From positions 124,001 to 188,000 of the forward strand of contig NZ_MRYI01000008.1 in NCBI RefSeq assembly GCF_002260525.1: a stretch of 64,000 bases of DNA. Direction: 5' to 3'. Within the stretch, counting starts at the first letter, position 1, and each line of letters begins with the position of its first letter. The notes beneath the pieces are model-generated. The model was not told the DNA's origin. It was given only the letters and a program-made list of their open reading frames with translations, and searched no databases. Below are positions 1 through 64,000 of this stretch, one piece after another. A program made the translations under genes and the position numbers. The stretch is from Hahella sp. CCB-MM4. Lineage in GTDB: Bacteria; Pseudomonadota; Gammaproteobacteria; Pseudomonadales; Oleiphilaceae.

Positions 1-599
1 CAATCAAGTCCATTGCCAAGTTGTCTGAACAGATTGGTGAAGCCTCCGAGGTAATCAATGCTCTGGAGGGCGATGTGAACTCCATTGTTTCTGTATTAAG
101 TGTTATCAGGGGGATTGCAGAGCAGACCAACCTGTTGGCATTGAATGCGGCGATAGAAGCTGCCCGGGCTGGGGAAGCCGGTCGTGGGTTTGCTGTGGTA
201 GCGGATGAAGTGCGCGCATTGGCCAGCAAGACTCAGGAAAGCACAGAAGAGATACAAGCCATGATTTCCCGCTTGCAGGACGGCTCAAACCGGGCGGTCA
301 GTTCAATGGAACAGAGCCGTGCCAATGGAGAAAGTGCGGTTGGTAAAGCACAATCGGCCGGTGAATCGCTGACTGTTATTACCAATTCCATCGGTACGAT
401 CAGTTCCATGAATACCCAGATTGCCAGTGCCTCGGAAGAGCAGACCGCTGTAACGGAGGATATCAGCCGGAGCATTACCTCCATTGCCGATGCTTCTGAA
501 CAGACGGCAAGAGGGACCGAGCAGACGGCTCAGACCAGCCACGAGCTATCCAATCTGGGTGAGCACCTGCGTGAGCAAGTGGCGAGGTTTAAGGTTTAA
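1..599 (+). CDS. Methyl-accepting chemotaxis protein, C-terminal part (5' truncated by window)
   Basis: The reading frame is open from base 3, so the gene begins upstream of the window. The visible ~199 residues are the cytoplasmic signalling domain of a chemoreceptor. It contains the conserved hairpin tip ([18 protein letters not shown], then [15 protein letters not shown]), which binds CheA and CheW, flanked by long Ala/Ser/Gln/Glu-rich coiled-coil arms. The C-terminus ends shortly after the coiled coil in EQVARFKV and shows no CheR/CheB docking pentapeptide. The sensor domain and membrane segments lie outside, so the ligand cannot be guessed. Family assignment is certain; the individual receptor is not. 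Confidence 0.95.
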
Positions 600-629
600 T
601 ACAGGCAACATTCCTCTTCTTCCATCTTT

Positions 630-659
630 CCACTCCCCCCGATCCTTGGCGGGGAGTGG
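630..659 (+). terminator. Hairpin after chemoreceptor gene
   Basis: A perfect 9-bp inverted repeat (CCACTCCCC / GGGGAGTGG) with a 12-nt loop starts 31 nt after the chemoreceptor stop. There is no U-tract after it, so it may be a processing or Rho-assisted end rather than a classical intrinsic terminator. Confidence 0.35.
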
Positions 660-667
660 CGCCATAT

Positions 668-691
668 TTATCTGGTTATCTGGTTATCTGC
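668..691. repeat. 8-bp tandem repeat, three copies
   Basis: TTATCTGG occurs twice and then as TTATCTGC, head to tail, in the spacer before the MFS gene. It is a short simple repeat about 90 bp upstream of the start codon. No function is evident. Confidence 0.7.
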
Positions 692-778
692 TAACCGGTA
701 AGTCCTTTCCCGAAGGTGACGGCAATCGAGATCCAATCTATGATGACTAGCCGTTAATCTACAATGTTAGGGAGTTAC

Positions 779-1993
779 ATGCCTGTCACCGTTTGGGTTC
801 TGATGTTCACACAGGCGTTGTCAATGTCTGCCGCGCCGTTGATCGTTTTCAGCGGCGGTATCGTTGGTGGAGACCTTGCGCCGGTAGCGGGTTGGGCAAC
901 CCTGCCAATCGCTCTGGTCATGGTCGGAACGGCAGCCAGCGTCATACCCGTGACAAGAATGATGCATCGTTGGGGGCGGCGTTCGGTTTTTGTGCTGGGG
1001 GCTCTGTTAGCCGGTGGCTCGTCGGTTATTGCTGCGATGGCGATTTCTGCAGCGAGTTTCTGGTGGTTCTGTGTGGCCGGTTTTCTGATGGGGGGGAGCG
1101 TGGCTATCGCGCAGCAATACCGATTTGCTGCGATAGAGGCCGTGTCTTCAGGGGATTCAGGGAAAGCCGCCTCTAGAGTATTGTTGGGTGGCTTGATTGC
1201 GGCGTATATAGGGCCTGAGTTGGTCGTGTATGGCCGAAACCTTGGTCCCATAGTGGGATTGACTGCCGATAATCCCGAACATTTACCGTTTATCGGAGCA
1301 TTTCTTCTGCTTGGAGCTGTCTGCCTGCTGGCCATGCTGGTGCTGCTTGTTGGCTACAGGAATCAAAGCGTCGTGGAAGTCACCGCTTTTGGGGAAGGGC
1401 GTCCCTTGGGACAGATATTTCGGCATCCCCTGATCTGGCTGGCGATTGTGGCTTCTGCCATGGGATATGCCATGATGAGCTTCATGATGACGGCCACTCC
1501 GGTCAATATGCACAAGATTATCGGCCACAGCCTGATGGATACCAAATGGGTCATTCAATCCCACATCATGGCCATGTTTTTACCTTCATTTTTCTCGGGC
1601 TGGCTGATCAGCCGAATCGGTCATCATAGGATGATTGCCGCCGGTGTATTGGCCTATGTGGTATGCCTTGCCGTTGCATACTCGGGACATCATTTGATGC
1701 ATTATTGGTGGGCTTTGGTATTGCTGGGCGTAGGCTGGAACTTCCTGTTCGTTGGCGGGACAGCCCTGTTACCTCTATGTTATCAACCTGCGGAGCGATA
1801 CAAGGTTCAGTCGGTGAATGAATTTATCGTCTTTGGTATACAGGCGACGGCGGCTTTGAGTTCTGGCTGGGTGGTTAATCAATATGGCTGGGATACATTA
1901 CTCGGACTGTCGTCGGTGATGGTCATGTTGGTGGTATTGGTGTTGTGGGTAAATCGCCGTAGCCGTAGCGAATTTAACCCTGTTACTGGTTAG
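779..1993 (+). CDS. Major facilitator superfamily transporter
   Basis: This 404-residue protein has about twelve hydrophobic segments and an MFS-type cytoplasmic loop between helices 2 and 3 (RMMHRWGRRSVF). A second similar loop (SRIGHHRMI) begins the C-terminal half. It is an inner-membrane secondary transporter; the substrate cannot be read from the sequence. The frame opens at ATG 764, but AGGGAG at 769-774 sits just before ATG 779, so I take the later start. The YjdF-like gene follows after 18 nt on the same strand, suggesting co-transcription. Family is sure, specificity unknown. Confidence 0.88.
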   Translation: MPVTVWVLMFTQALSMSAAPLIVFSGGIVGGDLAPVAGWATLPIALVMVGTAASVIPVTRMMHRWGRRSVFVLGALLAGGSSVIAAMAISAASFWWFCVAGFLMGGSVAIAQQYRFAAIEAVSSGDSGKAASRVLLGGLIAAYIGPELVVYGRNLGPIVGLTADNPEHLPFIGAFLLLGAVCLLAMLVLLVGYRNQSVVEVTAFGEGRPLGQIFRHPLIWLAIVASAMGYAMMSFMMTATPVNMHKIIGHSLMDTKWVIQSHIMAMFLPSFFSGWLISRIGHHRMIAAGVLAYVVCLAVAYSGHHLMHYWWALVLLGVGWNFLFVGGTALLPLCYQPAERYKVQSVNEFIVFGIQATAALSSGWVVNQYGWDTLLGLSSVMVMLVVLVLWVNRRSRSEFNPVTG

Positions 1994-2011
1994 TATTTGA
2001 TGGAAGCCGCT

Positions 2012-2662
2012 ATGTCAGTCGAAAGTTCAGTCGAAAGAAAGGTATCTTATCCGGGAACTGGCCAGAGGGCAGTATGGCTGCTGATATTTCTGGCTGTTCT
2101 GATTTGGTCCGCCGTGAATCCGAAGGACTACCCGACCTGGTTTTTGGAAGTGGTTCCGGCATTGATTGGTATCGCATTGATCGTCGGTACCTATCGGCGC
2201 TTCCCACTCACACCGTTACTCTACTGGTTGATATTGATTCACTGCCTTATTTTGATGGTGGGAGGGCACTATACCTATGCTGAGGTTCCGTTGTTTGACT
2301 GGATTCGGGACTACACCGGTGGGAGCCGCAACAATTACGATAAGGTCGGACATTTTGTGCAGGGCTTTGTTCCCGCGATATTGGCCCGGGAGCTGTTGCT
2401 TCGACTCAATGTCGTGAACGGTCGTCTCTGGTTGGCCTATGTTGTGCTGTGTATTGTGTTGTCTTTCAGTGCTTTTTATGAGTTGATTGAGTGGTGGGTG
2501 GCATTGATGAGTGGAGAATCTGCGACGGCTTTTCTGGGGACGCAGGGGTACGTTTGGGACACCCAGTCCGACATGCAATATGCTCTGGTTGGTGGGATCG
2601 CGGCTCTGCTGATGCTGAGCCGCTGGCATGACCGGCAATTGGAACGGTTTGCGGCCGATTAA
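2012..2662 (+). CDS. YjdF-like inner-membrane protein (DUF2238 family)
   Basis: The 216-residue protein has about six membrane spans. Its polar loops carry features I associate with the DUF2238/YjdF family: HYTYAEVP, the YDKVGHFVQGF stretch, an FYELIEWW helix and a late WDTQSDMQYALVGG segment. The conserved His, Asp and Glu residues lie near the membrane, but no biochemical role is established for the family. Start choice: GGAAG at 2002-2006 precedes ATG 2012, whereas ATG 2000 lacks a ribosome site. The 3' end overlaps the convergent dipeptidase gene by 4 nt. Confidence 0.85.
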   Translation: MSVESSVERKVSYPGTGQRAVWLLIFLAVLIWSAVNPKDYPTWFLEVVPALIGIALIVGTYRRFPLTPLLYWLILIHCLILMVGGHYTYAEVPLFDWIRDYTGGSRNNYDKVGHFVQGFVPAILARELLLRLNVVNGRLWLAYVVLCIVLSFSAFYELIEWWVALMSGESATAFLGTQGYVWDTQSDMQYALVGGIAALLMLSRWHDRQLERFAAD

Positions 2663-3819
2663 GGCAAATACTTCAATAGAAAATTCTTAACGTTATCACC
2701 CATAACTTTGGCAATGGTTTCCTGGCTCAAACCGGCATCCAGCAGGCTTTGGGTCAGTTGGTCCATTTCCGGTGCGCTTATCGGTGTGGCCACTGCTCCG
2801 TCGAAATCTGAGCCCAGCGCTACGTGTTCTTCCCCAGCAATTCCCACGGCATATCGAATAGCGCCGGCAATGGCGTCTACACTATTTCCGCAGACTGCCA
2901 CAGGCCAGAAACCTATACCGATGATGCCGCCTTTCTCTGCGATAGCCCTCAGCTGCTGATCAGACAGATTGCGGTTATTGTCGCAGGTTCCCTTGACCCC
3001 AGTGTGCGACACAATCACCGGCCGGGTAGACATTTCCAGGACTTCAGCGATGGTCTGTCTGGACGCATGGGCAAGGTCAATAATCATGGACTTTTCTTCC
3101 ATCGCTTTAACCCATTGTCGGCCCAGCGGGGTGAGCCCACCCTTTGCCACTCCATGAGCCGAACCGGCAATTTCAGTATCAAAAAAGTGGGTGGGGGCGA
3201 TCATGCGGTAGCCAAGATCGTATAGCCGATCCAGATTGTTGAGATTGCCTTCGAGAGCCTGGGCACCTTCCAGGGTGAGCCAGCCGGCCAGTATTTTCTG
3301 ATCAATTTTCCGGGTATCCAGATAATCCTGTAGATCCTGACGACTGCGGATAAGAAAGAAGTCCGTTTGACTATCTGCCAGACTCTGAAGCCGGTTGGCA
3401 GCTCTTTCAGCCCTACCAAACAAGCTGCCAAGGGCTTTGGTTGACCAGGTCTGGGACACACCAAGCCAGAAAATCATGTCGTTTTGGCTATCGTTGCTTT
3501 GCAGGTTCAAGCCGAAAGGAACTTTCGTGACGACTGAGAATCCCTGCAGTGCAACATTCCCCTGGATCAGCCTGGGTAGGTCGGTGTGGCCGCGGTTATA
3601 GCCTTTGGAAAGATCCCGCCCCCATAAAAGGGCATCAGAGTGCAGATCGCTGATAAACAGATCTTTGTGAAGTGATTCGACAGAAGGAGAGACCACTTTG
3701 GGATCACCCGGGAGACGGCTGTTAGCGATATGGTCAACTAATTCCGGGACCACACCGAAAAACAAAGCCAGCACGATAATGAGGGTTGTCAGCGTTGCGG
3801 TGAGCAGTCTCCTGGCCAA
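2659..3819 (-). CDS. Membrane dipeptidase (peptidase family M19)
   Basis: This 386-residue zinc metallopeptidase belongs to the renal-dipeptidase family, which hydrolyses dipeptides, often those with a D-residue at the second position. Visible family signatures are HSDALLWGRD near residue 60 (metal-binding His-x-Asp), WLTLEGAQAL (bridging Glu), DLAHAS, VIVSHTG (His ligand) and LGSDFDGA near the C-terminus. Residues 5-24 form a hydrophobic N-terminal anchor, so the enzyme probably faces the periplasm. The start is TTG (3817-3819), preceded by AGGAA at a normal distance. It is transcribed convergently with the YjdF-like gene and divergently from a small ORF. Substrate choice is inferred only from the family. 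Confidence 0.93.
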   Translation of the reverse strand: MARRLLTATLTTLIIVLALFFGVVPELVDHIANSRLPGDPKVVSPSVESLHKDLFISDLHSDALLWGRDLSKGYNRGHTDLPRLIQGNVALQGFSVVTKVPFGLNLQSNDSQNDMIFWLGVSQTWSTKALGSLFGRAERAANRLQSLADSQTDFFLIRSRQDLQDYLDTRKIDQKILAGWLTLEGAQALEGNLNNLDRLYDLGYRMIAPTHFFDTEIAGSAHGVAKGGLTPLGRQWVKAMEEKSMIIDLAHASRQTIAEVLEMSTRPVIVSHTGVKGTCDNNRNLSDQQLRAIAEKGGIIGIGFWPVAVCGNSVDAIAGAIRYAVGIAGEEHVALGSDFDGAVATPISAPEMDQLTQSLLDAGLSQETIAKVMGDNVKNFLLKYLP

Positions 3820-4188
3820 AATTATTTCCTGTTGTTTTTTGGAGTTTGCACAATAGCGAAAATCGTCTAAATATCAAAGAATGGATTGGAAATATTTATG
3901 ATTAACTACTGGACATAACAACAGGTGCTGTATACAGTGTCAGTACTGTATAAAAACACATGTTAAAAGTTGTTTATTGTTTCACGCTTCTTATCGCAAT
4001 GAATAGCTCGAACTATCGCATTGGATTGCTCTGGATGAATGAGTGGTTCAGAAAGACGAACATACCGAGATAAAGAGCGGTTCGAAGTAAAAGAGTGGTT
4101 CGAAATTTAGCTGGTCTAAATAAATGAGTAGAGCCGCCGGTTGTTAATCAAAAATTCGATATTGCGACAGATATATAAGGAGAGTCTT
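3820..4188. other. Divergent intergenic region upstream of the dipeptidase
   Basis: This AT-rich spacer lies between two divergent genes and should hold both promoters. No clear -35/-10 pair or known operator stood out. It contains the degenerate repeat listed separately at 4041-4104. Confidence 0.5.
4041..4104. repeat. Degenerate GAGTGGTTCGAA tandem repeat
   Basis: GAGTGGTTCAGAA (4041), GAGCGGTTCGAA (4075) and GAGTGGTTCGAA (4093) follow one another at 34 and 18 bp. This fits a unit of about 17-18 bp with one decayed copy. It is one member of the locus-specific repeats seen throughout the window. Confidence 0.6.
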
Positions 4189-4323
4189 ATGCAAGTTTCA
4201 GCTAATGGTGATGTGATCTGTATTCAAATGCCTGTGAGCCAATACATGATGGCCTTTTACTATAAATGCGTCAGTGGTGAATGGGTTCGCTATAAAAGGG
4301 AAAAGCTGGCAGCAATTCACTAG
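4189..4323 (+). CDS. Putative small protein, 44 residues
   Basis: I do not recognise this protein. ATG 4189 has a strong ribosome site, AAGGAGAG at 4177-4184, which is the main support that it is translated. An in-frame upstream extension to 4141 has no such site. The product (MQVSANGDVICIQMPV at the start, ending YKREKLAAIH) has no signal peptide or clear membrane span. The second half is aromatic and basic. It stands alone between the dipeptidase and the arginine regulator. It could be a short regulatory protein or a chance ORF. Confidence 0.45.
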   Translation: MQVSANGDVICIQMPVSQYMMAFYYKCVSGEWVRYKREKLAAIH

Positions 4324-4703
4324 ACAATGAATTTTCCTATGCAGTCTCTGGACAGGGTTGGGCTGAGGCTGGATTTTATCGACCTTTCTTTTCGTCTTTG
4401 GAACAAGGATGTTCCCGTCTTTACTAAATTCGTTTCTTAGGGCTTATTTGTCCCTTTTGGGGCTTGGTCATTTTCTCGTTCTTCCGGATATTTAGTCATC
4501 TAAGTGAAAGCCACATTGCGCCAATTTGGGACTTAGTCTTAAATGTTGCTCCTTGGCAATGGCTTCTACAAGGCACTTTCCCAGTGTGCCTATTGTTATC
4601 CAGCAACTAAACTTATTGGGTGTCCCTGTGTCTGCTGTCTCCAAAACAGATCCGAGGATGCTGCTGGAGTATGTAATGGCTACCCGATAGAAAAGGTTTT
4701 GAT
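4324..4703. other. Non-coding spacer before the arginine regulator
   Basis: No convincing ORF, RNA gene or strong hairpin is seen in these 380 bases. The last part must carry the argR-like promoter. AAAAGG at about 4690-4695 serves as the ribosome site for the TTG start at 4704. Confidence 0.5.
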
Positions 4704-5636
4704 TTGCCCGAGTCAGTAGGAATTCTTCTATTACCGCATTTTTCCACCCTGGCGTATGCCAGTGTGGTCGAGCCGATGCGCATCTGTAACCAATTGATGG
4801 GGGAAGAGCGTTTTCGCTGGGTAACCGTGGGCTCGGAACCGGTGGTTCATAGCGGTGACGGGCTTAGTGTCTCTGTAGAACAGAATCTTGCTTTGCCTCA
4901 CGGACTGGATGCACTGGTTATCTGTGGGAGCCAATCTTCAACTCCTGCCGGAATGCAGATAGCTCCATGGCTTAAAGGGCAGGCGGCAGGTTTCAAGTGG
5001 ATTGCAGGTATTGCCAGTGGTGTCTGGCTGTTAGTGGAAACAGGGCTGCTGAAAGGTCGAAAAGCGTCATTACCGCCGATTCCTGCGAATCTTGTTGAGG
5101 CTTGTAAATCCGTGAAGCAGTCGGCAGATTTGTTTTCCGCAGATCAAGCCGTGTGGACCTGCCGTGGAGGTAGTGCAGCTCAGGATATGATGTTGTTCCG
5201 TATCAGCCAGTCTGAATCTGTCGCCATCTCAGAGATGATTGCCCAGACCATTACCCGATATCGTGTCGGAGAGTCTGCAGCAGGAGTTCGCAAGTATCCG
5301 GATGCGAATCTGAAAAAGGAAGTTCCTGTTCTGTATGAGGCAGTTCAGTTGATGGAAGCCAATGTCGAAGAGCCTCTGACCACCGATGATATCGCCCAGC
5401 ACCTGGACATTTCACGTCGCCAGTTAGAGCGATTGTTTAAGAAACATCTCGATTCCGTACCTTCCAAATATTATGTTCAGATCAGGCTGGAAGTTGCCCG
5501 GCAGTTACTTCTTTCCACGAATGTTTCAATTACCGAAATCGCACTCCGATGCGGTTTTTCATCCGGTGCACACTTTTCAACCTCCTACCGAAGCATGTAT
5601 CAGATTACCCCCTCAGAAGAGAGGGCTGCGGGCTAA
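4704..5636 (+). CDS. argR: ArgR/GlxA-type AraC-family transcriptional regulator
   Basis: This 310-residue protein has a DJ-1/PfpI amidotransferase-like N-terminal domain (about residues 3-175) and a C-terminal AraC-type double helix-turn-helix (about 208-305). The second part carries TTDDIAQHLDISRRQLERLF and the signature ITEIALRCGFSSGAHFSTSYR. This architecture matches the Pseudomonas ArgR regulator, which activates arginine catabolic genes in response to arginine. Direct adjacency to aruC supports that role here. The start is TTG. The catalytic Cys of true DJ-1 enzymes is not obvious (IAGIASGVW at the elbow), so the domain is probably a sensor. The name is by analogy in sequence class and context. 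Confidence 0.85.
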   Translation: MPESVGILLLPHFSTLAYASVVEPMRICNQLMGEERFRWVTVGSEPVVHSGDGLSVSVEQNLALPHGLDALVICGSQSSTPAGMQIAPWLKGQAAGFKWIAGIASGVWLLVETGLLKGRKASLPPIPANLVEACKSVKQSADLFSADQAVWTCRGGSAAQDMMLFRISQSESVAISEMIAQTITRYRVGESAAGVRKYPDANLKKEVPVLYEAVQLMEANVEEPLTTDDIAQHLDISRRQLERLFKKHLDSVPSKYYVQIRLEVARQLLLSTNVSITEIALRCGFSSGAHFSTSYRSMYQITPSEERAAG

Positions 5637-5740
5637 TCTGGCAAATATTCGGAAAATATGACGACGCATTTTTATAAACCGGTGTCGCGATCCTAAAATC
5701 CCTTTCAGCCATCTGCGGCTATTCTTCTCCACTACCCTGA

Positions 5741-7012
<1,272 letters not shown>

Positions 7013-7027
7013 TAAGAGGAGAGCGGC

Positions 7028-8041
7028 ATGATCATTGTTCGTCCAAGCAGGTTTGCAGATCTTCCCGGCATTGAAAAACTGGTCAATGAAAGTGCAGCGC
7101 GTTTGTCCACGCTGCCTTCTGACAGGGACAAGTTAGGGGAGAAGGTGGATTATTCCACTCGATCTTTTGCCGGAGATGATGAAATATCCGGCAAAGAGCG
7201 CTATCTCTTTGTGATGGAAGACACCGAGACCAAAGAAATTCTGGGGACCAGTGGAATGGATACCAGTGCCGGAAACGGTGCGCCATTCTACAACTACCGG
7301 CTGGACGAACTGATTCATTCCTCGCAACAGCTGGATGTCTACAATGAAGTAGACATCCTCTATATGACACACGAGCTGACCGGCACAACCGCTCTCTGCT
7401 CATTGTCGATCTCGCCACGTTTCCGGAAGACTTCTTATTTCGATCTGTTGTCCCGATCACGTTTTATGTTTATGCAGCTGCATCATACGCGGTTTGTGCA
7501 ACGTATTATTGCTGAGATTCAGGGCATGCAGGACGAAACCGGTAACTCACCTTTTTGGGAGAGCCTGGGACGTCATTTCTTTGATATGGACTTCGCAACG
7601 GCTGATTACTATTCCAGCATCAAGAGCAAGACATTCATTGCTGAAATGATGCCCTCTCATCCCATCTACGTCCCCTTGTTGAGCCGGGAGGCTCAAGACG
7701 CCATTGCCCAGCCGCATGGCAGTGCAGCGGATAACTGCCAGTTCCTGTACCGGGAAGGATTCAAACTTGGCCGTCATATCGACATATTCGATGGTGGTCC
7801 AACTCTGGAAGCATACCGCTCCGATCTGAATACAGTGAAATCCATGAAGCGCAAGCAGGTGAAACTGTCAGAGCACCAGGGAGGGTTGCAGTATCTGATG
7901 AGCAATACCCGGTTTGGTGAATTCCGTGCCACCCTGGCCAATATGACTGACGGCATGGGAGATGTGCTGCGGCTGAAGCGGGCAACTGCTGAAGCTCTAC
8001 AGATTGCCGAAGGCGAAGATGTGGCATTCGCACCTCTGTAA
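7028..8041 (+). CDS. aruF: Arginine N-succinyltransferase, alpha subunit
   Basis: This 337-residue AstA-family protein transfers succinyl from succinyl-CoA to the alpha-amino group of arginine (or ornithine), the first AST step. It opens with the family pattern IIVRPSRFADLPGIEKL and carries LFVMEDTETKEILGTSGMD, the acyltransferase core ISPRFRKTSYFDLLSRSRF, and GNSPFWESLGRHFFDMDF. Pseudomonads use two paralogous subunits, and the next gene is the partner. A GAGGAG ribosome site lies at 7016-7021. The 51-nt gap to aruG and shared strand fit one operon. Confidence 0.94.
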   Translation: MIIVRPSRFADLPGIEKLVNESAARLSTLPSDRDKLGEKVDYSTRSFAGDDEISGKERYLFVMEDTETKEILGTSGMDTSAGNGAPFYNYRLDELIHSSQQLDVYNEVDILYMTHELTGTTALCSLSISPRFRKTSYFDLLSRSRFMFMQLHHTRFVQRIIAEIQGMQDETGNSPFWESLGRHFFDMDFATADYYSSIKSKTFIAEMMPSHPIYVPLLSREAQDAIAQPHGSAADNCQFLYREGFKLGRHIDIFDGGPTLEAYRSDLNTVKSMKRKQVKLSEHQGGLQYLMSNTRFGEFRATLANMTDGMGDVLRLKRATAEALQIAEGEDVAFAPL

Positions 8042-8092
8042 CCAGTCACTTGCAGTCAAACGCACAACTTAGAATAAAGAAGGTAACAATCG

Positions 8093-9130
8093 ATGATGCT
8101 TATTCGCCCCATCGTAGCTGATGATCTGGAAGCCCTGTATTGCATGGCGCAGAGTGCCGGCGTGGGAGTGACGACTTTGCCGGCTAATGAAGAATTGCTG
8201 GCTTCCCGAATTGAACACTCTGAGCGGTCCTTTGCCCGCAGTGTAGATCCGCAGGACGCTTATTATCTCTTTGCCCTGGAAGACACTGAACTCAAGCGGG
8301 TCGTAGGGGTTAGCGGCATCATGGCAAGAGTGGGCTTGGACGAGGTCTGGTATAACTACCGGGTCTCTACCACCGTGAATGCTTCCAAGGAACTGGGAAT
8401 ACATAAGCAGACGCCTACGTTGTATCTGACGAATGACATGACGGACTGCTCTGAAATCTGCACGCTATTTCTGCATGCGGATTATAGAAACGGCCATAAC
8501 GGTCAGTTGTTGTCCAAGTGCCGTTTTCTGTTTCTGGCGGATTTTGCTGAATATTTCAGTAGCAAGGTTTTTGCGGAAATGCGCGGTTATGCTGACGATG
8601 AAGGCAACTCGCCGTTCTGGGAGTGTCTGGGTCGAAAGTTCTTCACCATGGAATTCTCTAAAGCAGATTATCTGACAGGGTTGGGAAATAAGGCATTCAT
8701 TGCTGAGTTGATGCCCAAATATCCCATTTATTTACCGTTTCTGACGGAAGAAGCCCGCGACGTGATTGGTCAGGTTCACCCGCATACGCGTCCGGCTTTG
8801 GCCATGTTGGAAAGTGAAGGATTTAACTTTAACGGACTGGTGGATATTTTTGATGCGGGCCCTCTGGTGGAAGCTTTTGTCCGCAATATCCGCACTGTGC
8901 GTGACAGCGTCAAGCGTCATGTCATGCCCAGCCAGCACGGAGGCGGGGAAATCGATACCCCGGTGATGGTCTCCAACCGTTCTTTTGAAAACTTTCGTGT
9001 GGCTCTGATTGACCAGAATCAGGTCAAACAGGATGTCGTGTCTCTGACCCATGATTTGCTGGAAAACCTGCAGTTGGAGTCAGGAGATATGGTGCGTACG
9101 GTACAGCTCAGGGCTAAACGGGCTGAATAA
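8093..9130 (+). CDS. aruG: Arginine N-succinyltransferase, beta subunit
   Basis: This is a second AstA-family paralogue (345 residues), clearly homologous to the preceding protein. It starts MLIRPIVADDLEALY and shares FALEDTELKRVVGVSG and GNSPFWECLGRKFFTMEFS. It is expected to form a hetero-oligomer with AruF. There are adjacent ATG codons at 8093 and 8096, and the ribosome site is AAGAAGG around 8077-8083. A C-terminal tail of about 15 residues differs from AruF. Position between aruF and aruD is the Pseudomonas order. Confidence 0.94.
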   Translation: MMLIRPIVADDLEALYCMAQSAGVGVTTLPANEELLASRIEHSERSFARSVDPQDAYYLFALEDTELKRVVGVSGIMARVGLDEVWYNYRVSTTVNASKELGIHKQTPTLYLTNDMTDCSEICTLFLHADYRNGHNGQLLSKCRFLFLADFAEYFSSKVFAEMRGYADDEGNSPFWECLGRKFFTMEFSKADYLTGLGNKAFIAELMPKYPIYLPFLTEEARDVIGQVHPHTRPALAMLESEGFNFNGLVDIFDAGPLVEAFVRNIRTVRDSVKRHVMPSQHGGGEIDTPVMVSNRSFENFRVALIDQNQVKQDVVSLTHDLLENLQLESGDMVRTVQLRAKRAE

Positions 9131-9184
9131 GTCGATTGACCGTACCTTACTTAATAACTTATCAGATATACCAGGTCGAGCGTC

Positions 9185-10657
9185 ATGACAGAACAATATT
9201 CATATTACATCAACGGCAACTGGGGCAACGGTGATGGAAAAATCGTTGAATCCGTCAATCCCGTGACCCAGGAACTTCTTTGGTCTGCTCCGGCCACGAT
9301 GGAAAAAGATATAAATCACGCAGTTGAAAGCGCTCGTTCCGCTTTCCGCCAGTGGGGACGTAAAAAGCCGGAAGACCGGCTGACAATCATTCGCCGTTTT
9401 GCCCAATTGCTGGAAGAACGCAAAGATTACCTGGCTGATTTGATCGGTCGGGAGACCAGTAAGCCTTTGTGGGAAGCCCGCACAGAAGTTGCCTCGATGG
9501 TTGCCAAAGTGGAAATCTCAGTGAAGGCCTATGAAGAACGCACTGGTCATCGCGAGCAGAACGTGGCTGCCGGGCATGCAGTATTGCGCCACCGTCCTCA
9601 TGGTGTCCTGGCAGTATTCGGCCCATACAACTTTCCCGGACATTTGCCTAACGGACATATTGTCCCAGCCCTGATTGCCGGTAACACCATTGTGTTCAAG
9701 CCCAGCGAGCTGACTCCTGCATTCGCTCAGGCAACCGTCGAAGTCTGGGAACAGGCCGGTTTGCCTGCCGGCGTGCTGAATATGGTACAGGGGGCCAAGG
9801 AAACCGGTATCGATCTGGCGTGTCATCCCATGCTGGATGGATTGCTGTTTACCGGCAGCTCCAACACCGGTCATGCACTGCATGCGCAGATGGGAGGCCA
9901 CCCGGAGAAGATTATGGCCCTGGAAATGGGGGGCAATAACCCACTGCTTGTCATCCCGCCATATGATCTCAAAGGAGCTTTGCACCATACATTGTTTTCT
10001 GCGTTTGTTTCCGCAGGTCAGCGATGTACTTGTTCACGCCGGGTAATCGTACCGGTAGGAACCGAAGGGGACGAGTTTGTTCATGATCTGGTGAAAGCAG
10101 CCGAGGCTCTGAAGGTAGGAGCTTATGATGAATATCCGCAGCCTTTCATGGGGGGCGTTATTTCGCTGGAAGCCAAGCAGCAATTGCTGAATGCCCAGCG
10201 TCACCTTGAAGAGCTGGGAGGGCGGGTTCTGTTGCCGCTTAAATCACTAGGAGAGGAGAGTTCGTTGCTCAAGCCGGGCATTATTGATGTGACGGCAGTT
10301 GAAAACCTTCCTGACCAGGAATACTTCGGTCCTCTATTGCAGATACAGCGCTGTCGGGACCTTGAACATGGTATCCGTCTCGCGAATCAGACCCGTTATG
10401 GTCTGGCAGCGGGCATCATCACCAACCAGCGTAAATTCTATGACCAGTTCCTGCTCGAAAGCCGTGCCGGGATCGTTAACTGGAACAAGCCATTAACCGG
10501 AGCCAGCAGTGCCGCACCTTTCGGCGGTATAGGAGCCAGTGGTAACCACCGTCCAAGTGCCTATTATGCGGCGGATTACTGTGCTTACCCGGTGGCCTCC
10601 CTGGAGGCTGACGAGGCTGAAATGCCCGGTAGCCTGTCTCCAGGTATGAAGCTGTAG
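9185..10657 (+). CDS. aruD: Succinylglutamate-semialdehyde dehydrogenase
   Basis: This 490-residue NAD-dependent aldehyde dehydrogenase (AstD/AruD) oxidises N-succinylglutamate semialdehyde to N-succinylglutamate. The frame shows YINGNWGNGDG at the start, the cofactor region GPYNFPGHLPNGHIVPALIA, the catalytic Glu in LEMGGNNPL and the nucleophile Cys in SAGQRCTCSRRV. The length matches AstD. It is transcribed with aruF and aruG (54-nt gap). The 137-nt gap to aruB contains a hairpin that could lower read-through. Confidence 0.95.
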   Translation: MTEQYSYYINGNWGNGDGKIVESVNPVTQELLWSAPATMEKDINHAVESARSAFRQWGRKKPEDRLTIIRRFAQLLEERKDYLADLIGRETSKPLWEARTEVASMVAKVEISVKAYEERTGHREQNVAAGHAVLRHRPHGVLAVFGPYNFPGHLPNGHIVPALIAGNTIVFKPSELTPAFAQATVEVWEQAGLPAGVLNMVQGAKETGIDLACHPMLDGLLFTGSSNTGHALHAQMGGHPEKIMALEMGGNNPLLVIPPYDLKGALHHTLFSAFVSAGQRCTCSRRVIVPVGTEGDEFVHDLVKAAEALKVGAYDEYPQPFMGGVISLEAKQQLLNAQRHLEELGGRVLLPLKSLGEESSLLKPGIIDVTAVENLPDQEYFGPLLQIQRCRDLEHGIRLANQTRYGLAAGIITNQRKFYDQFLLESRAGIVNWNKPLTGASSAAPFGGIGASGNHRPSAYYAADYCAYPVASLEADEAEMPGSLSPGMKL

Positions 10658-10706
10658 CACAGTTGATCAAAACCTGCGTCGTTACCGGCTTCAGGAATAA
10701 ACACGT

Positions 10707-10729
10707 GGCTTGGGGATAAATCCCAAGCC
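10707..10729 (+). other. Intercistronic hairpin between aruD and aruB
   Basis: GGCTTGGG and CCCAAGCC form a perfect 8-bp stem with a 7-nt loop. An alternative longer-range pairing of CCGGCTT (10685-10691) with AAGCCGG (10725-10731) would compete with it. No U-tract follows, so it may act as an mRNA stability element or weak attenuator rather than a terminator. Confidence 0.45.
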
Positions 10730-10794
10730 GGCAGACAACCGTATTAATAAAGAGTTAATGCCGCTTTAATGCGACGATAAGAGGAAACAGTCCT

Positions 10795-12132
10795 ATGACA
10801 GCCTACGAAGTCAATTTTGATGGATTAGTCGGACCCACCCATAACTACAGCGGACTTTCCTATGGGAACGTGGCTTCCGAGACCAATATCAAGGATGTTT
10901 CCAACCCTAAGGAAGCGGCCAAGCAAGGACTGCAAAAAATGAAAGCCCTGCATGATTTGGGGCTGAAACAGGGCATCCTGCTACCCCAGGAGCGTCCCTG
11001 TATCGATACTCTTCGTCAACTGGGTTTTTCTGGATCTGATCGGGAGGTCATGCTTCAGGCTGCCCACGAAGCGCCCGCGTTTCTCGGGGCTGTAGCGTCA
11101 GCTTCCTGTATGTGGACAGCCAATGCCGCCACCGTATCGCCCAGTGCGGATACCCGTGATGGCCGTGTCCACTTTACAGCGGCGAATCTGACGGCCAAGT
11201 TCCATCGTTCGATTGAGCACACCACCACTTCCCGGGTGCTGAGCGCTATCTTTAATAACGACAAACACTTTGCCCATCATCCTGCATTGCCATCGTCGAT
11301 TCAGTTCGGCGATGAAGGAGCGGCCAATCACACTCGTTTTTGTCGTGACTATGATGACGCCGGAGTTGAATTCTTTGTCTATGGGCGCGTAGCCTTTGAT
11401 GAATCTGCACCGAGACCCACCAGATATCCGGCCCGGCAGACTCTGGAGGCATGTCAGGCGATTGCCCGTTTGCATGGACTGGATAGTTCCTCCGTGGTTT
11501 ATGCCCAGCAAAATCCGTCAGTGATTGATCAAGGGGTATTCCATAATGATGTTATTGCGGTCGGTAACCGGAATGTACTGTTCTATCACGAGGAAGCTTT
11601 TCTGAACAGCTCCCGGGTGATGGCGGAGCTGGAAGAGAAGCTTCAGGGTGCTTTATTGAAAGAGGTGAGGGTGCCCAGTTCTGCTGTTACGGTCGAGGAT
11701 GCTGTATCCAGCTACCTGTTCAACAGTCAGCTCCTAAGCATGGGGGATGACAATATGGTGCTGGTGGTGCCCCAGGAGTGTGAGGAAAATACCCGGGTAA
11801 AAGCTTACCTGGATGACTTGGTGACCCGGAACACGCCGATTAAGCAAGTGAAGGTATTTGACCTCAAACAGAGTATGAAGAACGGCGGTGGCCCGGCCTG
11901 TCTGCGTTTACGGGTGGCGCTCACCGAAGAGGAACTGGCAGCGGTTCATCCACAGGTTCTGATGTCTGATCAGTTATTCGAACAGCTCAATGCCTGGGTA
12001 GATAAGCATTACCGGGACCGCATCAGTCAGCAGGACCTGGCCGATCCGGCGCTGTTGGAAGAATGCCGCACGGCTCTGGATGAACTGACTCAGCTGCTGA
12101 AACTGGGTTCAATCTATCCATTCCAGCTGTAA
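10795..12132 (+). CDS. aruB: N-succinylarginine dihydrolase
   Basis: This 445-residue AstB-family enzyme of the amidinotransferase fold hydrolyses N-succinylarginine to N-succinylornithine, CO2 and ammonia. The start [22 protein letters not shown] is shown here only in part: [18 protein letters not shown] is typical of the family. [11 protein letters not shown] carries catalytic residues, and the C-terminal [17 protein letters not shown] provides the nucleophilic Cys. GAGGAAAC precedes ATG 10795. It is the last arginine gene here. The following gene is a phosphatase, so astE/aruE is absent from this cluster. Confidence 0.95.
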
Positions 12133-12173
12133 CAGACCTTATCTGATTGCAGCCTCCTACCGCGCAACGCAAC

Positions 12174-12198
12174 TTCCCAGCTCGTAAAAGGCTGGGAA
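12174..12198 (+). terminator. Hairpin downstream of aruB
   Basis: TTCCCAGC and GCTGGGAA form a perfect 8-bp stem with a 9-nt loop about 40 nt after the aruB stop. No T-run follows, so this is only a possible transcript end. Confidence 0.35.
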
Positions 12199-12348
12199 GG
12201 CGTTCGCACCCCTGACACTCAGATCTGGAACTGGTGTGCATTTAACGCTAAGCTGTCACGCAGGTTAGGGGGTCACTGCAGGCAATGTCTACCCAGTATT
12301 CTGAGCGTCTGCCGTTACCCTCATCAGGTGTTAATGAGGGGAATACAT

Positions 12349-13188
12349 TTGGATTCAGATCAACGTTTGCGGTTTGATGTCGCAGGCCATACGGATATAG
12401 GTGCGGTCCGCAAAGCCAATGAGGATAGTGTTGACTGGTATTTGTCTCCCAGCAGGGAAACTGCTCTTGCCGTAGTTGCTGATGGCATGGGCGGCCATGC
12501 CGGAGGAGCCAAGGCCAGCCAAATGGCGATCGAGGTCTTTGTGGCTACACTGGCCATGCCTCTGGCCAGCAAAAAGCTGATTGATTTGGAGCGCTTGAGA
12601 GGCGCGCTTTATACAGCCGCAGAGCAAGCTCACGAATCCATCTGCCAGGCCCGGAGCGAGCAGCCGGAATACGGTAAAATGGGAACCACTCTCGTAGCGT
12701 TATGGGCCCAAAATCATCAGGCTTCCATACTGCACGTCGGTGATTCCAGGTGCTATCGCATTCGTCCCCAAGGCCAGAATACCCGTATGGAGCAGCTGAC
12801 TCGAGATGACTCTGTCGTCCAGTCCATGGTGGAAGATGGCACGATCAGTGCCGAAGAGGCAGAGCTCTCCCCCTATCGCAATATGCTTACCCAAGCCGTC
12901 GGCAGTGACGGCGGAATCATCGTGCATCAGATGGATGTTGATGTTGAACCGGGTGATTTATATCTGCTTTGCTCTGATGGTTTGTATAATGAGTTGTCTT
13001 CAGGTGACGTTCTGCAGATTTTGCAGGCCGAAGGGGCTCTTATCGAATTGACTGAGTCCGAGGCAGATCAGCCTGAACCCAATCTGAAACGGATCTCTTT
13101 CAAACTGGCTGAAGCGGCAAAAGCCGCCGGCGGTCACGATAATATTTCGGTAATTTTGTTGCGGGCAGTAAGAGAAGGCTCTGAGTAG
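12349..13188 (+). CDS. PP2C-family serine/threonine protein phosphatase
   Basis: This metal-dependent protein phosphatase (about 279 residues) has the PP2C motifs in order: GAVRKANEDS, VVADGMGGHAGG (metal Asp/Gly), GTTLVALW, HVGDSRCYR, LTRDDSVVQ, LLCSDGLYN and GGHDNISVILL. It probably dephosphorylates Ser/Thr residues opposite a Hanks-type kinase; no kinase gene is in the window, but an FHA protein lies at 37.7 kb. The frame is open from GTG 12328. I favour TTG 12349 because AGGGG (12337-12341) is correctly spaced; ATG 12334 is another candidate. A small membrane protein gene follows. Confidence 0.9.
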   Translation: MDSDQRLRFDVAGHTDIGAVRKANEDSVDWYLSPSRETALAVVADGMGGHAGGAKASQMAIEVFVATLAMPLASKKLIDLERLRGALYTAAEQAHESICQARSEQPEYGKMGTTLVALWAQNHQASILHVGDSRCYRIRPQGQNTRMEQLTRDDSVVQSMVEDGTISAEEAELSPYRNMLTQAVGSDGGIIVHQMDVDVEPGDLYLLCSDGLYNELSSGDVLQILQAEGALIELTESEADQPEPNLKRISFKLAEAAKAAGGHDNISVILLRAVREGSE

Positions 13189-13249
13189 GTTTCCCTGATC
13201 CTATGCTCCTTTTGAACCTTTAGAAGTTAGAAAACCAAGGTAGAGTAAA

Positions 13250-13426
13250 TTGAAAAAGTTGTTCTTTATATTCGGAGTTATCGTTGGAATATGCGCCTTT
13301 GTCAAAATGATCGGTGGGGACCCTAATGCTGGCAGTGGGGCTTATCAAACTGGTTTTCAGGCCGGTCACATTTTTATGATTTGTTTTGGGTTGGCATGTG
13401 CCTGGCGGTTGCATAAAGGGAGTTGA
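13250..13426 (+). CDS. Very small membrane protein, 58 residues
   Basis: I do not recognise the family. The frame starts at TTG 13250 with AAGG at 13237-13240 and ends at TGA 13424. It has a Lys-Lys N-terminus followed by a hydrophobic span (residues 4-20). A small Gly/Asn loop follows (GGDPNAGSGAYQTG), then a second span (about 38-52, GHIFMICFGLACAW) and a basic tail. Two helices with a short loop and good charge asymmetry argue for a real inner-membrane protein. It lies between the PP2C gene and ptsP on the same strand. Confidence 0.6.
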   Translation: MKKLFFIFGVIVGICAFVKMIGGDPNAGSGAYQTGFQAGHIFMICFGLACAWRLHKGS

Positions 13427-13571
13427 TGCACCGATAATTTTCTCCGGTATTCCTCTGTTATGCCGTTCCTCTTTTCTCAAATCCCTCTTGGTAGAACGGC
13501 TCTCGGCCAGTATAGTATGTTACTAGCGTTTTAAGCGCGTCCCTCCAATCGTTGTACCTCAGAGTAATCAG

Positions 13572-15860
13572 ATGCTGGAACCGTTAAAGACTTTAAGAGA
13601 AATTTTTCAGGATGCTGCGGATTTAAAGGCTGCCAAGGATCTTCTGGAACTTATCGTCGAACGGGTGCAGCAATCCATGACGGCTGATGTATGCAGTATC
13701 TATCTGCTTGAGCCGGAGTCTTCGGAACTGGCACTTGTAGCGACCCGTGGTCTGGATCAGGTCTCAGTGGGGCAGGTTACACTGCGGGTTGGAGAGGGTC
13801 TGGTTGGCTATATCGCGCAGCATCAGTCGTTGCTGAATGTTGATAATGCCAGTGAGCATCCAAGTTTCAAGTATTTCCCGGAAACCCGTGAGGAACGATA
13901 TTCGGCATTTCTTGGTGTTCCTATCATCAGCTTTCGTAAGTTGATAGGTGTCATTACGGTTCAGAAAGAGGACGCTTCCTATTTCAGTGACGAACAGGAA
14001 GCATTTGTCATCACGATTGCCGCCCAGCTGGCCGGTCCTCTCAGTCAATGGGTGCATGCAGAAGACGTCAAAACGTTTCTGGCTCAGCCGGATGTTCCTA
14101 TCCAATCCAATCTGAAATTTCAGGGGGTCAAAGGTGCAACGGGCATGGCCATCGGACGAGTCCGCTGGATGCATAGTGCCTACGAGCTGGCTTCTGTGCC
14201 GGATCGGCTTGCATTGGACTCGGGGTATGAGCTGGAAAAGTTCAATCGTGCACTGAACCTTGCCAAAGAGGAGCTGCACAATAGTGGTCGGCGCATGGAA
14301 GGCACTTTGCCGAAAGACGTTCTGGCCTTGTTCAGTGTTTATAAAATGATTTTGGAGGATCGTGAACTATCCTCTGAAACTGAGCAATTTATCCGTGAAG
14401 GCTGGTCGGCTGCCACGGCGTTGCGAAAGACCGTCGAAGCCCACGCCCGGATTTTTGCCAAGATGGACGATCCCTATTTGCAGGCCAAGGCCGATGATAT
14501 CCGTCATATCGGTAATCGTGTCTATGCCAACATGCAGGGAGATGACGGCGGAGATGGATTACAGGTTAATGAACCTACCATTCTGGTCGGGAAGGACATC
14601 AGCATAACGGATATCGCCCAATTCCCTCCCAAATTCCTGGCGGGTATCGTTTGTTCCAGCGGATCATCGCTATCTCACATCGCCATTCTGGCCAATGCAT
14701 TGGGGATACCGGCGGTGATGGGGGGAGGGGGTATCAATCCGTCGCAGATTGACCACGCCGAGGCAGTGATTGACGGCTACCGGGCAGTGGTAGTTTTCAA
14801 TCCGGTTCCCAATCTGCGCAAAGAATACCGCCGTCTGGCCCGCCAGGAAGCCAAATTTATCAAGGGGCTGGATGAACTGCGGGAACTTCCCGCCGAAACC
14901 CCGGACGGTTTCCGCATTAAGCTATATGCCAATACGGGGTTGGTGGCGGATATATCACCAGGACTGCTGCGTGGGGCGGAAGGAGTTGGGCTATATCGCT
15001 CGGAAATTCCTTTCATGCTGCATGAATCGTTTCCCTCTGAGGATGAGCAGGTTCATATTTACCGGAAAATATTGGAAGCCTATGCGCCCAACCCCGTGCA
15101 TATGAGAACACTGGATATTGGCGGGGACAAGAATCTGCCTTATTTCAGCTTCTCTGAGGAGAATCCGTTTCTTGGCTGGCGGGGAATCCGTTTTACTCTC
15201 GACAACACCAGTATTTTCCTCAGTCAGATCCGTGCCATGCTGAGGGCCTCTGAAGGGCTCGATAATCTCAAGATTCTGCTGCCAATGGTCAGTCATTTGG
15301 ACGAGCTGAAAGCATTCCACGGCCTTCTGGAAGAAGCGGTTTCACAATTGAGATCTGCTGGCATAAAGGTTCAGCGGCCGCCAGTAGGGGCAATGATCGA
15401 AGTACCTTCGGCTATGGTCATGCTGCGTGATATTGCCAAGCTGGTAGATTTCGTATCCATCGGTAGTAACGATTTCACCCAGTATATTCTGGCTGTAGAC
15501 CGCAACAATCCCAAGGTGTCGGACTTGTATAACTGGCTGAATCCGGCAGTTATCCGATCTATCGGACACGTGGTACAAAGTGCGCAAAAATACAATCTTC
15601 CTGTCAGCCTGTGCGGCGAGATGGCGGCGGATCCGGCTGCCGTTATTCTGCTGTTGGGAATGGGAGTAGAGATGCTCAGTCTCTCTGCATATAACCTCCC
15701 CAAAACCAAGCTGGTCATTCGGACAATGACCCATGAGCGGGCAGCGGAATTGTGGACCAAAGTTAAACGCAAATCTGATGAGCACAGAATTCGCCGCCTG
15801 CTGGAAAGCGAGCTGGACCGGGTAGGCCTGGGTGGCCTGATTCGGGCCGGTGCGGCTTAA
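13572..15860 (+). CDS. ptsP: Phosphoenolpyruvate-protein phosphotransferase PtsP (enzyme I Ntr)
   Basis: This 762-residue protein starts the nitrogen phosphotransferase relay, taking phosphate from PEP to NPr. Residues about 5-155 form a GAF domain (MTADVCSIYLLEPES, VGEGLVGYIAQ), which in this family senses glutamine or 2-oxoglutarate. Then come the enzyme-I N-terminal region, the phospho-His swivelling domain (SGSSLSHIAILANALGIPAV) and the PEP-binding barrel, with GSNDFTQYILAVDRNNP and the active Cys in LCGEMAADP. Length is normal for PtsP. The usual upstream neighbour rppH is not here. The 3' end overlaps the convergent Fis-type fragment by 4 nt. Confidence 0.95.
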   Translation: MLEPLKTLREIFQDAADLKAAKDLLELIVERVQQSMTADVCSIYLLEPESSELALVATRGLDQVSVGQVTLRVGEGLVGYIAQHQSLLNVDNASEHPSFKYFPETREERYSAFLGVPIISFRKLIGVITVQKEDASYFSDEQEAFVITIAAQLAGPLSQWVHAEDVKTFLAQPDVPIQSNLKFQGVKGATGMAIGRVRWMHSAYELASVPDRLALDSGYELEKFNRALNLAKEELHNSGRRMEGTLPKDVLALFSVYKMILEDRELSSETEQFIREGWSAATALRKTVEAHARIFAKMDDPYLQAKADDIRHIGNRVYANMQGDDGGDGLQVNEPTILVGKDISITDIAQFPPKFLAGIVCSSGSSLSHIAILANALGIPAVMGGGGINPSQIDHAEAVIDGYRAVVVFNPVPNLRKEYRRLARQEAKFIKGLDELRELPAETPDGFRIKLYANTGLVADISPGLLRGAEGVGLYRSEIPFMLHESFPSEDEQVHIYRKILEAYAPNPVHMRTLDIGGDKNLPYFSFSEENPFLGWRGIRFTLDNTSIFLSQIRAMLRASEGLDNLKILLPMVSHLDELKAFHGLLEEAVSQLRSAGIKVQRPPVGAMIEVPSAMVMLRDIAKLVDFVSIGSNDFTQYILAVDRNNPKVSDLYNWLNPAVIRSIGHVVQSAQKYNLPVSLCGEMAADPAAVILLLGMGVEMLSLSAYNLPKTKLVIRTMTHERAAELWTKVKRKSDEHRIRRLLESELDRVGLGGLIRAGAA

Positions 15861-16057
15861 TTCTGGATCATAGAGCTGGTCGGGTCCTCCTCTGGCGAGA
15901 GTTTTTTCAGTCGTTTGCTAAGCCCTGGCTGGGAAATGCCCAGCATCTTTGAAGCCAGAGATTGATTGCCCCGGGTACGGTCCAGTGCCTCTTTCACCAG
16001 TATGCCCCCAATTTCCTGCAGTGTAGGCAGAGGCAAGCTCGCGTCCAGGTCACCCAA
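15857..16057 (-). pseudogene. Fis-type helix-turn-helix remnant of an NtrC-family regulator (or tiny Fis-like protein)
   Basis: The 66 residues from TTG 16057 resemble only the very C-terminus of sigma-54 activators: an LPTLQEIGGILVKEALDRT linker helix, then GNQSLASKMLGISQPGLSKR, a Fis-type DNA-binding helix-turn-helix. In-frame codons upstream of the start (encoding SAQDVVH) extend the likeness for a few residues to a stop at 16082-16084. No AAA+ domain remains. It lies beside the lipase genes, and in Pseudomonas such genes can be controlled by an NtrC-type regulator (LipR). A decayed regulator is therefore plausible, but an expressed mini-protein is not excluded (AGGA lies upstream of the TTG). 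Confidence 0.5.
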
Positions 16058-16193
16058 ATGGACGACATCCTGGGCTGAAAATCACCCATTCAGGTGAATT
16101 GCCGGCCAGACCCCTTTGATATAGTGCTCCCTGTGTTCGCTCGCAGTTACAGCGAAAAATCCTGACAACAAAAACAAGACTGGAGAGCACTTA

Positions 16194-17117
16194 ATGAAGA
16201 AGCTACTCACCGCAGTAGTCTCCTGCTGCCTGTTCCTTATTGGATCAGCAGCCATGGCAGACACGTACACCAAAACCAAATATCCAATTCTCCTTGTTCA
16301 TGGGGTAACCGGATTTGATTATCTGGGCGGCCTCATCGGCTATTTCCATACGATCCCGTATAACCTTTCCCGTTCCGGCGCGACTGTTGAAGTGGCGAAT
16401 GTCTCATTCGTCAACAGCAGTTGGGAGCGTGGCGTTCAGCTAAAGAACTACATCAACAGCCTGGGATATTCCAAAGTGAACATCATGGCCCATAGCCAGG
16501 GTGCGCCGACTTCACGAGTGGCGGTTCATCTCAATCCTTCAAAAGTGGCTTCTGTTACATCTATCGACGGTGTGAATCAGGGCTCGAAGGTTGCGGATGT
16601 CATTCGCGGGATTATCCCTCCGGGGTCCTATGTAGAAGGTGGTGCTGATGCCATTGCCGTCGCGCTTGGCGGCTTGGTGAATTTATTGTCCGGCAACAAC
16701 AACCCTCAGGACGGTATTGCAGCGCTGGAGACTTTGACCACTCAGGGAACCACGGACCTTAACTCAACTTTGGGGTGGAAAGGGGTCAGCCAGACCTACT
16801 GTGCCACCAAAGCCGAGGACGTCTGGTACGGTTCCAACAAGGTGAAATTCTTCTCCTGGACCGGGAGCAGTGTCGTAACCAATGTTCTGGATCTTTCTGA
16901 CGGATTCCTGGCGATAACCGGGCTGTCTTTTGGTTGGGAAGACAATGATGGTCTGGTGGCAAGCTGTGCGACCAAAATGGGGAATGTTATCGGTACCCAT
17001 TACTCCATGAACCACATTGATGCGATCAATCATTTGTTCGGCATCCGTTCGCTGTGGACCAATCCGGTATCACTTTACCGTAGCCAGGCCAACCGTCTGA
17101 AAAATAGAGGGTTGTAA
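16194..17117 (+). CDS. Secreted triacylglycerol lipase (family I), first copy
   Basis: This 307-residue lipase is of the Pseudomonas type. Residues 1-22 form a Sec signal peptide ending AMA. The mature part opens YTKTKYPILLVHG, the oxyanion-hole strand. The nucleophile elbow is AHSQG with Ser101; the family norm is GHSxG, so the first Gly is Ala here. Asp252 (NDG) and His274 (MNHID) complete the triad. Cys in QTYC and VASC match the conserved disulphide. CTGGAGAGC precedes ATG 16194. It is followed by its own foldase gene, as required for folding in the periplasm before type II secretion. Confidence 0.93.
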   Translation: MKKLLTAVVSCCLFLIGSAAMADTYTKTKYPILLVHGVTGFDYLGGLIGYFHTIPYNLSRSGATVEVANVSFVNSSWERGVQLKNYINSLGYSKVNIMAHSQGAPTSRVAVHLNPSKVASVTSIDGVNQGSKVADVIRGIIPPGSYVEGGADAIAVALGGLVNLLSGNNNPQDGIAALETLTTQGTTDLNSTLGWKGVSQTYCATKAEDVWYGSNKVKFFSWTGSSVVTNVLDLSDGFLAITGLSFGWEDNDGLVASCATKMGNVIGTHYSMNHIDAINHLFGIRSLWTNPVSLYRSQANRLKNRGL

Positions 17118-17189
17118 CGGCCACCTTGAATAGAGGCCAAGCGTCCATAGATCAGGTTGATTGAGTATCCGTCGATAAAGGGGAGTTGT

Positions 17190-18323
17190 ATGCACAACGC
17201 TGTACGTCGCCACATGCCGGTCCAGGTGACCGTTATCGCAATCGCTGCTGTACTAATGATCATCGCCGGCTGGTTATGGTTCAACCGGACGCCAGGCCTC
17301 TTTCAGGAACCCTCTCGTCAGGTAACTGAAAGTACTACTCAAACTGCGCCGCATGCCCTGGAGCAGGCGGCTGAAAGTCATTCGGGGGGAGATGCTTCCA
17401 ACGTGCCGGGTGCGGTTCCTAACCTGTCAGGAGATAGCGCTAACCTGCCGGGAGCCACCCCAAAAAAGTACGATGGGGAGAAATTTGCGGCCAGTCTTGA
17501 AGGGACTGATATCGATGGCCAGCTCAAAGTGGATGAAACCGGAAAGCTGATCATTTCAATAGAAGTAAAAGACTTCTTTGATTATTTCCTCAACACGGTT
17601 GGCGAGGTGACACCCGAGCAGGCCCTGGCGGAAATAGAGCGCCTTGCCAGGACCAGCCTGCCACCGGCAGCAGCAGAGCAGGCTCTGGCAATGCTGGACC
17701 AGTACCTTGAATATAAGCAGGCTGCTTTACAGCTAATGCAACAACCTCTGCTGCCCGTTGACCAGCAAACCCCGGAATATCACCTGAGTGTGCTGACCCA
17801 ATCGCTTGAGCAGTTGAAGCAGATTCGCCGCCAGATAATGAATCAGGAGGTCGTCGATGCGTTTTTTGGCATGGAGGAAGCCTACGCTGACTATACTCTG
17901 ACCAAAATGGCGATTCAGCAGGATCCAAGTCTCAGCATGACTGAAAAACAACAGCTGCTGGCAGCTAAACGGCAACAGCTTCCGCAGGAACTCAAAGTCG
18001 TGGATGAGCAGCTGGAAAGCTCTGCTATCAGGGCGAGTCAGGCGACTGAGTTATTTCAGTCTGCGACCAGCGAGACGGCTTTGAGGCAAGGGCTGGCGGG
18101 ACTGAGCTATGAACCGCGCCAAATTGATGATTTGGTGGGGCAATGGCAGAGTCAGCGCCAGTTTGAAGATAAATATGCACAATACCTGTCGCAAAAAGAG
18201 CGGATACTGGCTGCGGGTCTGACTGCCGAGGATCAGGATAAGCAAGTAGTGCTGTTGCGGCAGCAATTTTTCACTGGGGAAGAAGAGCTGGTTCAGGCTC
18301 GTTTGCGGGATATGTCTTTATAG
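17190..18323 (+). CDS. Lipase-specific foldase (Lif), first copy
   Basis: This 377-residue membrane-anchored chaperone is of the LipB/LimA/Lif family. A cytoplasmic N-terminus is followed by one span (about residues 11-30, TVIAIAAVLMIIAGWLW). A variable Ser/Pro/Gly linker with short repeats (about 55-90) comes next, then the helical foldase domain. The signature motif appears as KDFFDYFLNTVGE, and GMEEAYADYTL also matches family helices. It wraps the lipase in the periplasm and is not secreted with it. AAAGGGGAG at 17177-17185 supports ATG 17190 over the longer frame from 17157. It is co-transcribed with the lipase. Confidence 0.93.
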   Translation: MHNAVRRHMPVQVTVIAIAAVLMIIAGWLWFNRTPGLFQEPSRQVTESTTQTAPHALEQAAESHSGGDASNVPGAVPNLSGDSANLPGATPKKYDGEKFAASLEGTDIDGQLKVDETGKLIISIEVKDFFDYFLNTVGEVTPEQALAEIERLARTSLPPAAAEQALAMLDQYLEYKQAALQLMQQPLLPVDQQTPEYHLSVLTQSLEQLKQIRRQIMNQEVVDAFFGMEEAYADYTLTKMAIQQDPSLSMTEKQQLLAAKRQQLPQELKVVDEQLESSAIRASQATELFQSATSETALRQGLAGLSYEPRQIDDLVGQWQSQRQFEDKYAQYLSQKERILAAGLTAEDQDKQVVLLRQQFFTGEEELVQARLRDMSL

Positions 18324-18601
18324 TCTGTGCCGTCTGTTTTGGACCCTGTTTCACGACTCTATTTCACCTTCTTGCCTTCATCTCTTCAAAATCATTCAGT
18401 AAGGCCTAGTCCCGGCTGATAACAGTCGGGTAATCGGCCATCATCCTTCGGCCGAAGAGCCACCCGGAATATCGTCCCTTAAGGCGATTTTAAGATCTAA
18501 CAGTTTTGTCATAATCACTCTATCGTTTGCCGCTCGCAGTATCAGCCGTGCATTCAAAATATTACGGAAAACTGACAAAGGAACGAGTCCGGAGAGCATT
18601 C

Positions 18602-19609
18602 ATGAATACCTTATTTACCGCCAATGTATTCAATAAACAACATAAAAAAACGTTAAACCCGGTGAGAAAGCCTGGCTTTCGTCGTTTTGCCAAGAAACTG
18701 CTGATTGTTTCTGCATCGTGCAGTCTGATGATGATGGGCGCCGCCCAGGCCGGAAGTTATACCAAAACAAAATATCCGATTCTTCTGGTCCACGGTTTTG
18801 CAGGTTTTGATAACCTCGGGGGATTGATCGGCTATTTCCATACGATTCCCTATAATCTCGCCCGCTCAGGTGCCACGGTGGAAGTCGCGAATGTTTCCTT
18901 TGTGCACAGCAGTTGGGACCGGGGCCAGCAGCTAGAGGAATATATCGACTGCCTGGGTTACCCCAAGGTCAACATCATGGCGCATGGTCAGGGGGCGCCG
19001 ACTGCCCGGGTGGCCACTCACTTCAATTCCTGCCATGTCGCGTCTGTCACATCAATTGATGGTATCAATAAGGGCTCTAAAGTCGCCGATATTGTCAGAG
19101 GTGTTATCCCCCCTGATACACCAATTGAAGGGGGTGTTGATGTCATTGCCCGGGCCGCCGGGAGTCTGGTGGATGTCATGGCCGGGAATAGCAATCCCCA
19201 GGACGGTATGCAGGCGCTGGATGCCATGACCTCTCCCGATATGCTGGAATTGAACAATGATCTCGAGTGGAGAGGCGTTAGCCCCGAAAACTGTGACAGC
19301 GGCGATGAAGAGGTCTGGTATGGCGACGATCTGGTGAAACTGTATTCCTGGAGCGGCCGTAGTCCTGTGACTAATCTGCTTGATCCCTCGGATGCCTTTC
19401 TGGGAGTGACATCACTGGTGTTTGGCCATGAGCGGAACGATGGGTTTGTCTCAAGTTGCTCCAGCAAGCTGGGCAAGGTCATTGGAACCCACTATTCCAT
19501 GAATCACCTGGATGCCATCAATCATCTGTTTGCGGTGCGTTCTTTGTGGACCAATCCGGTATCGCTTTACCGAAGCCAGGCTAACCGGCTGAAGAAAGAA
19601 GGCTTATAA
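18602..19609 (+). CDS. Lipase paralogue lacking the catalytic serine (second copy)
   Basis: The 335-residue protein is very similar to the first lipase over its whole mature length. The nucleophile elbow reads AHGQG: codon GGT at 18986-18988 encodes Gly129 where the first copy has Ser101. Asp280 (NDG) and His302 (MNHLD) are kept, as are the two disulphide Cys; two extra Cys appear (DCLG, NSCH). The signal region is long (about 50 residues) with FRRFAKK before the hydrophobic core. GGAGAG at 18591-18596 fixes ATG 18602. It should be unable to hydrolyse esters by the normal mechanism, yet the frame is intact and its own foldase follows. Confidence 0.92.
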   Translation: MNTLFTANVFNKQHKKTLNPVRKPGFRRFAKKLLIVSASCSLMMMGAAQAGSYTKTKYPILLVHGFAGFDNLGGLIGYFHTIPYNLARSGATVEVANVSFVHSSWDRGQQLEEYIDCLGYPKVNIMAHGQGAPTARVATHFNSCHVASVTSIDGINKGSKVADIVRGVIPPDTPIEGGVDVIARAAGSLVDVMAGNSNPQDGMQALDAMTSPDMLELNNDLEWRGVSPENCDSGDEEVWYGDDLVKLYSWSGRSPVTNLLDPSDAFLGVTSLVFGHERNDGFVSSCSSKLGKVIGTHYSMNHLDAINHLFAVRSLWTNPVSLYRSQANRLKKEGL

Positions 19610-19687
19610 GATCCGTGTTGGACGTTGTCTCATCACCATTGCGCGGGTTGCTGACTTATGATCAGTAGCCCGCCAGGAAGGACCCGA

Positions 19688-20809
19688 ATGAAGATAAAAA
19701 TCAGAGACCAGTATCTGTTTCCCTTGTCTGTCGTCATCACGGCCATATCCCTGGCGTTAACTGCCGCCTGGTTATGGCAAAGTGAACCGTACAAAGCCAA
19801 ACCCGATGTTGAAACGGTATCTCTGGAGACAGCACTTGAAGACCCCTGGGTTGCACCGCAGGGGCCGCTAGGCATTACCAACACCGAAGAGGCGGCCACA
19901 CTGGATGACGAATCGGTGAGGCAGGATGAAACCACTTGGGTGACCCCAAAACAATATGACGGTGCCGCTTTTGCTGCCAGTCTGGCCGGCACGGATATCG
20001 ATGGCGAACTGCGGGCGGATGAATCCGGCCATCTGATAGTGAGCGTTGCAGTCAAAGATTTCTTTGATTATTTCTTCAATACGGTGGGAGAGGTTCCTCC
20101 TGAGAAAGCGCTGGCGGAAATTGAACGTTTGGCCCGCAGTAGCTTGCCCCCGGCAGCCGCGGATGAAGCCATGGCGTTAATGGACCAGTATCTTGAGTAT
20201 AAGCAACTGGCATTGGATCTGATGCAGGAGCCGTTACTACCGGTTGATCAGCAGACCCCTGAGTACCATTTGAAAGTGTTGCGAGGGTCACTGACCCGGC
20301 TGAAACAGATTCGCCGTGAGGTCATGAACGAGGATACCGTCCAGGCATTTTTCGGCATGGAAGAGGCCTATGCGGATTACACGCTGGATAAAATGTCGAT
20401 TCAGCAGGACAAGGAGCTCAGTCCCGATAAAAAGCAGCAGTTGATTGTAGAGAGACGTCGCCACTTGCCACAGGAGCTTCGGACGGTGGACGAGCAGCTG
20501 GAGCGTTCGGCCATACGGGCTCAGCAGGCTGCAGCGCTGTTGCAGAATGCAGCCAGTGAGGAGGATATTCGAAGCGGGTTAGGAAATCTCGGTTATCCCG
20601 CAGAGGAAATTGATCAGATCGCGAAGAACTGGGAAGCGCGGAGGAAGTTCGATTTGAGATATGCGCAATATCAGGTACAGCGGGACCAGATACTCGAGGC
20701 AGGTCTCAGTGAAGAAGATCAGCAAAGGCAATTGGAGTCGTTAAGGGCGGAGTATTTTACCGATGAAAGAGAACGGCTCAAAGCGCGCTTGAGAGATCGT
20801 ACTTCTTAG
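19688..20809 (+). CDS. Lipase-specific foldase (Lif), second copy
   Basis: This 373-residue paralogue of the first foldase has an N-terminal span (about residues 10-30, FPLSVVITAISLALTAAWLW), an acidic linker, and the foldase domain with KDFFDYFFNTVGE. Shared stretches such as LPVDQQTPEYHLKVL, FGMEEAYADYTLDKM and LPQEL show it arose by duplication with the lipase as a pair. AGGAAGG at 19675-19681 supports ATG 19688 rather than ATG 19658. It presumably folds the Ser-less lipase; cross-folding of the first lipase is possible. Confidence 0.93.
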   Translation: MKIKIRDQYLFPLSVVITAISLALTAAWLWQSEPYKAKPDVETVSLETALEDPWVAPQGPLGITNTEEAATLDDESVRQDETTWVTPKQYDGAAFAASLAGTDIDGELRADESGHLIVSVAVKDFFDYFFNTVGEVPPEKALAEIERLARSSLPPAAADEAMALMDQYLEYKQLALDLMQEPLLPVDQQTPEYHLKVLRGSLTRLKQIRREVMNEDTVQAFFGMEEAYADYTLDKMSIQQDKELSPDKKQQLIVERRRHLPQELRTVDEQLERSAIRAQQAAALLQNAASEEDIRSGLGNLGYPAEEIDQIAKNWEARRKFDLRYAQYQVQRDQILEAGLSEEDQQRQLESLRAEYFTDERERLKARLRDRTS

Positions 20810-20870
20810 TCTTTTGGATCGCTGTGAAAGGGCCTTATCGATCGGCAACAATCATCCACACTCTGATCAA

Positions 20871-20910
20871 TTTCTGGACGTATGCCACATTTTCTGGACT
20901 TAGGGCACAT
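20871..20910. repeat. 20-bp tandem repeat, two copies
   Basis: TTTCTGGACGTATGCCACAT is followed directly by TTTCTGGACTTAGGGCACAT, 16 of 20 identical. It lies in the leader of the hybrid kinase gene, about 50 bp before its start codon. Confidence 0.7.
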
Positions 20911-20957
20911 TGAGCTAAATGGCTGAGTGTTATCATATCGGCTCTGCTGGAGTTGAT

Positions 20958-22727
20958 ATGAACGAACAATTAATAATAAATGCCAGTCGAGCCGGTTACT
21001 ACAATCTGAATTTTGAACCTGAACTGGAGCGGCTGTTTGAAACGTTCCAGTTTAAGCGTATCAGACGCAGGCTGGGCGTTGTGAACTTGGTCGCGCTGGT
21101 TTTCTTCGTTATCTATTCACTGGTGGATTACCTCATATTTCCGTTTGAGGTGGCGAGCTGGACGATTCCCATACGCCTGTTTCTGGTGGCCCCGGTCATT
21201 GTGATCTCTACCATCATTAACTGCAGAACCCGGTCACCCCGACTTTTCTTTTTTGTATACATGGCCAGTTACTTTGTGTGTGGCATGGCAGTGGTTGCGA
21301 TTATCTGGATTGCCCATTCCAACAATGTGATGGTGCCCTACGACGGCCTGTTTCTCGTTCTGAGCTATGGCTATTTCGTCATGTCCATTCCATTCCGCCA
21401 TGCCCTGGTACCTTCCTGGCTGATTTTTGCTTTTTATGCCGTGGCGGAAGTCATGGCTGACATGCCGCCGGATAAGCTTTATCTGAATATGTTTTTTCTG
21501 GCCGGTGCCAATCTGATTGGTTCTGTCGGTTCCTACATTCAGGAACACAATCTCCGTAGCAGTTTCCTGAACCAGCAGCTATTGCATATTCGTCAGGCAG
21601 AAGCTGACAGGGAAAACAAAGCCAAGACCCGATTTATTGCCACCGCCAGCCATGATTTGCGGCAGCCGTTGAATGCCATGAATCTGCTGTTGGAAGGAAT
21701 GCCGAAACCGGCACCGGGTGATACTGAAACTTCGGAAGTTCAACAAAAACTGAAAAGATCCCTGGACCAATTGAATGGTCTATTGGGTACCTTGCTGGAC
21801 ATATCCCGTTTGAACCTGGGGGTGATCAAGCCGCACTGCAGTGCATTTGACCTTCACGATCTGGTAGAGCGTATTATCGAAGAGCAGGTTAAGGCGGATG
21901 ACGCCAGCCCCGCAATGCTCAATTCAATACCTGAAGGGACGGGAATCTACTCAGACCCGATTCTGATCGAGCGCATTCTTCGCAATCTGCTGTCCAATAG
22001 TCTGAAGCATGCGGAGGCCGACAACGTGGTAATAGACGCTGAAATTTCAGAGGAGTGGGTGACGCTGGTGTTCAGGGATGACGGACGGGGGATTCCAAAA
22101 GAGCATCAGGAAAAGGTGTTTCAGGAATTTCAGCAGGTTCGCCGAAATAATGGGCGACCTCCCAATGGCCTGGGATTGGGACTGGCAATTGTTCAACAGC
22201 TTTCTGAGCTGATGGACATTTCTTTGCAATTGGAGAGTGACGAAGGAGCAGGGACGGTATTTCGCCTGACGATACCCGCCTCAGATCCCGTACTGCCATC
22301 AGCCCAGGAAAGCGCCGCAGGAGGTATGCATCAGGTACTTTCCGGTGTGCGGATTTGGCTGGTGGAAGATGACGAGACCAACAGAGAAGCGCTGACCGCT
22401 TTTGTCACTCAATGCGGGGCAGAGGTGGTGTCTCTGGCCGGGTACGGAGAGTTTGTCGCACAGCTTGATGGATTGAATGATGCTTCCACACCGGACCTGA
22501 TGTTGACTGACTACCGACTGGGGCACAGTAAAACCGGCCTCAGCGTGGTGAAATTGATACGCAAGCTGGCGGACCGGTTTGTCCCCGCGATAATCCTGTC
22601 GGCCGATGTGGAAAAGGTGCGAGATCTTTCGGATGATCGGCCGGACATTGTATTTCTCACCAAGCCCGTGACGCCTGCCAGGCTGTTAAGCGCTATTCGC
22701 AGTCAGCTCAGTCAGCCGGTTGCATGA
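20958..22727 (+). CDS. Membrane hybrid sensor histidine kinase with C-terminal receiver
   Basis: The 589-residue protein has about six membrane helices (roughly residues 45-200). A HisKA segment carries the phospho-acceptor His in FIATASHDLRQPLNAMNLL. The ATPase domain has N-box NLLSNSLKHAE, DDGRGIP and GLGLGLAIV. The receiver (about 460-580) has VEDDE, phospho-acceptor Asp in LMLTDYRLG and Lys in FLTKP. The membrane input domain is not recognised. GGAG at 20949-20952 supports ATG 20958 over ATG 20919. A LuxR-type regulator lies immediately downstream in convergent orientation and is the likely partner. Confidence 0.92.
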   Translation: MNEQLIINASRAGYYNLNFEPELERLFETFQFKRIRRRLGVVNLVALVFFVIYSLVDYLIFPFEVASWTIPIRLFLVAPVIVISTIINCRTRSPRLFFFVYMASYFVCGMAVVAIIWIAHSNNVMVPYDGLFLVLSYGYFVMSIPFRHALVPSWLIFAFYAVAEVMADMPPDKLYLNMFFLAGANLIGSVGSYIQEHNLRSSFLNQQLLHIRQAEADRENKAKTRFIATASHDLRQPLNAMNLLLEGMPKPAPGDTETSEVQQKLKRSLDQLNGLLGTLLDISRLNLGVIKPHCSAFDLHDLVERIIEEQVKADDASPAMLNSIPEGTGIYSDPILIERILRNLLSNSLKHAEADNVVIDAEISEEWVTLVFRDDGRGIPKEHQEKVFQEFQQVRRNNGRPPNGLGLGLAIVQQLSELMDISLQLESDEGAGTVFRLTIPASDPVLPSAQESAAGGMHQVLSGVRIWLVEDDETNREALTAFVTQCGAEVVSLAGYGEFVAQLDGLNDASTPDLMLTDYRLGHSKTGLSVVKLIRKLADRFVPAIILSADVEKVRDLSDDRPDIVFLTKPVTPARLLSAIRSQLSQPVA

Positions 22728-22745
22728 TCAGGCTGCTTACCGGCC

Positions 22746-22796
22746 TTATTTGAAAGCCTGTTTGTTCGAAGGAGCCTGTTTATTTGAAGGAATCTG
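22746..22796. repeat. 18-bp tandem repeat, three copies
   Basis: Copies at 22746-22760 (shortened), 22761-22778 (TTTGTTCGAAGGAGCCTG) and 22779-22796 (TTTATTTGAAGGAATCTG) fill the convergent spacer and stop exactly at the 3' end of the regulator gene. GGAATCTG/CAGATTCC (22789-22796 and 22806-22813) also form an inverted repeat across that stop codon. Confidence 0.75.
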
Positions 22797-23468
22797 TCAG
22801 TCGATCAGATTCCATTTCTCGGCGACCCTGACACACTCTGTCCGGTTATGAACATTCAGATGCATGAACAGGGATTTCAGGTGTGTCTTGACCGTGTCTT
22901 CTGTGAGCTGCAATTTCGTACAGATCTTTTTGTTCGGCAATCCCTGGGCCAGTAGCTGAAGCACTTCCATTTGACGGGGCGTGATGGCCTGAATATCCAC
23001 CTGCAGATCAACAGGCCGACGACGACGGTATCTCGGATAGAAATCCGGCAGTACCATTTTTCCTTCCAGAATGGCCGAGATATCCTGATATATATTGCTT
23101 CCGCTGCTGGACTTGCTGATATAACCGCAAGCGCCGCTGGCCAGTGCAAGATCCACGTCTTCGGGGTCTTCAGACCCGGATAAGATGGCCACCGGGATGA
23201 GCACGCGAAGCTCCGAAAGTTTGCGAAGAAAGCGAAGCCCTTTACTGTCAGGCAGCGATAGATCCAACAGAATCAGGTCAAAGTTTTGGTCTTTGCTAAG
23301 AATTTCTGCGGCGGCGGTGCAGTTCAGTGCGATTTCCATATCCAAATGGAGATTTTGTTGGCGTAGTGAGGCGCGAAGGCCTTCGGCAACCAATTGATGG
23401 TCGTCGATAATCAATACACGCAGGTGCTCTGAAATACCCAATGCCTGAGGTTGGGGTGCCAGATTCAT
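22797..23468 (-). CDS. LuxR/NarL-family response regulator
   Basis: This 223-residue regulator has a receiver domain (about residues 15-135) with acidic pair IIDDH, phospho-acceptor Asp in LILLDLSLPD and Lys in YISKS. The C-terminal LuxR helix-turn-helix (about 158-220) reads ITPRQMEVLQLLAQGLPNKK then TEDTVKTHLKSLF. GGAGAGAATC precedes ATG 23468. It faces the hybrid kinase gene 3' end to 3' end, separated by repeats, and is its probable output. Target genes are unknown. Confidence 0.93.
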   Translation of the reverse strand: MNLAPQPQALGISEHLRVLIIDDHQLVAEGLRASLRQQNLHLDMEIALNCTAAAEILSKDQNFDLILLDLSLPDSKGLRFLRKLSELRVLIPVAILSGSEDPEDVDLALASGACGYISKSSSGSNIYQDISAILEGKMVLPDFYPRYRRRRPVDLQVDIQAITPRQMEVLQLLAQGLPNKKICTKLQLTEDTVKTHLKSLFMHLNVHNRTECVRVAEKWNLID

Positions 23469-23680
23469 GATTCTCTCCGGGTTGTTATTTTTATTGTCCC
23501 TTTACGACTCACAGGACCAGCATCTGTTGATGCTTCCATTGGTGTTCGATTTGGGAGAAACATCAATGGATTCTGAAATTATACGCAGATGAAAATCACG
23601 TAATGTGAAGTCGCCCTTGTTTAGAACATCAAATCCAACTTTCTGTCAGGGGAGTGGATTCGAATGATTCGCCAGGGCTA

Positions 23681-23807
23681 TAGAGATGCAGGCAAGGCAA
23701 TATGAACGCAAGGCAGAAAATATGAACAGGAAAGAAGGGAAGGTGGACAGGGTGTGGATGGAAGGTGGTCGGGAAGAAAATGAAAAGTGGTCAGGAAGAG
23801 AATGGAC
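23681..23807. repeat. Two adjacent degenerate repeat tracts (20-bp and 22-bp periods)
   Basis: First tract: 20-bp blocks beginning at 23681, 23701 and 23721, the last two sharing TATGAAC at the start. Second tract: three 22-bp blocks at 23742, 23764 and 23786, sharing GGTGGTC-GGAAG-AATG in order. The two units are unrelated except for purine richness. Confidence 0.65.
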
Positions 23808-23855
23808 GGTAGATTGAAAAGAAGAAAAAGTGAAATGAAAAAGGCTCCGCGAATA

Positions 23856-23887
23856 TCCCCAGGGCAGAAAAAATGCTGACCTGGGGA
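23856..23887 (-). terminator. Possible plsB terminator hairpin
   Basis: TCCCCAGG (23856-23863) and CCTGGGGA (23880-23887) form a perfect 8-bp stem just beyond the plsB stop on the minus strand. A 16-nt loop and delayed T-run make it a weak candidate. Confidence 0.4.
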
Positions 23888-23902
23888 GAAAGAGCAGATC
23901 TG

Positions 23903-26413
23903 TCAGTTCTGGCCGGCGGCTTTGTCCATTGGAGGTGGCTCTTTCGAGACCGGTTTGGACTCTGCTTCAATGGCGACCTGAAGGATACTCTGGCGCATTT
24001 CAGCATTGAGCACCAGACGTGCATCTTCAGCGACCTGATCCAGATTCTCGTCGTAAACGATATTGCCGTTTTCATCAATCTGAATGATTTCTTTGCGCTT
24101 CAGATTATTGATGAAGTTTCGGAACAGGGATTTATCGAAGAACTCCGGCGCATTCAGTCCATAGAGGATCGACATGCGCTCCGCCATCATCGTACTTTGT
24201 TCTTCCAGTTTGTTGGCGGTAATGGTGCCACGACCGTTACGACGCAGAATGGCGATGGCAATGTAGTACCTTTCCAGTGTCGGGATGATAGTTCTGGCCA
24301 GCGCGTCAAGCAGGACAAACTCCCGGGATCCGACAATCGGCTTGTAAAGATTGTCATCGTCCTTCAGCAGAAGGTTATTGGCACATAATGTGTCGATCCA
24401 GCGTTCAATCACGGAATCAATTTCTTCCCTGGACCAGCGCAGGAATAGTTCGGACTGGATATATGGATAGACAGTTTTCACCAGCCAGACCAGTTTTTCC
24501 CTTCGTAGCGTGGTGTTGTTCTGGAACATACTGGCGACCAGAGCAGGGAGGGCCATCAAATGCAGGATATTGTTACGGTAGTAGGTCAGCAGAATCGCGC
24601 TGGCGCCTTCCAGTGCAATAATATCCCCCAGCTTCTGTTTCTGGCGGACCGCCAGCCCCATGGACTCCATATAGGCAATCCAGTCTGATCCTTTTCCTTC
24701 AGGGAAACTCATCACATCGCTGTAAGGGAATTGTTTCAGCAAAGCGATCATCGCGTCACAGTGGTCGCCGAGCATTCTTTCATCCATGGCCTGCTTGGGT
24801 GTTGCCAATAACAGCGTCGCGACGATATTCACCGGGTTGATGGCGGCAGCGTTGTTGATACTCGTGGCGACCTGGTTGGACAGTTCGTCGATGGCCCCCG
24901 GCAACCACTCGGGTCGGGAATCCTGGGTATAGGTATGTTCTTTCCAGTCCGGCTGGATATTGCTGAGAGTTTCTTCCAGTGCGAACGGTGTTCCAAAGTT
25001 CACGCTGACCTGGCCGAATGAGCTGCGCAGGTTTCTCAGGGACTTGAACAGGCCAAACACGTTTTCCTTCTGTTTCTTGGCCCCTTTCAATTCGCCCAGG
25101 TAAGACCTGGCTTCCAGAATCTTCTCATAGCCTACGTAGACCGGTACGAAATATATGGGTTTCTTCGAGTCCCGCAGGAAACTGCGGACGGTCATCAGCA
25201 ACATACCGGCTTTCGGCTGCAGTGTCCGGCCGGTTCTGCTGCGGCCCCCTTCAACGAAGTATTCCACCGGATAGCCGCGGGTAAACATGGAGTGCATGTA
25301 CTCGTTGAAGACAGCGGTATATAGCTTGTTGTTCTTGAAGCTGCGACGCATAAAGAAAGCGCCGCCGCGACGCAGGATCGGGCCGACGATGGGCATATTG
25401 AGGTTAATCCCTGCGGCAATGTGCGGCACCATCAATCCGTTGCGGAACAGGACATATGACAGCAACAGGTAATCGATGTGACTGCGATGACAGGGGACAT
25501 AAACGATAGCGCCTTTCTGAGCCGTTTCCTTAACCGCCTCAAGGTTGTTGATTTTGACCCCGTTATAAATCTTGTTCCAGACCCAGGTCAGCAGGATATC
25601 CAGGAAGCGGACAGCCGCGATGGAAACGTTGGAAGCAATTTCATTGGCATATTTGCGGGCTCTCTGCTTGGCCTTGAGCGGTGGGATTTTCCCTTTTCTG
25701 GCCGTTTCCTTGATCGCTTCTTTCACCGCATTGGAACGGATGAGTGAGGATACCAGGGTGCGGCGGTGGGATAAGTCCGGTCCGATCACCGCCTGACGCA
25801 CCAGTCGGAAATGTACCCTGAGGACACGGGCCAGCTTCCGGGTGGCGATCGCTTTGCTTTCGCTTTCTTCCACGATCTGGTGCAGAGAGATCGGCTTGTT
25901 GAACTGCACGAAAGTATTTCGGCCATGAATCATGATGACAAAGAACTGCCGGATCCGGCCGGCTACTGACCAAGTGTCTGCCAGCATGAGTTTAAAGAGA
26001 GACTTTTCTTTCTCGGGAGCCCTTCCCCAGAACAGGGAAACCGGAACAATCTGGACTTCCAGATCAGAATCTTTTTTAGCCGCGGCGACCAACTGTTTGA
26101 GTCTTTCCGTAATCACCGGTCGGTAGCGGCGGCGGAACGGCTGTCCCTGTTTTTCATATATAAAAAAGTGACTGCGCCTGATGGTTTCATCGCCCAGGGA
26201 TAAAGGTTGCTGGGCGGAAGGAAAATGGTTCTCCAGACACTTCTGCTCCAATACCAACCGGTTGCTCAGTGAGCTGTGCTGGAGTACATAGACGACCGGT
26301 TTGTTAGGGTCCAGCCCCAACTCTTTGGCGTCATTGCCGATCACGTCGGTACGTACCCATAAGAACAGTATTTTACGGAGGATGGTAAAGAAGAAGGAGC
26401 TGATCCCAAACAT
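23903..26413 (-). CDS. plsB: Glycerol-3-phosphate 1-O-acyltransferase
   Basis: This large membrane-associated acyltransferase (836 residues) makes lysophosphatidate from glycerol-3-phosphate and acyl-ACP or acyl-CoA, the first step of phospholipid synthesis. The four acyltransferase blocks are visible: VPCHRSHIDYLLLSYVL (HX4D), GGAFFMRRSFK, YFVEGGRSRTGR and IYFVPVYVGYE. Length is normal for PlsB. The frame opens at TTG 26425, but ATG 26413 has GGAT-type purines upstream and gives the usual length, so I prefer it. It stands alone on the minus strand, divergent from the ABC operon. Confidence 0.95.
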   Translation of the reverse strand: MFGISSFFFTILRKILFLWVRTDVIGNDAKELGLDPNKPVVYVLQHSSLSNRLVLEQKCLENHFPSAQQPLSLGDETIRRSHFFIYEKQGQPFRRRYRPVITERLKQLVAAAKKDSDLEVQIVPVSLFWGRAPEKEKSLFKLMLADTWSVAGRIRQFFVIMIHGRNTFVQFNKPISLHQIVEESESKAIATRKLARVLRVHFRLVRQAVIGPDLSHRRTLVSSLIRSNAVKEAIKETARKGKIPPLKAKQRARKYANEIASNVSIAAVRFLDILLTWVWNKIYNGVKINNLEAVKETAQKGAIVYVPCHRSHIDYLLLSYVLFRNGLMVPHIAAGINLNMPIVGPILRRGGAFFMRRSFKNNKLYTAVFNEYMHSMFTRGYPVEYFVEGGRSRTGRTLQPKAGMLLMTVRSFLRDSKKPIYFVPVYVGYEKILEARSYLGELKGAKKQKENVFGLFKSLRNLRSSFGQVSVNFGTPFALEETLSNIQPDWKEHTYTQDSRPEWLPGAIDELSNQVATSINNAAAINPVNIVATLLLATPKQAMDERMLGDHCDAMIALLKQFPYSDVMSFPEGKGSDWIAYMESMGLAVRQKQKLGDIIALEGASAILLTYYRNNILHLMALPALVASMFQNNTTLRREKLVWLVKTVYPYIQSELFLRWSREEIDSVIERWIDTLCANNLLLKDDDNLYKPIVGSREFVLLDALARTIIPTLERYYIAIAILRRNGRGTITANKLEEQSTMMAERMSILYGLNAPEFFDKSLFRNFINNLKRKEIIQIDENGNIVYDENLDQVAEDARLVLNAEMRQSILQVAIEAESKPVSKEPPPMDKAAGQN

Positions 26414-26776
26414 TGATTTATCCAACGGTTGAAGGGAAGGGTTAATTCAGGTCACCGGACCCTGGCGAATAGTCGCCGCCTCGTGATGCCTTGTCAAGTT
26501 GACTTCCACCCGGTGAAACCTGGTAACAAGTTTAGTCTGCGTGGCCGTTGGAGCAAACCTCACTTTAGTCGACAACCCTGAACCTTGCCACACTGTAATA
26601 GATTGTTTTCGATAGGTTCTTGCAAACCTACTATTGACTACTTATTCTTTTCGCTGCTTCCCTGGACCTCTCATGGAGAGGGGGATTCCGGGGAGTTCTG
26701 CATCCGAATACCAGGTCTGCAACAGACCTGTACACATAATAAAACCTGCAGCTCGTTATACGGGAAGCCTAATCAC
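26414..26776. other. Divergent promoter region plsB / ABC operon
   Basis: This 363-bp region has no ORF of its own. A plausible plus-strand sigma-70 promoter is TTGCAA (26620-26625), 17-nt spacer, TATTCT (26643-26648). A perfect 8-bp inverted repeat follows at 26712-26730 (CAGGTCTG, 3 nt, CAGACCTG), which could be an operator or leader hairpin. Confidence 0.45.
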
Positions 26777-27700
26777 ATGATCAAACTCCAAGATCTGGAA
26801 AAAAGCTACGGCAACCTCCATGCCGTAAAGGGTATCTCATTTGAAGTCAAACCGGGGGAAGTGTTGGGCTTTCTTGGCCCCAACGGTGCCGGCAAATCGA
26901 CCACCATGCGAATGATTACCGGATACATTCAGCCAACCAGGGGCAATATCTCCGTCATGGGGACGGATGTGCTGTCCAACCCACAGAAGGCCCAGGAAAT
27001 TATGGGGTACCTTCCGGAAGGTGCGCCTTTATATGGGGAAATGACCGTGGCGGCGTTCCTCCGCTTTGTGGGGCAGGTGCGTGGTATGACCGCACAGCGC
27101 CTGAACGAACGGTTTGATGAAGTGGTCAGGCAGGTCTCGTTACAGAAGGTTTTAAGTCAGCCGATTGATACCTTGTCCAAAGGCTATAAGCGCAGGGTCG
27201 GTCTGGCGCAGGCGCTTATTCATGACCCTCAGGTGCTGATACTGGATGAGCCTACCGATGGCCTGGACCCGAATCAGAAGCATGAGGTGCGTAAACTGAT
27301 TCAAAACCTGTCCAAGGATAAGATCGTGATTATCTCCACCCATATTCTGGAAGAGGTGGATGCCTTGTGTTCCAGGGTGGTTATCATCGCCAAAGGTAAA
27401 ATCGTCGCCGACAAGACACCAATGGAACTGGCCCAGATGTCCCGATATCACAAAGCGGTCTATGTACGCTTCAGTGAGGAGTATGAGCCACTGGAAGCGC
27501 TCCGGGCACTGCCGGAAATTACCGAGGTGGAAACCTGCAGCGATCATGGCTATCTGCTATACACCGAACCCGGTACCCAGGCACTGCATGCTGTGAATCA
27601 ACTGATACATGACCGTAACTGGGATGTGGAAGAGCTGCATGTGGAAAAAGGCCGCCTGGACGATGTGTTCCGCCGCCTGACGATGGAGGATGCAGCATGA
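26777..27700 (+). CDS. ABC transporter ATP-binding protein, GldA type
   Basis: This 307-residue ATPase has Walker A GPNGAGKST (near residue 37), Q-loop MGYLPEGAPLYGEM, a modified signature LSKGYKRRVGLAQAL, Walker B VLILDEPTDGLDP and switch His in IISTHILEEV. The C-terminal extension is typical of GldA/NosF-like exporters. ATG 26777 is chosen over a frame open from 26585, because GGGAAG lies upstream and the protein then begins as in homologues. The stop overlaps the permease start (ATGA), so translation is coupled. Cargo is unknown. Confidence 0.93.
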   Translation: MIKLQDLEKSYGNLHAVKGISFEVKPGEVLGFLGPNGAGKSTTMRMITGYIQPTRGNISVMGTDVLSNPQKAQEIMGYLPEGAPLYGEMTVAAFLRFVGQVRGMTAQRLNERFDEVVRQVSLQKVLSQPIDTLSKGYKRRVGLAQALIHDPQVLILDEPTDGLDPNQKHEVRKLIQNLSKDKIVIISTHILEEVDALCSRVVIIAKGKIVADKTPMELAQMSRYHKAVYVRFSEEYEPLEALRALPEITEVETCSDHGYLLYTEPGTQALHAVNQLIHDRNWDVEELHVEKGRLDDVFRRLTMEDAA

Positions 27701-28431
27701 GTACGGTAACCACAATATTCAAACGAGAGCTGCTGAGCTATCTGTCAACGCCGTTGGCCTATCTGTTTACAGTGATATTCCTGGTTCTCAGCGGGATTTT
27801 TACGTTTTACCTGGGACGCTTCTTCGAGCGTGGGCAGGCGGATCTCAATTCCTTTTTCAACTTTATGCCCTGGCTATATCTGGTGCTGGTTCCAGCGTTG
27901 ACCATGCGGCTGTGGGCGGAAGAGCGCAAGAGCGGAACCATTGAGCTGTTGCTGACTCTGCCGGTATCACCTTCTGCCTGGGTGTTGGGCAAATTCCTGG
28001 CGGCCTGGGTGTTCCTCGGGTGCGCGCTAATTCTGTCTTTCCCGTTATGGATTACCGTCAATTACCTGGGAGAACCGGACAACGGAGCCATTTTTGCGGG
28101 ATATCTGGGAAGCTGGTTCATGGCTGGTGGATTCCTGGCGCTCGGCTCCATGTTTTCTGCTGCGACCCGCAATCAGGTGATTGCTTTCGTCCTGACTCTG
28201 GTGGTGTGTTTTGTTCTGGTTGCCTCCGGATTCCCGTTGGTGCTGGATGCCTTCTCGGTCTGGGCTCCCAACTGGGTTCTGGATCTGGTTGCCGGCTTAA
28301 GCTTCATGTCACATTTCGAGGCTATATCCCGTGGGGTGATCGACATCCGGGATGCCCTCTATTTTATTTCCATTATGGTGTTTGGCCTCTGGCTCACGGC
28401 CCATCTGGTTCGGCATACGGTGAAGAGGTAA
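27697..28431 (+). CDS. ABC transporter permease, GldF type
   Basis: This 244-residue integral membrane protein has six predicted spans. It carries the conserved opening TIFKRELLSYLSTPLAYLF and TMRLWAEERKSGTIELLLTLP of the ABC-2 family, and FLALGSMFSAATRNQVIAF in the middle. It forms the membrane channel with the ATPase encoded just before (4-nt overlap) and the large auxiliary protein encoded 7 nt after. Confidence 0.92.
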   Translation: MSTVTTIFKRELLSYLSTPLAYLFTVIFLVLSGIFTFYLGRFFERGQADLNSFFNFMPWLYLVLVPALTMRLWAEERKSGTIELLLTLPVSPSAWVLGKFLAAWVFLGCALILSFPLWITVNYLGEPDNGAIFAGYLGSWFMAGGFLALGSMFSAATRNQVIAFVLTLVVCFVLVASGFPLVLDAFSVWAPNWVLDLVAGLSFMSHFEAISRGVIDIRDALYFISIMVFGLWLTAHLVRHTVKR

Positions 28432-28438
28432 GGAAATT

Positions 28439-30457
28439 ATGAAACGTACTGGAATCATTGCTGTTATCGCCGTCGCCGCACTGGTGATTTTCAACCTGTT
28501 GATGTCCTCCGGACTGACCGGAATGCGCTGGGATCTAACAGAAAACAAACTGTATACGCTGAGCGAAGGTTCAAAGTCGATCCTGCAGAATCTGGATAAG
28601 GATATTGAACTGAATCTCTACTTCTCTGATCAGTCTTCCAAAGACCTGCCTGCGCTGAGGGCATATGCCAAGCGGGTGCAGGAGCTGCTGCAGGAATTTG
28701 AACAACTGGCCGGCGGAAAAATTACGTTAAATGTTATTGATCCGGCGCCGTTTTCCGAAGATGAAGACAACGCCACAGTGGCAGGACTGCAGTCCATCCC
28801 GGTGGGAGTTTCTGGGGAAAATGTGTTTTTTGGACTGGTAGGGAAGGTGAAGTCTGACGAGGTGGGGGATGCTAAAGATGCAGAAACTGAGGAAGATCTT
28901 GCCGCAGTAGTCGCTGCTGAAGAAGTCATCGCATTTTTTCAGCCGGATAAGGAACAGTTTCTGGAATACGACCTTAGCAAACTCATTTATAGCCTGAATC
29001 GGCAGAAGTCTCCGGTAGTCGGTATTCTCTCCGGCCTGGAAATCAACGGCGGTATGGATTTTTACGGCCAGGGACAGCGTCCAGCCTGGGTCTTCATGCA
29101 ATACCTGGAAGACCTTTTCGATGTGCAGTGGGTATCCAATGATGCGGATAAGATTGACGACTCCATTGATGTGCTGCTGCTCATACATCCCAAGGATCTT
29201 TCGGATCAGGCACTGTTGGCAATCGACCAGTTTGCTTTGAAGGGGGGACGGATTCTTGCGTTTGTTGATCCGTTTGCTGAGCAGGATCAGCCCTCCATGC
29301 CGATGATGGCGGCTAACCAGTCACGTAACTCTGATCTCGGTCCTTTACTCAAAGCCTGGGGATTGCAGTTACGGGAAGGCGCGGTGTTGGCGGATTTCGA
29401 CAACAGCATGGTGGTCGGCGTTGGTCCCCAGAGAACGCCTACACGGCATCTGGCTCTGTTAGGGCTGACCAAGGACAACTGGGATGGTGAAGATGTGGTG
29501 CTATCGGGACTTGAGTCCATCAATGTATCCACCTCGGGTATTTTGGACATGGTTGAAGGGCATACCACGAAAATCACCCCGCTGATCAGTTCCAGCACAG
29601 AGTCGAGTGCGTTGGAAGCGTCGTTGTTCGCCACTTTGGATAATCCGGAAAAACTGTTTGATGGTTTCACGCCAAGCGGCGAGCGCTATACCATTGCAGC
29701 ACGTGTGGAGGGTAAAGCGACGACAGCTTATCCTGACGGGATCGAAATTGAAGAGCCTGTAGAGCCCGCAGAGGGTGATGATACTGGCGCAAGTTCCGCA
29801 GGCGATGAAGCCACAAATAATAGCGAAGCGACCGCAGATGAGGCAGATGCAGAACCCAAGACAGTGACCCGCAAAGTGATGGCGGATATCAGTGAGACTG
29901 ACAATCTGAATGTGCTGGTGTTTGCCGACACGGATATTCTGAGTGACCGTCTTTGGGTGCAGGTTCAGGAGTTTTTCGGCCAACGGATTGCCAGTCCCTG
30001 GGCTAACAACGGCGATTTGCTGGTTAATGCACTGGATAACCTGTCCGGGAATGCTGACCTGATTAATATTCGCTCCCGCGGTCGCTTCACCCGCCCATTT
30101 ACGGTGGTGGAAGAGCTGCGTCGCAAGGCAGAAGAAAAGTTTGCCGACCAGCAGCGTGAGCTGGAGACGCGTCTGGAGGAAACCGAGTCCAAGCTGGCGG
30201 AACTTCAATCAGCGCGTGCCGGAGCCGATGCCAATAGTGCGATACTATCTCCGGAGCAGGAACAGGCGCTGCTGAGCTTCCAGGAGGAAAAACTCAAAAT
30301 TCGCAAGGCATTGCGGGATGTCCAGCACAGCCTTGACCAAAATATTGAGGACCTGGGGCGTCAACTGAAGTTGATCAATATTGTCCTGGTGCCGCTGGCG
30401 CTAACGGTGATTGCTCTGTTGGTTGCATTGTGGCGAAGAAGCAAAAGGATGGTCTGA
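28439..30457 (+). CDS. GldG-family ABC auxiliary protein
   Basis: This 672-residue protein has one N-terminal span (residues 5-22). A large extracytoplasmic part begins GMRWDLTENKLYTLSEGSKS, typical of Gldg/ABC-auxiliary proteins, and includes VVGILSGLEINGG and FALKGGRILAFVDPF. An acidic low-complexity insert lies near residues 440-475. A coiled coil (about 560-645) leads to a C-terminal span and an RRSKRMV tail. AGGAAAT supports ATG 28439. In related genomes a DUF4340 protein often follows this operon; here nudC follows. Role in envelope or surface functions is inferred only from the family. Confidence 0.9.
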   Translation: MKRTGIIAVIAVAALVIFNLLMSSGLTGMRWDLTENKLYTLSEGSKSILQNLDKDIELNLYFSDQSSKDLPALRAYAKRVQELLQEFEQLAGGKITLNVIDPAPFSEDEDNATVAGLQSIPVGVSGENVFFGLVGKVKSDEVGDAKDAETEEDLAAVVAAEEVIAFFQPDKEQFLEYDLSKLIYSLNRQKSPVVGILSGLEINGGMDFYGQGQRPAWVFMQYLEDLFDVQWVSNDADKIDDSIDVLLLIHPKDLSDQALLAIDQFALKGGRILAFVDPFAEQDQPSMPMMAANQSRNSDLGPLLKAWGLQLREGAVLADFDNSMVVGVGPQRTPTRHLALLGLTKDNWDGEDVVLSGLESINVSTSGILDMVEGHTTKITPLISSSTESSALEASLFATLDNPEKLFDGFTPSGERYTIAARVEGKATTAYPDGIEIEEPVEPAEGDDTGASSAGDEATNNSEATADEADAEPKTVTRKVMADISETDNLNVLVFADTDILSDRLWVQVQEFFGQRIASPWANNGDLLVNALDNLSGNADLINIRSRGRFTRPFTVVEELRRKAEEKFADQQRELETRLEETESKLAELQSARAGADANSAILSPEQEQALLSFQEEKLKIRKALRDVQHSLDQNIEDLGRQLKLINIVLVPLALTVIALLVALWRRSKRMV

Positions 30458-30515
30458 CGCAGAGGTCGCACTGACTCACGAAAAATCCGGGGAGCTGGCG
30501 ACCTTCACGTCAAAA

Positions 30516-30549
30516 GGCGCTCATGTTGATAACGGTCGGCATGAGCGCC
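30516..30549 (+). other. Strong hairpin just before the nudC ribosome site
   Basis: GGCGCTCATG and CATGAGCGCC form a perfect 10-bp stem with a 14-nt loop. It ends five bases before the GAGGAG ribosome site of nudC. It may mark the end of the ABC transcript, protect a 5' end, or affect nudC translation. Confidence 0.55.
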
Positions 30550-30564
30550 AGATGAGGAGTAAAT

Positions 30565-31395
30565 ATGGCGGTTCATTTTAAATATCATCCGGCCATGGTG
30601 GCAGGCGTTGATAACCCACAGACGTTATCGATTTATTTTGTCGATGACCAATTGCTGGTAAAACCGGAGTTGCTGGCGGATCCTTCCCAGCATATGCCAT
30701 GGTCTTATGAAACGCTGTCGCCGGAACCCAAGTTGGCATTGCTGTTGGGTGAGCTGAACGATTCACCCTGTAGAGTGGTGCAACTTGAATCGGCCCCGGA
30801 TGGCTGGCAGGCGGTTGCATTGCGTGATTACCTCCTGCGTGCGCCCGAGCCCGCATTTAAGGTGATCAATGCTGCTGCTCAGTTGCGGTATTGGTTAAGT
30901 ACCCAGAATTTTTGCAGTCGTTGCGGTCATAATCTCGAGTTTAACGATAGCGACAGAGCGCTTGCCTGTGCCAAGTGTGGTTATCTGTCTTATCCAAAGG
31001 TTTCCCCTTGTATTATTACTGTGGTGAGAAAAGGGCGTGAGATTCTGCTGGGGCAGCCTGTTCGTATCCATACCGAAATGTACAGCTGCCTGGCAGGCTT
31101 TATTGAGGCAGGAGAAAGTGCCGAAGATGGCCTGAAAAGAGAAGTGCTTGAAGAGTCTGGTATTCATGTGCACAACATTCAATACCAGTTTTCTCAGGCC
31201 TGGCCGTTCCCTCACCAGCTGATGTTAGGGTATCTGGCCGAGTACAAAAGCGGTGATCTTCTGTTCGATCCTGCGGAATTGAGAGACGCCAGATGGTTCG
31301 ATATTGATGAGCTGCCGACGATTCCACCACGCCAGACCATCTCCCGCAAACTGATAGATGCCTCCATACAGATTATTCGTCAGGAGCATTCCTGA
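30565..31395 (+). CDS. nudC: NAD(+) diphosphatase (NADH pyrophosphatase)
   Basis: This 276-residue Nudix hydrolase splits NADH to NMNH and AMP and can remove NAD caps from RNA. Four Cys of a zinc ribbon (FCSRCGHN, ACAKCGY) are followed by the Nudix box GFIEAGESAEDGLKREVLEE and by the NADH-specificity pattern SQAWPFPHQLMLGY (usual SQPWPFPxS). GAGGAG sits before ATG 30565. murI begins 20 nt after its stop on the same strand, so both may share a transcript. Confidence 0.95.
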   Translation: MAVHFKYHPAMVAGVDNPQTLSIYFVDDQLLVKPELLADPSQHMPWSYETLSPEPKLALLLGELNDSPCRVVQLESAPDGWQAVALRDYLLRAPEPAFKVINAAAQLRYWLSTQNFCSRCGHNLEFNDSDRALACAKCGYLSYPKVSPCIITVVRKGREILLGQPVRIHTEMYSCLAGFIEAGESAEDGLKREVLEESGIHVHNIQYQFSQAWPFPHQLMLGYLAEYKSGDLLFDPAELRDARWFDIDELPTIPPRQTISRKLIDASIQIIRQEHS

Positions 31396-31415
31396 ACAGC
31401 ACCAGAGACGACAGA

Positions 31416-32249
31416 TTGGCAACAGACCTCAGAGATTGTCTGGGCGGATTGTCCTATGGCAATTCACCGGCATTGATTCTCGATTCGGGAAGCGGCGGGC
31501 TTACGGTCTGGGGAGAGATCGTCAGACATTTACCCCAGCTGAATACGTTCTATCTGGCTGATTTCGCCGCTTATCCCTATGGGTTGAAGTCGGAGCAGGA
31601 GCTCACCGACAGGGTGATTCTTCTGTTGCAGACTCTGGTTCCAGTGATTCGGCCTGGTCTTCTGGTCGTTGCCTGTAATACCGCCAGCACCATTGTGCTG
31701 GATACTATCCGTCAGCAATTTCCTTTTCCTGTTGTCGGAGTGGTGCCGGCGGTTAAAACGGCTGCATCGCTCAGCCGCAACCGGCGAATAGGGGTGCTGG
31801 CAACACCGGGCACGGTACAGCGTCAATATCTGGAGGATTTGATTCATCAACATGCATCCGATTGCCAGGTTACAAGAGTTGGATCGAATGCTCTGGTAGG
31901 GTGGGCAGAAGATGTCTCGTGCGGACAATTGCCGGATCTGGAACTTTTGCAGCGAGAGATTGTTCCCGTTCTGGAAGCGGAATGTGACCAAGTGGTATTG
32001 GGATGCACGCATTTTCCTTTGCTGAAACCTTTTCTATTGCAGATTTCACCGCATATCGGATGGGTGGATTCAGGACAGGCTATTGCCCGCCGAGTGGCTG
32101 ATTTGCTGACGATGGCTGGAGCTTCGACTCTGCCTGGGGAAAGTTCTGTTCGCCATGTTGCCGTGTCTAGCGGTACGAAAGTGAATCCGGAGTGGGAGAA
32201 TGGCGTGGCACGCCTGGGATTTCATCAGGTGATGTCGCTGTCGATATAA
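31416..32249 (+). CDS. murI: Glutamate racemase
   Basis: This 277-residue cofactor-independent racemase supplies D-glutamate for peptidoglycan. Catalytic elements are LILDSGSGGL (Asp), VVACNTASTIV (first Cys) and VVLGCTHFPLLKP (second Cys). The start is uncertain: TTG 31416 opens the frame, while TTG 31449 would give the shorter N-terminus usual for the family. It ends before a repeat tract and a bidirectional terminator, facing the DUF2156 gene. Confidence 0.95.
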   Translation: MATDLRDCLGGLSYGNSPALILDSGSGGLTVWGEIVRHLPQLNTFYLADFAAYPYGLKSEQELTDRVILLLQTLVPVIRPGLLVVACNTASTIVLDTIRQQFPFPVVGVVPAVKTAASLSRNRRIGVLATPGTVQRQYLEDLIHQHASDCQVTRVGSNALVGWAEDVSCGQLPDLELLQREIVPVLEAECDQVVLGCTHFPLLKPFLLQISPHIGWVDSGQAIARRVADLLTMAGASTLPGESSVRHVAVSSGTKVNPEWENGVARLGFHQVMSLSI

Positions 32250-32300
32250 TGCTATCGATATGGTGTCGCCATATATATGTATATGTAGAACTGCAATCGG

Positions 32301-32360
32301 AGTGCTTATAACGAAATGGAAGTGTATATAGCGAAATAGTAGTGTGTATAAAAAGCTGGT
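32301..32360. repeat. 20-bp tandem repeat, three copies
   Basis: Exact 20-bp blocks start at 32301 (AGTGCTTATAACGAAATGGA), 32321 (AGTGTATATAGCGAAATAGT) and 32341 (AGTGTGTATAAAAAGCTGGT). They lie 50 bp after the murI stop in a convergent spacer. Confidence 0.75.
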
Positions 32361-32396
32361 CCACGGGCTGTTGACGCTAGCTTATAAAAAAATAAT

Positions 32397-32414
32397 GCCC
32401 GCGATCCTGCGGGC
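32397..32414. terminator. Bidirectional intrinsic terminator
   Basis: The GCCCGC/GCGGGC stem with a 6-nt loop is flanked by AAAAAAATAAT on the left and by ATTATTTTT further right, so each strand ends in a T-rich tract. It serves the convergent murI and DUF2156 genes. Confidence 0.75.
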
Positions 32415-32461
32415 GGATATTGTCATTATTTTTAGTTGTTATTTGTGGCTTTCTTTGAGGT

Positions 32462-33469
32462 TTAGATCAATCTGGTCAGCTTAAACATCGCCAGGAATTC
32501 AAGCATGGGAAGTGTCTTGCTGTGGCAACAGTAGGTTTTGAAAACCTCGCCCCGGAATCTGGTTTTTGTGAACTCCAATCCCTTGAAGTTGTATAGAAAG
32601 TTTCCTTTTTCATATACCAGATGCAGCAGTTTTTTCAGCAGTCCGGCTTCCTGGGGCTCCGTTTCTTTGGTCAGCATCAAGGGGATTAGCCCCAGGTCGA
32701 GAAAAGGAACGCCTTCTTCTTTAAACACTTCCATGGCGTGTGCCATTAATGTGTAGAAAATGCCTTGTTTGAAATCGGCTGAAGCACGGGAAATATTGGG
32801 TACGTAGCTGACAATTTTGTTTTTGTCGTAGATCGGATCAAAGTAAATGAAGCCGACTGCCTTACCGTCCTGGTATGCATAAAAATGGCGCTCGTTTTCC
32901 TTGTAGTTCATATTCATCGGGCGAATCAGAAAACGAATTTCATTGCTTTTGCACTTTCGTGTTTTGATCCAGGCTTCAGAGATTTCTCGGGTATGGTCGT
33001 CACTAAAACGCTCTTTTACAGTGATCCCCTGTTTCTCAGCCTGGTTAAGCGCTGTCCGGAGTACCTGTTTCTTTTTACCGGTCAGGCTCCATTTCTGTAA
33101 ATCGATCCTGGTCTCAGAGCCAAATTGAGTGCCATACAGGCCAAATCGTCTGTGCAGTATATCCGCCACGGACTTGCTTACCTGGATATAGTTCGCCCGG
33201 GGAAATTTCTTGTGGAACTCAGTCAGAATAAGATCGAAGTTTTCCGCTGCACAGACCGGATCGGAGAGAACGAATACATTGCCCCATTTACGCATGTACC
33301 CGATATAGCCGATTCCCTCCAGGTCAAAAAAGTCCATACCTGGCTGCAGAGTGGAAAAGGATTGTGAATGCCGGCCAAACTCTTTCAAATAGTTGACCCG
33401 TTCTGAGAAACTGAAATTACCCTGGCGAACATCGCTGTACCGGTCCAGGACTAATACCTGATCAGTCAT
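32462..33469 (-). CDS. DUF2156 / LPG-synthase C-terminal-like acyltransferase-fold protein
   Basis: The 335-residue soluble protein resembles the C-terminal domain of MprF-type enzymes (a GNAT-like fold that transfers aminoacyl groups to lipids). Typical pieces are DLEGIGYIGYMRKWGNVFVL, the basic segment WSLTGKKKQVLRTALNQAEK, GKAVGFIYFDPIYD and FLDLGLIPLM. It lacks the membrane flippase half of MprF. It is encoded 45 nt after the methyltransferase gene and probably shares its transcript. The substrate is unknown; a lipid or peptide acceptor is an inference from the family. Confidence 0.8.
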   Translation of the reverse strand: MTDQVLVLDRYSDVRQGNFSFSERVNYLKEFGRHSQSFSTLQPGMDFFDLEGIGYIGYMRKWGNVFVLSDPVCAAENFDLILTEFHKKFPRANYIQVSKSVADILHRRFGLYGTQFGSETRIDLQKWSLTGKKKQVLRTALNQAEKQGITVKERFSDDHTREISEAWIKTRKCKSNEIRFLIRPMNMNYKENERHFYAYQDGKAVGFIYFDPIYDKNKIVSYVPNISRASADFKQGIFYTLMAHAMEVFKEEGVPFLDLGLIPLMLTKETEPQEAGLLKKLLHLVYEKGNFLYNFKGLEFTKTRFRGEVFKTYCCHSKTLPMLEFLAMFKLTRLI

Positions 33470-33514
33470 ACCACAACACCTCGTCTGTTTTTATCGTTAT
33501 TGTGAGATTCGTAT

Positions 33515-34222
33515 TTACAGTGATTTGTAGCCGAGAATGGACCAGTAACAATTAACGTTAAGCAGTTTGAAGTATTTCCTGTCGCGAATAACCAGCCCTT
33601 GCTTTTTCATGTGCTCGGGGTAGTTGTAGATACTGTGCATGGCGTTATTGGCGAACAGCCAGAATAGTGATACGGCAACATACCAATAGGCCTTTTTAAA
33701 GGTGCGGGAAAAGATATTGCCGGTAGGGAAGGCGAAATCACCCACAACCACTTTGCCACCTTTCTTGGTCAAGGCAATGAGGTGTTCCAGAACTTTTGCC
33801 ATCAGGTCTTCATTGAAAACGTTCAGGAAGAAGTTGGCGACGACCATATCGTATTCTTCCAGCTCGTCGAAGGTGAAAATATCCGCATGTACCTGGCGAA
33901 TAGGGAGGTGGGATTTGTTTTGTTCCAACAAACCTTGTTCAAACTTGCGCAGCATGGTAGCGGAGAGATCAACGACGGTCACTTCAGCGCCAAGCTCGGC
34001 GGCATGAATGGCATCTTTACCGTGACCCACGCCGGCAAAAAGGATTTTGTCTCCTGGGCGTACCTGGTCGGAATTAAGCATGCCGATTTTGCACTGATGA
34101 ATCGACTTACCGCTGTAAAGTGCACTGAGAAAGTCATACAGGGGGCCGATCAGTCGATATTTATCTTTTGTGACACCACTGTCTTTGCCGGATTCTTTCA
34201 TGCTTACGACTTCTGTTGTCAT
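33515..34222 (-). CDS. Class I SAM-dependent methyltransferase
   Basis: The 235-residue enzyme has the Rossmann motifs ILFAGVGHGKDAIHAAELGA (motif I), VTVVDLSATMLRKFE (motif II) and EYDMVVANFFLNVF (motif IV). The opening KYRLIGPLYDFLSALYSG recalls UbiE-like lipid or quinone methyltransferases. A hydrophobic patch near residues 180-195 (YVAVSLFWLFANN) suggests membrane contact. It is the first gene of a two-gene minus-strand unit with the DUF2156 gene. The substrate is not known. Confidence 0.85.
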   Translation of the reverse strand: MTTEVVSMKESGKDSGVTKDKYRLIGPLYDFLSALYSGKSIHQCKIGMLNSDQVRPGDKILFAGVGHGKDAIHAAELGAEVTVVDLSATMLRKFEQGLLEQNKSHLPIRQVHADIFTFDELEEYDMVVANFFLNVFNEDLMAKVLEHLIALTKKGGKVVVGDFAFPTGNIFSRTFKKAYWYVAVSLFWLFANNAMHSIYNYPEHMKKQGLVIRDRKYFKLLNVNCYWSILGYKSL

Positions 34223-34622
34223 GATCTCTTGCCTGCTTTTTGTTTTAGTGAGTCTTGTTTTTGTTTTTCATGTTGGACTGAATGGTAGTTTACTGACTGT
34301 TACAAGACTGTGCGTCATGCCGCACTTTTTGGTTGCAGAAGTTAACGAAAGCGCATAAAAACCCAATGAAATTCATTAATTTGTATTAGATTGTCAGACA
34401 ATCAAATGGTCGGTTGTGGGGTGTGTCACAATTTAATTTTGTCTGCCTCTTTTGATTGAAATCACTTACGCGTACACTTTCGTTTCCCTGGAGTTGTGAA
34501 TGCTTTATTTGACCTTTAGCGTTAAATGAATCATTGGCAGGCTCTGGAATTTTGAGTAGTAAAAAGGGACTTTTCAGGGGATTTCCAGACTCCAGACACT
34601 CAATCAGGAATACGATTCAAAC
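34223..34622. other. Divergent intergenic region with operator-like palindrome
   Basis: This 400-bp AT-rich region between the methyltransferase and the hydrolase holds no ORF. A perfect 15-bp palindrome, GATTGTC-A-GACAATC at 34389-34403, lies near the middle and looks like a dimeric repressor site. Confidence 0.5.
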
Positions 34623-35483
34623 ATGCCCAGACAGGAATCCATCCAGTTCAGGTCTCTTGGTGCCACCATAGTTGGCCGTATGTTTTTCCCCCGCCAGGAA
34701 CATCCTTCTCCTGTTGTCATCATTTGTCATGGCGCTTTCGACTATAAGGAACACTTCTTTGAGCTGGCAGAAGATCTGGCCAAAGAGGGCATTGCCAGCC
34801 TGGTGTTGGATATGCACGGCCATGGGGAGTCCGGTGGTCAGCGTTATCACGTCAAAATGGACGAATGGCTGGAAGACCTTCGTTGTGCACTAAAATATCT
34901 ACGTCAGCGCACCGATGTGGTGCACGAAGCCGTCGGTGCATTTGGTTTTTCTTCCGGAGGAACCGCCGTTTTGGAAGCGGCCGCTGAGGGGCTTCCGTTA
35001 AAAGCGCTGGTGACTCTGGATGCCACTGTGAGGAGTGTGCTCAAGTGGTATGAGTCCCCCTTCTTTAGAGTTGCCAGCCTGCTGGGCAGATGCAAAGTCA
35101 TGCTTGGGCTCAAGGAAGTGCGGTTACCGTTAGCTTTCGCCTTGAGTCAGGTGAGGGCAGCAGTAGACGACAACATTAACCGAGCCGTCATACAAGACCC
35201 TTATATTATAGAGGCTTATTCGCGCCTGCCGCTTCCTGGCTCATTGGAATGCTTTGAAGTGGACACCCTGAAACGGGTTGGCAGGGTTACCTGTCCCGTG
35301 TGTGTTATTCATGGTGCTCGCGACGAAGTCGACCCACCTGCGTCAGCTGAAATGCTGTTTCACCGGCTACGCGGCGATAAGGCGCTTCATATTCTTCCTG
35401 AAAATGGCCATATGGGGCATATGGATACCCAGAAAAGGGAAGTTCTGCAGCTGACTTGCCAGTGGTTTAAAAACAGATTGTAA
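34623..35483 (+). CDS. Alpha/beta hydrolase (serine hydrolase)
   Basis: This 286-residue hydrolase opens with PVVIICHGAFDYKEHF (oxyanion strand). The nucleophile elbow is FGFSSGGTAV (Ser), the acid is in VIHGARDEVDPP and the catalytic His in LPENGHMGH. It resembles serine aminopeptidase/monoglyceride-lipase type enzymes. There is no signal peptide, so it acts in the cytoplasm or at the inner face of the membrane. The fatty acyl-CoA reductase gene lies 440 bp downstream on the same strand. A lipid ester substrate is an inference from that setting. Confidence 0.88.
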   Translation: MPRQESIQFRSLGATIVGRMFFPRQEHPSPVVIICHGAFDYKEHFFELAEDLAKEGIASLVLDMHGHGESGGQRYHVKMDEWLEDLRCALKYLRQRTDVVHEAVGAFGFSSGGTAVLEAAAEGLPLKALVTLDATVRSVLKWYESPFFRVASLLGRCKVMLGLKEVRLPLAFALSQVRAAVDDNINRAVIQDPYIIEAYSRLPLPGSLECFEVDTLKRVGRVTCPVCVIHGARDEVDPPASAEMLFHRLRGDKALHILPENGHMGHMDTQKREVLQLTCQWFKNRL

Positions 35484-35925
35484 GACAATCGAGGAGGCTT
35501 TTGGAAAGCTGGTCAGATTTTTGCTGTGAGATTTATCACGGGGAGCGGATCAGATTTGGCAAAGGGCGGTTATTGCGAATCAGTTCACGTTCTACTCTGT
35601 AACCAAATGTAAATATTTTTATCAAGAAGGGGTCAACTTTGAGCAGTAGAGTCCCGAAGCGAGATGATATTTCTAAATGGTTTTATGGAATCTGACTGAC
35701 AGTCACCTGATTTGGCGTCGGGGTCACCGGCGAGTGAATTGAAGCGGAGTCCTGTTTGTAACGACAAGGCGAAAACGATAGCTGGCTCGAATCAAAAACC
35801 AGCTCGGAATAAACGCCAGCTCGGAATAAAGGCCGCTCGAAATAAAGGATAGCAGTAAGGATAGAGAACAGGTCACTTAGAAATATCAGCTTTACAACAT
35901 TAATGGAAAACAGGAGCAAGTGGAT
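35484..35925. other. Long leader of the fatty acyl-CoA reductase gene
   Basis: No ORF is credible in these 440 bases. The region contains the repeat tract at 35785-35850 and ends with AGGAG (35912-35916) for ATG 35926. The reductase promoter must lie here, but no clear hexamers were recognised. Confidence 0.5.
35785..35850. repeat. 17-bp tandem repeat, four copies
   Basis: Units starting GCTCGGAATAAA or a close variant lie at 35785, 35802, 35819 and 35835, a 17/17/16-bp period. The tract ends about 75 bp before the reductase start codon. Confidence 0.75.
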
Positions 35926-37446
35926 ATGAATGAATCCAAAACTCTCTCCGCACTGGCGGGAAAAAACGTGCTCATCACGGGGACCACAGGGTTTGTGGGC
36001 AAGGTTGTACTCGAAAAGCTGCTTCGCAGTGTACCTACTATCGGCAAAGTCTATCTGTTAGTTCGTGGCAACCGCAGTTATCCCACGGCAGAGAAACGGT
36101 TTGCCAACGAGATTGCCCAGTCTTCCATATTCGAAACCCTGAAAGGTGAGGATGCAAAACAATTCCAGAAATTGTGTGATGAGCATCTGAGGTTTGTCAG
36201 TGGTGAGATGACCGAGAAGAACTTTGGTCTGTCCGATGATGAATTTCAGGAGTTGGCGGGCAATATCGATCTCATTATCAATTCTGCAGCCAGTGTCAAC
36301 TTTCGAGAAGCCCTCGACCAGGCATTGAAGATCAATACTCTTTGCCTGCACAACATGATTGCTCTGTCACAGGCTGGAGGAGACCTGCCGATCGTTCAAG
36401 TATCCACCTGCTATGTAAACGGCCATAACAAGGGCGTCATGGAGGAGGATAACGTTGCACCTGCAGGGCACCCGATTGAGCGATCTGAGTTCGGTTATTA
36501 TGAAGTCGAACCGCTGATTGAACTCCTGCAATCCAGAATTCAGGATGTGTCTGCAGCGGCTAAAGATGACGACCAGCGTGAAAAGGATCTGGTTGATCTG
36601 GGGATTGCAGAATCCAATCGCTACGGCTGGAATGACACCTACACCTTTACCAAGTGGATGGGTGAGCAGCTTTTGATGAAAGCCATGTACGGTAAAACCC
36701 TGACCATTCTGCGTCCTGCCATCGTGGAAAGTACACTGGAAGGTCCGGTCCCTGGCTGGATTGAAGGTGTCAAAGTGGCAGACGCCATCATCCTGGCCTA
36801 TGCCCGTGAAAAAGTGAATTTCTTTCCGGGCAAAAAAGACGGGATCATCGATATTATCCCGGCGGATCTGGTCTCCAACAGTATTATCCTGTCAGCGGCT
36901 GAAGCTATGGCGGATTCTGGCCAGCAGCGTATTTATCAGTGTTGCAGCAGTGAGGCTAACCCCATCCGGATCAAGGATGTCATTGCTCATGTGCAGGCTG
37001 AAGCTGAAGAGCATCATGAGGTTCATGACCGTCTTTTCTATCGTAAGCCGCAGAAGTCCTTCATGTTGATTCCCAGCCCGGTTTTCAATGCAGTAATGAC
37101 CGTCGGATATAACGCCATCAAGCTGGGCTTCAAATTACTGGAAGCGCTAGGCCGTGAGCCCAGTTCCAGAATGCTCTCCAATCTGGAGGCGACCCGTAAG
37201 TTGTCGATCGTATTCTCTTTCTACACTTCACCATCCTATACGTTCAGCAATTCCAAGCTTAAGGCCCTGGCGGAAAGAATGGGGGAATATGACAGGAAAG
37301 AGTTCCCGGTCGATTCTTCCAACTATGACTGGGGGATGTATCTTCGCAAGGTTCACGTTCCCGGCCTGAACCGATACGCACTCAGACCGCGTCGTGTTTA
37401 CAAGCTGAAGAAGACGACTCTGGAGCAACAGAGCCAGGCAGCCTGA
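35926..37446 (+). CDS. Fatty acyl-CoA reductase (alcohol-forming type)
   Basis: This 506-residue NADPH-dependent reductase of the FAR family (SDR N-terminal domain plus sterile domain) reduces fatty acyl-CoA, giving fatty alcohol or aldehyde for wax esters. The nucleotide motif VLITGTTGFVGK lies at residues ~13-24. The SDR catalytic pair is YTFTK in NDTYTFTKWMGEQLL; substrate-domain segments include LTILRPAIVESTLEGPVPGWI. Length and features match the shorter Marinobacter-type enzymes. AGGAG supports ATG 35926 rather than GTG 35920. Wax-ester storage would also need a WS/DGAT gene, which is not in the window. Confidence 0.9.
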   Translation: MNESKTLSALAGKNVLITGTTGFVGKVVLEKLLRSVPTIGKVYLLVRGNRSYPTAEKRFANEIAQSSIFETLKGEDAKQFQKLCDEHLRFVSGEMTEKNFGLSDDEFQELAGNIDLIINSAASVNFREALDQALKINTLCLHNMIALSQAGGDLPIVQVSTCYVNGHNKGVMEEDNVAPAGHPIERSEFGYYEVEPLIELLQSRIQDVSAAAKDDDQREKDLVDLGIAESNRYGWNDTYTFTKWMGEQLLMKAMYGKTLTILRPAIVESTLEGPVPGWIEGVKVADAIILAYAREKVNFFPGKKDGIIDIIPADLVSNSIILSAAEAMADSGQQRIYQCCSSEANPIRIKDVIAHVQAEAEEHHEVHDRLFYRKPQKSFMLIPSPVFNAVMTVGYNAIKLGFKLLEALGREPSSRMLSNLEATRKLSIVFSFYTSPSYTFSNSKLKALAERMGEYDRKEFPVDSSNYDWGMYLRKVHVPGLNRYALRPRRVYKLKKTTLEQQSQAA

Positions 37447-37654
37447 TTCTGCGCTTAATCTGGACTTTATCTGGAATAGGCCAGGACCTGGAGCGAAGAG
37501 CCTCGAATAACAGGGGAGACGAGAGTCTCCCTACGATGAAGTCTTTGCAGTCTGGTAGCCGTTTTCAATCGACTGAAATTTCCCCCTGTGCAAACCTTGG
37601 GAATTAAGGCTATTCCAGCTAAGCTATGGAAAAAGCTTTGAGGATCTGCCTGAA

Positions 37655-38509
37655 ATGTTGGCTAAATTCCATCTTAAGAGAGTTCATGATGGAAAGGATT
37701 TCCCCGTAACCCGTCCCTCTACACTGGTTGGTCGAAGTTCGACCTGTGACATATCCCTGGAACAGGGCGTTCCTTCGAGGGAACATGCCAGACTGGTCTG
37801 GCGCAAGGATGGGTTGTTTGTCGAGGACCTGCATTCCACTAATGGGACAACAGTCAATAACCGGCGAATATCGGAAGCGACCCGGTTGAATCCGGGGGAT
37901 GTGGTGAAGTTCAGTAGTGAAGAGTTTTTGATCACCTGTGAAGACGAAGCGGATCACACCATTGTATCCAGTCACCTGGGAGTCGGTTCCGCAGAGGCTG
38001 AATCCCTGGTGGTCAGTGAAGAGGATGAAGAAGATCCGGATGCCACTCGGGTGCAACAAAGCTATCCTTTGCCTCCCGGATGGTCTCCCCTTGATCGTGA
38101 CCGACTGGCTGAATTTCGTAAGGATGAATCAACCCATAGTCGTGCCAGTGTAGACAAGCTGGTAACTCAGGCCTTGTCCGGCAGTAATGAGATCTACAGT
38201 GCGGCATTGGTTTTTTTCAAGAATAAAACGGAATTTCAAGTGGTGGGATTATCACTGGAAACGCCAAAGCCTCTCTGGGTCATCGGTCGTGGTGGAGAAG
38301 CCGACGTGATTATCGGTGATCCGAGTGTTTCTGATAAACATGCTGAATTATCTTATGCCGGTGGGCAATGGACCTTAAAAGACAAAGGCTCCACCAACGG
38401 AGTTCATGTTGAAGGTAAAAAGACCGACGACATTGAGCTTGAAGACGGCATGGTGATCTTTTTGGGACGGGTGGAAATGATTTTCTGCCTTTTGGATCCA
38501 TTAGGATAA
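37655..38509 (+). CDS. Protein with two FHA domains
   Basis: The 284-residue protein has an N-terminal FHA domain (about residues 1-90: LVGRSSTCDISLE, SREHARLVW, DLHSTNGTTVN). An acidic linker follows, then a second FHA domain (about 205-280: VIGRGGEADVIIGD, VSDKHAELSY, DKGSTNGVHVEG). FHA domains bind phosphothreonine, so it is a signalling adaptor for Ser/Thr kinase pathways; the PP2C phosphatase at 12.3 kb may belong to such a pathway. It precedes the CrbR-like regulator by 155 nt on the same strand. Partners are unknown. Confidence 0.9.
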   Translation: MLAKFHLKRVHDGKDFPVTRPSTLVGRSSTCDISLEQGVPSREHARLVWRKDGLFVEDLHSTNGTTVNNRRISEATRLNPGDVVKFSSEEFLITCEDEADHTIVSSHLGVGSAEAESLVVSEEDEEDPDATRVQQSYPLPPGWSPLDRDRLAEFRKDESTHSRASVDKLVTQALSGSNEIYSAALVFFKNKTEFQVVGLSLETPKPLWVIGRGGEADVIIGDPSVSDKHAELSYAGGQWTLKDKGSTNGVHVEGKKTDDIELEDGMVIFLGRVEMIFCLLDPLG

Positions 38510-38664
38510 ACGCCCGGAAATTGGTGTAATTATTAGGTATTGTTGGTGAACGCGCGCTAAAATGCTGGATATAGCGGAAAGTGCAAAGTCCAGCAGGTGA
38601 AATATGTGTTAGCCTATGGACATACAATCGAATCGAACTTGATGAGCAGGATAAGTGAGGGCTC

Positions 38665-39324
38665 ATGCTAATGTCTCAACAGATCATCATCGCTGATGAT
38701 CACCCCCTTTTCAGAGCCGCATTAAAGCAGGCGGTGACCCAGGCCGTTAAGTCAGTCGAAGTGATTGAAGTGGATACCATCGCCGCATTGCAGAATGCGG
38801 TGGAAGCCAACCCGGATGCCGATCTGGTACTGCTCGATCTTAATATGCCGGGCGCCCATGGTTTTTCCGGGCTGGTATTCATGCGCGGACAGTATCCCGG
38901 ACTACCGGTGGTGATTGTCAGCGGTAGTGAGGATTTGCAAGTCATTCGCCGGGCCATTGACTACGGTGCTTCCGGATTTATCCCTAAATCTGCGGCACTG
39001 GACGATATTTCCAAGGCAATCCAGCAAGTGCTTAACGGAGAAGTCTGGTTGCCGGCTGAAGTGGCAGCGAAGATTGACTCGGTCAGGGTTGAGGATACTG
39101 ACTTCTCAGAGCGTCTGGCCACTCTGACACCGCAGCAATTCCGTGTATTGGGAATGTTGACGGAAGGTTTGCTGAACAAACAGATTGCGTACGAACTGGA
39201 TGTGTCTGAGGCGACAGTCAAAGCCCATATCACAGCGTTGTTCCGTAAACTCGGAGTGCGCAACCGTACTCAGGCAGTCATCGCCGTTCAGCAGATGGAA
39301 GTGGAGCAGGCAGCCCAGAGCTGA
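38665..39324 (+). CDS. crbR: LuxR-family response regulator, CrbR/ErdR-like
   Basis: This 219-residue response regulator has a receiver with acidic pair IIADDH, phospho-Asp in LVLLDLNMPG and Lys in FIPKSA. A LuxR helix-turn-helix near residues 150-210 reads LTPQQFRVLGMLTEGLLNKQ then SEATVKAHITALF. The SSS-type hybrid kinase is encoded next to it in convergent orientation, and acetate transport genes lie beyond. This is the context of CrbR (Vibrio) or ErdR (Pseudomonas), which activates acetyl-CoA synthetase and acetate use. The name is by class and context. Starts ATG 38665 and 38671 are both possible. Confidence 0.85.
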   Translation: MLMSQQIIIADDHPLFRAALKQAVTQAVKSVEVIEVDTIAALQNAVEANPDADLVLLDLNMPGAHGFSGLVFMRGQYPGLPVVIVSGSEDLQVIRRAIDYGASGFIPKSAALDDISKAIQQVLNGEVWLPAEVAAKIDSVRVEDTDFSERLATLTPQQFRVLGMLTEGLLNKQIAYELDVSEATVKAHITALFRKLGVRNRTQAVIAVQQMEVEQAAQS

Positions 39325-39382
39325 CAGGAATGCATAGATTCTGTCCTGCTATTGCATGAGCTGCTTCAGGACGGTTTAGGGA

Positions 39383-39412
39383 CTTCGACAGGTTTACTCT
39401 GACCTGTCGAAG
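39383..39412. terminator. Convergent hairpin between crbR and crbS
   Basis: CTTCGACAGGT and ACCTGTCGAAG form a perfect 11-bp stem with an 8-nt loop between two 3' ends. T-tracts are poor on both sides, so it may be a repetitive-element-type hairpin working as a transcript end. Confidence 0.5.
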
Positions 39413-39465
39413 GATTTCCCGTCACGATTAAAATTTTCTTCCTTTCTTCCTTAAGTGTTTCAGAC

Positions 39466-42400
39466 TTAATTCTTACTCAACTCTTTGTTAATCATGGCCC
39501 TCAAAGCAGCAGGTTTTACCGGTTTGTGCAGGATTTGATAGCCGCGTTGTTTGACTTCCATTTTGACTTCATCATTGTTCACCGCGGTAATCAGTATGCC
39601 CGGAAGATTACGGGCCAGGCTACGACGCAGCATATCCATGGTATCCAGTCCATTGTCGCCTTCATCCAGTTGATAATCGGCCAGGATAATTTCCGGTGGA
39701 TTAGCCATGCAGGTTGTCACAGCTTCGTTGGGATTCGATGCGGTGAAGACGGTGCATCCCCATCCCTCAAGCAATGCTCGCATGCCTTCCAATATGACGG
39801 GCTCGTTATCGATGCAGAACACCACAGTGCCTTCCAGGCTGCCCAGACTGCGTGAGACTTTTTTGGGCGATGCCAAGCTTTCTACCGGTTTGCTGACAAC
39901 AGGAAGAGTGACCGAGAACATACTGCCTTTGCCCAGGATGGATTTCACCTCTACCCGGTAATCCAACATGCGACATATGCGGTCAACAATGGCCAGACCC
40001 AGGCCAAGCCCGTTTTTCTCCGTATTCTGGTTGAGGCGTTTGAACTCTTCAAAAATGGAGCTCAATTGATCCTCAGGAATACCCGGGCCCGTATCCCAAA
40101 TTTCAATGCTGATTGCTTTGTCATGGCGCCGGCAACCCAGCAGTATCCGCCCGCTTCGGGTGTAGCGAATGGCGTTGGTCAGGAAGTTTTGGATAACCCG
40201 TCTGAGCAACTGATGGTCCGAATTGACAAAGGCATTACAGGGGACAGTGCGGAGTCCAAGACCTTTTTCTGCGGCGATGACGGTAAATTCAGTGTTCAGA
40301 TGCCCCAGCAGTTCATTGATGTTGAAAACGGAGTAGTGGGGCTCTAGTGCTCCCGCATCCAGTTTGCTGATATCCAGCAGGGTGCTGAGAATTTCCTCGG
40401 CAGCATTGAGGGAGTGATCAATATGAGAAACCAGTTCGTTGTATTCGTTCTCATTCTTCACCTTATTGGCCAGCGCAGAGGTAAACAGCCGTGCCGCATT
40501 TAAGGGCTGTAGCAGGTCATGACTGGCCGATGCCAGAAAGCGGGTTTTACTCAGGTTGGCGTTTTCGGCCACTGACTTGGCTTTAACCAGTTGTTTGTTA
40601 AGTTTGGACAGTTCTTCGGTCCGTTCCTTAACGCGTTGCTCCAGATAGGTATTAGTTTCTTTCAGGGCCAGCTCAGTGCGGCGCATGGCAGAAATATCGG
40701 AAAAGGTGGTAACAAATCCGCCGCCTGGCATTGGGCTTCCCTGTATCAGGAGCACGGTGCCATCCGGTCGCATACGTTCGTATTCATGAGCTTCACCAGA
40801 CTTCATCATTTCCAGACGACGGGAAATGATTTTCTGCGCTCTTCTGGCAGGCACATGGGCCATCAGCAGGTTGTAGCGCATAAGATCGGCGATTGGGCGA
40901 CCTACCCGGGTGAATCCCTGGGGATAGTTGAACAGCTCCACATAGCGGCTGTTCCAGGCCACCAGGTTGAGGGCATCATCGACAACGGCAACACCCAGGT
41001 TCATGTTTTCAATTGCTGACTGGAGCAGTTCCCGGTTGAATTTAATGACCTGCGAAGCTTCATCAACAATACTGACCACATCCTCAATCTGCATGTTCTG
41101 ACCTTTCAGGGCAGAATTGAGAACCACGCGGGCGGTTGAGGAGCCGATGGCGCTGGCCAGTTGTTTCTCAATGTGCTTGATCAGATCGACAGAGGCTGGT
41201 CGATTGGGTGACAGTCGTACCCGGTTACGGCGGGAATAATCCTTCAGCGTTTCCTGGGTTCTTTCCGGGCCAAGAAAACGCTCGGAGAGTGCGCTGATAT
41301 CTTCAACCGTGGCTTCACTGACCCAGGTGGTGGTACTGGCTTCAGCGCTTTGGGCACTGTCCAGAAACGACGCTACCTGTATTCTCTCAATAACCCTCTG
41401 CGTCGTAATGGCTGACACCACTAAGTAAAGCAGAATGTTGAAGCCAAGGCTCCAAATGGTACCGTGGGTGATCAGGTCAAAACCATCAAGCCCAAATAGC
41501 GCTGTGGGGCGCAGCCAGGCAATACCGAGCAGGCCCTCACTAATGAGGGTTGAGTCTGCGTTGGTGGCCTGAATAATTGTCGGGACCAATAGGGTGTAAA
41601 TCCAGATTGCGAATCCGCAGACCAGTCCTGAGATGGCGCCTTGGCGATTGCCATAACGCCATAACACACCGCCTATCAACACCGGAGCGAATTGCGCGAC
41701 AGCAACGAATGACAGAAGACCAATGGATGCCAGTGAAAAGGAGTCCCCCATCAGCCGGTAGTAGCCATAAGCGGCCAACAGGTTAACCAGGATGGTGACA
41801 CGGCGGATGGTCAGCAGCCAGAATTGGACGTTTTTCTTGCGAGACAGATCCAGGGCCTGAATGCGCAGCAACAGAGGCACAATAATCTCGTTACAGACCA
41901 TGGTACTGAGGGTGACGGTGGAGACAATCACCATACTGGTCGCGGCAGATCCTCCGCCGATAAACGCCAGCATTGCCAGCCACTCGTAGTCGGCCACCAT
42001 GGGAATACTGAGGACAAAAATGTCTGAATCAATCGTGCCGTTGGGATAGATCAGAATTCCGGCGGCAGCGATAGGAATCACAAATACCGTCAGCGCGAGC
42101 AGATACACCGGCAACGCCCACCGTGCCGTGTAAATATCCCTGGGTTCATAGTTTTCAACGACGGAAACATGGAACTGTCTTGGCAGGCAGATAATGGCAA
42201 TCCCGGCCAACAGGGTCTGCACGATAAAGGAACTTGGCGTGATCGCATCGAAGCTGAACACGGCAGCCTGATTCGTTGTGCGTAGCTGACGCGTAATATC
42301 CCCCCAGCCATCGAACAGAAATATGGACACCAGAATTCCGACGGCGACGAAGGCCACCAGCTTGACAATCGATTCGAATGCCACAGCCTGGATGAGGCCG

Positions 42401-42972
42401 CGATGGTGCTCGGTGGCATCGATATGACGGGTCCCGAACAATATGGTGAACAACCCCATTACCAGGGCCACATAAAGGGCTGAGTCCTGTATGTAGGGCG
42501 TTTGTTCAATGCTGCGGACCTGGCCGCCTTCGGTCAGTACATTAAATCCCATGGACACTGCTTTCAGCTGCAGAGCGATGTAGGGGACGATACCCACCAG
42601 GGCAATCAGAGTGACGATGACCGCCAGGCTTTGGGATTTGCCGTAACGGGATGCAATGAAGTCGGCAATGGAGGTCGTGTTATGTCGTTTACTGATGCGG
42701 ATGATACGGGCGATTAACGGCGCTCCGAAAATCAGCACGACAATAGGGCCGAGATATATCGGCATGAATCCCAGGCCATTCTGGGCTGAACTGCCGACGG
42801 CACCATAGAAAGTCCACGAAGTGCAGTAGACACCCAGCGAAAGGCTGTAAATCGCTCGCCGTCGATTCTGCTGAGCATAGACCCGAGTGTTCTGGTCTCC
42901 GAAATAGGCGATGCCAAACAGAATGGCAATGTAAGCGATGGAGACAATAAAAAGTAAAAAGCCGTTAATCAT
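39466..42972 (-). CDS. crbS: Sodium/solute symporter-coupled hybrid histidine kinase, CrbS/MxtR-like
   Basis: This 1168-residue hybrid protein has an N-terminal sodium:solute symporter domain with about 13 helices (residues ~1-500) and a PAS domain (around 650-770, VAVVDDALNLVAWNSRYVEL). A coiled linker leads to HisKA with the phospho-acceptor in FLASASHDLLQPLNAARLF (near 820). The ATPase domain (NFLTNAIRYT, DTGPGIP, GLGLGLAIV) and a C-terminal receiver follow (phospho-Asp in ILADYQLDEG, Lys in ILHKP). The architecture is that of CrbS/MxtR. It is divergent from the DUF4212-actP operon and convergent with crbR, so it probably senses acetate-type carboxylates. Confidence 0.92.
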   Translation of the reverse strand: MINGFLLFIVSIAYIAILFGIAYFGDQNTRVYAQQNRRRAIYSLSLGVYCTSWTFYGAVGSSAQNGLGFMPIYLGPIVVLIFGAPLIARIIRISKRHNTTSIADFIASRYGKSQSLAVIVTLIALVGIVPYIALQLKAVSMGFNVLTEGGQVRSIEQTPYIQDSALYVALVMGLFTILFGTRHIDATEHHRGLIQAVAFESIVKLVAFVAVGILVSIFLFDGWGDITRQLRTTNQAAVFSFDAITPSSFIVQTLLAGIAIICLPRQFHVSVVENYEPRDIYTARWALPVYLLALTVFVIPIAAAGILIYPNGTIDSDIFVLSIPMVADYEWLAMLAFIGGGSAATSMVIVSTVTLSTMVCNEIIVPLLLRIQALDLSRKKNVQFWLLTIRRVTILVNLLAAYGYYRLMGDSFSLASIGLLSFVAVAQFAPVLIGGVLWRYGNRQGAISGLVCGFAIWIYTLLVPTIIQATNADSTLISEGLLGIAWLRPTALFGLDGFDLITHGTIWSLGFNILLYLVVSAITTQRVIERIQVASFLDSAQSAEASTTTWVSEATVEDISALSERFLGPERTQETLKDYSRRNRVRLSPNRPASVDLIKHIEKQLASAIGSSTARVVLNSALKGQNMQIEDVVSIVDEASQVIKFNRELLQSAIENMNLGVAVVDDALNLVAWNSRYVELFNYPQGFTRVGRPIADLMRYNLLMAHVPARRAQKIISRRLEMMKSGEAHEYERMRPDGTVLLIQGSPMPGGGFVTTFSDISAMRRTELALKETNTYLEQRVKERTEELSKLNKQLVKAKSVAENANLSKTRFLASASHDLLQPLNAARLFTSALANKVKNENEYNELVSHIDHSLNAAEEILSTLLDISKLDAGALEPHYSVFNINELLGHLNTEFTVIAAEKGLGLRTVPCNAFVNSDHQLLRRVIQNFLTNAIRYTRSGRILLGCRRHDKAISIEIWDTGPGIPEDQLSSIFEEFKRLNQNTEKNGLGLGLAIVDRICRMLDYRVEVKSILGKGSMFSVTLPVVSKPVESLASPKKVSRSLGSLEGTVVFCIDNEPVILEGMRALLEGWGCTVFTASNPNEAVTTCMANPPEIILADYQLDEGDNGLDTMDMLRRSLARNLPGILITAVNNDEVKMEVKQRGYQILHKPVKPAALRAMINKELSKN

Positions 42973-43047
42973 GTAGCACGTTATTCTTTTGAAATGACAA
43001 CCGGTTATAGCGTCCCACGATCTTCCAAAAAAAGCGAGAGAGGCGGA

Positions 43048-43061
43048 TAGACTTAAGTCTA
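43048..43061. promoter_or_regulatory. Perfect 14-bp palindrome in crbS/actP divergent region
   Basis: TAGACTTAAGTCTA is a perfect palindrome about 75 bp upstream of the crbS start and 157 bp upstream of the DUF4212 start. It is a candidate operator for a dimeric regulator such as CrbR, but no known site was matched. Confidence 0.35.
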
Positions 43062-43217
43062 ATTGCTGCGGCTGAAAATGAAATTTTATTCATGTCAAAA
43101 TCGTATCCTATTGATATGTATAGGTATTATTCCTTATACCAAGGTCTAGATTTGCCAATTTTCAGACGGTGCTATTGTGGATATGCATACAAAAATAACA
43201 AAATTGGAGGAGTCGTA

Positions 43218-43481
43218 ATGGCTAGTAATCCATCTCCCAAAGCCGCCTATTGGCGCGATAATCTAAAACTGCTTATAACGCTACTTGTCATCTGGTTTGT
43301 TGTCTCATACGGGGCAGGCATTCTCTTCGTTGATCAACTGGACAAAATCAAAATCGGAGGATTTCCCCTCGGGTTCTGGTTTGCTCAGCAGGGTTCTATC
43401 TACACCTTTGTAGTCCTGATTTTTGTTTACGTCGTGCGGATGGCCGCACTGGATCGTAAGCATGATGTTCACGAAGACTGA
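43218..43481 (+). CDS. DUF4212 sodium/substrate symporter small subunit
   Basis: The 87-residue membrane protein has two hydrophobic helices (LLITLLVIWFVVSYGAGILF and YTFVVLIFVYVVRM) and the family hallmark FPLGFWFAQQGS between them. Members are encoded next to SSS-family carboxylate symporters and are thought to be an accessory subunit. GGAGGAG at 43206-43212 sets ATG 43218; an in-frame extension to 43092 has no such site. actP begins 11 nt after the stop, so they form an operon. Confidence 0.92.
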   Translation: MASNPSPKAAYWRDNLKLLITLLVIWFVVSYGAGILFVDQLDKIKIGGFPLGFWFAQQGSIYTFVVLIFVYVVRMAALDRKHDVHED

Positions 43482-43492
43482 AGGAGCCCCAA

Positions 43493-45268
43493 ATGGATAC
43501 CCAAACTCTAGTATATCTGTTCGTCGGGGCGACCTTTGCCCTCTATATCGGCATCGCGATATGGTCGCGGGCCGGTTCCACCAGTGAATACTATGTTGCC
43601 AGCAAAGGGGTTCACCCTATCGCCAACGGTATGGCCACTGGTGCTGACTGGATGTCAGCCGCATCCTTTATCTCCATGGCGGGGATCATTTCGTTTATCG
43701 GTCGCGACGGGGCAGTGTACCTGATGGGATGGACCGGTGGGTATGTGTTGCTGGCCATGTGTCTGGCTCCTTACCTCCGTAAGTTCGGTAAGTTTACAGT
43801 GCCGGAATTTGTCGGAGAACGGTATTACTCGCAGACAGCGCGTATGGTCGCTGTTGTCTGTGTCATATTCATCTCCTTTACCTATGTGGCCGGTCAGATG
43901 CGCGGTGTAGGAATCGTGTTCTCCCGTTACCTGGAAGTGCCCATTAATACAGGCGTTATCATTGGGATGGCGATTGTATTTATCTACGCGGTATTGGGGG
44001 GAATGAAAGGGATCACCTATACCCAGGTGGCGCAATACTGCGTCATGATCCTTGCTTATATGATTCCTGCTATCTTTATTTCCATGCTGGTAACCGGTAA
44101 CCCGATTCCTCAAATTGGGTTTGGCAGCACAGTCGACGGTACGGACACTTATCTCCTTGATAAGCTGAACCAGATATCGGTGGATCTAGGATTCAATGAA
44201 TATACGTCGGGATCGAAATCCACGATTGATACCTTTGCCATTACTTTTGCGCTGATGGTGGGAACCGCAGGACTTCCTCACGTTATCGTGCGTTTCTTTA
44301 CTGTCCCTAAAGTCAGTGATGCGCGTCTGTCAGCGGGTTGGGCATTGTTCTTCATCGCGATCCTGTATACCACTGCTCCGGCTGTGGCCTCCTTTGCCCG
44401 TCTGAACCTGGTGAATACCGTGTCTGAAACCCAGTACCAGGAGCTGCCGAGCTGGTTCCAGAACTGGGAAAACGCGGGGTTGTTGGCCTGGCAGGATAAA
44501 AACGGTGACGGCAAGATCACCTATACAGCGGGTGCGGCCTTTGCCGGTAAGCCTGACTTTGCAGGCGACACACGTGGTGACTACGGTCAGCGCATGTTGA
44601 CTAATGCGCCGACAGACAACACCAACGAACTATACGTAGACCGTGACATCATGGTGTTGGCTAATCCGGAAATTGCCCAATTGCCGGGCTGGGTAGTGGC
44701 GCTGATCGCAGCCGGTGGTTTGGCGGCGGCATTATCGACAGCGGCAGGGCTGTTGCTGGTTATCTCGACCTCCATATCCCATGATTTGCTGAAGAGTAAC
44801 ATCATGCCGAATATCAGTGAGAAGCACGAATTGCTGGCGGCTCGTATCGCAGCAGCTTGTGCCATTGCCGTGGCAGGATATTTTGGGATTAATCCGCCGG
44901 GATTTGTGGCCCAGGTGGTGGCATTTGCCTTCGGCCTGGCCGCGGCGAGCTTCTTCCCTGCCATCATTATGGGAATATTCTATAAGCGGATGAACAAAGA
45001 AGGTGCGATTGCTGGAATGCTGACAGGTCTGATATTTACCTTCAGCTATATCGTGTACTTCAAGTTCGTTAATCCTGCCGGTAATACTCCTGATAACTGG
45101 TGGTTTGGGATCTCGCCGGAAGGTATCGGTACCCTGGGGATGATTTTCAACTTTGCGGTCTCCACGGTGGTGTCCAAACTGACGGCAGAGCCCCCTGAGC
45201 ATATCCAGCATCTGGTGGAAGATATCCGGGTTCCTCGTGGTGCTACTGCTCCTGTAGCCGGGCACTAA
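43493..45268 (+). CDS. actP: Cation/acetate symporter
   Basis: This 591-residue SSS-family transporter has about 13 membrane helices. Family features are SEYYVASKGVHPIANGMATG, DWMSAASFISMAG, GLPHVIVRFFTVP and LAAALSTAAGLLLVIS (sodium site). A periplasmic loop of about 80 residues near 300-390 (DKNGDGKITY) is typical of the longer ActP-like group with a DUF4212 partner. It is expected to import acetate or similar short carboxylates with sodium. Regulation by the neighbouring CrbS/CrbR pair is likely. A strong terminator follows. Confidence 0.92.
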   Translation: MDTQTLVYLFVGATFALYIGIAIWSRAGSTSEYYVASKGVHPIANGMATGADWMSAASFISMAGIISFIGRDGAVYLMGWTGGYVLLAMCLAPYLRKFGKFTVPEFVGERYYSQTARMVAVVCVIFISFTYVAGQMRGVGIVFSRYLEVPINTGVIIGMAIVFIYAVLGGMKGITYTQVAQYCVMILAYMIPAIFISMLVTGNPIPQIGFGSTVDGTDTYLLDKLNQISVDLGFNEYTSGSKSTIDTFAITFALMVGTAGLPHVIVRFFTVPKVSDARLSAGWALFFIAILYTTAPAVASFARLNLVNTVSETQYQELPSWFQNWENAGLLAWQDKNGDGKITYTAGAAFAGKPDFAGDTRGDYGQRMLTNAPTDNTNELYVDRDIMVLANPEIAQLPGWVVALIAAGGLAAALSTAAGLLLVISTSISHDLLKSNIMPNISEKHELLAARIAAACAIAVAGYFGINPPGFVAQVVAFAFGLAAASFFPAIIMGIFYKRMNKEGAIAGMLTGLIFTFSYIVYFKFVNPAGNTPDNWWFGISPEGIGTLGMIFNFAVSTVVSKLTAEPPEHIQHLVEDIRVPRGATAPVAGH

Positions 45269-45304
45269 CCTGTAACTGAGTGCTATCAGTCCTTTTTTCA
45301 TGGT

Positions 45305-45352
45305 CTGACAAGCCAAGGGACTGACAAACCAAAAGACTGGCAAATAGCAGTC
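45305..45352. repeat. 16-bp tandem repeat, three copies
   Basis: Units CTGACAAGCC (45305), CTGACAAACC (45321) and CTGGCAAATA (45337) recur at exactly 16 bp between the actP stop and its terminator. Confidence 0.7.
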
Positions 45353-45354
45353 AC

Positions 45355-45383
45355 AAAAAAGCCCCTCAACTGAGGGGCTTTTT
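45355..45383. terminator. Bidirectional intrinsic terminator after actP
   Basis: GCCCCTC/GAGGGGC makes a 7-bp stem with a 4-nt loop, extended by A-tract/T-tract pairing. The T-run (45379-45383) ends the actP transcript, and the A-run gives a T-run for the minus-strand gene. Confidence 0.9.
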
Positions 45384-45423
45384 ATTTTCCGGAACGGTGG
45401 CCGGAATAAAGAAAGTGCAGCTG

Positions 45424-45807
45424 TTATCTTAGCTGGATTTTTCCGCCTGGGCCGCCGGGCATTCCACCCATGCCGCCTTCCTGACCGGGAACTACAATCG
45501 AAGAGGCTTGCTGACGGCGATATTCCTTCAGTTCTTCGATCGTTCTTTCCATCGCAACCTTGGCTTCGTCGGCAAATTTGGCACAGGCGTCCGCCAGAGT
45601 GTCCACTTCAAGCTCAAAATTCAGGGGTAGAGCACCGGCAGGTGTCATCATCTGAGCTTGTCCGAAGAAAAGTACCTTGCGGTTGCTGTCGGGCTGACCG
45701 TCTTTGTTCATTGGCGTCAGGCGACGAATGGTGCCAACTTTTTGATCTGTAAATATTTCCTCCAGATACAGCTCGTCCGGATTCATAGTAACTTCTGGCT
45801 CTGTCAT
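45424..45807 (-). CDS. Conserved hypothetical cytoplasmic protein with Gly/Met-rich tail
   Basis: I cannot name this 127-residue protein. It begins with an acidic segment (PDELYLEEIFTDQKVGTIRR), has a central beta-rich part (KVLFFGQAQMMTPAGALPLNF) and a helical region (ADACAKFADEAKVAMERTIEE). It ends in a flexible Gly/Met-rich tail (GGMGGMPGGPGGKIQLR). No signal peptide or membrane span is present. AGAGAAAG precedes ATG 45807. The length and composition suggest a small cytosolic accessory protein. It ends at the actP terminator. Confidence 0.75.
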   Translation of the reverse strand: MTEPEVTMNPDELYLEEIFTDQKVGTIRRLTPMNKDGQPDSNRKVLFFGQAQMMTPAGALPLNFELEVDTLADACAKFADEAKVAMERTIEELKEYRRQQASSIVVPGQEGGMGGMPGGPGGKIQLR

Positions 45808-45900
45808 AGTCTTTCTCTCTTAGATCTAGATGAGTGGCGTATATTTCCCTTTGCGAATGCTATTCGCCACTTTGGCTCATGTTTGTCAGTTTATTAGGTG

Positions 45901-46182
45901 TTAAGCGTAAGTACAAAGGTAGGCAGTGTCTACCGTAACTTTGAGCTGAAACTTGCTATTGGCAGGCACTTCGAAATTTTGCCCGGGTGTAAATGACTGC
46001 CATTCGTCCTGGCCGGGAAGCAGTACGGTCAGCTCACCACTGACAACGGTCATGGTCTCATGCTGACTGGTGCCGAATTCATAATCCCCGGGAGCCATGA
46101 CACCGACAGTGGCAGGCAAGGTCGCAGTCTGGAAGGCGATGGATTTTACTTTGCCATCAAAATATTCGTTCACATTGAACAT
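45901..46182 (-). CDS. ppnP: Pyrimidine/purine nucleoside phosphorylase
   Basis: The 93-residue single-domain cupin of the PpnP (formerly DUF1255/YaiE) family splits nucleosides with phosphate. Family features are [13 protein letters not shown] at the start, [29 protein letters not shown] and [11 protein letters not shown]. The frame extends upstream to 46314, but homologues begin at the Met of ATG 46182, with GGAG about 11 nt before it, so I take the short form. Confidence 0.9.
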
Positions 46183-46468
46183 CGGGTCAAAACTCCATTC
46201 AGAAATTAAGGGGACGGGAGTATACCATGATCGTAACTGTCTGTGAGGCTGGGTGAAGTTTTGTATAAACGTGTCGGATTCCTCATCCCAATGGAAATTT
46301 GATCGCTGCGTCACGTTCCAAGATCGGTTAAAGTAGCGTTATCAACCAACTACGTATGTCCCTGCCAGCCAAGGAAACAGGCTATAAAATGTTAGCTATA
46401 ATGAGTGAGCAAGACTTCCAAACTGCACGGACAGATGAAACTACACATATATTTGTTCGGAGTCGCAT

Positions 46469-46963
46469 ATGTCGGACATCATCCCTTCCAAATTAGTTAA
46501 GCTTAAGGTGCTGGCAGAGGTCCCACGCGCGGAATTCTGTGACGCTCCCAAGTGTGATAATCCAGCGGATACAGCATCGCGCCTGTCGTTTATTAAAAAG
46601 CTTAGAATGGGGTCCAAGAAACCATCAGCACCTGCACCGGTGTCCAACACCATTGAAAAGAAAACCTTTAATGCGGCGGCGTGGATACGATTTGTCAACG
46701 CACCGACACAGCCTATTTCATTCTGGCTGGTATATCGCGATCAGCGGGATGAATTTGCGGTGATGCTGGATGAGGCTAAACTCACGGCGGGCTCATCAAC
46801 CATGCTGTCTGGTTGCGTCACTATCGAAGCGAAAGGGAACATCGAATACATGAAGGCTTGTTGTGGTGGTGCCCGTGACGGTGAGCTTTTCTCTGTAGAA
46901 GAGCTGTATGTCCAGAAAGAACGGACAGAATCAGCAGCGACAGCCCGCAAGCATACTGCTTAA
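46469..46963 (+). CDS. Hypothetical protein, 164 residues
   Basis: I do not recognise this protein. CGGAG at about 46458 supports ATG 46469. The N-terminal 50 residues contain two Cys in FCDAPKCDNPA. A Lys/Pro/Ala linker follows, then a compact domain (about 70-150) with WIRFVNAPTQPISFWLVYRD, EAKLTAGSSTMLSGCVTIEA and MKACCGG. There is no signal peptide or membrane span. The beta-rich C-terminal half might be a small domain. It stands alone on the plus strand and almost abuts the convergent next gene. Confidence 0.7.
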   Translation: MSDIIPSKLVKLKVLAEVPRAEFCDAPKCDNPADTASRLSFIKKLRMGSKKPSAPAPVSNTIEKKTFNAAAWIRFVNAPTQPISFWLVYRDQRDEFAVMLDEAKLTAGSSTMLSGCVTIEAKGNIEYMKACCGGARDGELFSVEELYVQKERTESAATARKHTA

Positions 46964-46983
46964 GTCTCTTTTCGGAGTTTCTG

Positions 46984-47217
46984 CTATTTACCTTCTGCGG
47001 CCCGAGGTGTGTGGGGCTGCGTTTCCTTTATCAGAGTCTTGGCTCCCTCCATGGGGGCCATTTCAGGCTTTTTTGCCGTTCCACTGACCTCATCATATGC
47101 ATTTATCAGGGATCTGGGCATTCTACCCCAGTTCAATCCCGTCAGTCGGTTAAGTGCATCCAGACCTTTATCGGACTTAAATTGCAGAAAATCGATAATC
47201 CTTGCACTTCTTTGCAT
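46984..47217 (-). CDS. Hypothetical small protein, 77 residues
   Basis: This is an unrecognised soluble protein starting MQRSARIIDFLQFKSDKGL and containing LNRLTGLNWGRMPRSLIN, with a Pro/Lys/Glu-rich tail. GGGAGA about nine bases upstream favours ATG 47217 over GTG 47244. A short helical N-terminal half and a disordered C-terminus are all that can be said. It is convergent with the 164-residue protein gene (20-bp gap). Confidence 0.55.
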   Translation of the reverse strand: MQRSARIIDFLQFKSDKGLDALNRLTGLNWGRMPRSLINAYDEVSGTAKKPEMAPMEGAKTLIKETQPHTPRAAEGK

Positions 47218-47454
47218 GCCGATATTTCTCCCGTTTTTCTTCACTCAATTGTGGCTTCAGGTGCCTGATGATGGCTGGGTTTGATACCCGGCTCATTCAA
47301 ATCCATCGTTTATAGATATTCAGCGAGAATACAGCAGATAACGTGCCAATTATGAAAATTTATATATATCATTGACTTATGCGTGGGAGGGGACGACGGG
47401 AGGGTTGGCGATGTAAAAAACAGGAAGAAAAGTGACGTAATACGTCAATCGGGC

Positions 47455-47730
47455 TCATAATTTCTGAAGTTGGTCCATGCCCTCACGGAACGAAAGACGA
47501 AGACCGTCCTTTTTCTTCAATTGCCGAAATCTTCGAAGCGCCCAGTAGACCTGGCCGCTATCCCGAAGTTTGCGAACGTCTTCCCAGGTGGTTTTTGAGA
47601 GAGGTTTGAGAATTCCCATACGGATCATTCCAAACTCTACGACTTTGTGAAGGCCGAGATAAGTGACCACGACAACGGTGAAGACAATCAGAAGTGGTAA
47701 TAGAGTGTTGAAAACGCTTGGCTCTTGCAT
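47455..47730 (-). CDS. Hypothetical small membrane protein, 91 residues
   Basis: One hydrophobic helix lies at residues 9-27 (TLLPLLIVFTVVVVTYLGL), followed by a basic cytoplasmic part with WEDVRKLRDSGQVYWALRRF and a final charged helix. The layout suggests a single-span inner-membrane protein with a cytosolic tail. The family is not recognised. The ribosome site before ATG 47730 is poor. It stands alone. Confidence 0.6.
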   Translation of the reverse strand: MQEPSVFNTLLPLLIVFTVVVVTYLGLHKVVEFGMIRMGILKPLSKTTWEDVRKLRDSGQVYWALRRFRQLKKKDGLRLSFREGMDQLQKL

Positions 47731-47982
47731 GCAGTATCACAGTTTTGAAATCGAATGAGTTTCCGTACAGGATAGTAAAATTTCACCAGGAATCCGAGGC
47801 CAATTTGGATCAGGTCGTCAGACAGATCCTCAGAAAAGCCGTTAAAGATCTCTATCGACCAAGTATCGCCGGGTGGATATCCTCGAAATGATTTCTGATA
47901 ATGAGTCTTTTGGTCAGGGAAGCGGACTCTGACCCCACGTAAGTAATTTTTTAAACCCTGACATTAAGAGAAATAGATTCCT

Positions 47983-48324
47983 GTGAGTACTGATAACACC
48001 ATTGGCAGCGATGATGAGCGCAAGGCCAAGTTGCTGGGAGAAACCTCCCGCATCAATTGGCGAGATCTGGAAATTTTTTATGCCAAAGGGCAGGTTGTGG
48101 AGGTTCAGCCGGAACTGGATTTGATTGAAGTGGCTTTGGCTGTCAGCAAGGATGACAGTGCGGCGGTGGGAGATTGGATGAACCAGCAAAAGGTTGGTCA
48201 GGTTGATCCGGATAAAGCCCGTAGATGGCACGAGGAAAAGCGTGGAGTCTGGGCTGTGGTTGTCGCGCCCTGGGTGTTGGTGCAGGACAAAGAGAGTTCC
48301 TCTTCAATTGATCCTGAATACTGA
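47983..48324 (+). CDS. DUF2288 family protein
   Basis: The 113-residue acidic cytosolic protein has family features TSRINWRDLEIFYAKGQVVEV, LIEVALAVSKDDS and VAPWVLVQDK. The function of the family is unknown. The start is GTG 47983 with AAGAGA upstream. Its last codons (SSIDPEY and stop) form the first unit of the 20-bp repeat that continues to the AlaX start, so both genes are probably on one transcript. Confidence 0.82.
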   Translation: MSTDNTIGSDDERKAKLLGETSRINWRDLEIFYAKGQVVEVQPELDLIEVALAVSKDDSAAVGDWMNQQKVGQVDPDKARRWHEEKRGVWAVVVAPWVLVQDKESSSSIDPEY

Positions 48325-48380
48325 GAATTGGTCCTGAAAACCGAGAATTGATCCTGGAAACCGGGAATTGGTCCTGAAAA
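48301..48380. repeat. 20-bp tandem repeat, four copies, starting inside the upstream gene
   Basis: Exact 20-bp blocks start at 48301, 48321, 48341 and 48361. The consensus is near CCGAGAATTGGTCCTGAAAA, and the first block is coding. The stop codon TGA (48322-48324) of the DUF2288 gene lies in the second block. The array ends at the AlaX ribosome site. Confidence 0.85.
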
Positions 48381-48397
48381 CAAAGAAAGGAGAGGAT

Positions 48398-49105
48398 ATG
48401 ACCCTGGAGTTGTTCAGAGAAGACGGTTATCTCCGTGAAGGAGAGGCAACAATTGTGGCTGTGACGGAGCAGGGCGTTGAGCTGGACAGAACCATCTTTT
48501 ATCCCCTCGGTGGTGGACAGCCAGGGGATACAGGTTATCTGACCGGGCAAAACGGTCAGCAATACCGGGTAGCGGATACCCGTAAAGACCGGGATAGCGG
48601 GCAGCATATTCATTTTCTTGAAAGCGTGGATGGTCTCAATAAAGGCGACAGGGTTTCCATGACGCTGGATTGGGACAAGCGCCATGTTCACATGCGAGTA
48701 CATACCTGTCTGCATTTATTGTGCTCTCTCATTGATGCTCCGGTGACCGGAGGCAACATATCCGGCAATAAGGGGCGACTGGACTTTGATCTGCCGGAAG
48801 CCCCTGACAAAGAGAGCCTGACTGAACAGCTGAACCAATTGATTCAGGCGCAGCATCCGGTTTCCATGCGTTGGATTACCGACGAAGAACTGGATGCACA
48901 GCCGGAACTGGTACGTACTCTATCTGTGCAGCCTCCCCGGGGAACCGGGCGGGTGCGGTTGATTCATGTGGATGCTGTGGACTTGCAGCCCTGTGGGGGC
49001 ACACATGTGGCCAATACTGGTGAGATCGGCCATGTGCAGGTCACCAAAATCGAGAATAAAGGAAAGGGAAACCGCCGGATAATTCTGGAGCTTGCCAGTG
49101 ACTGA
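48398..49105 (+). CDS. alaX: Alanyl-tRNA editing protein AlaX
   Basis: This 235-residue trans-editing enzyme, homologous to the editing domain of AlaRS, hydrolyses Ser- or Gly-tRNA(Ala). FYPLGGGQPGDTG, the zinc-binding VHMRVHTCLHLL and CGGTHVANTGEIG are present. AAAGGAGAG precedes ATG 48398; the frame is open from 48368 but without a site. The following gene may start at GTG 49098, overlapping the AlaX stop by 8 nt. Confidence 0.93.
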   Translation: MTLELFREDGYLREGEATIVAVTEQGVELDRTIFYPLGGGQPGDTGYLTGQNGQQYRVADTRKDRDSGQHIHFLESVDGLNKGDRVSMTLDWDKRHVHMRVHTCLHLLCSLIDAPVTGGNISGNKGRLDFDLPEAPDKESLTEQLNQLIQAQHPVSMRWITDEELDAQPELVRTLSVQPPRGTGRVRLIHVDAVDLQPCGGTHVANTGEIGHVQVTKIENKGKGNRRIILELASD

Positions 49106-50150
49106 TAGTTTGTCCAAAGATGGCGTCGATGGCTTTGAAATTATGGGCCAGCAGAGGTGCAATCACTCTCTATTCGATTTTGCCAAGGCTTTCACAGGTT
49201 TTTTGATGGTACTGATGGTTTCTGCGTGGGGAGGCGTTGCTGAAGCCGAAGGAGTGGAGCCTTACGTGGTGGATGTGATGAAACTCCAGTGTCTGCCTGA
49301 AGGAACGGAAGAGTGTGCCGTGGAGGATACGAGTCCGCCTTATGCCACGCTTTATCGGGCAGGTTCAAAATGTCGCTACACCCGTCCCGACGGCACGGCT
49401 GTTGGAAGTCGCTGGTTTGATCGCTGTGAGGCCGAATTTGTCGGTACCCACGCCAAGGTATGTTCAGTGGGACGGGATGATCGACTGGGGTGTGGGCTGA
49501 TCGACCAGAAAGGGGAAATCGTTGTCCCGCTGGTATATGACGAAATCCGCCATCAGGAAGGATTTACCATCGTTGCCGTAAAGTACCAGGGATTATGGGG
49601 TTATTTCAGTATGGACAGGGAACGGCTGTTATTGACGCCGCAATTTACCGAAGCTTCTGACTTCAGCGAAGGATTGGCCTATGTTCTGCTGGATGTTGAA
49701 GAACCTGAGGAGCGTTCATGGATTATCAATGACCAGGGTCTGAGATTGGCGATGGTGCCCCGTCAGATTGAAGTAAAAGGACGCTTTGTTAATGGGTTGG
49801 CGCCGGCAGTCCTGGACGGGAAGTGGGGTTATGTCAATCAATATGCGGAATGGGCTATTCAACCTCAGTTTTATCAGGTCACGGAATTTTCCGATGGTCT
49901 GGCCAGTGTCAAATATCAAAGTCGGCCGGAGCTATGGTCGGTCATCGATACCAGCGGCGCCGGAATCGTTTTTTTTGAGGGTGGGGCACATAGGCTGGGG
50001 CAAGTTGTTAACCGTCAGGTGCCATTGTCTGTAGCCTGTGAGAAAGGCTTTTCGTCAAGAGTGTTTAAGGCCTGCCATCACTACTGTATCAATCCAGCGG
50101 ACAGCGCCTCCAATTTGTCATGCAGAACGGGTGAAGTACCTGAACAATAA
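49098..50150 (+). CDS. WG-repeat protein, probably exported
   Basis: This protein has an N-terminal signal-like helix (AFTGFLMVLMVSAWGGVAEA). A Cys-rich region follows, then at least three WG-type repeats: GCGLIDQKGEIVVPLVYDEI, GLWGYFSMDRERLLLTPQF with FSEGLAYV, and GKWGYVNQYAEWAIQPQF with FSDGLASV. The C-terminus is again Cys-rich. GTG 49098 has GGAG seven bases upstream and overlaps AlaX. ATG 49143 would give a shorter, classical signal peptide but has no site. It is likely periplasmic; WG repeats form beta structures of unclear role. Confidence 0.8.
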   Translation: MTDSLSKDGVDGFEIMGQQRCNHSLFDFAKAFTGFLMVLMVSAWGGVAEAEGVEPYVVDVMKLQCLPEGTEECAVEDTSPPYATLYRAGSKCRYTRPDGTAVGSRWFDRCEAEFVGTHAKVCSVGRDDRLGCGLIDQKGEIVVPLVYDEIRHQEGFTIVAVKYQGLWGYFSMDRERLLLTPQFTEASDFSEGLAYVLLDVEEPEERSWIINDQGLRLAMVPRQIEVKGRFVNGLAPAVLDGKWGYVNQYAEWAIQPQFYQVTEFSDGLASVKYQSRPELWSVIDTSGAGIVFFEGGAHRLGQVVNRQVPLSVACEKGFSSRVFKACHHYCINPADSASNLSCRTGEVPEQ

Positions 50151-50170
50151 GTGAGCAAATCTCTCAGATT

Positions 50171-50188
50171 CGTAGGATATGTCTTACA
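50171..50188 (+). promoter_or_regulatory. GacA-type upstream activating box
   Basis: CGTAGG-ATATGT-CTTACA matches 10 of 12 defined bases of the GacA box TGTAAG-N6-CTTACA with exact spacing. It lies about 65 bp upstream of the predicted sRNA start. A TAATAT -10-like hexamer lies at 50232-50237. Confidence 0.55.
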
Positions 50189-50240
50189 GGTAATCCAGAG
50201 AAGTAGCCTTTCCCCGGATACTGGAGATCACTAATATATC

Positions 50241-50375
50241 TAACCGTAAGGACAGCGAAATGACGTAAGGATACGATGCACGGAAGCGGCATGGATGAAT
50301 AGAGGGCCATAGGAATTGGCATAAAGGAAGCGTCCTAACACCGGAAAGCACAGTAAGGATACTGTGCTTTTTTTT
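50241..50375 (+). ncRNA. Candidate CsrA/RsmA-sequestering sRNA (RsmY/RsmZ/CsrB type)
   Basis: Within about 110 nt there are eight GGA motifs, at 50250, 50269, 50282, 50293, 50312, 50326, 50343 and 50357. Several sit in predicted loops (CGT-AAGGAT-ACG; GCC-ATAGGAATT-GGC; GC-ATAAAGGAA-GC). The RNA ends in a strong intrinsic terminator whose loop is itself AGGA. Upstream lie a TAATAT -10 and a GacA-type box. The size (about 130 nt) fits RsmY/RsmZ-class RNAs that titrate RsmA/CsrA under Gac control. It occupies the otherwise empty spacer between two convergent genes. The start site is an estimate. Confidence 0.7.
50345..50375 (+). terminator. Intrinsic terminator of the sRNA
   Basis: An 11-bp perfect stem (AAAGCACAGTA / TACTGTGCTTT) with AGGA loop is followed by further T residues to 50375. 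This is a textbook Rho-independent terminator on the plus strand. Confidence 0.9.
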
Positions 50376-50392
50376 GTCTTTTTTCTGGGGTT

Positions 50393-50836
50393 TTATCCGT
50401 CGTTCCCGGCGAGTTGCTGAAGTGCCCGGGTTTTCATCAGGGCAATACCTGCTACCAGAACCCCTATGGCTGTCAGGGTAGCGATTCCGAATCCCGTCCA
50501 GAGATCGTTGAATGCCATAATCACCGCCAGGGTGGCGGCTACCCAAATCCAGTCGGCCCAGACGGTCAGATGAGTAAACCGGCTTCTGAAGCGCTCATTT
50601 GCCGCCAGTAGAAAAAGATCGACAGACCAAATCGCCAATGCAACGCCCAATGCGAAATAGATATTGGCTTGCACTGAGCCCATCAGCCCGGCCACAAGAT
50701 CTGAGAACAGCATCAGGTCAACTGCCAGCAACAGGGATAATGCCCCATCAAACATCAGGATTCTGCTCAAATGATCAGATGGTTTTTCTGATCTCGAAAC
50801 AAGGCTGATTTCCAGTAATTGTCCGCTATTTTTCAT
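50393..50836 (-). CDS. Hypothetical four-span membrane protein
   Basis: This 147-residue protein has a soluble N-terminus of about 25 residues and then four hydrophobic segments: MFDGALSLLLAVDLMLF, YFALGVALAIWSVDLFLL, WIWVAATLAVIMAF and IATLTAIGVLVAGIAL. It is an inner-membrane protein of unknown function; I cannot place it in a named family. It is convergent with the sRNA and divergent from the XRE regulator gene. Confidence 0.75.
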   Translation of the reverse strand: MKNSGQLLEISLVSRSEKPSDHLSRILMFDGALSLLLAVDLMLFSDLVAGLMGSVQANIYFALGVALAIWSVDLFLLAANERFRSRFTHLTVWADWIWVAATLAVIMAFNDLWTGFGIATLTAIGVLVAGIALMKTRALQQLAGNDG

Positions 50837-50956
50837 TTTCAGTTCCTTATATTTGTCTTCTGCTTTGTCTACGACTGTGTTGTCTGTCTACGAATGATTT
50901 GATTGTCACTACTGCTGTGTGCCTATCATCAAACGGCAATACAGGTAGCGGCCGCA

Positions 50957-50973
50957 ATTACCTGTCAGGTAAT
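50957..50973. promoter_or_regulatory. Operator-like palindrome upstream of the XRE regulator
   Basis: ATTACCTG-T-CAGGTAAT is a perfect 17-bp palindrome, with another CAGGTA half-site at 50942-50947. It lies about 95-110 bp upstream of the regulator start, between it and the divergent membrane protein gene. It is a good candidate for autoregulation. Confidence 0.5.
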
Positions 50974-51065
50974 GGAATAGATGACGGTGTTTGAGGTTAA
51001 TATTGGGAAGCCGGAGCAACAGGCGGATGAAGTCAGATCGGTTTTTCTGATAAACGGAGGATCAT

Positions 51066-51860
51066 GTGAGTGCGTTTGGAACTTTATTGCGTGAGATGAG
51101 GGTCGCCCAGCGATTCAGTCAGTTGGATTTTTCGTTGGAATCCAACGTGTCCTCGAAACATATCAGCTTTCTGGAAACGGGAAGATCCATGCCCAGCCAG
51201 CAGATGGTGCTACACCTGGCCCAGGTGCTCGGTGCTGATCTGGCGGGAACCAACCGTCTGCTGTCTGCTGCGGGGTTTAGCCAGGTGTTTACCCAGCAGG
51301 ACCTGTATGCCCCGGAAATGAGAATGGTGAAAGAGGCGCTCGACCATATGTTGGTCTCGCACATGCCTTATCCTGCCATGGTCTTTGACCAGAACTACAA
51401 CCTGGTCAATGGCAATGCGGCCCAGTTTTACCTGATTCAGGCAATGGTGGCACTTGGCGGAAAGATTGCTGAACGCCCTAATGTGCTGCTTGCTTTTCTG
51501 GATGAAAACAGCTTGAAACCTTTTGTGGAAGATTGGGACCAACTGGCCCGCCATATGCTGCAAAGGATTTACCAGGAACACCTTTCCGGACCCTATCGGG
51601 ACAGGGAGAACCTGCTGTTGAAGCAGGCGCTTGAGCTTCCGGGAATTCCATCAGACTGGAAGCAACACCGGGTGGAAAATCTGGATAAACCGGTAGTCTC
51701 ATTCAGTTTGCGCCTTGGAGATACGCGACTGAATATGTTTTCTACGATCGCCACCATTGGTACTCCTTTGGATGTGACGGCTCAGAGCATTCGCATAGAG
51801 CACTTTTTCCCTGCCGATGAACAGACGAAGGATTATTGGATCAGACATTGCAGCCAGTGA
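51066..51860 (+). CDS. XRE-family regulator with MmyB-like ligand-binding domain
   Basis: The 264-residue regulator has an N-terminal XRE helix-turn-helix (about residues 3-62: LLREMRVAQRFSQLDFSLES, SKHISFLETGRSMPS). A longer PAS-like MmyB domain follows, with YPAMVFDQNYNLVNGN and a late LGDTRLNMFSTIATIGTPLD. Such regulators are thought to bind fatty acids or related ligands. GGAGG at 51056-51060 supports GTG 51066. The SCP2 and alcohol dehydrogenase genes follow about 180 bp downstream and are the likely targets, by position only. Confidence 0.88.
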   Translation: MSAFGTLLREMRVAQRFSQLDFSLESNVSSKHISFLETGRSMPSQQMVLHLAQVLGADLAGTNRLLSAAGFSQVFTQQDLYAPEMRMVKEALDHMLVSHMPYPAMVFDQNYNLVNGNAAQFYLIQAMVALGGKIAERPNVLLAFLDENSLKPFVEDWDQLARHMLQRIYQEHLSGPYRDRENLLLKQALELPGIPSDWKQHRVENLDKPVVSFSLRLGDTRLNMFSTIATIGTPLDVTAQSIRIEHFFPADEQTKDYWIRHCSQ

Positions 51861-52042
51861 GAAATGAGTCTCTTGACTCGATGAAATTTAGGGAATAGAG
51901 TAAAAACTCTAATTGCGAGGGTGTCAGTCTTAAACCAGCTCCTTGAGCTTCGGGATCAGTTCCCGGCCGCAATGAATAGAGCAGCAGTACAAAAATCTAT
52001 AAGAATGTGTCTTCAACATCATTGAGAAGGTGTCGGGCGGTT

Positions 52043-52594
52043 ATGTCGTTACAGCAAATCAAGACGTTGGCGATGAGTCAGTCAAAGCGTCTCTATGTCA
52101 CTACCATGATGCAGGTTGTCGGGCGTGCACTGCAGGCGATTTCCGAGCAGGACGAGGAAATTCAGAAAATCTCCAGCGCATTTCCCGAAGGCTTTGTGTT
52201 TTCCATGCAGGTGTTGCCCAACGGGCCCGGATTTGCGCTTCGCAAAACGGCGGACAACAGCCTGGAATTTTTGGACGATATCCCCACTGAAAAACCTGAT
52301 CTCACGATCTATATCAAACACCTGGAACACGCTTTCCGCATTCTGTCATTCCAGGAGAGTACGGCGCAGGCGTTTGCCAACGACCGGATGATTGTGGATG
52401 GAGACATTTCCTTTGCCATACGCATGACCCGGGCTTTGAATCGTCTGGAAGCCTACATTCTGCCCAAACTGGTGGCGGAACTGGCGATCAAGGAATATCC
52501 GCATATTCCTTTGCCGGAAAAGGTGCTTCATGGAGCCAGAATCTATCTGCGCGTGGCCACTAACTTTATCTCGCAACAGGTGAAATTCGCATGA
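52043..52594 (+). CDS. SCP2 sterol-carrier-domain protein
   Basis: The 183-residue protein has an SCP2-like lipid-binding fold: FPEGFVFSMQVLPNGPGFAL, KPDLTIYIKHLEHAFRIL, DRMIVDGDISFAIRMTRALN and a C-terminal extension. SCP2 domains bind long acyl chains or other lipids. The stop overlaps the alcohol dehydrogenase start (ATGA), so the two are translationally coupled. Delivery of a long-chain alcohol or acyl substrate to that enzyme is a reasonable inference. ATG 52043 is preferred over the frame opening at 52007. Confidence 0.82.
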   Translation: MSLQQIKTLAMSQSKRLYVTTMMQVVGRALQAISEQDEEIQKISSAFPEGFVFSMQVLPNGPGFALRKTADNSLEFLDDIPTEKPDLTIYIKHLEHAFRILSFQESTAQAFANDRMIVDGDISFAIRMTRALNRLEAYILPKLVAELAIKEYPHIPLPEKVLHGARIYLRVATNFISQQVKFA

Positions 52595-53784
52595 GTAAAG
52601 GTTTTTATGAATTCTTCTGTCCGGTGAAGGTTATTGCCGGAGAAGCCGCTCTGGAGCACATCCCTTTTGAATTGAGTGCTCTTGGTGCATCCAGGCCCTT
52701 GCTGATTACGGATAAGGGGGTGCGTGGCGCAGGCCTGACAGATTATGTGACAACCGCATGTGACGAAAGCGGAGTTGCGATGGTCGCGGTGTTTGACGAT
52801 GTTCCTCCCGATTCATCAACCGAAGTGGTCAAAGAGATTGCCGAGCTGTATCGCAACAGCGGAGCGGATTCCATTATTGCCGTGGGTGGCGGCTCGGTGA
52901 TTGATACCAGTAAAGGGGTGAATGTCCTGGTATCTGAAGGCGGAGATGATATTGCCAAGTATTCCGGAGCCGGTGTTTTAAAGCGTCCACTTAAGCCGTT
53001 TTTTGTGGTGCCCACTACTGCCGGGACCGGATCTGAAGTTACCTCTGTCGCCATCATTGCCGACAAATCCAAGGGGGTGAAGCTACCTTTCGGATCGCCA
53101 TTTTTATTGCCGAATGCGGCCATTATTGATCCACGTATGACGTTGACGTTGCCTCCGCATATTACCGCTGCCACCGCGATGGATGCCCTGACTCATGCGA
53201 CGGAAGCATTCACCTGCCTGGCGAAGAACCCGCTCAGTGATGCTTACGCGCTATCCGCGATCCGTAAAATCAGCGATAACCTGCTGAACGTGATGGATAA
53301 CCCCAAAGACGTGGAAGGTCGTCTGGAATTGGCCCAGGCGTCTACGATGGCCGGCATTGCATTCTCCAACAGTATGGTAGGGCTGGTTCACTCATTGGGA
53401 CATGCTCTGGGTGCAATCTGTCATTTACCACACGGTTTGTGTATGAGTCTGTTCCTGCCGTATGTACTGGAATATAACCTGTCCAAAGATAAGAGCCGGG
53501 AAGCTTTGTCAGAGCTCCTGTTGCCTTTGGCCGGTGCTGAGGTTTATGCCAGAACCCCTGAAGGACAAAGGGCGGAGAAGGCTATTGAGACCATCAGGGA
53601 TCTTCGTGATGAACTATACGAGCGCTGCAAACTACCGAGAACTCTGGAAGAAACCGGTAAGGTCGGGCGTGATCAACTGGCCAGAATTGCCGATATGGCG
53701 CTGGATGACGGTTCTATCATGTTCAATCCCGCCGAGGCGGACTTTGATGAAGTGCTGAAAGTGCTCAACCTCGCCTGGGGATGA
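52591..53784 (+). CDS. Iron-containing (group III) alcohol dehydrogenase
   Basis: The 397-residue NAD(P)-dependent enzyme carries the coenzyme motif GGGSVIDTSKGVNVL, the VVPTTAGTGSEVTSVAI loop and metal ligands in MDALTHATEAF, GLVHSLGHALGA and HLPHGLCMSL. It oxidises alcohols to aldehydes or the reverse. Coupling to an SCP2 protein and a likely fatty-ligand XRE regulator suggests a medium- or long-chain alcohol substrate. Repeats and a strong terminator follow. Confidence 0.93.
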   Translation: MSKGFYEFFCPVKVIAGEAALEHIPFELSALGASRPLLITDKGVRGAGLTDYVTTACDESGVAMVAVFDDVPPDSSTEVVKEIAELYRNSGADSIIAVGGGSVIDTSKGVNVLVSEGGDDIAKYSGAGVLKRPLKPFFVVPTTAGTGSEVTSVAIIADKSKGVKLPFGSPFLLPNAAIIDPRMTLTLPPHITAATAMDALTHATEAFTCLAKNPLSDAYALSAIRKISDNLLNVMDNPKDVEGRLELAQASTMAGIAFSNSMVGLVHSLGHALGAICHLPHGLCMSLFLPYVLEYNLSKDKSREALSELLLPLAGAEVYARTPEGQRAEKAIETIRDLRDELYERCKLPRTLEETGKVGRDQLARIADMALDDGSIMFNPAEADFDEVLKVLNLAWG

Positions 53785-53800
53785 CCCGGCAGTCACTTTC

Positions 53801-53840
53801 TTTCAAACAGATAACTGTACTTTCAAACGGATAGCCGTAT
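53801..53840. repeat. 20-bp tandem repeat, two copies plus a decayed third
   Basis: Phase-aligned units TTTCAAACAGATAACTGTAC and TTTCAAACGGATAGCCGTAT lie at 53801 and 53821; a decayed copy (GCGAACGGATGACATC) follows near 53852. The tract starts 16 bp after the dehydrogenase stop. Confidence 0.7.
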
Positions 53841-53900
53841 TTTTGTTCCTTGCGAACGGATGACATCTTTTTCGTCTCTTCCATTCAGATGGTTGTGTTA

Positions 53901-53926
53901 GCCCTCCTTCCAGGAGGGCTTTTTTA
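53901..53926 (+). terminator. Intrinsic terminator after the alcohol dehydrogenase
   Basis: An 8-bp perfect stem (GCCCTCCT / AGGAGGGC) with a 3-nt loop is followed by a run of seven T. It is a clear Rho-independent terminator for the SCP2-dehydrogenase transcript. Confidence 0.9.
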
Positions 53927-53940
53927 TTCGTTACGGAGAA

Positions 53941-54003
53941 AGGGAACCTGAACGGCTAAAGGACTTGCCTTTACAACTAAAGGAATTGCCAGAACAGCTA
54001 AAA
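53941..54003. repeat. 21-bp tandem repeat, three copies, containing the exonuclease stop codon
   Basis: CTAAA(A/G) recurs at 53956, 53977 and 53998, a 21-bp period, within units resembling GAACGGCTAAAGGACTTGCC. On the minus strand, the CTA at 53998-54000 is the TAG stop of the exonuclease gene, so unit one includes the end of that gene. Confidence 0.75.
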
Positions 54004-54714
54004 CGTATGTCGGCTTCTGTGAAGCTTGGTGGCAGTGCTGATTCTATCGATAAGTTGTCCCCAGGTATCAATGCCTTCACTGTAAGCCTTTTGCAGACAA
54101 ATCAACGCGAGCTCTGCCGTTGCCATCGCATCACAGGTGGCATGGTGGCGCTCGGAAGCTTCCAGCCCAAAATGTTCCAGCCATGCATCGAGTCCTCGCA
54201 ACTGTTTGCTCAGGTCCGGGAACAGGGCCAGACAAAAATCCGCCACATCGTAGCAGGGTAATCTGGCACTGACCCCCAGCCACTGTTTACTCTCCTTTTC
54301 CAGCATATGTTTATCGAACGGGGCATGAAAAGCGAGCAGGGGAGAACCGGCAGCAAAATCCAGAAAATCCTTAAGACCCTGTTCCGGCGTGGTCCCCTGC
54401 TGCAGTTCCTGAGGGGAAAGTCCATGTATCAGAACATTCTCGTGTTCCAGGTCTACACCGGGGTCAAACACCCGTTCAAAAGATTGCTTGAGGTTGATTT
54501 TCATCTGATCGATTTCAACGGCTCCAATGGCAATCACGCGGTCTTTGCGAATATTCAGTCCGGTGGTTTCCACATCCACCACAACCCATCGAATCTGGTT
54601 CAATATTGTTGATGCCTCTGGAGGAGGCCATTTACTGGTGATGTTTTGCATGCGATTGCCTGATTGTCGGTCCGTGTTGAATTGAAATGCCAGGGGCTGG
54701 AAGTAAGATATCAT
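53998..54714 (-). CDS. DnaQ-like 3'-5' exonuclease
   Basis: The 238-residue DEDDh-family exonuclease resembles the polymerase III epsilon subunit. Exo I is VVVDVETTGLN, Exo II is LLAFHAPFDKHML and Exo III includes ERHHATCDAMATAELAL. It lacks a recognisable polymerase-binding tail. It follows the CBS/nucleotidyltransferase gene by 12 nt and is probably co-transcribed with it, a pairing I recall from many gammaproteobacteria near acetate genes. ATG 54714 is used; ATG 54651 is an alternative start. Confidence 0.88.
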   Translation of the reverse strand: MISYFQPLAFQFNTDRQSGNRMQNITSKWPPPEASTILNQIRWVVVDVETTGLNIRKDRVIAIGAVEIDQMKINLKQSFERVFDPGVDLEHENVLIHGLSPQELQQGTTPEQGLKDFLDFAAGSPLLAFHAPFDKHMLEKESKQWLGVSARLPCYDVADFCLALFPDLSKQLRGLDAWLEHFGLEASERHHATCDAMATAELALICLQKAYSEGIDTWGQLIDRISTATKLHRSRHTF

Positions 54715-54726
54715 GTGCCATCGTGC

Positions 54727-56700
54727 CTAAAGCTGGAAATTCCAGGCCAGTTTTCGTTGTAATCGTTGGGCTTGCCGGAAGGCTTCTTTAAGAATTCTCT
54801 CATCCAATTGATTCAGATCGTCAGGATCCACGAGGTTGGATAGCGCCTTACCGTGACTTTTTTGGGCTAAATGGTGCCGTAACCGCAATAACTGGATAAA
54901 GCTGTAAGCCTCTTCCCATGCGTCGGCATCCTTTTCTTCCACCACGTTAGCCCGCACCAGTTGCCGTAGCCGATGCAGGGTGTTGGTGGGCTTGAGGCCA
55001 TGTGCCAGACACAGAACTCTCGCTGCATCGACAAATGGCGTGAGCCCCTGGGTTTTTAAATCCACTCCTTCCTGGCCGTTTTCTTTCCTGGTGACAAACC
55101 CCTTGAACAAACCTAACGGAGGGCGGCTTTCCAAGGCAGCACCTGCCAGCATTTTCTGGAAGATGGAGTTCTGTTTGATACGCTGCCGGACATTTGTGAA
55201 CATGTCTTCTGCCAGATGTTCCGGTCCCCATTGGGTGCGTAGGTCAAAGAAAATGCAGGAATTCAGGACGTTCTGTGGAGTGGCGGCATCAATGAATTGG
55301 TTAAACCAGAGATTCCATTCATCCATGCTGAGACAAAGCTTCGGATTGCTGGCCATGATGTTGCCCTGACACAGGGTAAAACCACAGCGGTCGAGATCCT
55401 GGTTGATCTGTTGGGCCAGAGGTAGCAGTCCGGCTCTGATCTGTTCTGCTTCTTCCGGATCAGCGGCTTTGAAAATGATGCCGTTATCCTGATCAGTGAG
55501 TAGCGTCTGTTCGCGACGTCCGGCACTACCGAACGTTAGCCAGGCAAATTCCACGTCAGGGTGTTTGATCTTTTTCACTGCCAGTCTGATGACCTGTCGA
55601 GTGGTGTAATCATTCAGCAGGGAAACGATACGATTGATCTGTTCGGCGCTGGCGCCATGGGCGATCATGGTCTGAATCAACAGGGCGACATCCGATTGCA
55701 TCTCTGCCAGGCTTTCCACACTGGGAGCATTGGCCAGTGTACGGGCGACATGAACAAGATTTACCCGCTGCAAAGAGAACAGATCCCGCTCCGAGACAAC
55801 GCCTTTCAGCCGGGCATCATCAGCGATAAGCACATGGGCGAAATGATGCTTGGCCATCACCAGGGCGGCATCAAAAGCGGTGGCAGATGATGGTAAAGAT
55901 ATCGGGTCCCGATTCATTACCTCGGATATTGGCGCATCCAGCCGGGCATCGGGATTGGCCACAAGGTGTCTTAGATCTCTCAGGGTAAAGATACCCAGAG
56001 GGGTCATCATCGGGTCGGTGATCACCATGGAGCCGATTCCCCGGTCATCCATGATTTTTACCGCCTGACGTACACTGGTGTCGGGGGAGCAGGAAATGAC
56101 TTCCCGGTGCAGATAATCCTGTAAGGGAGTCTCAAGTGAATATTCATCACCCAGATTAAACTGGGCCTGAGCCTGTACATGGCGGTTAACCTGTTCCAGC
56201 AATCCGCTGATGCCACGCAGACAAAAGTCCCTGAACACTCTACTGGTGGAAACGATATGAGTGAAGTGTTCCTTATCGCAGGAAATGCAGAAGGTATCTT
56301 CTAAGGCTTTATGGACTGTCCGGGTAGGGCGTTCGCCTAAAAGTGCGGCGATCGGAAAACAGGCTCCGGGACCGATGTCGAACGTCGGATGAACATCCCC
56401 GTTCCGCGACATGAGTCGTTCCCCGGCGATATGCCCTTTTTTTACAATATAGAAACGCGATGGTACGCCGTCTTCCGGGGACAGAATAATGGTGTTTGCA
56501 GGGAAATACTCCACGGTGGACTTTTCCAGCAGTGTTATGAGTTCCCTGTCGTCCATCTGATTGAAGGGCGGGTACTGGCGCAGAGCATCGATCAAAGCAC
56601 GAATGTTCCTGGGGACGGAATCCGCTTTGTCACCGGCTACTGCCGGGATCTCGGCCTTACTGGTCGCCATGTCGCCGGATGTTTGTTTTTTTTCTATCAT
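54727..56700 (-). CDS. Cyclic-nucleotide-binding/CBS/putative nucleotidyltransferase protein (DUF294)
   Basis: This 657-residue cytosolic protein has a CNMP-binding domain (about residues 35-170), two CBS domains (about 185-315: VRQAVKIMDDRGIGSMVITD, FDAALVMAKHHFAHVLIADD) and a DUF294 nucleotidyltransferase domain with WLTFGSAGRREQTLLTDQDN. A conserved C-terminal helical domain ends it. It may sense adenine nucleotides or cAMP through CNMP and CBS parts. The catalytic role of the transferase is unproven. It is the first gene of a unit with the exonuclease. Confidence 0.9.
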   Translation of the reverse strand: MIEKKQTSGDMATSKAEIPAVAGDKADSVPRNIRALIDALRQYPPFNQMDDRELITLLEKSTVEYFPANTIILSPEDGVPSRFYIVKKGHIAGERLMSRNGDVHPTFDIGPGACFPIAALLGERPTRTVHKALEDTFCISCDKEHFTHIVSTSRVFRDFCLRGISGLLEQVNRHVQAQAQFNLGDEYSLETPLQDYLHREVISCSPDTSVRQAVKIMDDRGIGSMVITDPMMTPLGIFTLRDLRHLVANPDARLDAPISEVMNRDPISLPSSATAFDAALVMAKHHFAHVLIADDARLKGVVSERDLFSLQRVNLVHVARTLANAPSVESLAEMQSDVALLIQTMIAHGASAEQINRIVSLLNDYTTRQVIRLAVKKIKHPDVEFAWLTFGSAGRREQTLLTDQDNGIIFKAADPEEAEQIRAGLLPLAQQINQDLDRCGFTLCQGNIMASNPKLCLSMDEWNLWFNQFIDAATPQNVLNSCIFFDLRTQWGPEHLAEDMFTNVRQRIKQNSIFQKMLAGAALESRPPLGLFKGFVTRKENGQEGVDLKTQGLTPFVDAARVLCLAHGLKPTNTLHRLRQLVRANVVEEKDADAWEEAYSFIQLLRLRHHLAQKSHGKALSNLVDPDDLNQLDERILKEAFRQAQRLQRKLAWNFQL

Positions 56701-56924
56701 CGCCTGACTCTTTTTTGACCCATTCTTGCCCCGGTGGCGGATGAATCCTATTCACCTTTGGTTGTAGACAAAGTTCACTGTCTAAGATGAAATGGTGCCG
56801 TATAAGAAATATGACCTATTGAGTTTAGTAGCTTCAGAGCCTAGTCTTGTGACCCCGGGAAAGGCAGGTGACAGAGGCTCCTGTAGAATCTCAAATATAA
56901 GCACAAGCAAAGGGTTAGTTAAAT

Positions 56925-57299
56925 ATGGGCCGCATTTTTCATCTGGCAATCGCTGTTCAGGACGTTAATGCCTCTGTCGAGGAATACAATGAACGCATTG
57001 GGCAGGCCGCAGACGTTGTGGTGGATGGTCAATATGCCCTGTGGCGCACAAAAGAACTCAACTTCTCCATACGTAAAGCATCACCGGGTGATGTCGGCAA
57101 ATTACGGCATATTGGCTGGGAAATGGACGATGTTCCACAGTTTACTTGTGATAAGGACAGTAACGGCATTCTGTGGGAAGAATTTACCGCCAAGCAACAG
57201 GCGGCAGAAATTGACGCGGCCTGGCCGGGAACAGGGTACAAGGTCAAGAAATTAAAGGTGAAGAAAGAGAAGAAAAAGGATGATAAAGAAGCCGAGTAA
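56925..57299 (+). CDS. VOC/glyoxalase-fold protein with Lys-rich tail
   Basis: The 124-residue protein opens GRIFHLAIAVQDVNASVEEYNE, the usual start of a vicinal-oxygen-chelate module. It continues with WRTKELNFSIRK and a second strand set KLRHIGWEMDDVP. Only His and Glu in these strands could be metal ligands. A strongly basic, then acidic tail (KKLKVKKEKKKDDKEAE) follows. Function is unknown; dioxygenase, resistance or binding roles are all possible in this fold. AAAGGG precedes ATG 56925. Confidence 0.75.
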   Translation: MGRIFHLAIAVQDVNASVEEYNERIGQAADVVVDGQYALWRTKELNFSIRKASPGDVGKLRHIGWEMDDVPQFTCDKDSNGILWEEFTAKQQAAEIDAAWPGTGYKVKKLKVKKEKKKDDKEAE

Positions 57300-57320
57300 C
57301 AGGGGAGTTCAAGGGGAGGT

Positions 57321-57635
57321 TCAAATCAGGAATTCATCGTCCATATCGTCTTCGAGTTCTTCCTGGTCGTCCTGAATAAATTTAACACCCACACCCTCGT
57401 GTTCTATTCTTACAACTTCGCTTTCCACAGGGGCGCCTGGTTCGCCGGGCAGTCCAAGCACACGGATACTCACCCGCATGTGAAGTTCCGGCGTCTGCTC
57501 TTCATTAACAATGACAAAAGCACCATTTTCCGAGATATCGCGGGTTTTGGTTTTGATTGTGCCGAACTCAGGATGAGTCAACTCCACCTGGAACGACGCT
57601 TTTATCCTCGGACTGTTTCTTTTGTCTTCCGCCAT
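57321..57635 (-). CDS. PilZ-domain c-di-GMP-binding protein
   Basis: The 104-residue protein is a single PilZ domain with the two c-di-GMP motifs, KRNSPRIKA (RxxxR type) near the N-terminus and DISENGAFV (DxSxxG type) near residue 33. It ends in an acidic tail (DDQEELEDDMDDEFLI). It should act as a c-di-GMP receptor whose partner is unknown. The diguanylate cyclase at the end of the window makes the ligand. It is convergent with the VOC gene. Confidence 0.9.
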   Translation of the reverse strand: MAEDKRNSPRIKASFQVELTHPEFGTIKTKTRDISENGAFVIVNEEQTPELHMRVSIRVLGLPGEPGAPVESEVVRIEHEGVGVKFIQDDQEELEDDMDDEFLI

Positions 57636-57772
57636 ATTGCGCTGTAATTAAGTGAATATTGTATCAAGTTTAGTCACCATACCCTGAATTGCTGGTGAGA
57701 ATTGTAGGGTTTTAGTAATCTTGACCGACAATCTTGTGGCGAAATGCATCGATAATTTTCTAAGGAACTGCC

Positions 57773-58708
57773 ATGTTTTCCCTATTTTCCAGACGCACGG
57801 GTCTGCTTCCTGTAACACTCTGTTGTCTTGTTTCCTCTGCCGTTCTGGCTGAAGACACAGTGACCTTTACCTACAATCCTCCCGACGGTCTGACTTATGA
57901 AGTCAAACTGGAAGCCGTCCAGAAAAAAGAAGCTCAAGCCTCTGGGAAGTCTCAAATCCTGACTGAGGAAATGAAACTCAGAAAAGCGGTCACTATCAAA
58001 AAAAATGAAGCGGGTTGGTCTGAATTTCATGATGTTTCGGATCTGAGTTTGTTCAGAAACGGCAGAAAAGTTGGGAATCCTCTGATTAGTGCCACATTGA
58101 AAAGATCACTTGAATATCGGATTAATCAGGATGGAAAAATACAGGATGTCGTGGGATTCGAAGGAGTGCTTGATGAGCTGAAGGACAAGATCCCGGAGCA
58201 GGTACTTGAGAAGATTGCACGAGCGGTGTCTGCGGAGAGACTCAAAGCGAAGGAAATGACGGAATGGAACGGCCGCTTTGGAGGCCTGGCGGGTAAGACG
58301 GTTGAAATCGGCTCGGAAGAAACCAAGGTTTCACCGTTTCAATTACCCACCGGCGATACGGTTGAATTTGAAACAGTCACCCGTTACCTGGGATGGGAAA
58401 AGTGTGGCGACAAAGACTGCTTCCGTATTGAGCAGGAATATAGCGGAGATCTGGAAGCGGCGGCTGAAACGATTCTGGAAAAAGCCCATAAGATGACTCA
58501 GGGGTTACGTGAGAATAGCGATACAGATATGCCGGAGGACGTGGAGGCCATGATCGAAGGTAAAACTGAAATCTTGCTGGATCCTGCCACTCTGTTGCCC
58601 TATAGGGAAGTGCAGAACCGGTTTATCAGGATGGTGGCTAATATCCCCGGACAGGGCATTGTTCCGGTTGAGCAGACTGCACGCAAAACGCTTCAATACA
58701 GCTATTGA
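57773..58708 (+). CDS. Hypothetical exported protein, 311 residues
   Basis: A Sec signal peptide covers residues 1-26 (basic start, hydrophobic core, cleavage after VLA). The mature protein is rich in Glu and Lys and has beta-type segments, such as YEVKLEAVQKKEAQASGK and DTVEFETVTRYLGWEKCG, with one Cys pair (CGDKDC) that may form a disulphide. No known domain is recognised. It is probably periplasmic. AAGGA before ATG 57773 supports the start. The 18-bp repeat array lies just downstream. Confidence 0.8.
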   Translation: MFSLFSRRTGLLPVTLCCLVSSAVLAEDTVTFTYNPPDGLTYEVKLEAVQKKEAQASGKSQILTEEMKLRKAVTIKKNEAGWSEFHDVSDLSLFRNGRKVGNPLISATLKRSLEYRINQDGKIQDVVGFEGVLDELKDKIPEQVLEKIARAVSAERLKAKEMTEWNGRFGGLAGKTVEIGSEETKVSPFQLPTGDTVEFETVTRYLGWEKCGDKDCFRIEQEYSGDLEAAAETILEKAHKMTQGLRENSDTDMPEDVEAMIEGKTEILLDPATLLPYREVQNRFIRMVANIPGQGIVPVEQTARKTLQYSY

Positions 58709-58798
58709 TCGTATGGTTATGTCATCATTTGGGGCATGTGATCATTCAGGTCATGACGATCGCCGGGGTATCTCGTGGGATCATCTGAATGCAGAGAT

Positions 58799-58892
58799 GT
58801 TCCAGAGTGCAAAGTTGTTCCAGGAGGTAGAGCTGTTCCAGAGTGTAGAGTTGTTCGAGAGTGTAGAGTTGTTCGAGAGTGCAGAGGCGTTA
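58799..58892. repeat. 18-bp tandem repeat, five to six copies
   Basis: GTTCCAGAGTGTAGAGTT-like units start at 58799, 58817, 58835, 58853 and 58871, with a decayed sixth at 58889: an exact 18-bp period. The array lies between two convergent genes and reaches the stop codon of the YgjP-like gene. The plus strand has an open frame through it (LFESVE repeats), but no gene-like support. Confidence 0.9.
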
Positions 58893-59576
58893 TAGCAGAA
58901 CTCTGCACTCCCAGGTTTTTAACTCTTCCCGTCGTTGCTTCCAGTCTGGTACCAGTGACGCCTGCCAGGTATAAAATGCAGGGCTGTGGTTCATTTCCTT
59001 CAAATGGCTGAGTTCATGGGTGACCACATAATCCAGCAGAGGCATGGGCACCTTGAGAAGGTGGACGTTTAAGGTGATAACGCCCTTGCTGCTGCAGCTC
59101 CCCCAATAGCGCTTCATGAACCGAAGCTTCAGTTCCGGGCGTGCAACGCCCCAATGGTCCATCTGCTGCATCCAGTGATCGATTCTTTCGGAAAAGAGTT
59201 TATGGGCTTGCTGGCGATACCAGTGTTTGACGTGGTGCTCAGCATGCGTCTCAGACTTTCGATCAGGGAAGGGGATGCAGAGTTCCCCATCAATCAGGGA
59301 GCTTCTGAAGACTCCCGGGGTCCAGCGTAGAGGATATTCCTGGCCGAGGAAATAATGCGCACTGCCGTCCTCAAACCCTGGAGGAGTTTCTTTTTGCGGC
59401 AGGCAGGCTTGCCTTAGCTGCTGGTGGTTGATCCATTGGCTTTTCTGCTTGATCAACCGCTCAATCTCTCGTTCACTCACTTTCAATGGTGCCCGGACCT
59501 TGACGCTCTGGTCCCGGTGAACCTCGATGACGACCGTTTTTCGTCTTGCTGATCGAATGATTTCGTACTGGATCAT
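58890..59576 (-). CDS. YgjP-like zinc metallopeptidase (DUF45/M48 family)
   Basis: The 228-residue protein has the HExxH zinc motif in VVTHELSHLKEMNHSPAF near the C-terminus. It also has family features RKTVVIEVHRDQSVKVRAPL at the start and MKRYWGSCSSKGVITLNVHL. It is a cytosolic gluzincin-like peptidase of uncertain substrate. The frame is open up to 59678, but homologues begin at the Met of ATG 59576 (MIQYEIIRSARR). Its 3' end touches the 18-bp repeat array. Confidence 0.87.
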   Translation of the reverse strand: MIQYEIIRSARRKTVVIEVHRDQSVKVRAPLKVSEREIERLIKQKSQWINHQQLRQACLPQKETPPGFEDGSAHYFLGQEYPLRWTPGVFRSSLIDGELCIPFPDRKSETHAEHHVKHWYRQQAHKLFSERIDHWMQQMDHWGVARPELKLRFMKRYWGSCSSKGVITLNVHLLKVPMPLLDYVVTHELSHLKEMNHSPAFYTWQASLVPDWKQRREELKTWECRVLL

Positions 59577-59601
59577 GTGTCGCTCAAGTTGTGTGCAAAT
59601 A

Positions 59602-59678
59602 ATCGGGCACACCCCTTTCTTCCATTTCTGCAACGGACACACCCTTTCTCCATTTCTGCAAACTTTCCATATCTGCAA
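59602..59678. repeat. 28-bp degenerate repeat, two copies plus a partial third
   Basis: CCATTTCTGCAA occurs at 59622 and 59650, each preceded by CACACCC-TTTCT, and as CCATATCTGCAA at 59667. The tract lies just upstream of the YgjP-like start codon. Confidence 0.65.
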
Positions 59679-59915
59679 AAGGGGTCGGAAGGATGGGTTG
59701 GTTTTAATGAATAGGAGGGTTGGTGCTGCTCAGATATTAGCGGAGAAGGATGCCTGAAGGCTAGGGGGGATTCGGCCTATTGTCGGTTAACCATGATGGT
59801 GCGACTTGTAAAACGTTGTGTTCTATGGAGGATCAAGTTGGTGCGTTCACCTATACTGTCAAGGTCCCCAGCAATAGGCGTGATAAAGCAAACTTATGAA
59901 ATAAAAGGAGAAATC

Positions 59916-59960
59916 ATGGATGGCCCGGAACCTGCTATTGACCAATATGTAAACTGGTAA
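59916..59960 (+). CDS. Putative 14-residue leader peptide
   Basis: AAGGAG (59905-59910), five bases, then ATG and an ORF of 14 codons (MDGPEPAIDQYVNW) ending in TAA. The ribosome site is stronger than that of most genes nearby, and the ORF lies 93 bp before the globin gene. It could be a leader peptide or a chance site. Confidence 0.3.
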   Translation: MDGPEPAIDQYVNW

Positions 59961-60053
59961 ATGAAATGCAATAAATCGCAGCCTGTCACGAGGCTGTCAG
60001 ACAACGCTAAATCATATTGAAGAAACACTATCGCGAATAATGGAGAGACTGGG

Positions 60054-60410
60054 ATGAGTTTGTACGAAAAACTGGGCGGGGCTCCCGCCGTTGACGCAGC
60101 CGTTGACATTTTCTATCGCAAAGTACTGGCGGATGACCGCATCAGTGAGTATTTCGATGGTGTGGATATGGCGGCACAGGCACAAAAACAGAAAGCTTTC
60201 CTGACTATGGTGTTTGGCGGTCCGAACAGCTATTCAGGCAAGGACATGCGTGAGGCACACAAGAACCTTAAAGGTTTGAACGACATTCATGTGGATGCAG
60301 TGATTGAAAATCTCGGAGCTACTTTGAAGGAATTGGGAGTGGCTGACGAGGACATTGCCCAGATTGCCGGCATTGCTGAAAGTGTCCGGAATGACGTTCT
60401 GAACCGCTAG
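60054..60410 (+). CDS. Group 1 truncated haemoglobin
   Basis: The 118-residue protein is a 2-on-2 globin: SLYEKLGGAPAVDAAVDIFY at the start, then VLADDRISEYFDGVDM (B-C region with Phe/Tyr) and MVFGGPNSYSGKDMREAHKN. The proximal His is in GLNDIHVDAVIENL. Such globins bind O2 and NO, and group 1 members can dioxygenate NO to nitrate when supplied with electrons. The next gene encodes a flavin/iron-sulphur reductase, and the one after an NsrR-like regulator, which supports a nitric-oxide role. Confidence 0.92.
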   Translation: MSLYEKLGGAPAVDAAVDIFYRKVLADDRISEYFDGVDMAAQAQKQKAFLTMVFGGPNSYSGKDMREAHKNLKGLNDIHVDAVIENLGATLKELGVADEDIAQIAGIAESVRNDVLNR

Positions 60411-60454
60411 TCATCTTCTTCTATTGATACACACAGGCGGTTGGTTCACAACTC

Positions 60455-60530
60455 GGAAGTCATAGGACGGTATAGGAAGTCATAGGACGGTATAGGAAGC
60501 CACAGGAAAACCTAGGAAGTAATCGGGAGA
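60455..60530. repeat. 20-bp tandem repeat, four copies
   Basis: GGAAGTCATAGGACGGTATA occurs at 60455 and 60475 (identical), with diverged copies at 60495 and 60515, an exact 20-bp period. The last copy runs into the ribosome site of the reductase gene, so copy number would alter the leader length. Confidence 0.9.
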
Positions 60531-60537
60531 AATGAAG

Positions 60538-61500
60538 ATGACACGAGTCAGAATGGCGGGCAGGGAGATCGAAGTCGCTGAAAATCAGAGTCTTCTTGAG
60601 GCGATGGAGCAGTCTGCCCAGCCTGTTCCGAGCAGTTGTCGTGCAGGGGTGTGTCATGCCTGCATGATGCGTGCTGAGACCGGGGATGTCCCGGCTAAGG
60701 CTCAGGTAGGGCTGACGGAAACGCAAAAAGCCCAGAACCTATTTCTTGCCTGTCAGTGTTATCCGATATCTGACATGGATTTGTCCCTGCCTCTGGAATC
60801 CGCACGGGTCAAAGCCCGGCTGCTGGACAAAACCCGACTGACCAAGGATATTCTTCGGGTTCGTCTGCAGTCGGAAATCGACTGGTTTCCTGGCCAGTAT
60901 ACGACCTTGTGGCGCAGTGATACTGAAGGCCGGAGCTTTTCCATTGCCAGCCATCCGCAACGGGATGGTTATATTGAGCTTCATATCCGCAAACGTGCAG
61001 GGGGAATTATCAGCGAATGGTTGGATGAAACGCTGGTCAACGGTCAGGAATGCCTGATCAGCCAACCTCGCGGACAGTGCTTTTATACTCCTGATTGCCT
61101 CAGCCATCCTTTACTGCTGGTCGCAACGGGAACGGGGCTGAGCCCGATATACGGCGTATTGAAAGAAGCGTTGGGTAACGGCCATACCTATCCAATATAT
61201 CTGTATGCCGCCGCCGGCGATCCATCCGGATTGTATCTGGTGAAGGAGCTGACGGAACTTGCCTACACATTTCCGCAACTGCATTTTCGGCCGGTTGTCC
61301 GTCGGCGTGCCAAACCCGGCATGCTGGAAGGGGACGTTATTGAAGTGGTCAGTACACGGCATGCGGATCTGAAGGACTGGAGGGTCTTCCTGTGCGGAGC
61401 ACCCGATACCGTGCGAAAACTGCAGAAGAAATGTTTTCTGCAGGGAGCATCGATGAATGCCATTCTCGCCGATGCTTTTGAAGCGCCGGCGAATGTGTGA
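60538..61500 (+). CDS. Ferredoxin-domain flavin oxidoreductase (FNR family)
   Basis: The 320-residue protein joins an N-terminal plant-type [2Fe-2S] domain (Cys in SCRAGVCHACM and later FLACQC) to an FAD/NAD(P)H reductase module. FAD motif is RSFSIAS, the nucleotide loop LLVATGTGLSPIYG, and the C-terminal FLCGAPDTV. This is the electron-transfer half of oxygenase reductases. Next to the globin gene it could supply electrons to it, making a split version of flavohaemoglobin. GGGAGA at 60525-60530 fits ATG 60538 rather than ATG 60532. Confidence 0.9.
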   Translation: MTRVRMAGREIEVAENQSLLEAMEQSAQPVPSSCRAGVCHACMMRAETGDVPAKAQVGLTETQKAQNLFLACQCYPISDMDLSLPLESARVKARLLDKTRLTKDILRVRLQSEIDWFPGQYTTLWRSDTEGRSFSIASHPQRDGYIELHIRKRAGGIISEWLDETLVNGQECLISQPRGQCFYTPDCLSHPLLLVATGTGLSPIYGVLKEALGNGHTYPIYLYAAAGDPSGLYLVKELTELAYTFPQLHFRPVVRRRAKPGMLEGDVIEVVSTRHADLKDWRVFLCGAPDTVRKLQKKCFLQGASMNAILADAFEAPANV

Positions 61501-61597
61501 CATGCAGGCTGCCCCAGGGAGCTACCAATGTGTGACATGCAGGCATGCCACAGGGATCTACTAATGTGTGACATGCTGGCATGTCACAGAGAGCTAT
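61492..61597. repeat. 35-36-bp tandem repeat with palindromic core, three copies
   Basis: AATGTGTGACATGC starts at 61492, 61527 and 61563. The first copy contains the reductase stop codon (TGA 61498-61500). In copy three the core TGTGACATGC-TG-GCATGTCACA (61567-61588) is a perfect 22-bp palindrome, split here at its centre; copy two is nearly so. The array lies 80-185 bp before nsrR. Confidence 0.85.
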
Positions 61598-61676
61598 AGG
61601 ATGAAGGTGCCCGGCGTCGAGCGTTGATTCGAATGTTGATGAGAGAAAAGAACGCCGGCATCAGGCATGGAAACAT

Positions 61677-62105
61677 ATGCAATTAACCCGATTTACCGAT
61701 TATGCCCTGCGCACGCTCATATATTTGGCCGGCCGACCGGTTCAGGAGAAAGTCGCCTTAAGCTATCTGGCTGAATCCTTCGAAATGAATCTTCATCATT
61801 TGAACAAAGTCAGCCAGAAACTTACTCAGATGGGATATCTGGTATCCACTCGCGGCAAACAGGGGGGTATCAGTCTGGCACGCTCTCCAGAGAGCATCAG
61901 CGTCGGAGATGTCGTCAGGGATATGGAGCCTTGCCTGGCGGCAATCGACTGTGACGGTATTTATTGCCCCATACGGTCCTCATGCCGGTTACGTGGTGTG
62001 CTGGGCAAGGCCAGTCAGGCCTTCATCAGGGAGCTTGACGGGGTAAAGCTTTCCGACGTCAGCGTAACTATTACCGACGGTCAGATCCCTTCAGTTACTC
62101 TATAG
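61677..62105 (+). CDS. nsrR: Rrf2-family nitric-oxide-sensing repressor, NsrR-like
   Basis: The 142-residue regulator starts MQLTRFTDYALRTLIYLAGR, the NsrR-type Rrf2 opening. A winged helix follows, with NLHHLNKVSQKLTQMGYLVS and RGKQGGISLA. The C-terminal iron-sulphur region has Cys residues in CLAAIDCDGIYCPIRSSC, three of which can ligate a cluster. NsrR represses NO-defence genes until its cluster is nitrosylated. The neighbouring globin and reductase are the natural targets, and autoregulation is possible. Confidence 0.88.
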   Translation: MQLTRFTDYALRTLIYLAGRPVQEKVALSYLAESFEMNLHHLNKVSQKLTQMGYLVSTRGKQGGISLARSPESISVGDVVRDMEPCLAAIDCDGIYCPIRSSCRLRGVLGKASQAFIRELDGVKLSDVSVTITDGQIPSVTL

Positions 62106-62386
62106 CCTGACTTTTCTGCAAGTCCCTAATCCTTAGCGGATCGTGCTCCATAAGATACTTTGAGTATCCGGATCATCTGACAATAACCTCGCAAGACCAA
62201 GTGGTAACGTAAAAGTGTGTCATATTCCTCAGACTTCTTTTGCCACTTAGATACCCTATATTCCTATCTGTCTTTCTATGTCATATGTTCTAGTCTTTAT
62301 GGTGGGTGACGGCTAAAAACCAGATCGGATGCCGTTTGATGTAATGACTATGAATAATGTCTTCACTCAGGGAAACAACCAGCTGC

Positions 62387-64000
62387 ATGAGTAAGAATCT
62401 TCAGCGGGTCAACCGGCGGCATTTGTTGTGGTTGAGTCTTCGGTCTTCCTGGCGGGACCATCCGCGATTGCTTTCGTTTGTTCAATTACAGTCGCTTGTT
62501 CAATTACAGCCACTTGCTCAACTACGGTCATTTTTTCAACTACGGTCATTTGTTCAACTACGGTTATTCGAACAATTACAGGCAGTCATTCGATGTGTGG
62601 CGGTATTGTGCTGGCTGATTTCGGTAAATGTTTCGGCCTCGCCGGTCGTGATCGCCGGTGACAATTTCCCCATATCACCGGGGACCCAGTGGTACTACAC
62701 CAGCCGGTTGGATGAAACCGCCCGGCTTCGTGAGGCTCTGGACGACTTTCGTCAAGGTGGCTGGACCCAGGTCAACGAGGACACACCCAATTTCGGAATA
62801 AACCCCCGTCCTTTCTGGTTTACCTTTGACGTGGTGAGTCCCGTTGATCAGACAATATTGGTAGAAATCGCGTATGCCTTGCTGGATGGCATCGACTTCT
62901 ATGTGGTTGATCGGGATACCATCAAGCAGACCTATATCACCGGAGATCATTACTATTTCTCCGAACGTCCCGTTTATAACCGTAACTTCCTGTTTCCGGT
63001 TCCTTTGGAAGCCGGTCAGACGCTCAGGGTGATGTTTCGGGTGCAGACCGACGGGTCACTGCAGGTTCCTCTCAATATCTGGAATCGGACCGCGCATGAG
63101 AAAGCCAATCAGGACTTGTTGACGCTGCATACCTTTTTCGCTGCCATCATGATCACGATCGCCATCTATAACCTGATGCTGTTTATCAGTAGCCGGGATC
63201 CGGTCTTTTTCTATTACGCGGCCTATGTCTGCTGTCTGGCGATGACACAACTGGCGTTGCGTGGTTACAGTTATCAATTTCTCTGGCAGGAATCGCCCTT
63301 TTGGAATGAGCGAAGCCTGATGTTCTTTGCTGGAATGGCGGTCTCCCTGGGAGCACTGTTTGCCCGATATTTTCTTATGCTCCGGGAGGCTGGACGGCTG
63401 GTTCAGTCCGGTTTCTATTTTATTTTGGTTGCGGGCCTGATCCAGAGCTTGCTGAGTTTTGTCATTCCCTATTCGATCAGTGTCGTGACAGGGATTCTTA
63501 CCGCCGCTGCAGGTTGTGTGGTGATGTTCCTGTTTGGGCTTAATGGCTGGAAAAGGGGCTTGAAGGCAGGGAAGTTTTATACCTTTGCCTGGACAGTGTT
63601 CCTGATCGGAATGTTTGTTGCTTTGATGGCCAAATTGGGGTTATTGCCGCGAACCAATCTGATTGAATATGGTCCGGAGCTGGGGGCGGCTATCGAGGTG
63701 ATACTGCTGTCCTTTGCCGTGGCCGACCGGATGAATGAAGAACGGCGGCAACGGTTGATCGCCCAGGAAGAAGCACTGATCAATGAAATCAAGCTGCGGG
63801 AGGTGCAGGAGCGGGCTCTCGAAATGCAGAACGATGCTAATCAAAGGTTGGAAGAGAATGTCAGAACCCGCACGTTGGAACTCCAGAGTGCGCTTGAAGA
63901 ACTGTCTGCGGCCAACGCCAAGTTGAAAATGCTCAATACCATTGATGGCTTGACCCAGGTGCGCAACCGGCGTCACTTTGATGAGACGCTTGCGGTGGAG
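62387..64000 (+). CDS. 7TM-DISM membrane diguanylate cyclase, N-terminal part (3' truncated by window)
   Basis: The frame runs open to the window end. An unusual N-terminal stretch is followed by a signal-like helix (VAVLCWLISVNVSASP), a periplasmic 7TMR-DISMED2-type domain (from PGTQWYYTSRLDETARLREA) and seven membrane helices (about residues 245-440). A coiled coil follows, and then TIDGLTQVRNRRHFDE, the start of a GGDEF domain. The product would make c-di-GMP; the PilZ protein nearby is a possible receptor. ATG 62387 is the best upstream start (ATG 62357 also in frame). GTG 62597, which would exclude the repeats, cannot be ruled out. Confidence 0.85.
   Translation, partial: MSKNLQRVNRRHLLWLSLRSSWRDHPRLLSFVQLQSLVQLQPLAQLRSFFQLRSFVQLRLFEQLQAVIRCVAVLCWLISVNVSASPVVIAGDNFPISPGTQWYYTSRLDETARLREALDDFRQGGWTQVNEDTPNFGINPRPFWFTFDVVSPVDQTILVEIAYALLDGIDFYVVDRDTIKQTYITGDHYYFSERPVYNRNFLFPVPLEAGQTLRVMFRVQTDGSLQVPLNIWNRTAHEKANQDLLTLHTFFAAIMITIAIYNLMLFISSRDPVFFYYAAYVCCLAMTQLALRGYSYQFLWQESPFWNERSLMFFAGMAVSLGALFARYFLMLREAGRLVQSGFYFILVAGLIQSLLSFVIPYSISVVTGILTAAAGCVVMFLFGLNGWKRGLKAGKFYTFAWTVFLIGMFVALMAKLGLLPRTNLIEYGPELGAAIEVILLSFAVADRMNEERRQRLIAQEEALINEIKLREVQERALEMQNDANQRLEENVRTRTLELQSALEELSAANAKLKMLNTIDGLTQVRNRRHFDETLAVE
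62483..62590. repeat. 18-bp tandem repeat, six copies, in the diguanylate cyclase 5' region
   Basis: CAA(T/C)TACAGTCGCTTGTT-like units start at 62483, 62501, 62519, 62537, 62555 and 62573, an exact 18-bp period. If ATG 62387 is used they encode six hexapeptides beginning QL (QLRSFV type) at residues 33-68; otherwise they are leader DNA like the other arrays. Confidence 0.9.

Follow-up and report, generated by a model that had tools for sequence, protein, structure and literature searches.

A lipase paralogue lacking the catalytic serine is maintained with its own foldase in two Hahella species

The foldase-dependent lipases secreted by Pseudomonas and Burkholderia make up families I.1 and I.2. 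Lipase folds that have left catalysis behind are familiar from insect yolk proteins that belong to the lipase family, in which the active-site Ser is absent and the fold has been turned to binding or storage; these are eukaryotic, remote in sequence from the bacterial protein considered here and not known to have a foldase. Nor is a dedicated folding chaperone known for the inactive GH28 pectinases of beetles. The beetle proteins belong to another fold and another kingdom, but they offer a parallel in that inactive paralogues are kept beside active copies, and the study reports that they matter for the same digestive pathway as the active copies (PMC6549527). In the bacterial systems, Lif foldases are described as enabling the lipase to cross an energy barrier and reach its active state (PMC13381987, PMC7046727).

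The locus described here lies in a 64,000-nucleotide stretch of the genome of Hahella sp. CCB-MM4, hereafter the window, and is a tandem duplication in the order lip1-lif1-lip2-lif2 with all four genes in the same direction. Its features are as follows.

16139-16153, + strand: leader element GCTCGCAGTTACAGC 5' of lip1, a conserved pattern in the leaders
16194-17117, + strand: lip1, active-type lipase of 307 aa with Asp and His present; Ser101 codon AGC at 16494-16496
17190-18323, + strand: lif1, foldase 3' of lip1, from ATG 17190 (TTG 17157 also open)
18532-18546, + strand: leader element GCTCGCAGTATCAGC 5' of lip2, a conserved pattern in the leaders
18602-19609, + strand: lip2, lipase paralogue without the nucleophile, 335 aa from ATG 18602 (a longer TTG start at 18527 also open)
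18986-18988, + strand: codon GGT for Gly129 of lip2, replacing the nucleophile Ser
19688-20809, + strand: lif2, foldase 3' of lip2, from ATG 19688 (ATG 19658 also open)
20919-22727, + strand: hybrid histidine kinase, multi-pass, named by eye
22797-23468, - strand: response regulator, LuxR/NarL-like by eye, present in H. ganghwensis too

The lip2 product resembles the secreted lipases of Pseudomonas and Burkholderia (LipA-LipH/Lif) in sequence, predicted fold, the Asp and His of the triad and the old cysteine pair, and shares with them a foldase gene directly downstream. It differs from them in having Gly for Ser, an extra cysteine pair, an acidic character relative to its sister copy and a tandem arrangement with an active-type copy. 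Among the literature matches listed, which comprised titles and the starts of abstracts with subscription papers mostly outside, none reported a lipase that lacks the nucleophile and has a foldase dedicated to it. The genome also carries a third, remote lipase-foldase pair on contig 67 (about 142968-145265; L003, L007 and L188), whose lipase, matched in two pieces, has the nucleophile Ser in AHSQGALASR, and which has a counterpart in H. ganghwensis (L020, L189).

A preliminary description of this DNA had proposed that lip2 is a dead lipase with an intact frame, carrying Gly129 in place of the Ser101 of lip1 and retaining Asp280, His302 and the disulphide Cys. The sequence features were all borne out: the codons are AGC and GGT, the nucleophile elbow reads NIMAHSQGAPT in lip1 and NIMAHGQGAPT in lip2, and an alignment of lip2 with the P. 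aeruginosa lipase 1ex9 (E 1e-59) placed Gly129, Asp280 and His302 on Ser82, Asp229 and His251. The old cysteine pair is likewise present as residues, Cys231 and Cys286 aligning with Cys183 and Cys235 of 1ex9, which I take to be the lipase disulphide. The catalytic triad of the P. aeruginosa enzyme is given as S82, H251 and D229 (PMC7046727).

H. ganghwensis has the gene order lip1-lif1-lip2-lif2-kinase, with Ser in lip1 and Gly in lip2 (L022); its lip2 frame is intact, keeps Asp and His and uses the same GGT codon. It is the one relative of copy two that was available for comparing codon 129, and since it has the identical Gly, a strain mutation or sequencing error, which the preliminary description had considered, does not account for Gly129. 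Within the group of the window, seven genomes of one genus, all seven carry a lipase match, and lip1 and lip2 are both present only in the window's genome and in G002, which was taken as H. ganghwensis DSM 17046 because its locus L008 and L022 share one lip2 protein. Each of the remaining five genomes has a single close copy, and it carries Ser.

The enlarged set of matches listed comprised 183 loci, which gave 169 distinct lipase-like proteins when compared over their last 250 residues. At the nucleophile column, 164 of these matches had Ser, two had Gly (both lip2) and three were without that part of the protein. Ser/Asp/His was complete in 157 and seven had Ser with the later columns empty, while the combination Gly/Asp/His occurred in the two lip2 orthologues alone, among the matches listed. 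Ser was also found in 92/92 other rows of the lipase alignment, as against Gly in the two lip2; that comparison left out L076 and L114 (the most distant rows, both with Ser), the cut or broken frames L025/L113 and L110-L112, and rows weaker than E 1e-58. The three proteins without the nucleophile part come from L110 (G092), L111 (G053) and L112 (G074), where the lipase frames are broken or short; the adjoining foldases measure 178, 340 and 368 aa, respectively, and the long frames in L111 and L112 suggest that a foldase may persist for a while once its client lipase has broken down. A degenerate DNA pattern for the Gly elbow, N-x-x-(A/G)-H-G-(Q/H)-G, matched 4/369 class-wide genomes including that of the window, which says little because a reversed control also matched four; the pattern matches L120, L121 and L123 were absent from the lipase matches. 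Lip2 was found in two species only, among the matches listed, so that its conservation is judged throughout from two orthologues.

Selection on these two orthologues was compared with that on lip1. Between the species, 29/283 mature residues differ in lip2 and 27/283 in lip1. NG86 dN/dS, computed pairwise across the entire frames, was 0.035 for lip2 and 0.021 for lip1, at a dS near 3, which is saturated, as synonymous sites were among all pairs. A codon branch model on nine sequences, subject to the same saturation of synonymous sites, gave an omega of 0.024 on the crowns of both lip1 and lip2; setting the two equal carried no likelihood cost (lnL -5727.58 either way), while fixing omega at 1 on the lip2 crown lowered lnL to -5912.13, a cost of 184.55 log units, so that neutrality was rejected. 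The comparison of dN/dS between the copies, proposed in the preliminary description as a check for relaxed selection on copy two, thus found purifying selection on both and lip2 indistinguishable from lip1, and for the crown branches relaxed selection on lip2 was rejected. An episode of positive selection along the lip2 stem was also considered and set aside: omega ran to its upper bound of 20.1, yet a model that gave the lip2 stem the background omega (lnL -5736.21) shifted the excess onto the lip1 stem, and the saturation of synonymous sites makes the stem omega uninterpretable.

These results bear on whether lip2 could be an early decaying pseudogene or a sequencing error. A lost nucleophile and an accelerated stem (see below) are what such an origin would produce, but the identical Gly is found in a second species so distant that synonymous sites are saturated, the crown omega is 0.024, and the frames of lip2 and lif2 are intact in both species; I regard this explanation as extremely improbable. 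The sequences instead make a strong case, from two species, that lip2 has lost its nucleophile and has been maintained all the same. Since selection holds lip2 about as tightly as lip1, the protein probably does a useful job in the two Hahella other than ordinary fat cutting.

The history of the duplication was followed in a lipase tree of 96 rows and a foldase tree of 92 rows, the latter built by a quick method and accompanied by long-branch warnings. In the lipase tree, the four Hahella genes form a clade (support 100/97) with a lip2 pair (100/100) and a lip1 pair (99/90). The lip2 stem measures 0.48 changes per site and the lip1 stem 0.061, about an eightfold difference, while the tips are alike (0.076/0.052 and 0.066/0.046). 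The foldase tree has the same shape with near-equal stems, 0.24 for lif2 (support 97) and 0.20 for lif1 (support 94, below the 95 mark). Relative-rate counts agreed: with sites polarised by a majority among five outgroups, lip2 carried 29 fixed changes and lip1 three, with 17 undecided (p 2.6e-06; single outgroups, p 6.9e-08 to 0.0021), while the foldases showed four and one fixed changes with three undecided (p 0.38; single outgroups, p 0.18 to 1, from few polarised sites, 5 to 12 each). From the trees and these counts, the lipase-foldase operon was most likely duplicated as one unit, after which the lipase of copy two changed more clearly than its foldase. Gene conversion between the copies left no clear signal, the fraction of shared codons at identical residues being 0.45-0.49 in all six pairs. 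As a side observation, the foldases are 63% and 60% identical between the species, as against 90% and 83% for their lipase clients.

The changes in lip2 were then placed along the protein. Fixed differences between the lip1 pair and the lip2 pair number 53 and are spread along its length. Among 102 columns conserved to at least 95% in 68 close lipases, there is a fixed departure in seven for lip2 and one for lip1, and a further four vary between the two lip2 and one between the two lip1; with fixed departures in only 7/102 columns, most conserved lipase residues have stayed in lip2. The sharpest change is Ser129Gly. Others at nearly invariant sites are Gly213Asp, Gly311 to Ala or Ser, and Asn332Lys, and at position 242 lip2 has Asp where most relatives have Gly and lip1 has Ser or Ala. 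Val66Phe and Thr67Ala are fixed at the HGx position, beside the oxyanion position; I take the HGx position to be the first oxyanion residue, homologous to Met16. Two new cysteines, 117 and 144, are found in lip2 of both species. In the modelled secondary structure, Cys117 closes the helix that precedes the nucleophile strand, and Cys144 lies between the helix after that strand and the strand that comes next. By that model they would lie at an edge away from the nucleophile elbow, and they may form a disulphide with each other.

Could lip2 still be a catalyst of another kind? His and Asp might activate water or another group, or the protein might carry out a slow or different serine-free chemistry, and such altered catalysis would fit both the presence of Asp280 and His302 in the two species and the fixation of Val66Phe and Thr67Ala beside the oxyanion position. 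The kept Asp and His are weak evidence, however: lip1 and lip2 of the window differ at 89/283 mature residues, and at such divergence two given residues can stay by luck, which makes their retention uninformative. Phe66 and Ala67 also occur in a few Ser-type relatives (1/68 and 3/68, respectively), the elbow offers no replacement nucleophile, and the new cysteines appear, on the modelled secondary structure, to be away from it. Altered catalysis is consequently an improbable explanation.

Twelve acidic gains are common to lip2 of both species, eight of them within 213-243, and the mature pI is 5.4 and 5.9 for the two lip2 as against 8.5 and 9.0 for the two lip1. The net charges of the two lip2 are -10 and -7 with a median of +2 among the 77 rows counted, six of which range from -11 to -19, so that acidity as such is not unique to lip2. 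That the gains lie mainly in one stretch may reflect contact with a new protein partner and not lipid binding. P. aeruginosa LipA binds the polyanionic alginate electrostatically, using positively charged residues that lie opposite its catalytic centre (PMC3733896); the charge flip should thus alter what lip2 sticks to, and an acidic lip2 should behave unlike the alginate-binding LipA, which leaves room for a non-lipid role. Lip2 could accordingly be a secreted, non-enzymatic protein whose role lies off the lipid pocket, as a surface or matrix protein, a partner or an antagonist acting through the acidic stretch and the cysteines. The shift from basic to acidic relative to the sister copy in both species, the clustering of the gains and the presence of cysteines 117 and 144 in both species all speak for this, but 95/102 conserved columns are without a fixed departure (four of them vary within lip2), which is more than a scaffold seems to need, and the wider family has other acidic members. 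I consider a role off the pocket rather unlikely.

The preliminary description had also held that an intact foldase gene was duplicated alongside lip2, and this was upheld by the open frames of lif1 and lif2, by the shape of the foldase tree and by the Pfam Lipase_chap family (PF03280), which lif2 matches with 110.9 bits and lif1 with 104.8 bits against a cut-off of 25.7. The NCBIfam lipase secretion chaperone equivalog, the best model, scored 194.1 bits for lif1 and 191.1 bits for lif2, both below its cut-off of 285; as both copies fall short alike, this does not single out lif2. The Lif motif is RXXFDY(F/C)L(S/T)A according to PMC7046727, and the corresponding region, located by eye in both species, reads KDFFDYFLNT in lif1 and KDFFDYFFNT in lif2. 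Both copies keep the FDYF core and differ in its flanks, with the change of L to F confined to lif2. According to the same source, neither the B. glumae foldase nor that of P. aeruginosa activates the lipase of the other species (PMC7046727), which makes a dedicated partner for the diverged lip2 reasonable.

The foldases also bear on the proposal that lip2 is a foldase decoy or regulator, which would occupy Lif1 or Lif2 and so tune the maturation of lip1. Binding between a foldase and its lipase is tight, with a KD of 29 nM (PMC7046727), and a client that stays bound could act as a sink. Against this, lip2 came with a foldase of its own that has itself been kept, the foldases show no clear asymmetry after the duplication (at few informative sites and low power), and lip2 retains by eye a signal peptide to about residue 50, ahead of a mature part of about 285 aa, while its 12 acidic gains and two new cysteines would be needless for a decoy. 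I judge the decoy to be distinctly improbable. Of the pseudo-lipase maintained with a dedicated chaperone that the preliminary description had envisaged, the core thus stands, namely a lost nucleophile in an intact, constrained gene that has kept its own foldase, while the decoy role suggested for it is disfavoured.

AF2 predicted a lipase fold for lip2 with a pLDDT of 83.8 and a pTM of 0.87, similar to lip1 (84.5 and 0.87), and over five models the pLDDT ranged down to 72.7 for lip2 and 74.7 for lip1, the agreement among the lip2 models being slightly lower. Confidence fell below 50 at mature residues 20-25 of lip2, near the oxyanion flap, where lip1 has no such stretch; at 201-230, lip1 was predicted less surely than lip2. 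The best Foldseek match of the lip2 model was again the P. aeruginosa lipase 1ex9 (TM 0.93). The genome encodes a GspD-type secretin (566.9 bits, cut-off 351.35).

With respect to regulation, both species carry GCTCGYAGTWWCAGC in the lip1 leader as well as in the lip2 leader, which fits co-expression. Across the seven genus genomes there were 25 sites with at most one mismatch, and the sites without mismatch were the four tandem lipase leaders only; as the pattern was written from these four sites, the count expresses conservation and is not an independent test. One-mismatch sites elsewhere numbered 21, compared with 20 for a reversed control. A sigma-70 promoter scan returned two sites, both on the other strand, where 4.3 were expected. 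The neighbouring histidine kinase is possibly a lipase regulator. A special pairing of this kinase with lip2 is not favoured, since a relative of the kinase (34% identity; L023 8013-9410) follows the single Ser-type lipase-foldase pair of a gammaproteobacterial MAG.

The explanation that I favour, at a probability of roughly 0.45, is that lip2 is a foldase-matured, secreted pseudo-lipase that binds lipid esters and helps lip1. On this account, the lipase-foldase operon would have been duplicated in tandem in an ancestor of the window's species and H. ganghwensis; copy two would have lost its catalytic serine and then passed through a burst of change that brought the acidic stretch, the extra cysteine pair and the altered first oxyanion position, and purifying selection would since have constrained it just as strictly as the enzyme lip1. 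Lip2 would enter the periplasm by Sec, be folded by Lif2 as a membrane-anchored steric chaperone, as co-duplication and family membership suggest, and leave by type II secretion, for which the genomic GspD is a candidate component. Outside the cell it may open its lid at a lipid surface and bind an acyl ester or fatty acid without hydrolysing it in the ordinary way; by binding lipid it would assist lip1 as an interface conditioner, a product carrier or a colipase-like partner. The retention of most conserved lipase residues and the predicted lipase fold speak for this account, while the changes at Gly213, Gly311 and Asn332, the four conserved columns that vary between the two lip2 and the lower agreement of the lip2 models count against it. 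The more specific proposal, that the foldase has been kept to mature a secreted pseudo-lipase which serves the neighbouring active enzyme as a bacterial colipase or lipid carrier, is more speculative, and I hold it to be doubtful.

The lip2-lif2 pair, in which a client lacking the nucleophile has retained a foldase of its own, sets folding and secretion apart from catalysis. It offers a natural test of what a secreted lipase fold can do beyond catalysis, be it binding to an interface, carriage of products or binding of a partner. If the colipase or lipid-carrier proposal is true, lip1 and lip2 would together constitute a two-protein extracellular fat-handling system derived from one operon duplication.
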